NCBI GenBank assembly: GCA_014381585.1 | Contig: JACNLH010000079.1 | Location: forward strand, 1-41,133 | Length of the DNA: 41,133 nt | Direction of reading: 5' to 3' | From: Candidatus Sulfurimonas ponti | Lineage (GTDB): Bacteria; Campylobacterota; Campylobacteria; Campylobacterales; Sulfurimonadaceae | In this document: one piece after another, positions 1 through 41,133 of the stretch | Layout: each line of letters starts with the position of its first letter | How positions within the stretch are numbered: position 1 is the first letter of the stretch | Translations under genes and position numbers: made by a program | The notes under the pieces: model-generated | Told to the model about the DNA's origin: nothing | The model's input: the letters and a program-made list of their open reading frames with translations, nothing else | Databases searched by the model: none

Positions 1-463
1 TGTCTTCAATAATCTCTTTTCTACAATAAACTCTAACTCGACAATTTGTAACAAAAATATCCACACTGTTATAAAAAGTGATTATCAGCTTATTGCTATC
101 CTCTAGATAGTTACATTTTTTCTTGAACTCAAAAAAAACAGGAAGATAAAAAAACTTCAATACTATTGCTGCTGTAAAAATAGTTGATAAAATCAAAGCA
201 CTGATTTTATGTAAAAAATTGGCTATAAAAAAATAATCACTTCCGGTGATTTCTTTATCAATACTAAAATTAAATGATGAAAGAATAGAAAACTTAAATA
301 TTGAGAGTATCGAAATAGATGCCGAATCAACTAAAAAAAAGTAAACTAGCGAAAACAATAAAGAGATTAAAAAATAGAGAATTAAGAAACCTATAAAAAT
401 CATCAATATTGAACGTTTAAATATAAATGCTTTAAAAGCACTTGTATTATCTTTAGGGTGCAT
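1..463 (-). CDS. Two-helix membrane protein, C-terminus cut by window edge
   Basis: An open frame runs from ATG at 463 to the window edge, giving 154 codons with no stop. An AAAGGAAG ribosome site follows directly on the stop codon of the upstream gene, so the two are probably co-transcribed and coupled. The protein has a short hydrophilic start, a strong membrane helix at about residues 18-44, a 40-residue loop, a second helix at about 86-107, and then a charged part that looks beta-strand-rich from about residue 124. That arrangement recalls two-helix ion channels of the inward-rectifier type, but no TVGYG-like selectivity filter is visible in the loop. I do not recognise the family; the channel idea is only a resemblance of layout. 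Confidence 0.7.
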   Translation of the reverse strand, partial: MHPKDNTSAFKAFIFKRSILMIFIGFLILYFLISLLFSLVYFFLVDSASISILSIFKFSILSSFNFSIDKEITGSDYFFIANFLHKISALILSTIFTAAIVLKFFYLPVFFEFKKKCNYLEDSNKLIITFYNSVDIFVTNCRVRVYCRKEIIED

Positions 464-472
464 AATCTTCCT

Positions 473-1090
473 TTACTCTATGATTATTTTACTGAAATAT
501 TGATTGATATTCTCACTCAACATGATGTCAATTCTGTATGCATCCGGCTGGTGAATATGTGGAGCTCTTGGGAAGATTCGATCATTGACCCAACTTGGAG
601 ACCATTGCTTTGTTGTTTTTATAAAATCAATCGCAAAATTCTCTAAGTTGAATTCTTCTTCCAATTGCATAGCTCCAGATAAACATACATCCACATATGA
701 TTGAATAATGGGGAATTCTTTGGATGCCAAGGAAGGCTTATCTGTAATATATATCCAAATATTGTCATCTGTATTTATTTCAAATTGATTACTTGTAAAT
801 TCAATATCATTTAGATTAACTTGCTCTCTATGGTATAAAAACTCTCTTTTATCTATAACCGGCAAGAAGGATTCTTCTATTTCGAAAATGATACAATTAA
901 TTCGACTATGTTCAGACTTACTGACACCTAAAAAAGTGGAAGAAAAGGTGGGAGTGATATTTTCATTAGCGTGCCAATATCTGCAATATTGATTTAAGTA
1001 AATCGGTTCTATTTTTTTTACTTGAGGCAAGGTGCGGTTTAAAGAGCTTCGATTTAAAAGTGATCCATAACCTATAATATATGTTTTCAT
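473..1090 (-). CDS. Gamma-glutamylcyclotransferase (AIG2/ChaC-like) family protein
   Basis: This 205-residue protein opens with IIGYGSLLN at residues 5-13, the substrate-binding loop of the gamma-glutamylcyclotransferase fold. About 75 residues later comes DKREFLYHREQV, whose acidic residue matches the catalytic Glu position of ChaC-type enzymes (LDxRE pattern). Family members cyclise gamma-glutamyl dipeptides or glutathione to 5-oxoproline in the cytoplasm, but the substrate here cannot be told from sequence. The ATG start has an AAGGT site upstream. A TATAAT box at 1124-1129 suggests its own promoter behind rplS. It is followed after 9 bases by the partial membrane-protein gene. The family call is fairly secure, the reaction less so. 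Confidence 0.72.
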   Translation of the reverse strand: MKTYIIGYGSLLNRSSLNRTLPQVKKIEPIYLNQYCRYWHANENITPTFSSTFLGVSKSEHSRINCIIFEIEESFLPVIDKREFLYHREQVNLNDIEFTSNQFEINTDDNIWIYITDKPSLASKEFPIIQSYVDVCLSGAMQLEEEFNLENFAIDFIKTTKQWSPSWVNDRIFPRAPHIHQPDAYRIDIMLSENINQYFSKIIIE

Positions 1091-1123
1091 ATGCTGACCT
1101 TATTCAAGAATTCAAATTTTTGT

Positions 1124-1129
1124 ATTATA
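1124..1129 (-). promoter_or_regulatory. Candidate -10 box for the cyclotransferase-like gene
   Basis: Read on the minus strand this is TATAAT, 33 bases before the ATG at 1090, in a T-rich stretch behind the rplS stop codon. A weak -35 (TTTCTT) lies 17 bases further upstream. No hairpin terminator is evident between rplS and this box. Confidence 0.4.
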
Positions 1130-1202
1130 TCTAAAGATTTAGTTGAAAGAAAAAGTAAAAGAAGATCTAAAAGGGTGGAGTTTAAAAGTGGAGCTTAGAA
1201 GA

Positions 1203-1562
1203 TTATTTTCTTCTAAGTTCTTTAATACGAGCTTTTTTACCTGCAAGTTCACGAAGGTAAAATAGTTTAGCACGACGAACACGACCACGGCGTACAACTT
1301 TGATTTCATTGATTGAATCAGAATAAATTGGGAATATTCTCTCAATCCCAATACCATTTGCTCCAATTTTACGAACTGTGATAGTTTGTCCAGTTCCTTG
1401 TCCACGTTTTGCTATACATACACCTTCGTATGCTTGAACACGAGTTTTCTCGCCTTCTTTAATTGTTACAGCTAATTTCACTGTATCGCCAGCACGGAAG
1501 TCTGGAAGAGTTTTCTCAGCCACTTGTGCTTTTTCAAAGTTTTCTATGTATTTATTTCTCAT
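1203..1562 (-). CDS. rplS: 50S ribosomal protein L19
   Basis: The 119-residue length is normal for L19. The sequence carries the family's [17 protein letters not shown] segment (about 25-41), the basic [18 protein letters not shown] run (about 89-106) and a [10 protein letters not shown] tail. L19 sits in the large subunit at the interface with the small subunit. The ATG has an AAGGA site nine bases upstream. The start lies inside the end of trmD (11-base overlap), so translation is probably coupled. It is the last gene of the classic rpsP-khpA-rimM-trmD-rplS block. Confidence 0.98.
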
Positions 1563-2256
1563 AAGGTTTCCTTGTAATATGCTTTAAAAGCTGCTCTGGC
1601 CTGAAAAATTTGGTCTTACATTCGGACAGGGCTATTTTTAGTGTGCGAATTTTACTATGATTTCCCTTTAAATATTCTTTAGGTACCACAAGATTTCTAT
1701 ATTCTTTTGGTTTAGAGAATGATGGTGCTTCTAGTAACTCACTTTCAAAACTCTCTATACTTAGAGATTCACTATTTCCTAGAACACCTTCGACATTTCT
1801 GCTTATTGCATCACAAAGTACAAGTGATGCCAACTCACCACCTGTCAATATATAATCCCCAATACTGAACACTTCATCAGCAAATTCTTCTATGACTCTC
1901 TCATCAATTCCTTCATATCTACCACTCACGAAAGCAACATGAGATTTTTTTGCCAATCTTTTTGCATCATTTTGCTTAAAAGGCTTTGCCACAGGAGTTA
2001 AAAATATAATGTGAATGTCAGGGTTATTTGTTTTCAAACTATCAAGCGCATCACAAAGAGGTTGCGGATTCATAACCATACCGGCACCGCCACCAACGGC
2101 AGTATCATCCACTTTAGAATGCTTATTTAAAGAAAAATCTCTTGGATTGAGATAATCCACACTAAATAACTCTTTATCAATAGCACGTTTTAAAATAGAA
2201 TCTTGGAAATAACCTTCAATGAGGTTAGGAAAAAGTGTTACGAAAGTAAATCTCAT
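1552..2256 (-). CDS. trmD: tRNA (guanine-N1-)-methyltransferase TrmD
   Basis: TrmD methylates G37 of tRNAs next to the anticodon using S-adenosylmethionine, which prevents +1 frameshifting. The 234 residues show the family signatures: GGGAGM at 55-60, [10 protein letters not shown] at 112-121 and [13 protein letters not shown] at 131-143, which together form the deep trefoil knot that binds the cofactor. The length is normal for the family. The gene begins two bases after the rimM stop codon and overlaps rplS by 11 bases, consistent with one translationally coupled operon. Confidence 0.98.
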
Positions 2257-2258
2257 AT

Positions 2259-2801
2259 CTAAGAAGCTTCTAAAATATCCATACCACCATTAACAATGAT
2301 GATTTTTTTCTCTATATCCACACTTACACGGAATGGTTCATGAAATGGGATTAAAAACTTTTTAGGAAGTCCTTTTTCCACTAACTTCTCATCCGTAATC
2401 ATTGCCAAATAGTTTGTAATTGCAATTCTTTCAACTTCATGCACATGGCCTAAACGCACACCATCTTCATATACTTCACAATCATCAATATCAAACCAAA
2501 AAAATTCGCCTTCTTCTAGATGGCAATTTTTTCTCGTTTCATCCCGTGTTGTAAAAAGTTTTGCATTGGTGAATTTTTTAGCCTCTTCAACAGTGTTAAC
2601 ACCCTTGATTCTAATCAGGCCTCTATCTAAATCCACATCATCTAAGGTGATCTCTTTTTTTAGATTTGTAAAAAAAGTTGCACCATCAAAAAATTGTTCT
2701 GGAAAGTCTGATTTATCGTGGAATTTCATATCGCCATGAATACCGACAGTTTTGCCGATAGTTGCGATATGAAGGAGTTGTTCTTTTTTTTGCGGTTTCA
2801 T
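2259..2801 (-). CDS. rimM: Ribosome maturation factor RimM
   Basis: RimM binds ribosomal protein S19 and helps mature the head of the 30S subunit. The 180-residue protein has the typical start ([17 protein letters not shown], about 12-28), an N-terminal barrel, and a C-terminal PRC-barrel with [16 protein letters not shown] and a late FLIPFHEPF segment. Length and position between the KH protein and trmD are canonical. A 74-base gap separates it from khpA and holds a long hairpin (2817-2879), unusual in a block where the other genes nearly touch. Confidence 0.95.
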
Positions 2802-2816
2802 CTAAACTGCTTCCGA

Positions 2817-2879
2817 GTAAACTTTAATCCATTCCGGCTAAATTTTACTTTGTAAAATTTGCTCGTCATGGAAGTTTAC
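2817..2879. repeat. Long inverted-repeat hairpin between khpA and rimM
   Basis: The outer arms GTAAACTT (2817-2824) and AAGTTTAC (2872-2879) are perfect complements. Inside them CCAT pairs with ATGG, and the tip is a 9-base perfect stem, AAATTTTAC (2840-2848) with GTAAAATTT (2852-2860), around a 3-base loop. The outer arm overlaps the khpA stop codon. There is no T-tract after the stem on the transcribed strand, so a simple terminator is unlikely. An RNA processing site, a translation modulator for rimM, or a dispersed repeat are all possible. Confidence 0.75.
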
Positions 2880-3112
2880 ACGGCCTCGACATTAATACGG
2901 TAACTCACACCATCTTTAGCTTTACAGCCGGAGATGACAGTTTTTATCGCACCGATCATCTTGCCCTCTTTACCTATGAGCTTACCAATGTCCGCTTGAT
3001 TAGCAAAAAGCACTATCTCTGTCACTTCACCACCTTCTTTAACTTCAACTCTTATATCTTCAGGATTAGAAGCTATAAGTCTTGCAAATTGGGCAACGAA
3101 ATCACAAATCAT
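2876..3112 (-). CDS. khpA: KH-domain RNA-binding protein KhpA
   Basis: This 78-residue single KH domain contains the GxxG RNA-binding loop as GKEG at residues 47-50, within the pattern IGKLIGKEGKMIGAIK. Such proteins (KhpA/YlqC) bind RNA broadly and often pair with KhpB; the gene typically sits between rpsP and rimM, as here. The ATG is two bases after the rpsP stop codon, so translation is probably coupled. Confidence 0.93.
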   Translation of the reverse strand: MICDFVAQFARLIASNPEDIRVEVKEGGEVTEIVLFANQADIGKLIGKEGKMIGAIKTVISGCKAKDGVSYRINVEAV

Positions 3113-3114
3113 AA

Positions 3115-3342
3115 TTAACGGCCAGTTATCTTTTTAACACGGTCACTCATTTGAGCACCAGTGCTTAACCAATAATCAAGTCTTTCATTATCAATCACTA
3201 AAACTTTTTCAACTGGCATTGGGTTATAATGTCCAATTAGTTCAATCCAACCGCCATCTCTACGTTTACGGCTATCTGTTACAGCGATTCTGTAAAAAGG
3301 TTGTTTTTTTCTTCCCATACGAGTAAGTCTGATTACTGTCAT
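3115..3342 (-). CDS. rpsP: 30S ribosomal protein S16
   Basis: S16 is an assembly protein of the 30S subunit. The 75-residue sequence begins with the family signature [20 protein letters not shown] and has the conserved YNPMP segment. The ATG has an AGGAA site. It is the first gene of the ribosomal block and is preceded by a long untranslated leader with several hairpins and a good promoter, so expression of the block may be controlled there. The protein is slightly shorter than E. coli S16 (82 residues), normal for this phylum. Confidence 0.97.
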
Positions 3343-3572
3343 ATTATGTTCCTAAGTATTATTTAAACGATATATGAACAAAGTCCATCTATCTATGCTA
3401 GCCGCTATGGCACTAAAGATATTTCTTTCGAAATATTGATACATTTTCGGGGTGTTTTGCAGAATAAAATACGAATAGTTTATTGTGCCTCTTACCGCCT
3501 TTTGGCGTCTTATATCTTGGTTTACAAGATACCTTCTAATCACAGAGGGATTATTTCAGAAGTTATTACGAT
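3343..3572 (-). promoter_or_regulatory. Structured untranslated leader of the rpsP operon
   Basis: The predicted start point near 3572 leaves about 230 untranslated bases before rpsP. In RNA order the leader has a 7-base stem TATCTTG/CAAGATA with a 5-base loop (3513-3531), then CGCC-AAAA-GGCG (3496-3507), then a 7-base stem ATATTTC/GAAATAT closed by a GAAA tetraloop (3419-3436). GGCAC and GTGCC (3485-3489 with 3409-3413) could pair around the last stem. No convincing coding frame fills it. A ribosomal-protein autoregulatory leader is a reasonable inference. Confidence 0.5.
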
Positions 3573-3578
3573 GGCGGA

Positions 3579-3607
3579 ATTATAGCTAAGTGTTTCTTAA
3601 AAGTAAA
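3579..3607 (-). promoter_or_regulatory. Promoter of the rpsP-khpA-rimM-trmD-rplS operon
   Basis: On the minus strand TTTACT (3602-3607) and TATAAT (3579-3584) are separated by exactly 17 bases, giving a perfect -10 box and a 4-of-6 match to the -35 consensus. It follows the structured element behind ffh and precedes the rpsP leader. Confidence 0.6.
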
Positions 3608-3648
3608 GAAGTAAATAGTTATATAATATTCCATACGCTCAAGCCCAA

Positions 3649-3760
3649 TAGTAAAAGGTAAAAGAGTGATGTATATTCAAGGCGCATAGTGAGGAAGTGC
3701 ACTATTGTGCATGACGAACGCAGCAACGCAGAAGATGCATTGCTATTTTGCATTTTACTA
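3649..3760. repeat. Structured inverted-repeat element behind ffh
   Basis: Outer arms at 3649-3666 and 3743-3760 match as inverted repeats at 15 of 18 positions, and the right arm includes the ffh stop codon. In the middle is the palindrome TGCAC-TATT-GTGCA (3698-3711). The sequence between arm and palindrome is GC-richer than the flanks (minus strand: CTGCGTTGCTGCGTTCGTC, and TATGCGCCTTGAA on the other side). The layout resembles the elements at 5620-5717 and 5726-5821. No transposase or T-tract terminator is associated. Confidence 0.6.
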
Positions 3761-5104
3761 GCGAGGAAGAGCTCCGGCTCCACCCATCTGTCCCATCATG
3801 GCTTGAAGATCTTTCATTCCCTTGGGACCGGAGAATTTTTTCGCCATTTTTCCTGCATTTTTAAACTGTTTAATCATACGGTTGATTTCAACCTGCGTTA
3901 AACCGCAACCTTTTGCTATTCTAATCTTACGAGAGTTGTTTAAAAGATCAGGATTTTCTCTCTCTTTCACCGTCATAGAAGAAACCATAGCCTTGATATT
4001 TTTTAATTCACCAGAATTCTCAAAATCAAAATCTTTAATAGCTTTGGACATATTTCCCATTCCTGGAATCATTCCCATGATAGAACTCATTGAACCCATT
4101 TTTTTCATAGATTCCATCTGCTCAAGGAAGTCATTAAAATTAAATTTCCCTTTTTTGATTTTTTGAGTAAGCCTTTTTGCATCTTTTTCATCTATAACAG
4201 AAGCGGTTTTCTCAGCAAGTCCTTCAATGTCTCCAAAGCCCATAAGACGGTTTACAACACGCTCAGGTATGAAAACTTCTAAATCTTCCATTTTCTCGCC
4301 ACTTCCGATGAAGCGAAGTGGAACTTGAACTTGCGAAGATAATCCTAGTGCCACACCGCCTTTTGAATCACCGTCATACTTTGAAAGAATAACACCGTCT
4401 ATTCCGATTTGTTCCTTAAATGAGGTGGCAGTTCGAATAGCATCCTGACCAGTCAATGAATCAGCCACATAATAAATCTCATGAGGGTTTGCCACTTTTT
4501 TAACTTCACTTAATTCACCCATAAGTGCATCATCGATTGCCAAACGACCGGCTGTATCTATTAAAACCACATCATAAAGTTTAGAGTTTGCATACTTCAT
4601 TGCAGCAGATACAACCTCCACAGGGTTGGTGGAATCTGTTTCTTCAAATAGTTCCACATCAATCTGTGCAGTGATTTGGCGAAGTTGTTCAACCGCAGCT
4701 AAACGTTGTAAATCGGCTGCAACAATAAGAACTTTCTTTTGTTTATTTTTTAAATATACCGCTAACTTACCGGTGGTGGTTGTTTTACCTGAACCTTGCA
4801 AACCTGTCATCAAAATAACTGTAGGAGGATTCGGCGAGAAAGTGAAACCTTTGCTTCCGCCGATTTCTAAAAGATCATAAAGTGCTGTACGCATCGCTTC
4901 AAGAAACTGATCTTTTCCAATCCCTTTTTCTTTCGTGCCAGCTTCAACTTTCACTATTAACTCTTTAACAACCTTGTGATTCACATCTGCTTTGAGTAAG
5001 TTTTTCTTTAACTCATTAAGCGCTTTTGTAAGCGCCTTGTCATCATCACGAAAACGAATCTTTTTTATTGCACTTGTAAACGAGTCTGTTAATGTATCAA
5101 ACAT
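3758..5104 (-). CDS. ffh: Signal recognition particle protein Ffh
   Basis: Ffh is the GTPase of the signal recognition particle and delivers nascent inner-membrane proteins to FtsY. The 448 residues include the helical N domain, the P-loop GLQGSGKTTT at 101-110, DTAGR in the G domain, and a methionine-rich M domain at about 325 onward that binds signal sequences and 4.5S RNA, with a GPKGMKDLQAMMGQMGG tail. Length is normal. The ATG has an AAGGT site. It lies 19 bases behind the YaiI-like gene. I found no 4.5S RNA gene beside it. Confidence 0.98.
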   Translation of the reverse strand: MFDTLTDSFTSAIKKIRFRDDDKALTKALNELKKNLLKADVNHKVVKELIVKVEAGTKEKGIGKDQFLEAMRTALYDLLEIGGSKGFTFSPNPPTVILMTGLQGSGKTTTTGKLAVYLKNKQKKVLIVAADLQRLAAVEQLRQITAQIDVELFEETDSTNPVEVVSAAMKYANSKLYDVVLIDTAGRLAIDDALMGELSEVKKVANPHEIYYVADSLTGQDAIRTATSFKEQIGIDGVILSKYDGDSKGGVALGLSSQVQVPLRFIGSGEKMEDLEVFIPERVVNRLMGFGDIEGLAEKTASVIDEKDAKRLTQKIKKGKFNFNDFLEQMESMKKMGSMSSIMGMIPGMGNMSKAIKDFDFENSGELKNIKAMVSSMTVKERENPDLLNNSRKIRIAKGCGLTQVEINRMIKQFKNAGKMAKKFSGPKGMKDLQAMMGQMGGAGALPR

Positions 5105-5123
5105 AAAATACCTTATAAAATTA

Positions 5124-5585
5124 TTATTTTTGAATTATAGCTAATTTAGATAAAAATGCATTGAGTTGGTTTGCAAACATCTCAGCATCTTTTTGTCCAA
5201 AAGGTTTAGGACCTTTAGTTATTTCACCGCTTTCACGGATTTTTTCCATTAAGTTGCGCATCGCCAAATACTGTTTTATATTATCCACACTGTAAAGCTC
5301 ACCTCTATGGTCTATCGCATGAGCATTTTTGCTTATCGTTCTGTCTGCTAAAGGTATGTCTGCGGTTATCACCAAGTCACCCTCTTCTAGCATAGCAACA
5401 ATCTCATTATCTGCTTCATCAGCACCGGCTTCGACAATCATGTACTCTATTAAGCTTGATTTTCCGATACTCACTTTTTTATTTGCCACCACTATCGTTT
5501 GGATATTTAAACGTTGGATTTGTTTAAGCAGTATAGGTTTTAAGATATTTGGAAATGCATCTCCATCCACATATAATTTAAACAT
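5124..5585 (-). CDS. YaiI/YqxD family protein (DUF188)
   Basis: I chose the ATG at 5585 because family members start with a YVDxDA motif (here FKLYVDGDAFPN from residue 2) and because GGAGAGG sits at the right distance; the open frame reaches 15 codons further upstream without support. This gives 153 residues. Conserved features include ITADIPLADR and the DHRGELY segment. The fold resembles PIN-type nucleases and has conserved aspartates, but the function of the family is not established. It lies just upstream of ffh; the 252 bases before it hold two structured repeats. Confidence 0.88.
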   Translation of the reverse strand: MFKLYVDGDAFPNILKPILLKQIQRLNIQTIVVANKKVSIGKSSLIEYMIVEAGADEADNEIVAMLEEGDLVITADIPLADRTISKNAHAIDHRGELYSVDNIKQYLAMRNLMEKIRESGEITKGPKPFGQKDAEMFANQLNAFLSKLAIIQK

Positions 5586-5619
5586 ATTAAGTACCTCTCC
5601 ATAAATAACCCAAATTTCA

Positions 5620-5717
5620 GCGAAAAGCAAATAGTTCTAGTGCTAGGCAGATTTCTGCAGGACTAGCTTGCTAATCCAAAGGAATCTAACGACGCAATAG
5701 GGCTATTTGCTTTTCGC
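5620..5717. repeat. Structured inverted-repeat element, 15-base perfect arms
   Basis: The arms at 5620-5634 and 5703-5717 (core CGAAAAGCAAATAG and its complement) are perfect inverted repeats around a 68-base interior. The interior carries nested short palindromes (CAGA-TT-TCTG near 5648-5657, flanked by CTAG repeats) and, on the minus strand, TTGCGTCGTTAG. It stands between the DUF429/GIY-YIG gene and the YaiI-like gene, next to a second element. No coding frame or transposase is present. Confidence 0.7.
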
Positions 5718-5725
5718 CCGAAGGG

Positions 5726-5821
5726 AAGTTTAAAAAGAGGGCTACTGCTTCGTTGAAAATCCTTGAAGCTACTAGTAGCTCCTACGAATCTTCGCCTTAC
5801 ATTAGCCCTCTTTTTAAGCTT
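5726..5821. repeat. Structured inverted-repeat element with central 14-base palindrome
   Basis: The arms at 5726-5744 and 5803-5821 match at 18 of 19 positions (core AAAAAGAGGGCTA and its complement). The centre is the perfect palindrome AGCTACTAGTAGCT at 5767-5780. One side reads GCTTCGTTGAAAATCCTTG and the other CCTACGAATCTTCGCC. Because each arm ends in a run of T on its own exit side, the outer stem might also stop transcription in both directions, though the 58-base interior is long for that. Confidence 0.7.
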
Positions 5822-5837
5822 CTGAAAATGGGATTAT

Positions 5838-6791
5838 TTATGGAGATGTACTTATTAGCTCCAGTTTTTCTTTTCTTGAGAGTTGTTTTATTGCGTACTC
5901 TCTTTGCATCGCGTGAACTTTACCATCCGCATTTTCAAAATATACCAACTTCACCGGTCTTCGCACTTTTGTGTATTTTGCACCTACATTAGAAGTGTTG
6001 TGTTCTTGCACTCTTCTTTGTAAGTTTGTTGTCACTCCTGTGTAAAGTGTATCATCGGAACATTGAAGCATGTAGACCTTCCAAGAACTTACAGGCGTTA
6101 CAAAGGTGTCGTTGCCCTCCACTTGATAAAATCTAGCCTCATTAAAGCGGCAATGGTACATACTGTATCCACATACCAATGAATCAAGCGTATCTTCATA
6201 GTCTTTTAATTTCTGCCCTTTACACTCTCTTATATCAACTTTTAAAAGAGGGTGCGCAGAAACAACTTTAGATAAATACTTTTTATATATATCCAGCTGT
6301 TCTCTGATAAACTCAGTATTACGCCCTTTTTTTCTTTTATAGGGAAGAATTTTATGATTGTTAAAAAGCATCGCAATAGTTGCGTTGGGGTACACTTCAA
6401 AAAGCACTTTGTCGTTTTTAAAATCTCTTTTAAATCCAGATGCTACAAGTTTTTTATACAACTCTTCACTTCTAATATTCGGGGAATGTTTTTTCAGGAT
6501 TTTTCTATTTGCAGGAAGCATAGAGATTTTATATTTTGCAAAATCTTTGTTGAAGTTTTTTTCTATTTCACGGTTGCCACTTTCATTTGGAACAACTAAA
6601 GGTGCATCCACACCAACATAAACCTTATGCTCTTCATATTTTTGTATCTCTTTAACTATTTCATCTATCGATTTCAGAAGTTGAATATCAAGAATTTTCA
6701 AACTTTTAGATTTTGGATGAGAGATTAAGACACAAAAGCCTGAGAGATTTTTCTCTCCCCAAGCCAAGTCTATGCCTATGTAAATATCCAA
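5838..6791 (-). CDS. DUF429 - GIY-YIG nuclease fusion protein
   Basis: This 317-residue protein joins two domains. Residues 1 to about 225 match DUF429, an RNase H-like fold: GIDLAWG at 6-12, GVDAPLVVP near 60, FEVYP near 131 and DTLDSLVCGY near 200 supply the expected acidic residues. Residues from about 235 to the end are a compact GIY-YIG (UvrC/URI type) nuclease domain with WKVYMLQC, LYTGVTTNLQRRVQEHN and a late QREYAIKQLSRKEK helix. The start is TTG with an AAGG site about ten bases before it; no ATG would preserve the first strand. Both parts are nuclease-like, but substrate and role are unknown. It sits 11 bases behind the pseudouridine synthase gene. Confidence 0.85.
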   Translation of the reverse strand: MDIYIGIDLAWGEKNLSGFCVLISHPKSKSLKILDIQLLKSIDEIVKEIQKYEEHKVYVGVDAPLVVPNESGNREIEKNFNKDFAKYKISMLPANRKILKKHSPNIRSEELYKKLVASGFKRDFKNDKVLFEVYPNATIAMLFNNHKILPYKRKKGRNTEFIREQLDIYKKYLSKVVSAHPLLKVDIRECKGQKLKDYEDTLDSLVCGYSMYHCRFNEARFYQVEGNDTFVTPVSSWKVYMLQCSDDTLYTGVTTNLQRRVQEHNTSNVGAKYTKVRRPVKLVYFENADGKVHAMQREYAIKQLSRKEKLELISTSP

Positions 6792-6802
6792 AAAAAGAAA
6801 CC

Positions 6803-7537
6803 TTACTGAAAATCAGTGAACATCTTTGGCTCTTTTGCTACAAACTCCATCCCTAAAAGTCTCACTTTCACAGCATGAAGCATAACACGTTTCGCACGTC
6901 TTCCGCCATACTGCTCATCTCCGACTATAGGATGATCTATATAACGTAAATGTGTACGGATCTGATGTGTGCGGCCATGGTGAATAATACACTTGATTTT
7001 TGTTTTATTTGCACTCACTATATCCGGGAAAAACTCTGTTCTTGCAGGCTTTCCTTTTGCTGATACATTAGAGTATGCTTTGTTGTTTTTCTTTTGCGTG
7101 AGAATAGGTTTATCCACTTCAACGGGTTCAGAGATAATCCCCTCCACCCATGCAACATACTCTTTATACACATTGTCTTTTTGAAATTCTTTAATAGCTT
7201 TCTCGCGAAACTCTTCATTTTTAACAAGCATCAAAACACCGCTTGTTTCACGGTCTAAACGGTGAAGTAACACAGCCGGCTTAAACTGTCTCTCAATCTC
7301 GTCTGAATTCACATAAGCAGGTTTATCCACCACTACAATATCATCATTTTCAAAGATTGGTTTTGCCGGTTCTATTTTTATTACACGGAAAATTGTTTTT
7401 GCATCTATTTCACCGCGTGCAATCATCACCTTTTTATTCCCAACATAGACTAAACCTCTATCTATCATTGATTTTGCTTGAGAGTTTGAAACTCCCGTTT
7501 GCATTGCTAATATTTTATACGCTTTTTCTGTAGCCAT
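6803..7537 (-). CDS. RluA-family RNA pseudouridine synthase
   Basis: The enzyme converts specific uridines of rRNA or tRNA to pseudouridine. The 244 residues comprise an N-terminal S4-like RNA-binding segment (about 10-50) and the catalytic domain with HRLDRETSG at 92-100, where D95 is the catalytic aspartate; HHGRTHQIRTHL follows near 190. Only four bases separate it from waaA, and the neighbouring order agrees with the Helicobacter locus I recall. Which uridine is modified cannot be read from sequence. Confidence 0.92.
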   Translation of the reverse strand: MATEKAYKILAMQTGVSNSQAKSMIDRGLVYVGNKKVMIARGEIDAKTIFRVIKIEPAKPIFENDDIVVVDKPAYVNSDEIERQFKPAVLLHRLDRETSGVLMLVKNEEFREKAIKEFQKDNVYKEYVAWVEGIISEPVEVDKPILTQKKNNKAYSNVSAKGKPARTEFFPDIVSANKTKIKCIIHHGRTHQIRTHLRYIDHPIVGDEQYGGRRAKRVMLHAVKVRLLGMEFVAKEPKMFTDFQ

Positions 7538-7541
7538 TATC

Positions 7542-8705
7542 TTATGACTCCTTAATTTTATTTATTACTGTTTCTAAATTTATTGTCTCTTCAACCATAG
7601 ACGGGGGTAAAACTTCACTTGCTAAAAGAGCTTTATGTATCTCGTCTCTTTCAACATACTGTACATGATGAACATATTTATACAACTCTCTTTGGTCATG
7701 AAAATGTTTTCCCGTAATTATCTTACAGCCAAAGTGTGCCGGTTCCAGCGGATTATGTCCGCCAACCTTCTCTTTAAATGCTCCGCCGACTATTGCAATA
7801 TCACTTATTGCGTAAATATTGTTTAGCTCACCCATTGCATCTATTAGAATCATATCTGCTTCAAAGTTTTCATTTTGCGAAAATCTTGATAATGACAACT
7901 TATGTATAGAAGCATATTGTTTCATAAGTTCATACACACTATTAAATCTCTCGGGATGCCTTGGAACAATAATAAGCTTTGCATCCACTTGTTTTCTGTA
8001 CTCTACAAAAGCTTTTAAAACTGATTCTTCTTCAGTATCATGTGTGCTTCCGGCTACAATCACTTCACACTCAGGCTTTGTATACTCTTTTGTTCTAATA
8101 ATTTCACCGGCGAGTTTAATGTTTCCCACCACTTCAATATTTTTCGCACCCAGAGCTAAAAACCTATTTTTATCTTCCTCACTTTGCGCATATATTATCT
8201 CAACGTGTTGCAACATCTTTTTATAAAACCATGCGAACTGAAGATACTTTTGAGCACTTTTTTCTGAGATACGGGCATTTAGCAGAATCACTCTCGCACC
8301 CTTTGCACGCATCACAGAAAAAAGCATATACCAAAACTCTGCTTCTAAAACCACAAGCACTCTTTGTTTTTTAACCCAAAAAGGGATAAACATCTCATAA
8401 GGCAGATATCTTACATCTGCATCATACTTTTTAGCCACAGCTTGACCTGTATGCGTCACTGTAGTTATTTTAATATCTTCACCCTCTAGTGCTTTTAAAA
8501 TCGGTTTTAATGCACCTGCTTCACCGAAGGAGCAGACATGAAACCATACACCATTGTCAGTCTTAAAACGTGGATTATTAAAAAGAAAAAAACGGGCAGG
8601 AATTGATTCTTTGTATTTTGGTTTGAATGATAAAAAAACCAAAAGCGGCAATGCTATAATATACAGCAAAACACTTATGGTGAAGTAGAAAATGCTAAAA
8701 GGCAT
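7542..8705 (-). CDS. waaA: 3-deoxy-D-manno-octulosonic acid (Kdo) transferase
   Basis: WaaA (KdtA) adds Kdo to the lipid A precursor at the inner membrane, starting the lipopolysaccharide core. The 387-residue protein begins with a membrane anchor (residues 1-28) and shows family signatures: VWFHVCSFGEAGALKP near 50, VLEAEFWYML near 118, IVAGSTHDTEEE near 216 and a late GGHNPLEPAHFG. Length is slightly below that of E. coli WaaA (425). It is six bases downstream of the FlgZ-like gene, in an order shared with Helicobacter. Confidence 0.95.
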   Translation of the reverse strand: MPFSIFYFTISVLLYIIALPLLVFLSFKPKYKESIPARFFLFNNPRFKTDNGVWFHVCSFGEAGALKPILKALEGEDIKITTVTHTGQAVAKKYDADVRYLPYEMFIPFWVKKQRVLVVLEAEFWYMLFSVMRAKGARVILLNARISEKSAQKYLQFAWFYKKMLQHVEIIYAQSEEDKNRFLALGAKNIEVVGNIKLAGEIIRTKEYTKPECEVIVAGSTHDTEEESVLKAFVEYRKQVDAKLIIVPRHPERFNSVYELMKQYASIHKLSLSRFSQNENFEADMILIDAMGELNNIYAISDIAIVGGAFKEKVGGHNPLEPAHFGCKIITGKHFHDQRELYKYVHHVQYVERDEIHKALLASEVLPPSMVEETINLETVINKIKES

Positions 8706-8711
8706 TTCTAG

Positions 8712-9425
8712 TTATTCTTGTGATGCTTCCACATGAAGGATACGACCACAGTGTGGACATGTTGTAATATCTTCTGCTTTAATCACATCTGCATAAATCT
8801 TGTCATTAATAATCATATGACAACCCATACAAGCCTGATCTTCAACTGGTACAACAGTTGTATTTTTAGCCCAACGACGGATTTTTTGATAAAATGCCAA
8901 ACCTTTTTGATTCACATTGCTTAAAAGCTTTTCTTTAGCAACAAACACTTCTTGTCTTTCTTTATTGATAACCGCAAGCTTCGCATCAACATCAGCTTTT
9001 ACGGATTCTAAATTCGACTGAAGTTCAGCTAAAGTCACTTTTGCAGCTTCAGTCTGTTCTTTTTTAGCTTCGATGATTTTATCTAATCTTTCAATCTCTT
9101 CGTTTGCAAAAGTCACTTGCTCTTTAGCAATCTCTTCTTCAAGCTGCAGTGATTTCATTTCACGTTCAGTTTTTATATCAGCACTTTTTTTAGAGTTTTC
9201 TTCAAGCTTCTTAGAAAGTTCTGCTAAGTGCAATTCATTTTTAGATCTTTTAAGCTCTTCTTCTTTAATCTCAGTTGTCAAATTTTCAATGTCTGATTCA
9301 ATACTTTTAGTTTTTGCTAAAGCTGCTTCATAATTATAATTTGCTTCTTCAATCTGAGGTTCAAACGCATCAATCTCTTTATCTACTTTAGAGAGGTCAA
9401 TTAACTGTTTAAGATGTTGGTTCAT
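8712..9425 (-). CDS. flgZ: Zinc-ribbon coiled-coil protein, FlgZ (HP0958)-like
   Basis: The 237-residue protein is a long charged coiled coil (about 5-175) followed by a C4 zinc ribbon with cysteines at 199, 202, 223 and 226 (CMGC and CPHC). This layout and the neighbours (NIF3-like upstream, waaA downstream) match H. pylori HP0958, reported to stabilise the flagellar sigma factor RpoN and to act on flaA mRNA. Function in this organism is inferred from that orthology. The ATG is 15 bases behind the NIF3-like gene. Confidence 0.85.
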   Translation of the reverse strand: MNQHLKQLIDLSKVDKEIDAFEPQIEEANYNYEAALAKTKSIESDIENLTTEIKEEELKRSKNELHLAELSKKLEENSKKSADIKTEREMKSLQLEEEIAKEQVTFANEEIERLDKIIEAKKEQTEAAKVTLAELQSNLESVKADVDAKLAVINKERQEVFVAKEKLLSNVNQKGLAFYQKIRRWAKNTTVVPVEDQACMGCHMIINDKIYADVIKAEDITTCPHCGRILHVEASQE

Positions 9426-9440
9426 TCGGTTCCTTTTGGA

Positions 9441-10163
9441 TTATATATATGTGAACGGATTCTTTGATGATGCAATTATAACTTCTAAACCTAAATTTTT
9501 CAAATGTTTTAACAAAATTTCAGCAAAAAAGTGCTCACTCTCATAATGACCTATATCAATTAGAGATAAATTTATACTTTTTGCCTCCATCGCATCATGG
9601 TATTTCACATCTCCGGTCAAGAAACAATCTGCATCGATTGACTTCATAAGAGAACAGCCTGAACCTGTCGTGAGTGCGGCTATCTTCACCATATCATGAC
9701 ACTTCACACATCTAACATGCGGCAAGTCAAAAGCCTTAGAAATCTTCTTGGAGAATGTCAGAAAATCTTCATTTATTTCCAGGTATGCGACAAAGCCCTC
9801 TTTTTTTATAACTTTATAGCCTAAAACATCTTCTGCTACAAAATTATTGAGGTGGGTTTGATCAAAATTTGTGTGCATTGCAATATTTGAAATATTTTTT
9901 CGTATCATTTTTTGGATTAAATTAGCAGGATATTTGCTAAATTCCAACTGCTTTAATCCACCGAATATTATAGGATGATGCGTGATTAAAAGTGTGTCAT
10001 TTTCGAGTGAATCTATCAAAGCTTCATCCACATCAATACTCAGAGCAATCGTTTTAATATCTTGAGAAAATTCACCAACCAAAAGACCCGAGTTGTCCCA
10101 AGATTCTTGTAAATCAAATGGTGAAAGATTGTCCAGAAACTGATATATCTCTAAAATTTTCAT
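9441..10163 (-). CDS. NIF3-like dinuclear metal-centre protein
   Basis: A 240-residue member of the NIF3/YbgI (DUF34) family, which forms hexameric rings with a two-metal site. Metal-binding motifs are visible: THHPIIFG with H62 and H63, HTNFDQ with H97 and D101, and DIGHYESEHF near the C-terminus. The biochemical function of the family remains debated (a GTP cyclohydrolase-like or metal-insertion role has been proposed). It overlaps nothing and lies two bases after the TPR gene, directly before the FlgZ-like gene. Confidence 0.92.
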   Translation of the reverse strand: MKILEIYQFLDNLSPFDLQESWDNSGLLVGEFSQDIKTIALSIDVDEALIDSLENDTLLITHHPIIFGGLKQLEFSKYPANLIQKMIRKNISNIAMHTNFDQTHLNNFVAEDVLGYKVIKKEGFVAYLEINEDFLTFSKKISKAFDLPHVRCVKCHDMVKIAALTTGSGCSLMKSIDADCFLTGDVKYHDAMEAKSINLSLIDIGHYESEHFFAEILLKHLKNLGLEVIIASSKNPFTYI

Positions 10164-10165
10164 TT

Positions 10166-10783
10166 TTAAGACTCTTGCAACTTATCTAGTTCTTTTTGAG
10201 CTTCACTAAACTCAGGATTTAGCTCAAGTGCTTTTTCATACATCTGCATCGCCTCTTCTTTAGATTCCATATCCACTAAAAGATTTCCATAATTATAGTA
10301 TGTTATAGGATTATCAGGATCAATATCCAAAGAAGCTTTGAGGTGAATCTTTGCAGATGTATATTCAGCGTTTGCACGGTAAAGCGATGCCATTGCATTG
10401 TGCACAACTTCATTCTTTTTATCAAGCGAAAGCGCATCTTTATAGTACTTTAATGCTTCATTGTTATCTCCGCTTTGCTGTAAGATATATGCGATTTTAA
10501 AAAGAATCTCTTCATTGTTTTCATCTTTTGCATTCGCTTCATTTAACAAAGCTAAAGCTTTTTGATTATCACCCTCTTCAAAGGCCATATCTGCTTTTTC
10601 AACTAAATCATCCGCAGAAAACGGTGAAAAAGTGTCTGCTGTTTTTTCTTCTTCATCCAAATCATAATTGTTATCGCTATTATAATTGGGTTCTTCCGGG
10701 TCTTGCAGTGTTTGTATATGTTCGTAAATTTTAAATGCGAAAAAAGCCGAAGCCCCAAGCATTAGTATTTGAAATAAACTCAT
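10166..10783 (-). CDS. Membrane-anchored TPR protein
   Basis: The 205-residue protein has one N-terminal membrane helix (about 3-20), an acidic linker (about 30-55) and then about four tetratricopeptide repeats, recognisable by segments such as EILFKIAYILQQSGDNNEAL and PITYYNYGNLLVDMESKEEA. Such repeats act as protein-binding scaffolds, most likely on one face of the inner membrane. The partner is unknown. It lies two bases after the M23 peptidase gene, with which it may be co-expressed. Confidence 0.85.
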   Translation of the reverse strand: MSLFQILMLGASAFFAFKIYEHIQTLQDPEEPNYNSDNNYDLDEEEKTADTFSPFSADDLVEKADMAFEEGDNQKALALLNEANAKDENNEEILFKIAYILQQSGDNNEALKYYKDALSLDKKNEVVHNAMASLYRANAEYTSAKIHLKASLDIDPDNPITYYNYGNLLVDMESKEEAMQMYEKALELNPEFSEAQKELDKLQES

Positions 10784-10785
10784 GT

Positions 10786-11655
10786 TTAAATCTCCTTTGT
10801 CAAAATATTTTTGTTCATTAGTTTCACAAACTGAAGAGGATCAACTTGCACACCGCCAACTCTTACTGAAAAATGTAAATGGGGGCCAGTCACACGTCCG
10901 CTTGCACCTGATAGTCCAAGTTCTTCACCCTTATAAATTTTCTGTCCCAGTGTAACCGAAAATGCACTCATATGATAATAACAGGTATAAATTCCCTGCC
11001 CATGATCGACAATAACAGTACCACCCGAATAAAATCTGTCTTTTGCTAAAACTACAACGCCATCATTACTTGAAATAATCGGAGTGCCCACTTTAGCTCG
11101 AAAGTCTGTCCCGCTATGATACCCTTTTAGTGTATCATTATACACTCTTGCTTTTCCAAAATCACTTGTTATAAAACTATCCATTGGCAATATAAACTCT
11201 GAAGAAAGATAGTTTTTCTTTGTAGATGTGGCATAAATGTTCATCGCTTCATGGTACTCTTTGTTAATTCTTTCATTAACCTCTTCACCTTTGGGATTCA
11301 CCTTTGACTTTGTCACCTGAATACTCTCTTTTTTATAGTTCCCATCTTTAATCTCAATAACAATATTTTTAGTTTTCGTTTTAGAGTTTTGCACATAGAT
11401 GATTTTTAAAGTTTCATTTTTAGGCTTTTCATAATAACTAACAGGTAAAAGCGCATACATCTTTGAATTATCTAATGGATTATCATATACATTAAAACTT
11501 TTTTTTCCAAGTTTTAGTTTTTTATACTCTAAACCCTTTTCTTTTTTAAATTCAAATAATGAAGTTCTTCCATTTTCAATGCTCGTATCTGAGACTTCAA
11601 AGTTTAAAGAAAAAAGTAAAGAGCTGAGTAAAATTAAAAAAGCTAAGAATCTCAT
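10786..11655 (-). CDS. M23-family murein metallopeptidase, exported
   Basis: From the ATG at 11655 the protein has 289 residues, with a signal peptide (about 1-17, hydrophobic, then LNFEVSD), a beta-rich N-terminal region, and a LytM-type catalytic domain from about 155. Zinc ligands and catalytic residues are present: YHSGTD (H180, D184), the H of YYHMS (about 228) and GPHLHFS (H259, H261). All are intact, so it should be an active peptidoglycan endopeptidase, a family linked in Campylobacterota to cell curvature. A TTG one codon earlier is possible, but the ATG overlaps the smpB stop as TGATG and is preferred. Confidence 0.92.
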   Translation of the reverse strand: MRFLAFLILLSSLLFSLNFEVSDTSIENGRTSLFEFKKEKGLEYKKLKLGKKSFNVYDNPLDNSKMYALLPVSYYEKPKNETLKIIYVQNSKTKTKNIVIEIKDGNYKKESIQVTKSKVNPKGEEVNERINKEYHEAMNIYATSTKKNYLSSEFILPMDSFITSDFGKARVYNDTLKGYHSGTDFRAKVGTPIISSNDGVVVLAKDRFYSGGTVIVDHGQGIYTCYYHMSAFSVTLGQKIYKGEELGLSGASGRVTGPHLHFSVRVGGVQVDPLQFVKLMNKNILTKEI

Positions 11656-12107
11656 CAATAATCCTTCATAGAGCGTTCAACATCACGCTTTTGGTCTTTT
11701 TCTTTTAAATCATTTCGTTTATCGTGCAATTGTTTCCCTTTTGCGATGGCAATCTGCAATTTCACCAGATTTCTATCGTTGAAGTAGAGTTGTAAGGCCA
11801 CTATTGTATACCCGTCACGCGTGACGGCTTTGAGCATCTTCTCCAACTGTTTCTTATGTAAAAGAAGTTTTCTGCTTCCTCTTTCTTCATGTCCGTAAAA
11901 TCGATGTGTCGTCTCCAGTCTTCCGATATGAGCATTAAAAAGATATGCTTCACCCTTTACAAAACGGATAAAACTGTCTTTGAGATTAACCCGGTGCGCA
12001 CGAATCCCCTTAACCTCACTCCCAGTCAAAACCATCCCGGCTTCAAACTTCTCTTCTATAAAATAATCATGATAGGCTTTTTTATTTTTAGCTACTGTTT
12101 CACCCAT
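11655..12107 (-). CDS. smpB: SsrA (tmRNA)-binding protein SmpB
   Basis: SmpB carries tmRNA to stalled ribosomes for trans-translation. The 150-residue protein shows the oligonucleotide-binding core ([31 protein letters not shown]) and the basic C-terminal tail ([19 protein letters not shown]) that enters the mRNA channel. Length is normal. The ATG is 11 bases behind the RelE-like toxin gene, so transcription from the toxin-antitoxin promoter should read into it. The tmRNA gene itself is not in the window. Confidence 0.97.
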
Positions 12108-12118
12108 TGTTTTCCAAC

Positions 12119-12388
12119 TTAATATATATTTTTTCTTGAGCCAACTCTTAAAATAAGTAGTATAATCTCATCTTCTTCTATTCTAAAGAGTACTCGTATT
12201 TTCTTCGCTACAACAAACCTATACACAGAGTCAAATTCACTTCCCTTTAACTCAGTTACTTTTTTGCTACTTTGAAGTAATTCAAAATTTTCTGCTAGAT
12301 AATGAATCTTTTTTACAATCAAGATTCTATCTGGATGCGAAAAAGATTTTAAATCCTTAACAGATTTATCTGAATACTTTATATTCAA
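12119..12388 (-). CDS. RelE/ParE-superfamily toxin
   Basis: The 89-residue protein has the small RelE/ParE fold pattern: [15 protein letters not shown] at the start, a central helical hairpin, then [15 protein letters not shown] and the ending RVGSRKNIY. The paired basic residues, two arginines and the terminal tyrosine match catalytic positions of mRNA-cleaving RelE rather than the gyrase-inhibiting ParE branch, but this is judged by eye. The ATG overlaps the antitoxin stop codon (ATGA), the usual coupling in such pairs. It lies 11 bases upstream of smpB. RelE-type enzymes cut mRNA in the ribosomal A site. Confidence 0.88.
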
Positions 12389-12618
12389 ATCTCTATGCCC
12401 AACTCTGCATAGACATTCTCACTAGAGTAAACTTCCATGCTACCATTTTTTATCTCTTTAATTACGCTATCCGCTACAACACTATCCGTATAGTCAAAAT
12501 AAAAATCTAAGGCAGTTTCAACAACCTCTTTTTGACTTTTATGCAAAGCCAAAGAAACAGTCTCTAACTCTTTTGCAATCGATTCGTCTAATGATAATAA
12601 TTTTTTTACTGTTGCCAT
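12385..12618 (-). CDS. Ribbon-helix-helix-like antitoxin
   Basis: I place the start at the ATG at 12618 (MATVKKLLSLDES), which has AAAAGG nine bases upstream; a TTG three codons earlier is less likely. This gives 77 residues. The N-terminal half (LLSLDESIAKELETVSLALHK then a helix to about 46) fits a ribbon-helix-helix DNA-binding domain, and the C-terminal acidic part would wrap the toxin. Antitoxins of this kind repress their own promoter; matching half-sites are seen just upstream (12639-12670). Confidence 0.85.
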   Translation of the reverse strand: MATVKKLLSLDESIAKELETVSLALHKSQKEVVETALDFYFDYTDSVVADSVIKEIKNGSMEVYSSENVYAELGIEI

Positions 12619-12638
12619 ACTAAACAACCTTTTAATTT

Positions 12639-12670
12639 AGATATACAATTATATATCTTTATAGATATAT
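12639..12670. promoter_or_regulatory. Operator of three alternating half-sites at the toxin-antitoxin promoter
   Basis: Three copies of the half-site AGATATA or its complement occur in a row: AGATATA (12639-12645), TATATCT (12652-12658) and AGATATA (12663-12669). They form two overlapping palindromes, with 6-base and 4-base centres, that cover the -10 box and the spacer. This is the kind of array that a ribbon-helix-helix antitoxin dimer would occupy cooperatively. Confidence 0.65.
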
Positions 12671-12676
12671 TGTCAA
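12648..12676 (-). promoter_or_regulatory. Consensus sigma-70 promoter of the toxin-antitoxin-smpB transcript
   Basis: On the minus strand TTGACA (12671-12676) and TATAAT (12648-12653) are both perfect consensus boxes with an ideal 17-base spacer. It is the best promoter match in the window. The -35 box starts at the base next to the stop codon of the methylase remnant. Confidence 0.85.
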
Positions 12677-12817
12677 TCATTTTTTTCCTAAATACTCCTC
12701 ATACAACTCAAACAAAAATTCTATGCGTTCTTTGTCGTTTTTGAAGTTTTTGTTTGTGTAGCATTTATCTACTGCCTTGTCTAAGTCTTGGTGGGCTTTT
12801 CTTAAGCGTGGCGGCAT
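12677..12817 (-). pseudogene. C-terminal remnant of an MmeI-type DNA methyltransferase/restriction enzyme
   Basis: An open stretch of 46 codons (ATG at 12817, TGA at 12677-12679) encodes MPPRLRKAHQDLDKAVDKCY, then a variable part, then KERIEFLFELYEEYLG. I recognise this as the conserved extreme C-terminus of MmeI-like type IIL/IIG methylase-endonucleases (usual pattern: PPxLRKAHQxLDxAVDxxY ... ERVxxLFxLYxxY). The rest of the enzyme, normally about 900 residues, is absent and a stop codon sits directly upstream. It is therefore a decayed or deleted gene end stranded between ispE and the toxin-antitoxin promoter. Confidence 0.75.
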
Positions 12818-12860
12818 TTATTTTAAATCATTCGGTAATAAGTTCTCTAGCTACGTGCCA

Positions 12861-13649
12861 TTAGCTTTCTATCACCCTAAAAAAGCTACTCCCGCTTCCG
12901 CTGAAGTGCCAGCCTTGTTTGTAATAATTTTTCAACTCTTTATATTCTTGCAACGCAGGAGCGAACAAGTCATTTGCTTCTTTAACATCCATAGTTTCTA
13001 AAATCTTTTTAGAACTTGTCTGCTTGAGTCTTTCTCTCTCAAATCCGTCTATAGGTGCATAAAAATCTTCTCTGTATGTCTGATAGACTTTGGGTGTGCT
13101 GATCTTGACATCGGGAGTGAACACTTCTATATCAAGTGTCTCTTCTTTAAATTCTTCCACCACTTCACCGATACCGCTTACATTTGCACTTGCGTATCCA
13201 TAGATGAAAAATGGCACATCTGCTCCGACCTGCAAACCTACAAGTGCCAATTCATTTGTGCTAAGCCCAAGGTGAAGCACTTCATTACACATTTTTAAAT
13301 AGGTTGCCGCGTCACTGCTGCCACCGCCTAAACCTGCAAAGGCAGGGATGGATTTTTTCACTGAAACACCATATGTGTGCATGAGTTGCTCTAAGGCTTC
13401 AGACTGTGTGGCCTTTTTGAGGGCGAAATACGCTTTATAAATTGTATTTTGTTCCACTTCACAAGTAAAGTCTCCATTTATACAAAAATTTTGAGACTTA
13501 CCGCCAAGTTCATCTTTAGGAATAAAAGAGAGTTCATCATACAAAGAATCAACTCTCATAAATCTGCTTATAATTTCATGATAATTATCTCGAAGTCCCG
13601 TGATTTTTAAAAAAATATTCACCTTTGCGTATGCTTTATAAACTTTCAT
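12861..13649 (-). CDS. ispE: 4-diphosphocytidyl-2-C-methyl-D-erythritol kinase
   Basis: IspE phosphorylates CDP-methylerythritol in the non-mevalonate isoprenoid pathway. The 262-residue protein of the GHMP kinase family shows AYAKVN with catalytic K9, the ATP-binding loop GLGGGSSDAA at 106-115, catalytic D144 within VGADVPFF, and SGSGSSFFR near the end. It follows csrA by four bases. Campylobacterota usually have smpB right behind ispE; here about 750 bases of insertion separate them. Confidence 0.96.
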   Translation of the reverse strand: MKVYKAYAKVNIFLKITGLRDNYHEIISRFMRVDSLYDELSFIPKDELGGKSQNFCINGDFTCEVEQNTIYKAYFALKKATQSEALEQLMHTYGVSVKKSIPAFAGLGGGSSDAATYLKMCNEVLHLGLSTNELALVGLQVGADVPFFIYGYASANVSGIGEVVEEFKEETLDIEVFTPDVKISTPKVYQTYREDFYAPIDGFERERLKQTSSKKILETMDVKEANDLFAPALQEYKELKNYYKQGWHFSGSGSSFFRVIES

Positions 13650-13653
13650 ATTA

Positions 13654-13884
13654 TCACTTTGCGATAAGTTTACTTAAGATGTTAAGCGTATCTGCATCCA
13701 CCTCTTTTGAGGCTGCGATATTAGACTCTTTCACATCTTCAAGGAGTTCACTCCGCACAATCGAGATAGACCTCGGAGCATCGATTCCAAACTTCACCAC
13801 ACCCTTGTCGATAGATATGACTTTGATAACAATATCATCGCCGATCACAATAGATTCGTCTTCTTTTCTAGCTAATACTAACAT
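13654..13884 (-). CDS. csrA: Carbon storage regulator CsrA
   Basis: CsrA is a dimeric RNA-binding protein that represses translation at GGA-containing hairpins; in Campylobacterota it controls flagellin and is held by FliW. The 76 residues show the standard start ([17 protein letters not shown]), VKFGIDAP and the RSELLED segment. The ATG overlaps the end of truB. The chain is a little longer than E. coli CsrA (61), typical for this phylum. Confidence 0.97.
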
Positions 13885-14702
13885 GTGTATATCCTGCCAA
13901 GTTCATATTTTACAGTTTCATTTTCTACAGTTACAATAGAGATACTATCTCCGTTATCGAACCAGTATGTCCCCGTTTCTTGTATCTCTAAATCTTCAAT
14001 AGCAAGAACTCTTCCATATTTGAGATTTTCCTTATCGCCTATATATATATTTTTTGGGATATTCAAACATTTTTTAATATCAAGGGCTTTTTCATTTTCA
14101 TAGGTGAAAGAACCTTCATTTAATCTTTCCAAAGCACTTAAACTTCCATGATCTTCACCTAATCTTTGTGCAATGATTCTCCCAAGAGAACGAATATATG
14201 TGCCCTCTGAAACTGTCGCTTCAAATGTTACAAATGGATGTCTGTAATGAATCAATTTTGATTCATAAATAGTTGAATTAATTTTGTTGAGAACAACTTC
14301 CTTACCTGCACGCGCCAAATCATAAGCACGCACTCCACCTATCTTTTTAGCTGAAAAAATTGGAGGATCGTATGTGAGAGCACCTTCTAAAGACTTCACC
14401 GTTTCTTCCACTTTTACATAAGCGTGTTCTTCGAGAGTGTCCACTTGAGTTATGAGTTCTGTATCCAAACTCTCAGAGTGTGCCCCCAACCAAAGTGTGG
14501 CTCTGTATGTTTTAGGTGTTTTATCTAAAAAACGGAATAATTTTGTATGCGAACCCATACCGATAATTAGGACACCTTTTGCAAAAGGGTCAAGTGTGCC
14601 TGTGAAACCGGCTTTTTTTTCACCATACTTTCTTTTTAATTTAGACAAAAATAAATTTGATCCGATTCCCGATGGTTTATAGGCGACAAAAAGTCTGTTC
14701 AT
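13878..14702 (-). CDS. truB: tRNA pseudouridine-55 synthase
   Basis: TruB makes pseudouridine 55 in the T loop of tRNAs. The 274-residue protein has the motif [14 protein letters not shown] with catalytic D38, the [10 protein letters not shown] strand and the TYIRSLGR motif. Length is normal for this phylum. It overlaps csrA by seven bases and follows the helicase gene by 11 bases. Confidence 0.96.
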
Positions 14703-14713
14703 TATAAAAAAAC

Positions 14714-16762
14714 CTAGAGTCTTTCTATAAATGAAGCTAGAATATCTTTTTTATTTCCAGCAAAGTTGATGCTCAGTTTAAACTCGCGCCCGGATTTACT
14801 CACACCGGTAACACGCCCTGTTCCAAAAATCTTATGACGGACTAAATCACCTTTTTTAAAAGATGTGTTTTTCTCCACTATAAGCGATCCTGCACATAAT
14901 CCTGCCTCGTTGAAAAAGCGGCTTTTTTGCAAATCACTTCTGCGCCCTTTATAAAAACGGCTTGCCGCATGAGAGAGGGTCAAGGTCTCTTTTGCTCTAG
15001 TGAACGAAACATAGCCTAAACGGCGCTCCTCTTCTAAATCACTTCCATCTCCGACAAGCGGTAAAAAGCCTTCTTCTATCCCTATGACAAAAACATGTTC
15101 AAACTCTAAACCTTTTGAAGCATGTATACTCATCATGTAGATACTCTCGCCTTCAACCTGGTCTTGCTCACTTTGAAGTGTGAGTTCATTTAAAAACTCA
15201 TCAAGTCCCTGGGCTGGATCTTTTTTAACAAAATCACGGAAGAGTCCATAAAACTCATCCATATTTAAAACTCTGTCTGATTCATCCTGCATGCCCTTGT
15301 AGATATCTTTAAGATGGAAAGTCTCTTCTAGCACATCTATAAAATCGTATGTGGATTCTTTAGAGATTTGTGCAACTGTTTCTATATTTTTAATGAAACT
15401 CTTAAGTGTCGCTGCATTTTTCTTTCTGACAAGTAATTCCAGATCAGCTTTTGAAGTGTTTTTTATATACTGGTAAATAGAAAGTTCTTGAGAAAGGGCT
15501 GCCAATTCAAGTTTATCTATGCTTGCTTTTCCAAGTCCGCGTTTAGGTTTGTTGACAATTCTTTTAAAAGAAAAATCATCATGAAAGTTTGTAATGACTC
15601 TTATATAAGAGATTAAGTCTTTAATCTCCGCTCTGTCATAAAATCGAAGTCCGCCAACAAGTTTATACGCGATTCCTGCACGGTTAAGCCCTTCTTCAAT
15701 AGAACGCGAAAGCACATTCACCCTATATAAAATTGCTATGTCATTTGCAGATACGCCCGAATCTAAAAGCTTGTTGATATTTGCAGCTATTTTTCTTGCT
15801 TCTTCATTTTCATCATTTGAATTTAAAATGCTGACATCTTCGCCGCCGCCGCGGGTTGGTATAAGTTTTTTTCCAAGACGTGAACGATTATGTTCGATAA
15901 GAGCATTGGCCACTTTAAGAATTGGAGATTTCGAGCGGTAATTCTCTTCTAATTTAAAGACTTCAGCATTTTTAAAATCTTGATCAAACTCCATAATATT
16001 TCGTATATGTGCCCCGCGCCATCCATAAATACTTTGGTCATCATCCCCCACAACACAGATGTTTGTATGCGCTGAACAAAGTTTTTGAATCAGTTTGAGT
16101 TGCAGTTCATTCGTATCTTGGTACTCATCAATCATAATATACTGATACTTCTGACTTGTCGCCATCGCCAAATCTTTGTTTTCAGATAAGAGTTTATAGG
16201 TGAGTGCGATTAAATCATCAAAGTCCACAAGATTGTTTTCCACAAGATATTTTTCATATTCCTCATACACTTTGGCAATTTGCTGATAATTATAAAGCTC
16301 TGCCTGCTTGTACGCTTCATCCGGACTTATTAAAGAGTTTTTATATCTTGAGATTTCACTAGCCACAAGCGGCACTGGGAGTTCTGAGTTGATTTTTTTA
16401 ATGATTCTTTTTTTATCATCTGTATCTATCACCACAAAATTATTTTTACGGTTTAAAAGATGGATATGAAACTTTAAAAAAAGCAAGCCAAACTTATGAA
16501 AGGTGCAAAGAAGCGGCGGATATGCCACATTTTCTATCATCGCAAGAGAACGCTCACGCATCTCCTTTGCTGCTTTATTCGTAAAGGTGAGTGTGAGTGT
16601 GTTTGAGGCTGGGATACCAATCACTTCTATAAGATACGCCAGGCGGGAGATGATAGTCGTAGTTTTACCGCTTCCCGCTCCAGCTAAAATGAGCACAGGA
16701 CCCTCAGTTTTTTTTACAGCATTTGATTGTGATTCGTTTAAATTTTTAAATATTTTTTCCAT
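14714..16762 (-). CDS. uvrD: UvrD/Rep/PcrA-family superfamily 1 DNA helicase
   Basis: A 682-residue 3'-to-5' helicase for repair and replication restart. Motif I is AGAGSGKTT at 28-36. IMIDEYQDTNELQ (motif II), VVGDDDQSIYGWRGA (motif III region), LEENYRS (motif IV) and MSIHASKGLEFEHVFV (motif V) follow in order, with VSFTRAKETL as motif VI. A C-terminal segment (KKGDLVRHKIFGTGRVTG) matches the PcrA/UvrD tail that contacts RNA polymerase. It starts a long minus-strand gene run and is divergent from the LysR gene. Confidence 0.95.
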   Translation of the reverse strand: MEKIFKNLNESQSNAVKKTEGPVLILAGAGSGKTTTIISRLAYLIEVIGIPASNTLTLTFTNKAAKEMRERSLAMIENVAYPPLLCTFHKFGLLFLKFHIHLLNRKNNFVVIDTDDKKRIIKKINSELPVPLVASEISRYKNSLISPDEAYKQAELYNYQQIAKVYEEYEKYLVENNLVDFDDLIALTYKLLSENKDLAMATSQKYQYIMIDEYQDTNELQLKLIQKLCSAHTNICVVGDDDQSIYGWRGAHIRNIMEFDQDFKNAEVFKLEENYRSKSPILKVANALIEHNRSRLGKKLIPTRGGGEDVSILNSNDENEEARKIAANINKLLDSGVSANDIAILYRVNVLSRSIEEGLNRAGIAYKLVGGLRFYDRAEIKDLISYIRVITNFHDDFSFKRIVNKPKRGLGKASIDKLELAALSQELSIYQYIKNTSKADLELLVRKKNAATLKSFIKNIETVAQISKESTYDFIDVLEETFHLKDIYKGMQDESDRVLNMDEFYGLFRDFVKKDPAQGLDEFLNELTLQSEQDQVEGESIYMMSIHASKGLEFEHVFVIGIEEGFLPLVGDGSDLEEERRLGYVSFTRAKETLTLSHAASRFYKGRRSDLQKSRFFNEAGLCAGSLIVEKNTSFKKGDLVRHKIFGTGRVTGVSKSGREFKLSINFAGNKKDILASFIERL

Positions 16763-16803
16763 TGCTTCCCACTAGTTCATTACAAAATTTCTCTATTAGT
16801 CTT

Positions 16804-16809
16804 ATTATA
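16804..16809 (-). promoter_or_regulatory. Candidate -10 box for the helicase operon
   Basis: TATAAT on the minus strand, 42 bases before the helicase ATG, in the AT-rich gap shared with the divergent LysR gene. No good -35 box stands at 17 bases; TTGTAA is at 20. Confidence 0.4.
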
Positions 16810-16839
16810 ACTTAAATTTACTAAATTATTACAAAACTA

Positions 16840-16868
16840 TTGCTTTAATTATAATACTGCGTTATAAT
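16840..16868 (+). promoter_or_regulatory. Promoter of the LysR-type regulator gene
   Basis: TTGCTT (16840-16845) and TATAAT (16863-16868) are spaced by 17 bases, 32 bases upstream of the ATG. A LysR regulator commonly represses itself from such a divergent region. Confidence 0.55.
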
Positions 16869-16900
16869 TTCACTTATCAATTATACTTATAGGAATTATT

Positions 16901-17809
16901 ATGTTAAAAGATTTTGCTAAACTACAGACCTTTTTGATGGTGATAAAAGAGAAGAGTTTCTCTAAAGCATCAGCAAAATTAGGTATCTCACAGCCCGCTG
17001 TGACGCAACAGATTAAATTTATTGAAGACTATCTAGACACGAAAATAGTTGAAAGAAAAAAGAACGGAATTCTGCTTACAAAAGAAGGTGAAGACCTTTA
17101 TAGAATCGCTCTAAAACTAGACAAGGCTATTGCAAACAGTGAAAAAGAGATTTTAAAAATTATGAGTAAAGAGTTCACTTTCGTAATGGGGGCTTCAACA
17201 ACTATTGGAAACTATATCTTACCGAGCTATTTATCCGCTATCAAAGATAAGATTAATAATGAAGTGTTTTTAAATGTCGGTTTATCCGATGAAATTATCG
17301 AGCAACTTGAAGATAAGAAAATTGATATTGCCTTGATTGAATCACCGGTCTTTAAAGACAATATTATTTACAGAGAATGGGTTGAAGATGAGCTTGTGGT
17401 GTTTTCCAATCAACCGCTTCCGAAACAACTGAAATCTGAAGAGCTTTTTGCAATGGATTGGATTTGTAGAGAAGAGAATTCACATACAAGAATCCTTACT
17501 ACAGAAGCCTTTGATGATGTGAATGTGCCATGTGAAGATTTCTGTGTAATGGGTGTGTTATCAAGTCCCACAGCGATTAAAGAAACGATTCTTAACGCTC
17601 CAAAAGACTCTCCTAGACCTATAGCATCTGTAATGTCCCGTCATGTTATTAAGGCTGATATTGAAGCTGGAAGACTATACGAGTCAAGAATCAAAGGGCA
17701 TAAAATTGAGAGAAAATTTTATATAGCTTACTTAAAAGAAAGAAAGCATGATGCATTTGTTGATAATGTTGTAAGTTTCTTACTTTCTATCAACAAAGTG
17801 AATGTTTAA
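16901..17809 (+). CDS. LysR-family transcriptional regulator
   Basis: The 302-residue protein has an N-terminal winged helix-turn-helix (about 5-62; SFSKASAKLGISQPAVTQQI is the recognition region), a linker helix, and a periplasmic-binding-type effector domain from about 90 (FVMGASTTIGNYILP). The sequence resembles the CysB/CysL type that senses sulfur-assimilation or small anionic metabolites, but the ligand cannot be assigned. It is divergent from the helicase gene and converges on the SspB-like gene six bases away. cysK lies about 1 kb downstream on the opposite strand, so control of cysteine synthesis is possible but unproven. Confidence 0.92.
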   Translation: MLKDFAKLQTFLMVIKEKSFSKASAKLGISQPAVTQQIKFIEDYLDTKIVERKKNGILLTKEGEDLYRIALKLDKAIANSEKEILKIMSKEFTFVMGASTTIGNYILPSYLSAIKDKINNEVFLNVGLSDEIIEQLEDKKIDIALIESPVFKDNIIYREWVEDELVVFSNQPLPKQLKSEELFAMDWICREENSHTRILTTEAFDDVNVPCEDFCVMGVLSSPTAIKETILNAPKDSPRPIASVMSRHVIKADIEAGRLYESRIKGHKIERKFYIAYLKERKHDAFVDNVVSFLLSINKVNV

Positions 17810-17815
17810 AGGCGT

Positions 17816-18277
17816 TTATTTTTTTAAAAACTTAGAATTTTCGGGGTTATTCAAAAAAGAAGCCATCGAATTTTCTACCCCTCCTTCGTCTATCTCTTCT
17901 TTTTGAACTTCAACTGCTATTTCAGAATTTGCAAGGTTGATTAAAACCGGTGTTTCATCAATAATTATTTGCATGATACTCAGTAATGGCACACTCACAA
18001 CACTTCCAAAGTTTTCACTGCCAAAACCCGCTTCAAAGATAAGCACATCCGATTCAACTCTTGCGGTCTCAAAAGTGTAGCCAGCAAGAAAAAAGAGAGT
18101 TAAGGGTCTAAACTCAGAATTTATATCTGCAGGGAGAGGCGGGTCAAAATGTATATTTTCTATTTTACATAAAATCCCAAAATTTTGTTCTTTTTCAAAA
18201 AAATGGATAATCATCTCTTGTATATTTTTTTGCATTAAGTGAGCAAATTTTTTGTCGTTAAGCACTTTATCTAACAC
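17816..18277 (-). CDS. Conserved protein resembling the ClpX adaptor SspB
   Basis: A 153-residue protein with GTG start and a GGATAGAGA ribosome site. I do not recognise it as a named Campylobacterota protein. Its pattern resembles SspB: an N-terminal helix (about 15-30), strands around LTLFFLAGYTFETARV (about 58-73), LIFEAGFGSENFG and VVSVPLLSIMQI (about 79-104), then an acidic flexible tail (EEIDEGG) ending in SKFLKK, comparable to the hydrophobic-basic ClpX-binding end of SspB. SspB brings ssrA-tagged proteins to ClpXP. The match is judged by eye and is a hypothesis. It lies 13 bases behind the aminotransferase gene. Confidence 0.6.
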   Translation of the reverse strand: MLDKVLNDKKFAHLMQKNIQEMIIHFFEKEQNFGILCKIENIHFDPPLPADINSEFRPLTLFFLAGYTFETARVESDVLIFEAGFGSENFGSVVSVPLLSIMQIIIDETPVLINLANSEIAVEVQKEEIDEGGVENSMASFLNNPENSKFLKK

Positions 18278-18290
18278 TCTCTATCCTTCC

Positions 18291-18872
18291 TTATTCAAAA
18301 CTTATATCCGTAATTATATCAAAATCTATCATAGCATTGAGTAAGGCGGCTTTTGTGTAGTATTTGAGCATATCCACTCTTATATCTTGAGGGACTAAAA
18401 GGCCTTCATCTATATATCTTTGTCTTGTTGTTCCCCTTAAAAGCGGTGAAGCCGGAGTATACCAAGTCCCCTCTTTATACAAAGCTATATTTGCTATACT
18501 CGTATCGCATATAAGAGCATTTTTAACTATAAGAATATCATCACAGTTTTCTTTTTTTTCATAGAGGCTGTCTATAGCTTTACGGTCTGTTGATTTTTTT
18601 GAGTATTCAATGAGATTATCATGAACTATCTTAAGTGAACGTATCTCTTTTTTTGTATACGCATGATAAGTCACATCTATACTAGCCGGTGTATACACCA
18701 GTCTGCATCTATAAAGGCCATTTGGAGGAGGAGTTATGTATTCTATGAGGTTTTTACAGTTTACACTGCCTAAAGAGCGTAAAACACTCTCATAACGCTG
18801 TTGATGGTGAAGGATGTTAAACACTTCGCCATCAAGAATTTTGATGGTTTCTAAAAAGCTATTCTTGATCAA
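18291..18872 (-). CDS. Class IV aminotransferase-family protein (PabC-like)
   Basis: The 193-residue protein belongs to the PLP-dependent fold type IV family (branched-chain aminotransferase, D-alanine aminotransferase, aminodeoxychorismate lyase). Visible features are ETIKILDGEVFNILHHQQRY at the start, YRCRLVYT near 50, and SIANIALYKEGTWYTP then LLRGTTRQRYIDEG near the end. It is shorter than PabC (about 270) and may be a compact lyase for folate synthesis. The start is a TTG inside the end of cysK, with no strong ribosome site, so translation probably depends on coupling to cysK. Confidence 0.75.
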   Translation of the reverse strand: MIKNSFLETIKILDGEVFNILHHQQRYESVLRSLGSVNCKNLIEYITPPPNGLYRCRLVYTPASIDVTYHAYTKKEIRSLKIVHDNLIEYSKKSTDRKAIDSLYEKKENCDDILIVKNALICDTSIANIALYKEGTWYTPASPLLRGTTRQRYIDEGLLVPQDIRVDMLKYYTKAALLNAMIDFDIITDISFE

Positions 18873-19785
18873 AAAGTGCAGTGCTTAAATATCTTTCACC
18901 TGTGTCACATAAAATTGTCACAAGTGTTTTACCTTGAAATTCAGGACGAGATGCAACTTGCATAGTTGCCCAAACATTCGCACCCGCTGAGATTCCCACT
19001 AATAAACCCTCTTTTTTCGCCAACATTCTTGCTGTCTCAAAAGCATCTTCATTGGAAACTTTAATAACTTCACCATAGATTTGAGTATCGAGTATCCCTG
19101 GAATAAAGCCTGCACCGATCCCTTGAATTTTATGCGGACTCGCTGCTTCGCCGGAAAGTATAGCTGAAGCCTCAGGCTCCACTGCAAAAATTGCAATATC
19201 TGCAATATGCTCTTTAAGCACTTTTGAAGTCCCTGTGATAGTTCCACCGGTTCCAACTGCCGCTACAAAAGCATCTAATTGTTTGTCAGTGTCTTCTAAA
19301 ATCTCTACAGCTGTTGTAAGCGTATGAATCTCAGGGTTTGAAGGGTTTTCAAACTGTTGTAAAATAACACTGTCATGCGTTAACACTTGTAACTCTTCAG
19401 CCTTAGTAATCGCACCTGCCATACCTTTCGCTGCCGGCGTTAAAACAAGCTCAGCACCTAAAGCTTTAAGAAGGTTTCTTCTTTCAATACTCATAGAATC
19501 AGGCATAGTCAACACAAGTTTTAAGTTTTGTGCTGCACAAATAGATGCAAGTGCAATTCCTGTATTTCCACTTGTTGGCTCAATAATAGTAGTGCTTTGA
19601 GTAACCTTACCAGATTCCATTGCACGACGAATCATATTAAAACCTATTCTGTCTTTAACCGAAGATGTAGGATTCATGAACTCACATTTTCCTAAAATCG
19701 TAGCTCCAGTTAATTCGGATGGAGTGTTAAGTCGAACTAAGGGAGTATTTCCAATTAGTTCTGTTATATTCTTCGCTATTTTCAT
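18859..19785 (-). CDS. cysK: Cysteine synthase A (O-acetylserine sulfhydrylase)
   Basis: CysK makes L-cysteine from O-acetylserine and sulfide with PLP. The 308-residue protein shows PTSSVKDRIG with the PLP lysine K44, the substrate loop TSGNTGIA at 71-78, GTGGTITGTSKVLK near 180 and GISAGANVWA near 265. Length is normal. It follows modC by 32 bases and overlaps the aminotransferase gene. For a sulfide-using organism this would be a main entry point for sulfur. Confidence 0.97.
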   Translation of the reverse strand: MKIAKNITELIGNTPLVRLNTPSELTGATILGKCEFMNPTSSVKDRIGFNMIRRAMESGKVTQSTTIIEPTSGNTGIALASICAAQNLKLVLTMPDSMSIERRNLLKALGAELVLTPAAKGMAGAITKAEELQVLTHDSVILQQFENPSNPEIHTLTTAVEILEDTDKQLDAFVAAVGTGGTITGTSKVLKEHIADIAIFAVEPEASAILSGEAASPHKIQGIGAGFIPGILDTQIYGEVIKVSNEDAFETARMLAKKEGLLVGISAGANVWATMQVASRPEFQGKTLVTILCDTGERYLSTALFDQE

Positions 19786-19817
19786 TTCTTTGCCTTATGT
19801 ATCTCTGTTTTTGTATT

Positions 19818-20666
19818 CTATCCAATTATTGGTAAAAATGCTTTTGTTCCCACTTTTACTTTTTGACCGACACTCATTTCTTTACGTTCGCCTGCACTCA
19901 AAACGACTTCAACAAGTTGTTGCCCAATTGCGATTATAGCTATCCAGATAACATCCACTTGCACTATATCTATCACTTCACCCTCAAAAGAAAATTTTTG
20001 TGAACCTGTGCGTTGAATGAGTGCATCTTGCGGTTGAGCATCGCTTATAATTTTTCCATTCTCTAAAACTATCACTCTTTGTGCAAGCTTGTATATCTCA
20101 GCGGGGTCATGAGAAACCATAATGGTTGTGGTGCCAAACTCTTTATGTAAAGCTAAAATCTCATTTTGAAGCTTTCTTCTCATTGCAGGATCGAGTGCAG
20201 ATAAAGGCTCATCCATCAAAAGTAATTTCGGTCGATTCATCATAGCACGGCATAAACTCACTCTTTGTTTTTGTCCGCCGCTTAGTGTGCTTGGTTTTCT
20301 TTTTTTAAGTTCTGTTAAATCTGTAAGTTCTAACAACTTTTGAGCAAGTTTTTTATCTTTGTTCACATAAAGAAGGTTTTTCTCAACACTCATATTTTCA
20401 AAAAGTGCATACTCTTGAAATACAAAACCGATTCCACGCTCTTGAACTCTTAGCATAGTCTCTTTGTCTTGCCAAATCTCTTCACCTACTTTAATAGTGC
20501 CAGAAGACTCCTCTAGACCTGCAAAGATTCTTAACAACGTTGTTTTTCCACTTCCGCTTAAACCACTTAATGCAAGAAACTGGCCATCTTCGATTTCAAA
20601 ATTCACATCCAAGTCCATAAGACCTTTCGCACCATGGAGTTTTTTCTTTATATCTATAGAAATCAT
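19818..20666 (-). CDS. modC: Molybdate ABC transporter, ATP-binding protein
   Basis: ModC powers molybdate import. The 282-residue protein has the P-loop GLSGSGKTT at 35-43, the ABC signature LSGGQKQRVSL, Walker B LLLMDEPLSALDP and a switch histidine (VSHDPAEI). The last 65 residues form a TOBE-like oxyanion-sensing part, as expected for ModC. The ATG overlaps the modB stop codon (ATGA). Confidence 0.95.
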   Translation of the reverse strand: MISIDIKKKLHGAKGLMDLDVNFEIEDGQFLALSGLSGSGKTTLLRIFAGLEESSGTIKVGEEIWQDKETMLRVQERGIGFVFQEYALFENMSVEKNLLYVNKDKKLAQKLLELTDLTELKKRKPSTLSGGQKQRVSLCRAMMNRPKLLLMDEPLSALDPAMRRKLQNEILALHKEFGTTTIMVSHDPAEIYKLAQRVIVLENGKIISDAQPQDALIQRTGSQKFSFEGEVIDIVQVDVIWIAIIAIGQQLVEVVLSAGERKEMSVGQKVKVGTKAFLPIIG

Positions 20667-21358
20667 TTAGAAAATCCTCCTATACGCTTAGAACTGTTAA
20701 AGGTGTAAACCGCTAAAAGTATGATAAAACTCATTAAAACCATAAGTGCGCTGTATATATGTGCACCCTTATAGTCCATCATCTCCACCATCTCATAGAT
20801 GGCGACAGAAGCAACTTTTGTCTCAGACTCTATACTTCCGCCCACCATTAAAACAACACCGAATTCACCGACAGTATGTGCAAATGTAATGATGATCGCA
20901 GTCAAAACAGCAGGCTTCATGTTTGGTAAGACCACTTGTAAAACTGTTTGCACTTGACTCTTTCCTGCAATATATGAAGCTTCAATCATGTTTTTGTTGA
21001 TAGACTCAAATCCGCCTTGAAGAGGCTGCACCATAAAAGGCAAAGAGTAAAAACAGCTGGCAATCACTAAAGAGGTGAAGTTGAAAACTAAAGACACCCC
21101 GAACACATTTTCAAAAAAAGCACCAAGGGGTGAATTGTGAGAGAGTGAAACAAGTATATAAAAGCCTAAGACTGAGGGAGGTAAAACTATCGGCAAAGCC
21201 GTGACCGCTTCAAGAATAGGCTTGGCTTTTGAACGCGTCTGGGATAAAAACCAAGCAAGAGGTAAAGAGATGACAAAGAGTATAAGAGTGGTTAACCCGG
21301 CAAGTTTAAAAGATAAGATAAAAGGGGTGTAATCAAGTGAAGCAAAAAATTCCATCAT
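20663..21358 (-). CDS. modB: Molybdate ABC transporter, permease
   Basis: A 231-residue inner-membrane permease with about five or six helices. The EAA-type cytoplasmic loop that docks on the ATPase is visible in the middle (YIAGKSQVQTVLQVVLPNMK). FSLPLAWFL-like and TLPIVLPPSVLGFY-like segments near the start are typical of ModB. I prefer the ATG at 21358, whose A is shared with the upstream TGA stop; an in-frame TTG lies one codon earlier. Confidence 0.94.
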   Translation of the reverse strand: MMEFFASLDYTPFILSFKLAGLTTLILFVISLPLAWFLSQTRSKAKPILEAVTALPIVLPPSVLGFYILVSLSHNSPLGAFFENVFGVSLVFNFTSLVIASCFYSLPFMVQPLQGGFESINKNMIEASYIAGKSQVQTVLQVVLPNMKPAVLTAIIITFAHTVGEFGVVLMVGGSIESETKVASVAIYEMVEMMDYKGAHIYSALMVLMSFIILLAVYTFNSSKRIGGFSK

Positions 21359-21753
21359 CAAATAATCTCCGATATAGACAACTCACTCGCTTGAAGCAAT
21401 GCTACAACCACATCCCCAACAGCTAAGTCCATTTTTTTGGATACTTCAAGAGTGATCAAAGACTCAAACTCATTTCCATTTGCTTGAAGTGTGACACTGC
21501 TGAGCAGTTCACCATTATTCACTGCAACAATGCTTGCATGAATTTTATTTGCATAACTTATGGAGCCGGAGAACTCTTTTGCAATAGCCACAGAACTCGG
21601 TTTTATAGATAAGGCAGCTTTTTTTCCGACTTGCACCTCATCATGCAGACCTAAGCTCATCATCTTTAAATCAATCCCGTTAAAGTCAAATGTAACTATA
21701 TTTAAGTTGTCTATGCTTTGTATTTTTTTTATTCTTGCAAGAAGTGTGCTCAT
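21358..21753 (-). CDS. TOBE-domain molybdate-binding protein (Mop-like)
   Basis: The 131-residue protein appears to contain two tandem Mop/TOBE-type modules: one with VGKKAALSIKPSSVAIAKE (about 42-60) and a second with KIHASIVAVNNGELLSSVTL and SLITLEVSKKMDLAVGDVVV (about 69-120). Such dimop proteins bind molybdate and act as stores or sensors. It lies between modA and modB with 4-base overlaps on both sides. The DNA-binding part of ModE is absent, so it should not be a repressor by itself. Confidence 0.82.
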   Translation of the reverse strand: MSTLLARIKKIQSIDNLNIVTFDFNGIDLKMMSLGLHDEVQVGKKAALSIKPSSVAIAKEFSGSISYANKIHASIVAVNNGELLSSVTLQANGNEFESLITLEVSKKMDLAVGDVVVALLQASELSISEII

Positions 21754-22505
21754 TTTATTTTATATCCGTAACTGACAAATATCTCTTGTGCTTTTTCACT
21801 CAAGATAAATTCATAAAATGCTTGTGCATCTTGATTTCCTTTTGCATGAGAGAGCAGCACTATGCCCTGCTTTATAGGAGTGTAGAGTTTTGCATCCACC
21901 TCAGACCAATTTTCACCTTCTTTAAATTGTTTCAACTTCGGTGAATAGAGTGAAGATTTGGCTATAAAACCTATATCAACAGCTGAGATGGTGTACGAGA
22001 GCGTTTGCGCAGCAGATTCGCCATAAACTATCTTTTCTTTCACTTTATCCAAGACACCGGCATTTCTCAAAGCTTCAAAACTTGCTTTTCCATAAGGTGC
22101 CGTTTTAGGGTTTGCTATGGCTATTTTAGAGATTTCATCATTTTCAAGCATATATAAAGCTTTTGAAAAATCACGCTTTTTGACACTTAAATACGCTAAA
22201 GAACCCTCTGTATACACCAAAGGTTTTGTGATTGCCATAGAATCTGCATATAAGGCCTCTGGATACTTCATATTTGCAGACATAAAGATATCGTATGGAG
22301 CCCCATTTTTGATTTGTGCCGTAAGTTTTCCACTGCTTCCAACAATTACTTTCACCTTAACATCAGGATGGAGTTTGTTAAACTCTTTTGTAAGCGTAGC
22401 TATTGCATAAGAAACATTTGCCGAGAGTGCGAGATTTATTGTCTCCGCCATAAGAGAGAGATTAAAGGGATTAATAAGTAAAAGCAAGAGTAATTTTTTT
22501 ATCAT
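21750..22505 (-). CDS. modA: Molybdate ABC transporter, periplasmic binding protein
   Basis: The 251-residue protein begins with a cleavable signal peptide (about 1-21) and shows the ModA core: NLALSANVSYAIATLTKEF, VIVGSSGKLTAQIKNGAPYD with the ligand-contacting serines near 55-58, DIFMSANMKYPEAL and a late AVDIGFIAKSSL. It captures molybdate (or tungstate) and delivers it to ModBC. It is first in the cluster, and the TOBE gene overlaps its stop codon. The upstream gap is shared with the divergent globin gene. Confidence 0.95.
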   Translation of the reverse strand: MIKKLLLLLLINPFNLSLMAETINLALSANVSYAIATLTKEFNKLHPDVKVKVIVGSSGKLTAQIKNGAPYDIFMSANMKYPEALYADSMAITKPLVYTEGSLAYLSVKKRDFSKALYMLENDEISKIAIANPKTAPYGKASFEALRNAGVLDKVKEKIVYGESAAQTLSYTISAVDIGFIAKSSLYSPKLKQFKEGENWSEVDAKLYTPIKQGIVLLSHAKGNQDAQAFYEFILSEKAQEIFVSYGYKIK

Positions 22506-22623
22506 AAAGCTATTTTACAATAAATAAGCAAACTTTTTCCCCACTTTTTTAAAAGAATATAATAGTATAAGTACAAATGATTAAAATATATACAAAAAAT
22601 TGCTTACTAAATATATAATAAAT

Positions 22624-22639
22624 ACTATACTTAGATAGT
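22624..22639. promoter_or_regulatory. Small inverted repeat before the globin gene
   Basis: ACTAT (22624-22628) and ATAGT (22635-22639) form an inverted repeat with a 6-base centre, 25 bases before the globin ATG. It could be an operator for a Crp/Fnr-type regulator such as the NssR that controls Campylobacter globin, but it does not match that site closely. Confidence 0.25.
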
Positions 22640-22663
22640 GTATTAATATAAAAGGAAATTGAC

Positions 22664-23089
22664 ATGAGTTTATCAGAGAAAACAATCGAAATAGTAAAAG
22701 CAACCGCTGCACCTGTGGCTGCTAATGCAGAAGCAATCACAACACGTATGTATGAGATTTTATTTCAATCACATCCTCAAATAAAAGAGCTTTTTAAAGA
22801 TGCCGATTCAGAGCAACATAAAAAGCTTGCCGGGGCTATTTCTGCTTATGCAGCAAATATCGATAATCTTGGAGTTCTCTCAAAGGCTGTTGAAAAAATG
22901 GCTCAAACACATATACGTGCTAAAGTGCAAGCTGAGCATTACCCTATAGTGGGTGTGTCATTACTTCAAGCAGTTAAGGATGTACTCGGTGATGCTGCAA
23001 CGGACGAGGTTCTCGAAGCTTGGAAGGAAGCATACTTTTTCTTAGCTGATATTTTAATTGCACGTGAAAAAGAGCTTTATAAACTATAG
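22664..23089 (+). CDS. Single-domain haemoglobin (Vgb/Cgb-like)
   Basis: The 141-residue globin contains F44 in KELFKDAD (the CD1 phenylalanine) and the proximal haem histidine H92 in AEHYPIVG, followed by LGDAATDEVLEAWKEAY typical of the bacterial myoglobin-like class. Campylobacter Cgb of this class detoxifies nitric oxide; Vitreoscilla globin aids low-oxygen respiration. There is no attached reductase domain. The ATG has AAGGA nine bases before it. It is divergent from modA and lies upstream of nhaA, with a candidate promoter between. Confidence 0.93.
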   Translation: MSLSEKTIEIVKATAAPVAANAEAITTRMYEILFQSHPQIKELFKDADSEQHKKLAGAISAYAANIDNLGVLSKAVEKMAQTHIRAKVQAEHYPIVGVSLLQAVKDVLGDAATDEVLEAWKEAYFFLADILIAREKELYKL

Positions 23090-23099
23090 ACTTCATATT

Positions 23100-23126
23100 T
23101 TCTCTTATGCGATATAATTAAGAGAA
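23100..23126. promoter_or_regulatory. Inverted repeat enclosing a -10 box before nhaA
   Basis: TTCTCTTA (23100-23107) and TAAGAGAA (23119-23126) are perfect 8-base arms around 11 bases that contain TATAAT (23113-23118). It could be an operator, or a hairpin ending the globin transcript, although no T-tract follows on the plus strand. Confidence 0.45.
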
Positions 23127-23145
23127 TACTTTTAAGGAAATATTA

Positions 23146-24480
23146 ATGAGACTCTATGCACCTTGGGAAAAAGCTTTCGAGAGAATTGCCACTCCGTTTG
23201 AACATTTTATCCATGCGCAGACCACCACCGGTATAATCCTCATGTTCATGACAGTTGTGGCTTTAATCTTAGCAAACACTCCGCTGACTGAAGCCTATGT
23301 CCACTTTTTTCATACAAATGTCGATTTATCCGTTGGTTCTTGGCATCTTAAGTACACTATTCATCATTGGATAAATGACGGCCTCATGGCTATCTTTTTC
23401 TTCATCATAGGTTTAGAGATTAAACGTGAGATTCTTGTCGGGGAACTCTCAGATATTAAAATTGCGATGTTGCCCATCCTCTCTGCCATAGGCGGCATGC
23501 TTTTACCTGCACTTATTTATTTAAGTATAAACAGCGGTGAAGATGGTGCCAATGGCTGGGGCATCCCTATGGCCACAGATATAGCTTTTGCCATCTCTGC
23601 TCTTGTTTTGTTGCGTAAGCGTGTTTCACCTGCTTTAGTGACCTTTTTAGTGGCCCTTGCAATCGTGGATGACCTTGGTGCTGTAATAGTGATTGCTGTA
23701 TTTTACACAGATACGATTCAATTTGTTCCTCTTGCTTTATCTGCACTTAGCTTTTTAGTGATGGTGGTGTTTAACCGTGTTGGAATTCATATGATTCTTC
23801 CTTATTTTATCGCCGGATTATTTCTATGGTTTTTTATGCTTGAATCGGGTGTGCATGCAACTATAGCAGGTGTGATTGCTGCTATGTCCATCCCCTCAAG
23901 ACCCAGACAGACTCCAATTGACTTCACCAATCATACAAGAAATCTACTCGATGAGTATGACAATTATCCTGTTGCCACAGACCATGTGATGCACGAAAAA
24001 CAAAAAGCGATTCTTCTTAATATCAACGACAGGATAGATGCAGTCGGGACCCCTGCTTCAAGGCTGGAGCATGATTTACACCTTCCTGTATCTTTGATTG
24101 TCATCCCTCTGTTTGCATTGGCAAATGCCGGAATCTCGATTAACTTTTCTTCTATCGGTAACACTGTTGCGACTCCGGTGTCTCTTGGAATTATCTGCGG
24201 CCTTGTTTTTGGAAAGGTCATTGGAATCGCCGGAGTCGCTTGGGTTTCTGTAAAGCTTGGCATTGCAAAACTGCCGGAGTCGAGCAATATGAGTCAAATT
24301 TTCGGTGTTGCTTTTCTTGGAGGTATCGGCTTCACCATGTCTATATTTGTAGCTGATTTGGCATTTATAGAAAATCCGGCTTTACTCTTTCAGGCAAAGG
24401 TTGGAATTTTAGCCGCTTCTTTATTTTCAGGATTATTCGGTTATTTTTGGCTCAGGTTTATTGCTGCGCCAAAACATTAA
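23146..24480 (+). CDS. nhaA: Na+/H+ antiporter NhaA
   Basis: NhaA exchanges cytoplasmic Na+ for external protons. The 444-residue protein shows the adjacent ion-binding aspartates in FLVALAIVDDLGAVIVIAVFY, the IFFFIIGLEIKRE helix near 82-94, and the late GGIGFTMSIFVADLAF segment. It is about 55 residues longer than E. coli NhaA; the extra length is mainly a hydrophilic insert at about 250-305 (from SRPRQTP to RLEHDLH), a known variation in NhaA homologues. The ATG has AAGGA upstream. It is convergent with pyk, 11 bases apart. Confidence 0.96.
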   Translation: MRLYAPWEKAFERIATPFEHFIHAQTTTGIILMFMTVVALILANTPLTEAYVHFFHTNVDLSVGSWHLKYTIHHWINDGLMAIFFFIIGLEIKREILVGELSDIKIAMLPILSAIGGMLLPALIYLSINSGEDGANGWGIPMATDIAFAISALVLLRKRVSPALVTFLVALAIVDDLGAVIVIAVFYTDTIQFVPLALSALSFLVMVVFNRVGIHMILPYFIAGLFLWFFMLESGVHATIAGVIAAMSIPSRPRQTPIDFTNHTRNLLDEYDNYPVATDHVMHEKQKAILLNINDRIDAVGTPASRLEHDLHLPVSLIVIPLFALANAGISINFSSIGNTVATPVSLGIICGLVFGKVIGIAGVAWVSVKLGIAKLPESSNMSQIFGVAFLGGIGFTMSIFVADLAFIENPALLFQAKVGILAASLFSGLFGYFWLRFIAAPKH

Positions 24481-24491
24481 AGATTTTAAAT

Positions 24492-25937
24492 CTATTTAAG
24501 CGATTTAAAAAACTCCATCTCATGTTCACGTAAAATACGAATCATATTTGTAGACCCTGAGACTCCAACCGGATCGCCGGCTGTGAGTATATAGCTTTTA
24601 TCCAGGTGAAGCACCCCTCTCTCAAAGCCTTGATGCATAACTTCACTCATCATCTGTCCAAGTGAATCTTCTTTCACCAAAAATGCCGGCACCACTCCCC
24701 AGCAAATTGTTAAAAATTTTGCAACTTTTTCGTTGTGAACAACTGCATAAATATCTCTATTTGGTCTATAGCGCGCTAATTTCTTCACCGAAGATCCTGA
24801 AGCACTCACAACAATAATCCCCCAAGCATCCGTGTCTTCACAAAGGCGCACTGCTGCTTCATTGATACTGTCTGTTGCATCTCGTATTGTATATTTTGAG
24901 TATTTGTTATATGGATAGATTTTCTCAGCACCTTGGATTGTTTGCATCATTGTCTCGACCACAAGCACAGGGTTTTTCCCAACCGCACTCTCTTCTGAGA
25001 GCATTACAGCATCCGTGCCGTCTAAAACTGCATTTGCAACATCACTGATCTCAGCCCGGGTGGCTGTTTCATTGAGAGTCATAGAAAGAAGCATCTGTGT
25101 GGCTGTGATTACTGGTTTGGATGCCTCATTTGCTTTTTTTATCAACATCTTTTGCAATCCAGGAACTTCATGAAAAGGCACTTCTATGCCTAAATCTCCA
25201 CGTGCCACCATAATTCCGTCACTATGCTCTAAGATAGCATCAATATTTTCCACTGCATCAAATTTCTCTATCTTTGCAAAGAGTTGTATATTGGCATTGT
25301 ATTGTTTAATAATCTCTCGTGCATTTATCATATCTTGTGCATCTTGCACAAAAGAAATAGCCATAAAATCGACATTGTTTTTTACACCCCAAAGCATATC
25401 TTCTTTATCTTTGGCTGTTAATACGTCTATGCCTAAATGAGTGTTTGGAAAATTCACACCTTTTTTGGAGCTCAAAACTCCTGCATTCTCCACTCGCACT
25501 TTTACGCTCTCGTGAGTGACTTCTGTGACTTTTGTTTTTATAATCCCATCATAAAGATAGACTAATTCACCCAGCTTAAGTTGAGAAAGAACACTTGGCT
25601 GATTTATACAGGTTTTATAATAATTTGAAAACACCTCATGTCCTAAAATCTCTTCTTTGACAAATTCTATCGTGTCCCCTGCATTTAGCTTAAAAGGTTC
25701 CCTAAGTTTTCCAACACGGATTTTTGGTCCGCTTATATCTTGGAGCACTCCTATAAAAAGGCCCGTACTCTTTTCAACTGCACGAATACGCTGCAACACT
25801 TCATAATGCTGTTCATGCGTGCCATGAGAAAAATTAAGGCGAAAAACATTGACTCCGGCACGTACGAGTTTTTCTATCATCTCTTGGCTGTCTGAAGCCG
25901 GACCGATGGTTGCTAAAATTTTTGTTCTTTTTTTCAT
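24492..25937 (-). CDS. pyk: Pyruvate kinase
   Basis: Pyruvate kinase converts phosphoenolpyruvate and ADP to pyruvate and ATP. The 481-residue protein begins KKRTKILATIGPASDS and carries VFRLNFSHGTHE (about 32-43), the catalytic-lysine region FAKIEKFDAVENID, GIMVARGDLGIEVP and ATQMLLSMTLNETATRAE. Length is normal for the bacterial type. Its ATG overlaps the stop codon of the epimerase gene, so it is the last gene of a four-gene operon whose other members handle cell-wall peptides. Confidence 0.97.
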   Translation of the reverse strand: MKKRTKILATIGPASDSQEMIEKLVRAGVNVFRLNFSHGTHEQHYEVLQRIRAVEKSTGLFIGVLQDISGPKIRVGKLREPFKLNAGDTIEFVKEEILGHEVFSNYYKTCINQPSVLSQLKLGELVYLYDGIIKTKVTEVTHESVKVRVENAGVLSSKKGVNFPNTHLGIDVLTAKDKEDMLWGVKNNVDFMAISFVQDAQDMINAREIIKQYNANIQLFAKIEKFDAVENIDAILEHSDGIMVARGDLGIEVPFHEVPGLQKMLIKKANEASKPVITATQMLLSMTLNETATRAEISDVANAVLDGTDAVMLSEESAVGKNPVLVVETMMQTIQGAEKIYPYNKYSKYTIRDATDSINEAAVRLCEDTDAWGIIVVSASGSSVKKLARYRPNRDIYAVVHNEKVAKFLTICWGVVPAFLVKEDSLGQMMSEVMHQGFERGVLHLDKSYILTAGDPVGVSGSTNMIRILREHEMEFFKSLK

Positions 25938-26983
25938 TGAAAAACCCCTTTGTTGTCCCTAGTTACAAATGAAATTTCATTCTCAAAAAAACTAAACTCC
26001 AGTTCATCTGATAAATCTTTATAAAGAAGCGGACTGTCTAAATCTATATACTTTATAGTTTGAGGATAGGCCATTGCCAAATGCAAGGCTGCATTTATAG
26101 AGTATGGACCTTCGAGCATTGAGCCTAACATACACTTTACACTCTTGCTCTTTGCATATTCTATAATCTCGACAGCCTTTGTTAGTCCACCGCATTTCAT
26201 GAGTTTTATATTTATCATATCTGCTGCGTTTGATTCTATCACTTTTTTTGCATCTTCTAAGGTGAACACCGCCTCATCTGCCAAGATAGGGATATGCGAC
26301 TTTTGAGTGATGACTTTGAGTGAAGCAATATCTTCAGCCGCAACAGGTTGCTCTATAAGTTCAATCTTTATATCCTTTAGCGCATCAATATACTTTAGAG
26401 AATCTTCTAAACTCCAAGCCTGATTCGCATCGATAATCAACTTTGCATCTGGCAAACGTTTAGCTATCTCTTTACTCACTTCAATAGCATGGGAAATATC
26501 TGAGCCAAGTTTAACTTTTAGAATTTTCATACCCGATTCAAAATAAGAGATAGAATCTTGGAGCATTGAATCTTTGTCTTTGAAACTCACTGTTATATCT
26601 GTTTGTAAAACAGAACTTGTATTTCCACCGAGATACTGATATAAATCTTGCTTTTTCTCTTGCGCAAGTAAAGAAACAAAGGCCATATCCAAGGCTGCTT
26701 TAGCACTGCTTCCTATGGTGCTTTTGTGCAGTGTTTGCAAAGCTTCTTGAGGATTTAATGAGAGTAAATCATTTTTTACACCCTCTATAAAGTGTAGTAT
26801 ATCTTCTAAATCTTCACCAGTTATTGCTTTAGTCGCAGGTGCTTCACCGATTGCTGTGAATCCATTGTCTGTACGTACGCAAACTCTTACAAACTCTACA
26901 TTTTCAACCCGTCTAAGAGCGGTTATGAATGGTGTTTTTAGAGGAATGGTTTTGAGCCCAGTTTCTATACTGATTATTTTCAT
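25934..26983 (-). CDS. Dipeptide epimerase (L-Ala-D/L-Glu epimerase type)
   Basis: This enolase-superfamily protein (349 residues) has the full catalytic set of the muconate-lactonising subgroup: K156 and K158 in LKVKLG, metal ligands D185, E211 and D236, and K260 in INIKLMKCGG. The C-terminal YIDLDSP (D314, D316) matches the DxD motif that holds the alpha-amino group of the dipeptide in L-Ala-D/L-Glu epimerases. That enzyme recycles the D-Glu-containing peptide of murein. It overlaps both neighbours (DUF819 gene upstream, pyk downstream) by four bases. Confidence 0.9.
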   Translation of the reverse strand: MKIISIETGLKTIPLKTPFITALRRVENVEFVRVCVRTDNGFTAIGEAPATKAITGEDLEDILHFIEGVKNDLLSLNPQEALQTLHKSTIGSSAKAALDMAFVSLLAQEKKQDLYQYLGGNTSSVLQTDITVSFKDKDSMLQDSISYFESGMKILKVKLGSDISHAIEVSKEIAKRLPDAKLIIDANQAWSLEDSLKYIDALKDIKIELIEQPVAAEDIASLKVITQKSHIPILADEAVFTLEDAKKVIESNAADMINIKLMKCGGLTKAVEIIEYAKSKSVKCMLGSMLEGPYSINAALHLAMAYPQTIKYIDLDSPLLYKDLSDELEFSFFENEISFVTRDNKGVFQ

Positions 26984-28110
26984 CTTGCAATCTCTATTAA
27001 AATATTTCCAACCGCCAGTCCGCCGAAAGTACCTATGAGGTAACCCATGATTGCCATTAAAACTCCCACGCTTACAAGTGATTTATTATAGGCTGCTGCT
27101 AGAATCGGTGCTGATGCCACTCCGCCGATATTTGATAAAGATGCCACGGCGATGGAGAACAAATCAAGTTTGAATACTTTTGCTCCGATGAGCATTAAAA
27201 GTGCGTGGATGAGTAAAACACTAAAACCTGCAAGAACATATACACCTATATCCGCAAAAGAGTCAAAGACAGCTTTAGAACCGATAAGAGCAATGATGAT
27301 ATACAGCATTGTGCTGGCCACTTCACTTGAACCCTTGAGCTCTTTTAGTTTTGTAAAAGAGCCTAAAACTCCCAAAAGTGAAGCTATCAAAACAATAGTT
27401 GTAGTCTTGTTTAAAAGCACAAAATACTCAGCTAAAGCTTGAGCAATGAATGAAGCTGCTATCGCTAAAAGAATAAGAAGCCAATACCTTTTAGTTCCTA
27501 TCGTGCAGGCACAGCCAATTTCACCTAAATAGGCGAGTTTTTCATGACTTCCGGTGAAGTGATTGAAGATATTTGCAAAAGGAACTAAAAAAAGTAAAAG
27601 CATAACCCATAAAGTGTAATTCACACTGTCTACGATAAGCGCATATCCAAAAGCCTCTTGAGAAACTTCAAGTGCTGAACCGACTGCTATCATATTTGCA
27701 GTGCCACCCATCCAGCTCCCCGCCAAAGCTCCAAAAGCTGAAGCCATATCTTTGTTAAAATCAAATACTATCGCTACAACTATAAATCCAACCGTTAAAG
27801 AAAAAAGAGCCAAAATATAAGAAATGAGTAAAGAGTTTCCCAGTTTTAAAAAGTGTGTGAAATCGATTTGCAGAAGCATCAGAAAAAGCATTGCCGGAAG
27901 AAGGTTTGTTTTTGTAAGTTTATAGATATTGTCAATAGCATCATTGTACTCAAAAGTGCCGATAGAAGCTAAAAACATGCTAAAAGCATAAATCATCACA
28001 ACTGCTGGAATAAACTTAAAAATTTTAAATGAAGTTTTGTTTTCTAGAGTGCTAAAACCTGTAGCTACAAAGGCTAAAATAAAAAGATAAACCAGCGGTG
28101 AACTAATCAC
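26980..28110 (-). CDS. DUF819-family (YjcL-like) membrane protein
   Basis: A 376-residue protein with about ten membrane helices arranged as two similar halves, each with a glycine-rich broken region (GALAGSWMGGTANMIAVGSAL near 140; ASLSNIGGVASAPILAAAYN near 325). It belongs to DUF819, whose function is not established; the inverted-repeat look resembles Na+-coupled carriers. The start is GTG, within the last eight bases of the amidase gene. Its place between a secreted amidase and a dipeptide epimerase suggests uptake of murein peptides, as inference only. Confidence 0.88.
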   Translation of the reverse strand: MISSPLVYLFILAFVATGFSTLENKTSFKIFKFIPAVVMIYAFSMFLASIGTFEYNDAIDNIYKLTKTNLLPAMLFLMLLQIDFTHFLKLGNSLLISYILALFSLTVGFIVVAIVFDFNKDMASAFGALAGSWMGGTANMIAVGSALEVSQEAFGYALIVDSVNYTLWVMLLLFLVPFANIFNHFTGSHEKLAYLGEIGCACTIGTKRYWLLILLAIAASFIAQALAEYFVLLNKTTTIVLIASLLGVLGSFTKLKELKGSSEVASTMLYIIIALIGSKAVFDSFADIGVYVLAGFSVLLIHALLMLIGAKVFKLDLFSIAVASLSNIGGVASAPILAAAYNKSLVSVGVLMAIMGYLIGTFGGLAVGNILIEIAR

Positions 28111-28753
28111 ACGGTGCTGCTTTAAAAGCTGTTATATTGGCACGTAAATCACGCATAAAGTTTTCGCCGGGATCATACTTCTTTGTTCTGTATCCATCAT
28201 CTTTTTCAAGCCATAGTTCAGTGTTTTCAAAACATCTGTATTCGTGATGCCCCACTACGTACTCAATACTGGGAAATTTCTTTTTAAGATACTTCACTAT
28301 AAATATATTTGCTAAAAGCTGTTCCACCGTAAGGTCTTGCACATACCCTTCGCCGCCAACATTTTCTATACCTATAGAGTTGAAATTCAGTCCAATCACA
28401 TGACGTGCCATAAAATCAAGCGGCATAAGCTGGTGAATTGTTCCATCGCGTTCCACCATAAAGTGTGTTGAGACATTTAAAGCACTTGCATTAGCAATCT
28501 CAGGTCTATCATTTGGTAGCGTCTCTTGTGTAAATCTTGCAAGCGACTTCTCAAATCCTTCTATTGCTGTATAATGCACAAGTACAATTTTAGGAACTAT
28601 CTTTATATCTTTAACATCCAAAGCATAGTGATTTTTGATGTACTCTTTTGTCAGTTTAATTCTTTCTTCACCAAAGTTTATCGGTGTTTGCTGTATCTCA
28701 TAAGCCAAGAGTGAAAAAGAGAAAGTGATAAGAAGTAAAAAATTTGTCAACAT
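28103..28753 (-). CDS. N-acetylmuramoyl-L-alanine amidase, exported (Amidase_2)
   Basis: I start at the ATG at 28753 because it opens a clear signal peptide (MLTNFLLLITFSFSLLAYE); the frame extends 27 codons further without such a feature. The 216-residue protein has the type 2 amidase fold: IVLVHYTA with the first zinc histidine, HFMVERDGTIHQLMP, RHVIGLNFNSIGIENVG, VVGHHEYRC with a second histidine, and KYDPGENF with the aspartate ligand. It cuts the bond between muramic acid and the stem peptide in the periplasm. It heads the operon with the DUF819 gene, the epimerase and pyk. Confidence 0.9.
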   Translation of the reverse strand: MLTNFLLLITFSFSLLAYEIQQTPINFGEERIKLTKEYIKNHYALDVKDIKIVPKIVLVHYTAIEGFEKSLARFTQETLPNDRPEIANASALNVSTHFMVERDGTIHQLMPLDFMARHVIGLNFNSIGIENVGGEGYVQDLTVEQLLANIFIVKYLKKKFPSIEYVVGHHEYRCFENTELWLEKDDGYRTKKYDPGENFMRDLRANITAFKAAPCD

Positions 28754-28812
28754 ATGATGAGTTACCCTGTATTTTTTTTGATAGTGTACCATATCTTTTA
28801 CAAGGAATTTAT

Positions 28813-30174
28813 ATGAAGAATATCTCTCTAACATTTATTGCTTTAGTATTTTTATCATCACATCTTGCGGGTGTGACACTCAGTCCAAGCACAAAAGACA
28901 ATTCGCTCATTATCTATAATTCAAATATAGGTTTGGTGCATGAATCACGGGATTTAAAACTTCAAAAAGATGATACACAAATCATCTATGAAGATGTGGC
29001 ATCAAGCATCAACACCGATTCTGTCAATGTTTCTTTACCTAAAGGAATTTCACTTTTCTCACAGCAGTACCGTTATGACAAACTAACACAAAACAAACTT
29101 CTCGATGCTCATATAGGTAAAAAAGTATCCGTCAATGTTCTCAAAGATGCTAAAGACTTCAAAACAATACAAGCCACTCTTTTATCCAATGATGGTGCAA
29201 GTTGTATCGTAGAAAATACAAACAAGATTATCATTGTTGAGAGTAAAAATATCATCTTTGATAGTATCCCTGATGAACTTATAACAAAACCATCTTTAGT
29301 TTGGAATGTCACTAACAAACAAGATACTAAAGCTGGCATGAGTATAGATTATCTCATAAATCAAATCACATGGAAAAGCAACTATATTCTGAATCTTGAT
29401 GAAGACAAAGCAGACTTAGTCGGATGGATCACCATAAACAACCGTTCAGGAAAAGCTTTTAAAAATACTGAACTTCACGTTCTTGCAGGTGAGATCAACC
29501 GTGCAAGACAAGCAAGGGTGAATTATCAAGTGATGAAATCCATGGCAAGAATGGAAGATTCCCAAGCAGTGCAACATCAAGCACATGAGGGCTACCATTT
29601 TTACACAATTCCCTTCAAGGTTAATCTTGCAAATAATGAAAACACTCAAATAAAATTCATTTCTCAAAATGCTATAGATATAAAAAGAAAGTACACTGCA
29701 CACATGAGTAATCCAAACTATTTTAGCGGTGAAGTGAAGCATGATGTCACGCAAGAAATCACTATAAAGGGTTTAGAACTTCCTCTTCCAAAAGGGATAG
29801 TCAGAAGCTACTCCAAACTTAAAAATACAAATATTCTTTTAGGTGAAAGCAATATTCAACACACTCCAAAAGACACTCCTGTCTCACTTACACTTGGGAA
29901 AAACTTTGATATTAAGGTGAAAGAAACTCTCACAAACAGAGACAGGGGTTCTTGGTACCATGACAATGATGTTGCATACAGCATTAAAAACAGTTCTGAT
30001 GAGACTAAAACGGTGGAAATTCTAGTGCCTTTCACCAACAATGATTCAGATGAAATCACCTCCAAAGAGAAATATATTTTCACACAGGGAAATCTTGTGA
30101 CATTCAAGATAGAGGTGAAAGCACAAAGCACAAAAAAATTCGATGTGCATTATAGAAGTAAAATTCAAAAATAA
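28813..30174 (+). CDS. Exported DUF4139 protein
   Basis: From the ATG at 28813 (AAGGA seven bases upstream) the protein has 453 residues and a signal peptide ending about residue 19 (LSSHLAG); the upstream in-frame extension lacks support. The beta-rich sequence carries DUF4139 hallmarks: DYLINQITWKSNYIL, ADLVGWITINNRSGKAFKN and LHVLAGEINRARQ, and ends with a paired-domain region (VEILVPFTNND). Function is unknown; related proteins are predicted to be periplasmic or outer-membrane-associated. It is divergent from the amidase gene with 59 bases between starts, and the exonuclease gene follows at 12 bases. Confidence 0.85.
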   Translation: MKNISLTFIALVFLSSHLAGVTLSPSTKDNSLIIYNSNIGLVHESRDLKLQKDDTQIIYEDVASSINTDSVNVSLPKGISLFSQQYRYDKLTQNKLLDAHIGKKVSVNVLKDAKDFKTIQATLLSNDGASCIVENTNKIIIVESKNIIFDSIPDELITKPSLVWNVTNKQDTKAGMSIDYLINQITWKSNYILNLDEDKADLVGWITINNRSGKAFKNTELHVLAGEINRARQARVNYQVMKSMARMEDSQAVQHQAHEGYHFYTIPFKVNLANNENTQIKFISQNAIDIKRKYTAHMSNPNYFSGEVKHDVTQEITIKGLELPLPKGIVRSYSKLKNTNILLGESNIQHTPKDTPVSLTLGKNFDIKVKETLTNRDRGSWYHDNDVAYSIKNSSDETKTVEILVPFTNNDSDEITSKEKYIFTQGNLVTFKIEVKAQSTKKFDVHYRSKIQK

Positions 30175-30186
30175 AGGTGAAAAGAC

Positions 30187-30930
30187 TTGGCAAAAAAATA
30201 TATTATTCTCGATACAGAAACAACTGGAACGGGTGAAGCAGACAGAGTTATACAACTGGGATATCTTGTTTTAGGTTCTAAAGATATAGAGGTGCATAAT
30301 GAATTTTGCAGCTCCCAGACTCCGATCAGTTTTGGAGCGATGGAAGTTCATGGAATCACTCCTGAGATGATTGAGGGAAAACCTCCATGCACTGATATGC
30401 CTGCATATAAAAGACTGCTTGAATTAAATACAAATGATAACTATATGATTATCCATAATGCACCATTTGATTTAGAGATGCTTGAAAAAGAGGGTTTCAA
30501 CACGCAAATGAAAGTGATAGACACACTTCGTGTGGCAAAACATGTACTTCCTGATGAAGATGCGCATAGACTGCAATACTTCCGTTATAAATTTGAGCTT
30601 TACAAACAAGAACAAAAAGAAGCTGATGCCTTGGGTGTGGTTGTTAAAGCCCACGATGCAATCGGTGATGTTTTAGTTTTAAAACTTTTACTTTCTAAGT
30701 TAAAAGATATAGTGCAAGAGTTGTATCCAAGTGAGAATCCGGTGGAGAAGATGGTCGATTTGACAAACACTCCCATCTTGGTGAAAACATTCAGGTTTGG
30801 AAAACATAAAGGCAAAACTTTGAAAGAAGTTGCAAGTTCTGATGCTGGATATATGCGATGGATGCTAAGCTCTATGGATAATTTAGATGAAGACTTACGT
30901 TACTCTATAAACTCTGTTTTAGGCAACTAA
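30187..30930 (+). CDS. DnaQ-fold 3'-5' exonuclease, exodeoxyribonuclease X-like
   Basis: The 247-residue protein has the DEDDh catalytic set: ILDTETTG with D9 and E11, the NAPFDLEML motif with the second Asp near 95, and AHDAIGDVLVL with the catalytic His and last Asp near 155-160. The tail FRFGKHKGKTLKEVA to RWMLSS (about 200-225) matches the C-terminal extension of ExoX-type enzymes. It degrades DNA 3'-to-5', likely in repair. The start must be TTG at 30187: it has AAGGTGA eight bases upstream, and the first in-frame ATG would remove the DxE motif. Confidence 0.9.
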   Translation: MAKKYIILDTETTGTGEADRVIQLGYLVLGSKDIEVHNEFCSSQTPISFGAMEVHGITPEMIEGKPPCTDMPAYKRLLELNTNDNYMIIHNAPFDLEMLEKEGFNTQMKVIDTLRVAKHVLPDEDAHRLQYFRYKFELYKQEQKEADALGVVVKAHDAIGDVLVLKLLLSKLKDIVQELYPSENPVEKMVDLTNTPILVKTFRFGKHKGKTLKEVASSDAGYMRWMLSSMDNLDEDLRYSINSVLGN

Positions 30931-30953
30931 TCACACTCTAAGAGTTATTCCAA

Positions 30954-30959
30954 TATAAT
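30954..30959 (+). promoter_or_regulatory. Candidate -10 box for trpB
   Basis: TATAAT 32 bases before the trpB ATG, in the 61-base gap after the exonuclease gene. No recognisable -35 box at 17 bases. Confidence 0.35.
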
Positions 30960-30991
30960 TTTTTACAATACATAATTACAAGGAAATTTTA

Positions 30992-32209
30992 ATGAGTCCA
31001 TCATATTTAGAGTCCACCCCGGATGAAAATGGTTATTTTGGAAAGTATGGGGGATCATATATTCCTCCAGTATTAGAAAAACCATTCGCTGACATAACAA
31101 AAGCGTATAAAGAGTTGAAAAACTCACCCAAATTCATAGAAGAGCTCAAGTATGTGCGAAAACACTACCAAGGAAGACCCACTCCCATCTCCTATGCGAA
31201 AAACTTAACTGAGCTTTGCGGCGGTGCAAGAATATATCTAAAACGTGAAGATTTAAACCATACGGGTGCGCATAAGCTTAACCATTGCATGGCTGAAGTA
31301 ATTTTAGCTAAACATTTAGGTAAGAAAAAAGTTATTGCAGAAACTGGTGCAGGTCAACATGGGGTTGCACTTGCAACTGCTGCTGCATACTTTGGTTTAG
31401 AGTGTGAGATTCATATGGGTGAAGTAGATATTGAAAAAGAGCACCCTAATGTTGTTCGTATGAGAATTCTTGGTGCAAATGTAATCCCAGCAACTCATGG
31501 ACTTCGTACTTTAAAAGAAGCTGTTGACTCTGCTTTTGATAGTTATGTTCCTCAAGCAGAGACAGCGATTTACTGTATTGGTTCAGTTGTTGGACCACAC
31601 CCATTTCCAATGATGGTGAGAGACTTTCAATCTATCATAGGGCACGAATCAAAAGAGCAATTCAGTGAGCATGAAGAGAACTTGCCCGACGCTGTTGTCG
31701 CCTGTGTTGGCGGTGGCTCAAATGCAATGGGGATCTTTGCTGGTTTTATTGACGATAAAGAAGTGCAACTCCACGGTGTTGAACCTATGGGCAGAGGTGA
31801 AAAGCTCGGTGATCATGCTGCGACGCTTAGCTATGGTGAAGAAGGTGTTATGCATGGGTTTAACTCTATTATGCTTAAAGATGAAAAAGGTGAACCTGCT
31901 CCTGTTTACTCTGTCGGCTCGGGTATAGACTACCCATCTGTTGGACCTGAACATGCATATCTAAAAGAGATAGGAAGAACTAAAGTCGGTCTTTGTAATG
32001 ATGAAGAAGCTATAGATGCTTTTTATAAGCTCTCACAGCTTGAAGGAATCATACCGGCTTTGGAATCTGCTCACGCTGTTGCATATGCTATGAAGTTGGC
32101 AAAAACTCTTGGAAAAGATAAAACCATATTGGTGAATTTAAGTGGCAGAGGCGATAAAGATATCGATTTTGTGGTTGATAACTATCCTATCCCCCACGCA
32201 AAGTTTTAA
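30992..32209 (+). CDS. trpB: Tryptophan synthase beta subunit, stand-alone
   Basis: TrpB joins serine and indole to tryptophan with PLP. The 405-residue protein has K95 (Schiff-base lysine, HTGAHKLNH), catalytic E117 in AETGAGQHG, the phosphate loop GGGSNAMG near 236 and SGRGDKD near 386. Length is normal. No trpA or other trp gene is nearby, and the communication-domain stretch (about 138-175, [18 protein letters not shown] then [12 protein letters not shown]) departs from the usual ERQxxNVFRM pattern as I recall it. It may be a second copy with altered partner dependence. It converges on nhaC three bases away. Confidence 0.93.
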
Positions 32210-32212
32210 ATT

Positions 32213-33559
32213 CTAAACAATACTTAGAATTATAAATAAGACTAAAGCGATAACTCCGCTTATAAGTGCATAAGGGAGTTGTGTCTGCACGTGCTCAATA
32301 ACTTCACAATCTGCTGCCATTGATGATATGATGGTGGTGTCTGAGATCGGTGAACAATGGTCTCCAAACACTCCCCCTGAAATCACAGCCCCTATACATA
32401 AGGCAACATCAGCATCCATTGCCACAGCCATTGGAACTGCAACTGGAATCATAATGCTGAATGTTCCCCAAGAAGTTCCGGTTGAAAAGGCAATGACTGA
32501 ACTTAGTAAAAATATCACACCCCCCAAGAGATACACACTTAAAGTTTCACTGGCAAGTGATGCTAAATACAAACCTGTTTTAAGCTCCCCTGTAATCTTT
32601 CCAATAGCAAATGCAAACAAAAGTATAAGCGCTATCGGGAAAAGCTTTTTAGCACCGCTTACAGCCGTTTTAGCCCACACTCCCAATCTCATGTTTTTAG
32701 TTGGAACATAATACAAAAGCATCAGAGTGAGCGTGACTATCATGGTGTAAAAAATAGAACTCGACCCACTCCCCTTTAAGATATCCCCATCTCCTGTCAA
32801 ATATAAAAATATAAATGCAAAAGCTATCATAGAAAATATCGGAAGTAGCATATAATACATACTTGATGCTTCTTGTATTGTATCACTCTTAGGACTTGGA
32901 ACATATTTAGCATCTTTCATAGCCCCGATATCAACGCTGAAATAAATGGATAAAAAAGTCACTATCAAAGCACTCATAGCATAAAAGTTATACATAACAG
33001 CATCTATCAAAATGGCGACACTCTCCCCCTCTATCATGCCAGATGAGATTTGTGTGGCTATTAAGCCAAGAAGCAGTGCACCCCAGCCATTTAAAACAAT
33101 AAGTGAGCTGATAGGCGCAGAAGTCGAATCACAAACAAAAGCCAATTTTGCATGGGAAACTTTATACTTATCACACAGCGGTCTGCCAACAGCACCGGAG
33201 ATTAAAGCTGTTATAGAAGATTCAATAAAAATCACAACACCGATAATGTAACTTAATATCAAAGAGGAACGCTCAGATGAAACAAAAGATTTTTGTTCAA
33301 CAATATACGCAACAAAACCCTCTATCCCTCCAGATTTTTCAATAAGCGCCATCACGCTGCCGACCAAAATAGCAAATCCTAATGTTTTAAGTATCCAGGG
33401 TGTGCTTAAAAGAGATATAAAAAGCTCATAAGTGTTTTGCAGTGTTGCCATAAAGGTGAAATCATTTAAAATGAAAAGGCCCAATAATATTCCAGAAAAA
33501 AGTGAAAGAATTACATTTTTAGTATAAAGTGCAAAGAAAATTGCAAGAAGTGACGGCAA
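32213..33559 (-). CDS. nhaC: NhaC-family Na+/H+ antiporter
   Basis: A protein of at least 448 residues with about eleven helices and NhaC-type motifs: GSVMALIEKSGG near 66, AFSTGTSWGTFSIMIPVAVP near 365 and GGVFGDHCSPISDTTI near 400. It exports Na+ in exchange for protons. The boundary given starts at TTG 33559, but the family signature (LSLLPSLLAI) begins upstream of it; the frame stays open to a TAG at 33593-33595 and the best-placed start is an ATA at 33583 with AGGA before it. No ATG or GTG exists in that stretch. The frame is the same as that of the upstream acetyltransferase gene. Confidence 0.9.
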   Translation of the reverse strand: MPSLLAIFFALYTKNVILSLFSGILLGLFILNDFTFMATLQNTYELFISLLSTPWILKTLGFAILVGSVMALIEKSGGIEGFVAYIVEQKSFVSSERSSLILSYIIGVVIFIESSITALISGAVGRPLCDKYKVSHAKLAFVCDSTSAPISSLIVLNGWGALLLGLIATQISSGMIEGESVAILIDAVMYNFYAMSALIVTFLSIYFSVDIGAMKDAKYVPSPKSDTIQEASSMYYMLLPIFSMIAFAFIFLYLTGDGDILKGSGSSSIFYTMIVTLTLMLLYYVPTKNMRLGVWAKTAVSGAKKLFPIALILLFAFAIGKITGELKTGLYLASLASETLSVYLLGGVIFLLSSVIAFSTGTSWGTFSIMIPVAVPMAVAMDADVALCIGAVISGGVFGDHCSPISDTTIISSMAADCEVIEHVQTQLPYALISGVIALVLFIILSIV

Positions 33560-33592
33560 GAGAGAGAGATAAGAAAGTTCTATAGTCCTATC

Positions 33593-34216
33593 CTAAAATT
33601 CAATTTCTAAAAGAACTTGTCCTGCACGCCCAAATTTTTCTTTATATAATTCACATTCTTTTTCTTGGACTTGTTTAAAGCCAAGTTTTTTATAAAAAAG
33701 AATAGTCTCTAATGAACCTATCTCTACAAGAGCTTGACCGATTCTATAACCTTTAAGTCTTGCAGTTAAGAGTGATTTAGTCATTAATGTCTTTAAAACG
33801 CCAACATCTATAAAGCCTTCAAGTTCTTCCATAAAGTCAAACATAAGTGTTCTCTTGTTCAGGGCGAAGTCACAGCATGACATCACATCTAAGGCTTCTA
33901 CGCAATTTTCGCCACAGCCAACCTCTTGTAAAGCATCTATAAAAGCTTCTTTTGTTGCAATGCGAGGCTCGTAACTACATAAGGTGCCTACACTTTTTCC
34001 ATCTAACTCTGCAATCAAAAAATTGTTAAAGTTACAATGCGCTTTTGCAGTTGTTTTTGTCAATGCTTCAAGTTTTGGTAAAATCTTACTATCATCATTT
34101 GTATTAAAAATCAAATCAAAGATTCCATCTTTTTTTCCAGCACGCGAACTTTGCAACATCATCTTTGCTAAAAACGGAGAATCATTTTCAGTCGCTTTTC
34201 TTATATTAATAGCCAT
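33593..34216 (-). CDS. GNAT-family N-acetyltransferase
   Basis: I start at the ATG at 34216 (MAINIRKATEND), which has GGA eight bases upstream; the ATG five codons earlier lacks a ribosome site. The protein has about 207 residues. The N-terminal strand NIRKATENDSPFLAKMM and the late ILFYKKLGFKQVQEKE are the outer parts of the GNAT fold; the central acetyl-CoA loop is weak. A cysteine-rich stretch (CGENCVEALDVMSCC, near 125) is unusual. The substrate is unknown. It ends 33 bases upstream of the nhaC TTG, in the same frame. Confidence 0.75.
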   Translation of the reverse strand: MAINIRKATENDSPFLAKMMLQSSRAGKKDGIFDLIFNTNDDSKILPKLEALTKTTAKAHCNFNNFLIAELDGKSVGTLCSYEPRIATKEAFIDALQEVGCGENCVEALDVMSCCDFALNKRTLMFDFMEELEGFIDVGVLKTLMTKSLLTARLKGYRIGQALVEIGSLETILFYKKLGFKQVQEKECELYKEKFGRAGQVLLEIEF

Positions 34217-34269
34217 AAATTTTTCCAACATTTAATTTAAATCGTATAAGAGATATAGTACCATACATT

Positions 34270-34971
34270 ATGATAAAATCTTTCTTAATCCTTATAATCT
34301 TTTCAACTTTTTTATCTGCCGCTCAGCAGATTATTCTCGTGGTCTCTAAGGACTTCAATACTTCAAGTGCAAAAATGGAATGTTTTGAAGGCGCTGATAT
34401 TATATGTGAAAGCTTCGACGTAAACATCGGACAGAAGGGTTTAGGATGGGGTTTAGGAGAGATTCAACTAAAGAAAAATGCTGGTGATGCAATCAAATAT
34501 GAAGGAGATAAAAAAGCTCCTATCGGCGTGTTTAAACTTTCATCGGTTTTTGCTTATTCAAAAAGTAACAATTTCAACATGCCTTACCTTCATGCATCAA
34601 AAAAATTAATATGTGTGGATGATAGTAACTCAAAAAAATATAATAAAATAATACCTATGCCGAAAAAGAAACCACAGAGCTTTGAATACATGAAAAGAGA
34701 TGATTTACAGTATGAACTGGGGATTGTGGTGGAACATAATCAAAATGCTATTGCCGGAAGAGGTTCTTGTATATTCATACATGTGCAAAAGGCTGAAAGT
34801 GCAGGGACAGCCGGCTGCACTTCGATGAAACTGGATCATTTAAAAAAGATTGTGTCATGGTTGGATGAGAAAAAGAATCCCATCTTAATACAAATCCCAG
34901 AATCATCCTCTGCTGAAGTTTTAGAATTGTACCCTGAGTTGAAAAACTCCACACTTTTAAAAAATCAATAG
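34270..34971 (+). CDS. Exported L,D-transpeptidase-family protein
   Basis: The 233-residue protein has a signal peptide (about 1-18) and a YkuD-type active site: H171 in CIFIHVQ and C183 in GTAGCTSM, the expected histidine-to-cysteine spacing. APIGVFKLSS near 83-92 matches the strand that leads into this fold. Such enzymes make 3-3 crosslinks in murein, anchor lipoproteins, or trim tetrapeptides (as Csd6 does in Helicobacter). A TATAGT box at 34254-34259 lies so close to the ATG that the transcript may have almost no leader, and no ribosome site is seen. It converges on the small acidic gene three bases away. Confidence 0.86.
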   Translation: MIKSFLILIIFSTFLSAAQQIILVVSKDFNTSSAKMECFEGADIICESFDVNIGQKGLGWGLGEIQLKKNAGDAIKYEGDKKAPIGVFKLSSVFAYSKSNNFNMPYLHASKKLICVDDSNSKKYNKIIPMPKKKPQSFEYMKRDDLQYELGIVVEHNQNAIAGRGSCIFIHVQKAESAGTAGCTSMKLDHLKKIVSWLDEKKNPILIQIPESSSAEVLELYPELKNSTLLKNQ

Positions 34972-34974
34972 TGC

Positions 34975-35277
34975 CTAATCTTCGTCTTCATCATCAAAGT
35001 CAAACTCTATGACTCTTGGCTCTTCTTTTATCACTTCTAAATCACTAAACTGTTCAGGGGATGCATCAACGGCCATGGCTACAAATGTTATAAGCGCATT
35101 ATCATCTATGATTTCTTGGCACTTTTGAGATGTATTGTAGATGCTCAAAACACCATTGCTAAAAAGTACATCTCTAGTCCCTACACCTACGTCAGCAGCT
35201 ATCTCATGTAAGTCAGGACGATTCAACTGCAATCCTTCCACTTTCATGGAGAAGCCCTCTCTTAGCTTACCAAACAT
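34975..35277 (-). CDS. Small acidic protein of unknown function
   Basis: I start at the ATG at 35277, one base after the argS stop and with an AGAAGAGA-type site in the end of argS; the frame extends 14 codons further inside argS without support. The 100-residue protein has a basic N-terminus (MFGKLREGFSMKVEG), a mixed core (VGVGTRDVLFSNGVLSIYN, ALITFVAMAVDASPEQF) and a strongly acidic tail (FDFDDEDED). I do not recognise the family. The position behind argS implies co-transcription with the fliR-to-argS run. Confidence 0.75.
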   Translation of the reverse strand: MFGKLREGFSMKVEGLQLNRPDLHEIAADVGVGTRDVLFSNGVLSIYNTSQKCQEIIDDNALITFVAMAVDASPEQFSDLEVIKEEPRVIEFDFDDEDED

Positions 35278-35278
35278 T

Positions 35279-36880
35279 TTATATCTCTTCTTCTCTGGAC
35301 ATTTTTTCAACTGCCTCAATACCTAAAATGCTTAAACCTGTTTTGAGTGAAAGCGCCACAAGCATAAACATTTTAAGAAGCTTAGCCTCATCTTCACTTC
35401 CTATGATTCTGCAATCATAATAAAACTTGTGTAAAGAAGCGGCAAGCGACTTAAGATAGTCTGTAAGTTTTTGCACTTGACGTGAATTAAATGCATCTTC
35501 TATAACTTCAGGCAATAACAAAGCATCAAAAAGCAAGCTATCCGCATTCTCATCAAGACCTTTGAGTTTTGAAGCTAAAATCTCTTCTTTAGGTATCGTT
35601 GATTTGGAAAGTATCGTATTAATTCTTGCATGTGCGTACTGGATATAAAAGATAGGGTTTGAGCTGTCTTGTTTTTTAAACTCTGATATATCAAATTCAA
35701 GAGCCGTGTCACTCTTTTTGGAAGCAAAAATAAAACGAAGCGCATCCGCCCCGATCTCTTCAACTATATCACTCATCAAGATGACATTTCCTGCACGTTT
35801 ACTCATTTTGTATGGTTCACCATCTTTAAGAAGTGAAACCATTTGAGAAAGTAAAGTTTCGAGTTTTTTTGAATCATAGCCAAGGTATTCAATTGCTGCA
35901 TTCACACGGGGAATATACCCATGATGATCGGCACCCCAAATATTGATATAGTGATCATATCCGCGTTCAAACTTTTGATTATGGTATACAATATCACCTG
36001 CTAAATACGTGGCTCTTCCATCTTCACGAACGACGACTCTATCGTTATCATCACCTTTAGCTTCAGAAGCTATCCACATTTTGTCTTCTTTTTTATAAAT
36101 ACCTTCACCCATCTTTTTCATCACTCTTTCCCAATCAGAATAAAGAGAAGATTCATTTACAAAGGTGTCAAAGTGTATGTTCAATGCAGCTAAAGAGTCA
36201 ACAACTATCTCCATCACACCGTCTTTAGCCCAAAGTGCAAGTTCTTTGTAACGAGACTCATCAGAAAAAATCTCTTTTCCGAATTTCTCTAAAGCGGCAT
36301 TTGCAAGACCTTCTAAATATTCACCGCGATAGTAAGCTTCTGGATATTCCACACTTTCGTTTAAAATATTTTCACGTGCATATAAAGCGATTGAAAGCCC
36401 AAGTAAGTCTATTTGATTTCCAGCGTCATTGACATAATACTCAGCAGTTATATCATATCCAAGATGTTTTGCAAGTCTGTAAAGAGTGTCTCCATACACA
36501 GCACCACGTGCATGTCCTATATGAAGAGGTCCGGTGGGGTTTGCACTCACAAATTCTAAAAGCACTTTTTGCTTATTTTCTTGTTTTGCAAAACCTGATG
36601 GATTAGTTAAAGCCCAATCAGCATATTCACTTAAAAAATTTTCACTCAAACGAAAGTTTATATACCCTTTTACAGATTCGACACTTGAAAACACTTCTGA
36701 ATCAGTGCTAAAAGAAGATGCAAGATCTTCGGCAATTATCATAGGGGATTTTCTTAATTCTTTTGCAAGAGAAAAAGCAACCGGAGTGGCGAAGTGACCA
36801 AAAGAGCGATCTTTTGGTTTTTCTAAAACAACTTCGTAACCAAATTTGTCACGCAATAGCGCCGATACTCGTTGTTTCAA
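35279..36880 (-). CDS. argS: Arginyl-tRNA synthetase
   Basis: A class I synthetase charging tRNA-Arg. The 533 residues include the N-terminal tRNA D-loop domain (EVVLEKPKDRSFGHFATPVA near 16-35), the HIGH motif in PLHIGHARG at 118-126, KMSKRAGNVI near 355 and a helical anticodon-binding domain at the end. The start is a TTG three bases after the tatA stop codon; the next in-frame ATG (residue 47) would remove conserved sequence, so TTG is required. No strong ribosome site is visible, which suggests coupling to tatA. Confidence 0.96.
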   Translation of the reverse strand: MKQRVSALLRDKFGYEVVLEKPKDRSFGHFATPVAFSLAKELRKSPMIIAEDLASSFSTDSEVFSSVESVKGYINFRLSENFLSEYADWALTNPSGFAKQENKQKVLLEFVSANPTGPLHIGHARGAVYGDTLYRLAKHLGYDITAEYYVNDAGNQIDLLGLSIALYARENILNESVEYPEAYYRGEYLEGLANAALEKFGKEIFSDESRYKELALWAKDGVMEIVVDSLAALNIHFDTFVNESSLYSDWERVMKKMGEGIYKKEDKMWIASEAKGDDNDRVVVREDGRATYLAGDIVYHNQKFERGYDHYINIWGADHHGYIPRVNAAIEYLGYDSKKLETLLSQMVSLLKDGEPYKMSKRAGNVILMSDIVEEIGADALRFIFASKKSDTALEFDISEFKKQDSSNPIFYIQYAHARINTILSKSTIPKEEILASKLKGLDENADSLLFDALLLPEVIEDAFNSRQVQKLTDYLKSLAASLHKFYYDCRIIGSEDEAKLLKMFMLVALSLKTGLSILGIEAVEKMSREEEI

Positions 36881-36883
36881 GAT

Positions 36884-37126
36884 TTACGCTTGAGTATTTG
36901 TAGTTGTAGTTTTTGGAGCTTCTGTTGATGCAACTTCATCAGTTGATTCAACTTTTTTCACTTCATCTGCAGATACAACATCAGGAGTTTCATCCTTCAT
37001 TTCTGCTTTAAAGTTCTTGATACCTTTACCGATACCTTTTGCTAAGTCTGGTATTTTTTTTGCACCAAACATAAGTACGATGATTCCAAATATTATTAGT
37101 AGTTCTGTTCCACTAGGCATTCCCAT
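36884..37126 (-). CDS. tatA: Sec-independent translocase protein TatA
   Basis: TatA forms the pore-like oligomer that moves folded proteins across the inner membrane. The 80-residue protein has the single membrane helix (about 7-20, [17 protein letters not shown]), the hinge and amphipathic helix ([18 protein letters not shown]), and an acidic then Thr/Ala-rich tail. No tatB or tatC is nearby. The neighbours gmk and argS match the order known from Campylobacter and Helicobacter. Confidence 0.95.
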
Positions 37127-37179
37127 AGTTTATTTCCTTATAAAAAATTAATCCAAGATTATAACTAATTAAAATTAAT

Positions 37180-37803
37180 TTAGTCTATATCTTCCCATTT
37201 TTGCGTAAATTCATTTATCTCATTTCCAGGGATTTTCAACCTAGCTGCTTTTGCTATAGTTTTTAAAATCCCGGCAGCTTCTTCTAAATCATCATTTATA
37301 ATGAGGTAATCATACTCCGAGATTCGCTGTATTTCTCTTTTAGCCATCTCTAATCGGCCGTTTATCACCTCTTGAGTGTCTGTTTTACGCCCTTGGAGTC
37401 TTTCCTTTAATGCCGAAAGTGTCGGTGGTGAAATAAAAACAGATGTTGTGATATCCCCCAGTCTGTTTGTCACAACCGTGTTTCCTTGCACGTCTATATC
37501 AAAAATAACAAGCTTTGCATCTTTTAAAGCTTGCTTCACCGGTCTGATAGAAGTGCCATAATAATTACCATGCACATTAGCATATTCCAAAAACATATCA
37601 TCTTCTATATCTTTTTTAAACTCTTCTTTTGTTACAAAATGGTAATCAACACCATCCACTTCACCAGTGCGGATTGAACGGGTTGTTGTTGATATCGAAA
37701 AGTGACACTCACCTATATCATCTATAATTTCTTTTAAAATGGTGCTTTTACCGGCTCCGCTAGGACCGGAAAGCACTAGGATGGCCCCGGTGTTATGATT
37801 CAC
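37180..37803 (-). CDS. gmk: Guanylate kinase
   Basis: Gmk phosphorylates GMP to GDP. The 207-residue protein shows the P-loop GPSGAGKST at 13-21, the GMP-binding FSISTTTRSIRTGEVDGVDYHF segment in two parts near 35-56, and EYANVHGNYYGTS near 72. The start is GTG, overlapping the stop codon of the acidic protein gene by one base and preceded by GGAGA nine bases upstream. Length is normal. Confidence 0.96.
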   Translation of the reverse strand: MNHNTGAILVLSGPSGAGKSTILKEIIDDIGECHFSISTTTRSIRTGEVDGVDYHFVTKEEFKKDIEDDMFLEYANVHGNYYGTSIRPVKQALKDAKLVIFDIDVQGNTVVTNRLGDITTSVFISPPTLSALKERLQGRKTDTQEVINGRLEMAKREIQRISEYDYLIINDDLEEAAGILKTIAKAARLKIPGNEINEFTQKWEDID

Positions 37804-39566
37804 TATTCACTGTCTCCCAGTTCTATATTGATACTGATCTTCATGCCCTTCATTGAAGCGGCTATATCCTCGTTAGATAAGGCTGCAAGAAGTTTTTTTA
37901 AAGACTCAACACCTTTGTTGCTTGATTGGAGCTCTAGGTTTTCTAACCCTGTATCACTGTTTAAGCTGAGATCTTCGATCTCATTAACTTCTGAACTTTC
38001 GCTAGATTCATTCAAACTGTCTAAATTTACTTCTGGAACTTCACCAGATTCACTTGGAGATTCTGCACTTACTTCTCCAATGGCAAGTTGTAAATCTCTT
38101 GCATTTAAGGAATCTAAATCATCTATATCACTTGCAACCATATCCAGCAGTGTCTCTTCATCAAGCTCACTATCCAAATCTTCTTGACTTAGTTTTCCCA
38201 CTGCATTTTCTATTTCAGCTTCCAGGCTTAGTTCTTCACCTAAATCCAATTCATCTAAGTCAAGATCCAAGTCATTGTCCAAGTTGAAGTCTTCAAGTTC
38301 ATCAAGTTCATCAACTTTGTCAGTTTCAAGGGATTCGTTTGGAGTCTCTTCTAATGACAGCTCTTCCTCTGAAAAATCTAGTTCTTCTTCTAGGTCTGTG
38401 TCATTATCTAAGCTGAACTCTTCGAGTTCATCGACTTCTGGAACTTCACTGGATTCACTTGAACTATCTGAATTTACTTCTTCTAGGTCTGTGTCATTAT
38501 CTAAGCTGAACTCTTCGAGTTCATCGACTTCTGGAACTTCACTGGATTCACTTGAACTATCTGAATTTACTTCTTCTAGGTCTGTGTCATTATCTAAGCT
38601 GAACTCTTCGAGTTCATCGACTTCTGGAACTTCACTGGATTCACTTGAACTATCTGAATTTACTTCTTCTAGGTCTGTGTCATTATCTAAGCTGAACTCT
38701 TCGAGTTCATCGACTTCTGGAACTTCACTGGATTCACTTGAAGTTTCTTCAGTCATTTCGCCGAAATCCAGTTCTTCGATTTCATCAAGGTCTGCGACTT
38801 CCATAGCATCATCTAGGCCATCTTCGCTCACCTCATTCACTTCATCAAGTAAGTCTTGCACTTCTTGCAACTCATCTTTATCTAATACACCTTCTGATTC
38901 TTCTTGCAAAAATTCATCAAGGTCTGAGACTTCCATAGATTCATCCGAATCATCTTCGCCCACGTCCAACAAGAGTTCGTCATCAAGGGAAACATCTTCT
39001 ATATCAGACAACTCTTCTAATTCACCAAGATCTTCCATATCCAAGTCATCACCTAAATCAATGTCATCAAGATTTAAATCATCTAATTCATCATCTAGAT
39101 TCAATTCATCATTCGCATCTAAGTCTTCTAAATCTAAATCATTGTCTAAACTGAACTCTTCAAGTTCATCAGCTTCTAAAGTTTCATTTGGCTCATCTGG
39201 AATCTTCTCAATCACTTCTTCTGCATCTGAGGATAAGTCAATTTCATTTGCTTCTCTTCCCAGGCTGGAAAACAGTTCTACAAGATCCGTTGGTAAAAAC
39301 GGTTTCTTTATCACTCTTGTAAAATTATTGTCTTCTTCAGCATTACGAGAACAAATATAAAGGGATTTTGAAAAAGTTATTCTATCTTGAAGTTCACTTA
39401 AAAGTTCAGGTGTGTAAACAGTGTCATCAATTACAACAAGGTCATAAGAACTTTCGCTAACAGCGTCTATACCCCCAACAACCTCTAACTCATCTGAAGT
39501 TTTTTGTGCACTTAATGTAACTAATTTATTAACGACCGGGTTGTCATTTAAAAGTAATATTTTCAA
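37803..39566 (-). CDS. Receiver-like domain fused to a long acidic repeat region
   Basis: The 587-residue protein starts at TTG 39566 with AAGGA eight bases upstream. Residues 1 to about 100 look like a response-regulator receiver: LLLNDNPVV, the phosphoacceptor region YDLVVIDDTVY (near 45-53), SLYICSRN and the VIKKPFLPTDLVE lysine region (near 86-98). From about 105 to 540 it is dominated by Asp, Glu, Ser and Leu, including four near-identical 31-residue repeats. A final 45 residues (GVESLKKLLAALSNEDIAASMKG) form a helix-rich end. It occupies the place of the highly acidic protein Cj1178c (poly-E-rich protein in Helicobacter), beside fliR. Function unknown. Confidence 0.88.
   Translation of the reverse strand: MKILLLNDNPVVNKLVTLSAQKTSDELEVVGGIDAVSESSYDLVVIDDTVYTPELLSELQDRITFSKSLYICSRNAEEDNNFTRVIKKPFLPTDLVELFSSLGREANEIDLSSDAEEVIEKIPDEPNETLEADELEEFSLDNDLDLEDLDANDELNLDDELDDLNLDDIDLGDDLDMEDLGELEELSDIEDVSLDDELLLDVGEDDSDESMEVSDLDEFLQEESEGVLDKDELQEVQDLLDEVNEVSEDGLDDAMEVADLDEIEELDFGEMTEETSSESSEVPEVDELEEFSLDNDTDLEEVNSDSSSESSEVPEVDELEEFSLDNDTDLEEVNSDSSSESSEVPEVDELEEFSLDNDTDLEEVNSDSSSESSEVPEVDELEEFSLDNDTDLEEELDFSEEELSLEETPNESLETDKVDELDELEDFNLDNDLDLDLDELDLGEELSLEAEIENAVGKLSQEDLDSELDEETLLDMVASDIDDLDSLNARDLQLAIGEVSAESPSESGEVPEVNLDSLNESSESSEVNEIEDLSLNSDTGLENLELQSSNKGVESLKKLLAALSNEDIAASMKGMKISINIELGDSE
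38384..38742. repeat. 93-bp perfect tandem repeat, about 3.9 copies
   Basis: The unit recurs at exactly 93-base spacing (for example TAGGTCTGTG at 38391, 38484, 38577 and 38670), and I see no mismatch between copies over 359 bases. 93 is a multiple of three, so the frame of the acidic protein is kept and each unit adds 31 residues (SSESSEVPEVDELEEF followed by SLDNDTDLEEVNSDS). Such perfect copies point to recent expansion and probable length variation. Confidence 0.95.
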
Positions 39567-39593
39567 GGCTGATTCCTTATATTTGAACGAATA

Positions 39594-39599
39594 ATTATA
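39594..39599 (-). promoter_or_regulatory. Candidate -10 box for the acidic protein gene
   Basis: TATAAT on the minus strand, 27 bases before the TTG start, inside the 59-base AT-rich gap behind fliR. It could give the acidic protein-gmk-tatA-argS genes a promoter separate from fliR. Confidence 0.4.
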
Positions 39600-39625
39600 T
39601 ATCTTTATATTGTATCAAAAAAAAA

Positions 39626-40390
39626 TTAAAAAAATATTTCCAAGACATTGAATGCTTCCAACATTTCTTCTTTTAAGATGAGCATAATAGCTGTGAGTGT
39701 GGCAATCAAAACCCCAAAAGAAACCATAATCTTAATAGGAAACCCAATAACTAAAAGATTAAACTGCGGCATTGTTTTCATAAGCATACCAAAAATAATA
39801 TCTGCAAGCCAGGATAAAGCAATAATAGGAAAAGCGATCATAAAGCCCACTAAAAACATTCTAGAAGTTGCATGGATTACATAATTAAACAGATCCTCAG
39901 TCATCATGAATCCGCCTAAAGGAATGGACTTAAGAGAGGCATCCACGTAAAGCAGCACCCAATGATGTAAATCCAAGGCCAGCAAAACCATAAGACCCAT
40001 TAAGGATAAAAATTGAGAGATTATCGGCATAGAGATACCTGATTGCGGGTCAATCGCGCTTGCCATAGAAAAACCCATCATAAAAGATATCTGTCCACCC
40101 GCAAAAGTTATAACATTGTATGCGAGCAATAAAACAATTCCCACAACCAAACCAAACATAAATTCGCTAAGTATTGCTATCAATATGCTTGGCACATTAA
40201 TCGCGATTGTCAATTCAGGCATAGAGGAATAAAAAACAATAGTGAAGAAAAAAGCCATAGCCGCTTTAATATTCATGGGAATATTTGCATGTGAAAAAAT
40301 GGGCACAGCTAAAAACATCGCTGCAAATCGAAAAAACAAAAGCATAAAACCGACAATATTCGCTTCTTTAAATACTTCTGTCCACTCCAT
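39626..40390 (-). CDS. fliR: Flagellar export apparatus protein FliR
   Basis: FliR is part of the FliPQR export gate of the flagellar type III secretion system. The 254-residue membrane protein has about six helices and FliR features: FKEANIVGFMLLFFRFAAMFLAVP in two parts near 7-31, a conserved FAGGQISFMMGFSMASAIDPQSG region near 95-118, and a C-terminal FLVGFMIAFPIIALSWLAD helix. Length is normal. It lies 20 bases behind the ABC ATPase gene. No other flagellar structural gene is in the window, as in Campylobacter, where this locus is detached from other flagellar clusters. Confidence 0.94.
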   Translation of the reverse strand: MEWTEVFKEANIVGFMLLFFRFAAMFLAVPIFSHANIPMNIKAAMAFFFTIVFYSSMPELTIAINVPSILIAILSEFMFGLVVGIVLLLAYNVITFAGGQISFMMGFSMASAIDPQSGISMPIISQFLSLMGLMVLLALDLHHWVLLYVDASLKSIPLGGFMMTEDLFNYVIHATSRMFLVGFMIAFPIIALSWLADIIFGMLMKTMPQFNLLVIGFPIKIMVSFGVLIATLTAIMLILKEEMLEAFNVLEIFF

Positions 40391-40410
40391 CTATTTATAT
40401 CCGGGCGAAA

Positions 40411-41055
40411 TCACTTAAGAGCCTTTAGAGCTTTATTTTCTAATTTGTACACGCGGTCACACAAATGGGCTAAATTTTCGTCATGTGTCACTAAAATCAT
40501 ACCTGCATTTTCATTTTTACAATACTCAAAAAAAAGATTCATCACTTCATTTGCTGTTATCTTATCAAGGTTTCCAGTCGGTTCATCAGCAAAAATAAGG
40601 CGTGGTTTTTTCGTCAACACTCTTGCTATAGAAATACGCTGTTGTTGACCGCCTGAGAGTTCTGTCACTTTTTGCTGTATACATTCTTCTATGTTTAAAC
40701 GTCTAAGTAATTCTGTGTCTATATTTTGTGAGCTAAGGATTGCTGCCACTTCTAAATTTTCATATGCACTAAAACCTTTAAATAGATAATGAGACTGAAA
40801 GACCAAGCCTATATCATCTCTTTTCATTTGTGAAAGTTTTGCTTCTTTCATCTCGTAAATATTTTTACCAAACAAAGAGACTTCACCTTCATCAGGCTTT
40901 AGCAAGGAGGACAGTATATGCAATAAGGTCGACTTCCCACTGCCACTCATACCAATAATTGCTATTGTTTCTTGAGAGTCCAACTCCAAAGATACATCTG
41001 AAAAAAGCTCATATTCAAAAGTGTGCGAAAGGTTTTTAGCGGATAATAAATTCAT
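40411..41055 (-). CDS. LolD/MacB-type ABC transporter ATP-binding protein
   Basis: The 214-residue ATPase has the P-loop IGMSGSGKST at 34-43, a Q-loop (VFQSHYLFKGF), the signature LSGGQQQRISIARVLTKKPR and Walker B LIFADEPTGNLD. TGNLD and the short length place it with LolD-type ATPases, which power lipoprotein release or act with MacB-like permeases. No permease gene follows; fliR is next. The ATG start matches the family, but no ribosome site precedes it and a TATAAT box sits six bases before the ATG. Confidence 0.9.
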   Translation of the reverse strand: MNLLSAKNLSHTFEYELFSDVSLELDSQETIAIIGMSGSGKSTLLHILSSLLKPDEGEVSLFGKNIYEMKEAKLSQMKRDDIGLVFQSHYLFKGFSAYENLEVAAILSSQNIDTELLRRLNIEECIQQKVTELSGGQQQRISIARVLTKKPRLIFADEPTGNLDKITANEVMNLFFEYCKNENAGMILVTHDENLAHLCDRVYKLENKALKALK

Positions 41056-41061
41056 AAGAGG

Positions 41062-41067
41062 ATTATA
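41062..41067 (-). promoter_or_regulatory. -10 box placed for a leaderless LolD-like transcript
   Basis: TATAAT on the minus strand ends six bases before the ATG at 41055, so the usual start point would fall on the A of the ATG. A second -10-like sequence further upstream (around 41090, GATAAAAT) could instead give a normal leader. Confidence 0.45.
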
Positions 41068-41133
41068 TCTAATGTAACTAACGATTTTAAAATATTTTAT
41101 CAGAAATTTATTTTTTTGTAGATTGAGAGGGTT

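Follow-up and report, generated by a model that had tools for sequence, protein, structure and literature searches.

On its minus strand, the window (the whole 41,133-nucleotide stretch of Candidatus Sulfurimonas ponti contig JACNLH010000079.1 that was analysed) carries a conserved operon in the order uvrD–truB–csrA–ispE–[insert]–smpB–M23 peptidase–TPR. The insert between ispE and smpB has a lower G+C content (30.5 %) than its two flanking genes (38–39 %) and holds a RelBE-type toxin–antitoxin (TA) pair as well as the 3' remnant of an MmeI-family restriction–modification gene, whose stop codon touches the −35 box of the TA promoter (Table 1). The original prediction that a TA pair had been inserted upstream of smpB was upheld; the pair is not the whole insert, and the MmeI remnant had been missed. 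The sequence also bears out that the toxin gene reads in the same direction as smpB and stops 11 nt before its ATG with no terminator-like site in between. No such site was found anywhere on the minus strand from ispE to smpB, the TA pair included, and no tRNA or tmRNA was found in the window.

Table 1. Features of the insert and its flanks in the window, and cargo found at the ispE–smpB junction of other genomes.
Feature	Location	Strand	Remarks
smpB (SsrA-binding protein)	11655–12107	−	PF01668, E 3e-55; ATG at 12107
Insert	12108–12860	−	753 bp; ispE stop to smpB start
Toxin–smpB spacer	12108–12118	−	11 nt; terminator-like site absent
RelE/ParE-superfamily toxin	12119–12388	−	89 aa; TTG start; PF05016, TIGR02385, predicted fold
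RelB-like antitoxin	12385–12618	−	77 aa; ATG start; NF048017, E 4e-6, below that model's cut-off; stop overlaps toxin start
Further half-site of palindrome	12640–12645		
Sigma70-type promoter, TTGACA-N17-TATAAT	12648–12676	−	exact consensus
Palindrome TATATC-N6-GATATA, likely operator	12652–12669	−	inside promoter spacer and −10
MmeI-family type IIG restriction–modification 3' remnant	12677–12817	−	46 codons + stop; PF20467, E 5e-17
ispE, intact	12861–13649	−	upstream flank of insertion site; NF003216, E 6e-105
PemK/MazF	L011, ispE–smpB junction		
HipBA	L110, ispE–smpB junction		
PIN + RHH-like partner	L117, ispE–smpB junction		likewise 11 nt from smpB
HTH protein + AbiEii + MmeI N-terminal remnant	L157, ispE–smpB junction		
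MmeI + pentapeptide + Bro-N	L156, ispE–smpB junction		MmeI intact
MmeI + DUF3800	L160, ispE–smpB junction		
PDC-M11 + ASCH	L161, ispE–smpB junction		
DUF5131	L121, ispE–smpB junction		
Type IIG restriction end	L144, ispE–smpB junction		
Bro-N proteins	L081, L153, L158, ispE–smpB junction		
Pentapeptide + Bro-N	L007, ispE–smpB junction		

The pair shares with RelBE/RelE-StbE type II TA systems (PF05016, TIGR02385) a small antitoxin gene followed by the toxin gene with overlapping stop and start codons (here TTGA), a palindromic operator over a sigma70 promoter and a RelE-like predicted fold of the toxin, and differs from them in being embedded in a housekeeping operon with its end 11 nt ahead of smpB, as well as in an antitoxin that matches known families weakly. 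The antitoxin–toxin gene pair is conserved among homologues, and because these begin at the ATG at 12618, the antitoxin start previously placed at 12627 has been moved there. The toxin scores 28.0 bits against PF05016 (ParE_toxin; cut-off 23, E 3.3e-6) and 27.1 bits against TIGR02385 (RelE/StbE), which is 0.8 under the cut-off of 27.9. That the only family passing its cut-off bears the name ParE_toxin, and that the RelE/StbE model falls short, would favour a ParE-type toxin acting on gyrase rather than a RelE-type mRNase, in which case ribosome rescue would be irrelevant to the toxin. Such an assignment is nevertheless improbable, given that TIGR02385 is matched by 15 of 17 toxin homologues (E 1e-3) and that YoeB, RelE1, RelE2 and archaeal RelE all rank above ParE among the structure matches of the AlphaFold model (pLDDT 81, C-terminus poor), the closest being YoeB, mycobacterial RelE and archaeal RelE. 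Moreover, residues R65, R81, R85 and Y89, invariant or nearly so, resemble the basic/aromatic C-terminal set of RelE, and the Pfam name is clan-wide. By comparison with RelE, the four residues would fit an mRNA interferase. A phage source of the toxin was rejected, as no relative was found in viral contigs.

The TA promoter, which had been singled out as the best consensus promoter in the window, is its only perfect match to TTGACA-17-TATAAT (0.09 expected), and the combination of promoter and palindrome is the sole site of that kind in the genome when up to three mismatches are allowed. The −35 box, the palindrome and the −10 box are kept in approximately 20 homologous TA loci while the flanking sequence differs, hence the promoter/operator belongs to the module rather than to smpB. 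From what is known of type II TA biology, the antitoxin would be expected to repress its own promoter via the palindrome. Being co-directional with smpB, devoid of a terminator-like site and equipped with a conserved promoter/operator, the pair seems able to transcribe smpB, and smpB is likely to be co-transcribed from the TA promoter in addition to read-through from upstream. Such read-through may still feed smpB, because the ancestral arrangement is a tight operon in which the two genes, ispE and smpB, touch, and as the ispE–TA interval has no terminator-like site, transcription from the TA promoter would only add to it. No report of transcription reading from TA pairs into the genes behind them emerged from the literature searched.

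The ispE–smpB junction is a recurrent insertion hotspot with repeated gain and loss. The smpB loci were compared in about 120 congeners, many of whose genomes are drafts and in several of which the insert reaches a contig end. In most of them ispE and smpB touch or overlap. Among the 102 genus genomes whose retrieved smpB region included both genes, the gap between ispE and smpB is at most 30 bp in 77, 31–100 bp in 8 and more than 100 bp in 17, some gaps being short and non-coding; in nine further genomes ispE lies 1.6–12.4 kb upstream of smpB. No interruption was seen at the neighbouring junctions csrA–ispE (0/97), truB–csrA (0/95), uvrD–truB (0/65) and smpB–M23 (0/109), and the ispE–smpB junction differs from csrA–ispE, truB–csrA and smpB–M23 with a Fisher p of 3e-6 or lower. 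On the tree of IspE and SmpB, the occupied state requires 27 changes for the 35 rows labelled occupied, 19 of which are forced by well-supported (starred) branches, and among the nearest relatives of the window empty sites (L013, L018) stand beside sites occupied by PemK (L011), HipBA (L110) and the cargo of L007. In an even sample of the order, 49 of 60 genomes keep ispE upstream of smpB and five have inserts of 0.6–2.6 kb, one of which, judged by its sequence, looks like an adenine methylase gene adjoining another gene. Insertions 3' of smpB were sought and rejected: where the M23 gene is missing, the following conserved gene comes within 170 nt, the one exception being L136, in which another ORF intervenes downstream of smpB.

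The cargo at this junction, assigned to families with Pfam and PADLOC, ranges from TA and restriction genes to ordinary ones. The latter comprise genes for a cytochrome-like protein in five genomes and for a membrane protein in three, TonB/sensor genes and a chemotaxis-like cluster, and since at least roughly one-third of the coding inserts carry ordinary genes, the site does not serve purely for defence. All insert genes of a recognised family read co-directionally with smpB. Genes for MmeI type IIG enzymes are intact at the same junction in two genomes (G020 and G004), with C-termini near-identical to the window remnant, and are reduced to remnants in G005 and in the window, which keeps the C-terminal 46 codons only. 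A frameshifted relic of a Phd/YefM antitoxin was also observed in G045 (L152:14454-14630), 11 nt before smpB and with a spacer similar to that of the window; no toxin gene was seen beside the relic, and the site is regarded as rearranged because ispE is absent within 14.6 kb.

Hotspots of defence genes flanked by core genes are already known, as exemplified by cDHS1 and cDHS2 of Pseudomonas aeruginosa (PMC10250203), and the literature searched contained no description of one at ispE–smpB. The ispE–smpB site shares with them (PMC10250203) a fixed pair of core genes on either side, defence cargo that varies and is repeatedly gained and lost, and the lack of a single responsible mobile element; at ispE–smpB, nothing that would explain cargo entry (integrase, attachment site or direct repeat) was found. 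Unlike cDHS, the ispE–smpB inserts are mostly 0.1–5 kb long (one of 12 kb), lie inside a tight co-directional operon and show the uniform orientation of recognised cargo described above. cDHS2 is flanked by the ssrA tmRNA gene (PMC10250203), whereas here ssrA is far from smpB. Integration linked to tmRNA was rejected, since ssrA and smpB are at least 117 kb apart in four relatives with complete or near-complete genomes; in G005 ssrA is on a different contig from smpB. The genome from which the window derives, a 94 %-complete draft, gave no tmRNA match above the cut-off, which is taken as an assembly gap because five relatives have tmRNA. CoCoNuT type IV restriction systems likewise link defence genes to SmpB/tmRNA biology, but their defence proteins themselves contain a fused SmpB-like domain (PMC11090510), whereas in the window the genomic smpB stands beside independent cargo; a relation to them was set aside, as no such domains occur at the locus.

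The original prediction had left it to a comparison of related genomes whether the RelBE pair is fixed or sporadic at smpB, and it proved to be sporadic. Of 228 family genomes, 17 have the toxin family, and among those with smpB located only the window copy adjoins it. A fixed RelBE–smpB association was therefore rejected, since the only copies of the toxin family beside smpB are those of the window and of contig L050 (JADGEA010000187.1), with the remaining homologues elsewhere. Several homologous pairs are embedded in operons, closely followed by a co-directional gene, and carry the same promoter, which suggests that the RelBE module lives inside operons in general. It occurs beside or between genes for tetrapyrrole (cobalamin-type) methylases (L037, L041, L042/L054, L045) and between an AddB-like nuclease gene and the gene of a UvrD-like helicase (L040/L052).

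L050 is arranged as csrA–ispE–[four genes, one SIR2]–RelBE–smpB, shares 86–95 % identity with the window over CsrA, IspE and the beginning of SmpB, and has a near-identical toxin–smpB junction, including the 11-nt spacer. The contig is filed under a Flavobacteriaceae metagenome-assembled genome yet is clearly Sulfurimonas-like, and was probably mis-binned. The dN/dS values of the toxin and antitoxin genes are 0.055 and 0.07, similar to that of csrA (0.049); both TA genes are under purifying selection. Together with the layout of L050, these values indicate that the RelBE pair was kept while the upstream cargo changed.

Taken together, the pair is probably a mobile RelBE-type type II TA module that occupies a recurrent hotspot at ispE–smpB in a conserved Sulfurimonas operon as a passenger, and not as part of a dedicated toxin–rescue circuit. 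The antitoxin would bind the palindrome and repress the TA promoter, and transcription from this promoter and from the upstream operon would run through the pair into smpB. Cargo would be retained only if it reads with smpB and leaves smpB expressed. A fall in antitoxin would open the promoter and raise smpB mRNA as a by-product, the main role of RelBE presumably being that of a selfish or defence-type passenger, and RelBE may be the last survivor of earlier cargo that included an MmeI restriction–modification gene.

A dedicated damage-and-rescue operon, in which RelE would cut mRNA on ribosomes while its own derepressed transcript provided the SmpB that rescues them, had been proposed for this arrangement and is highly doubtful. 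It draws on the close co-directional spacing without a terminator-like site, the conserved promoter of autoregulatory type, the preservation of the junction in L050 and the selection on both genes, on reports that RelE generates non-stop ribosome complexes (PMC8012679) and that smpB and ssrA are essential in Helicobacter pylori, a member of the same order (PMC2584231), and on the presence at the site of several TA types known for hitting translation. A RelE–SmpB link thus makes biological sense. The confinement of this toxin family at smpB to two loci, however, and the restriction–modification, pentapeptide, cytochrome-like and chemotaxis genes that share the junction do not single out such a link, and the rescue partner of smpB, ssrA, maps far from it in complete relatives. 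It is just as implausible that TA modules in general favour the junction as a docking site coupled to rescue, used independently by RelBE, YefM(-YoeB), PemK, HipBA, PIN-RHH and AbiE modules, where SmpB co-expressed with an activated translation-attacking toxin would improve survival.

A further reading dispenses with toxin logic and centres on the promoter. The insert may have separated smpB from the ispE operon, so that the TA promoter, strong, low-noise and autoregulated, would now be the main smpB promoter by exaptation, retained since smpB needs it. This proposal agrees with the exact consensus of the TA promoter and with the persistence of RelBE and its promoter beside smpB while the upstream cargo of the window and L050 turned over. 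Its chances are judged low, as upstream read-through is possible across the terminator-free ispE–TA interval and relatives with empty sites manage without such a promoter.

The locus points to a small defence/TA hotspot within an operon conserved across the genus, directly before a ribosome-rescue gene. Inspecting the ispE–smpB site is a simple way to find new defence genes in Sulfurimonas, and its natural variants (RelBE, HipBA, PemK, PIN, AbiE and empty) lend themselves to asking whether cargo promoters alter smpB expression and tolerance to translation stress.

Two further ORFs of the window were recorded apart from this locus. The ORF at 37803–39566 is acidic and response-regulator-like, with near-exact internal repeats (EVPEVDELEEFSLDNDTDLEEVNSDSSSESS), and that at 5838–6791 apparently combines a DUF429-like N-terminal portion with a C-terminal portion that is GIY-YIG-like.
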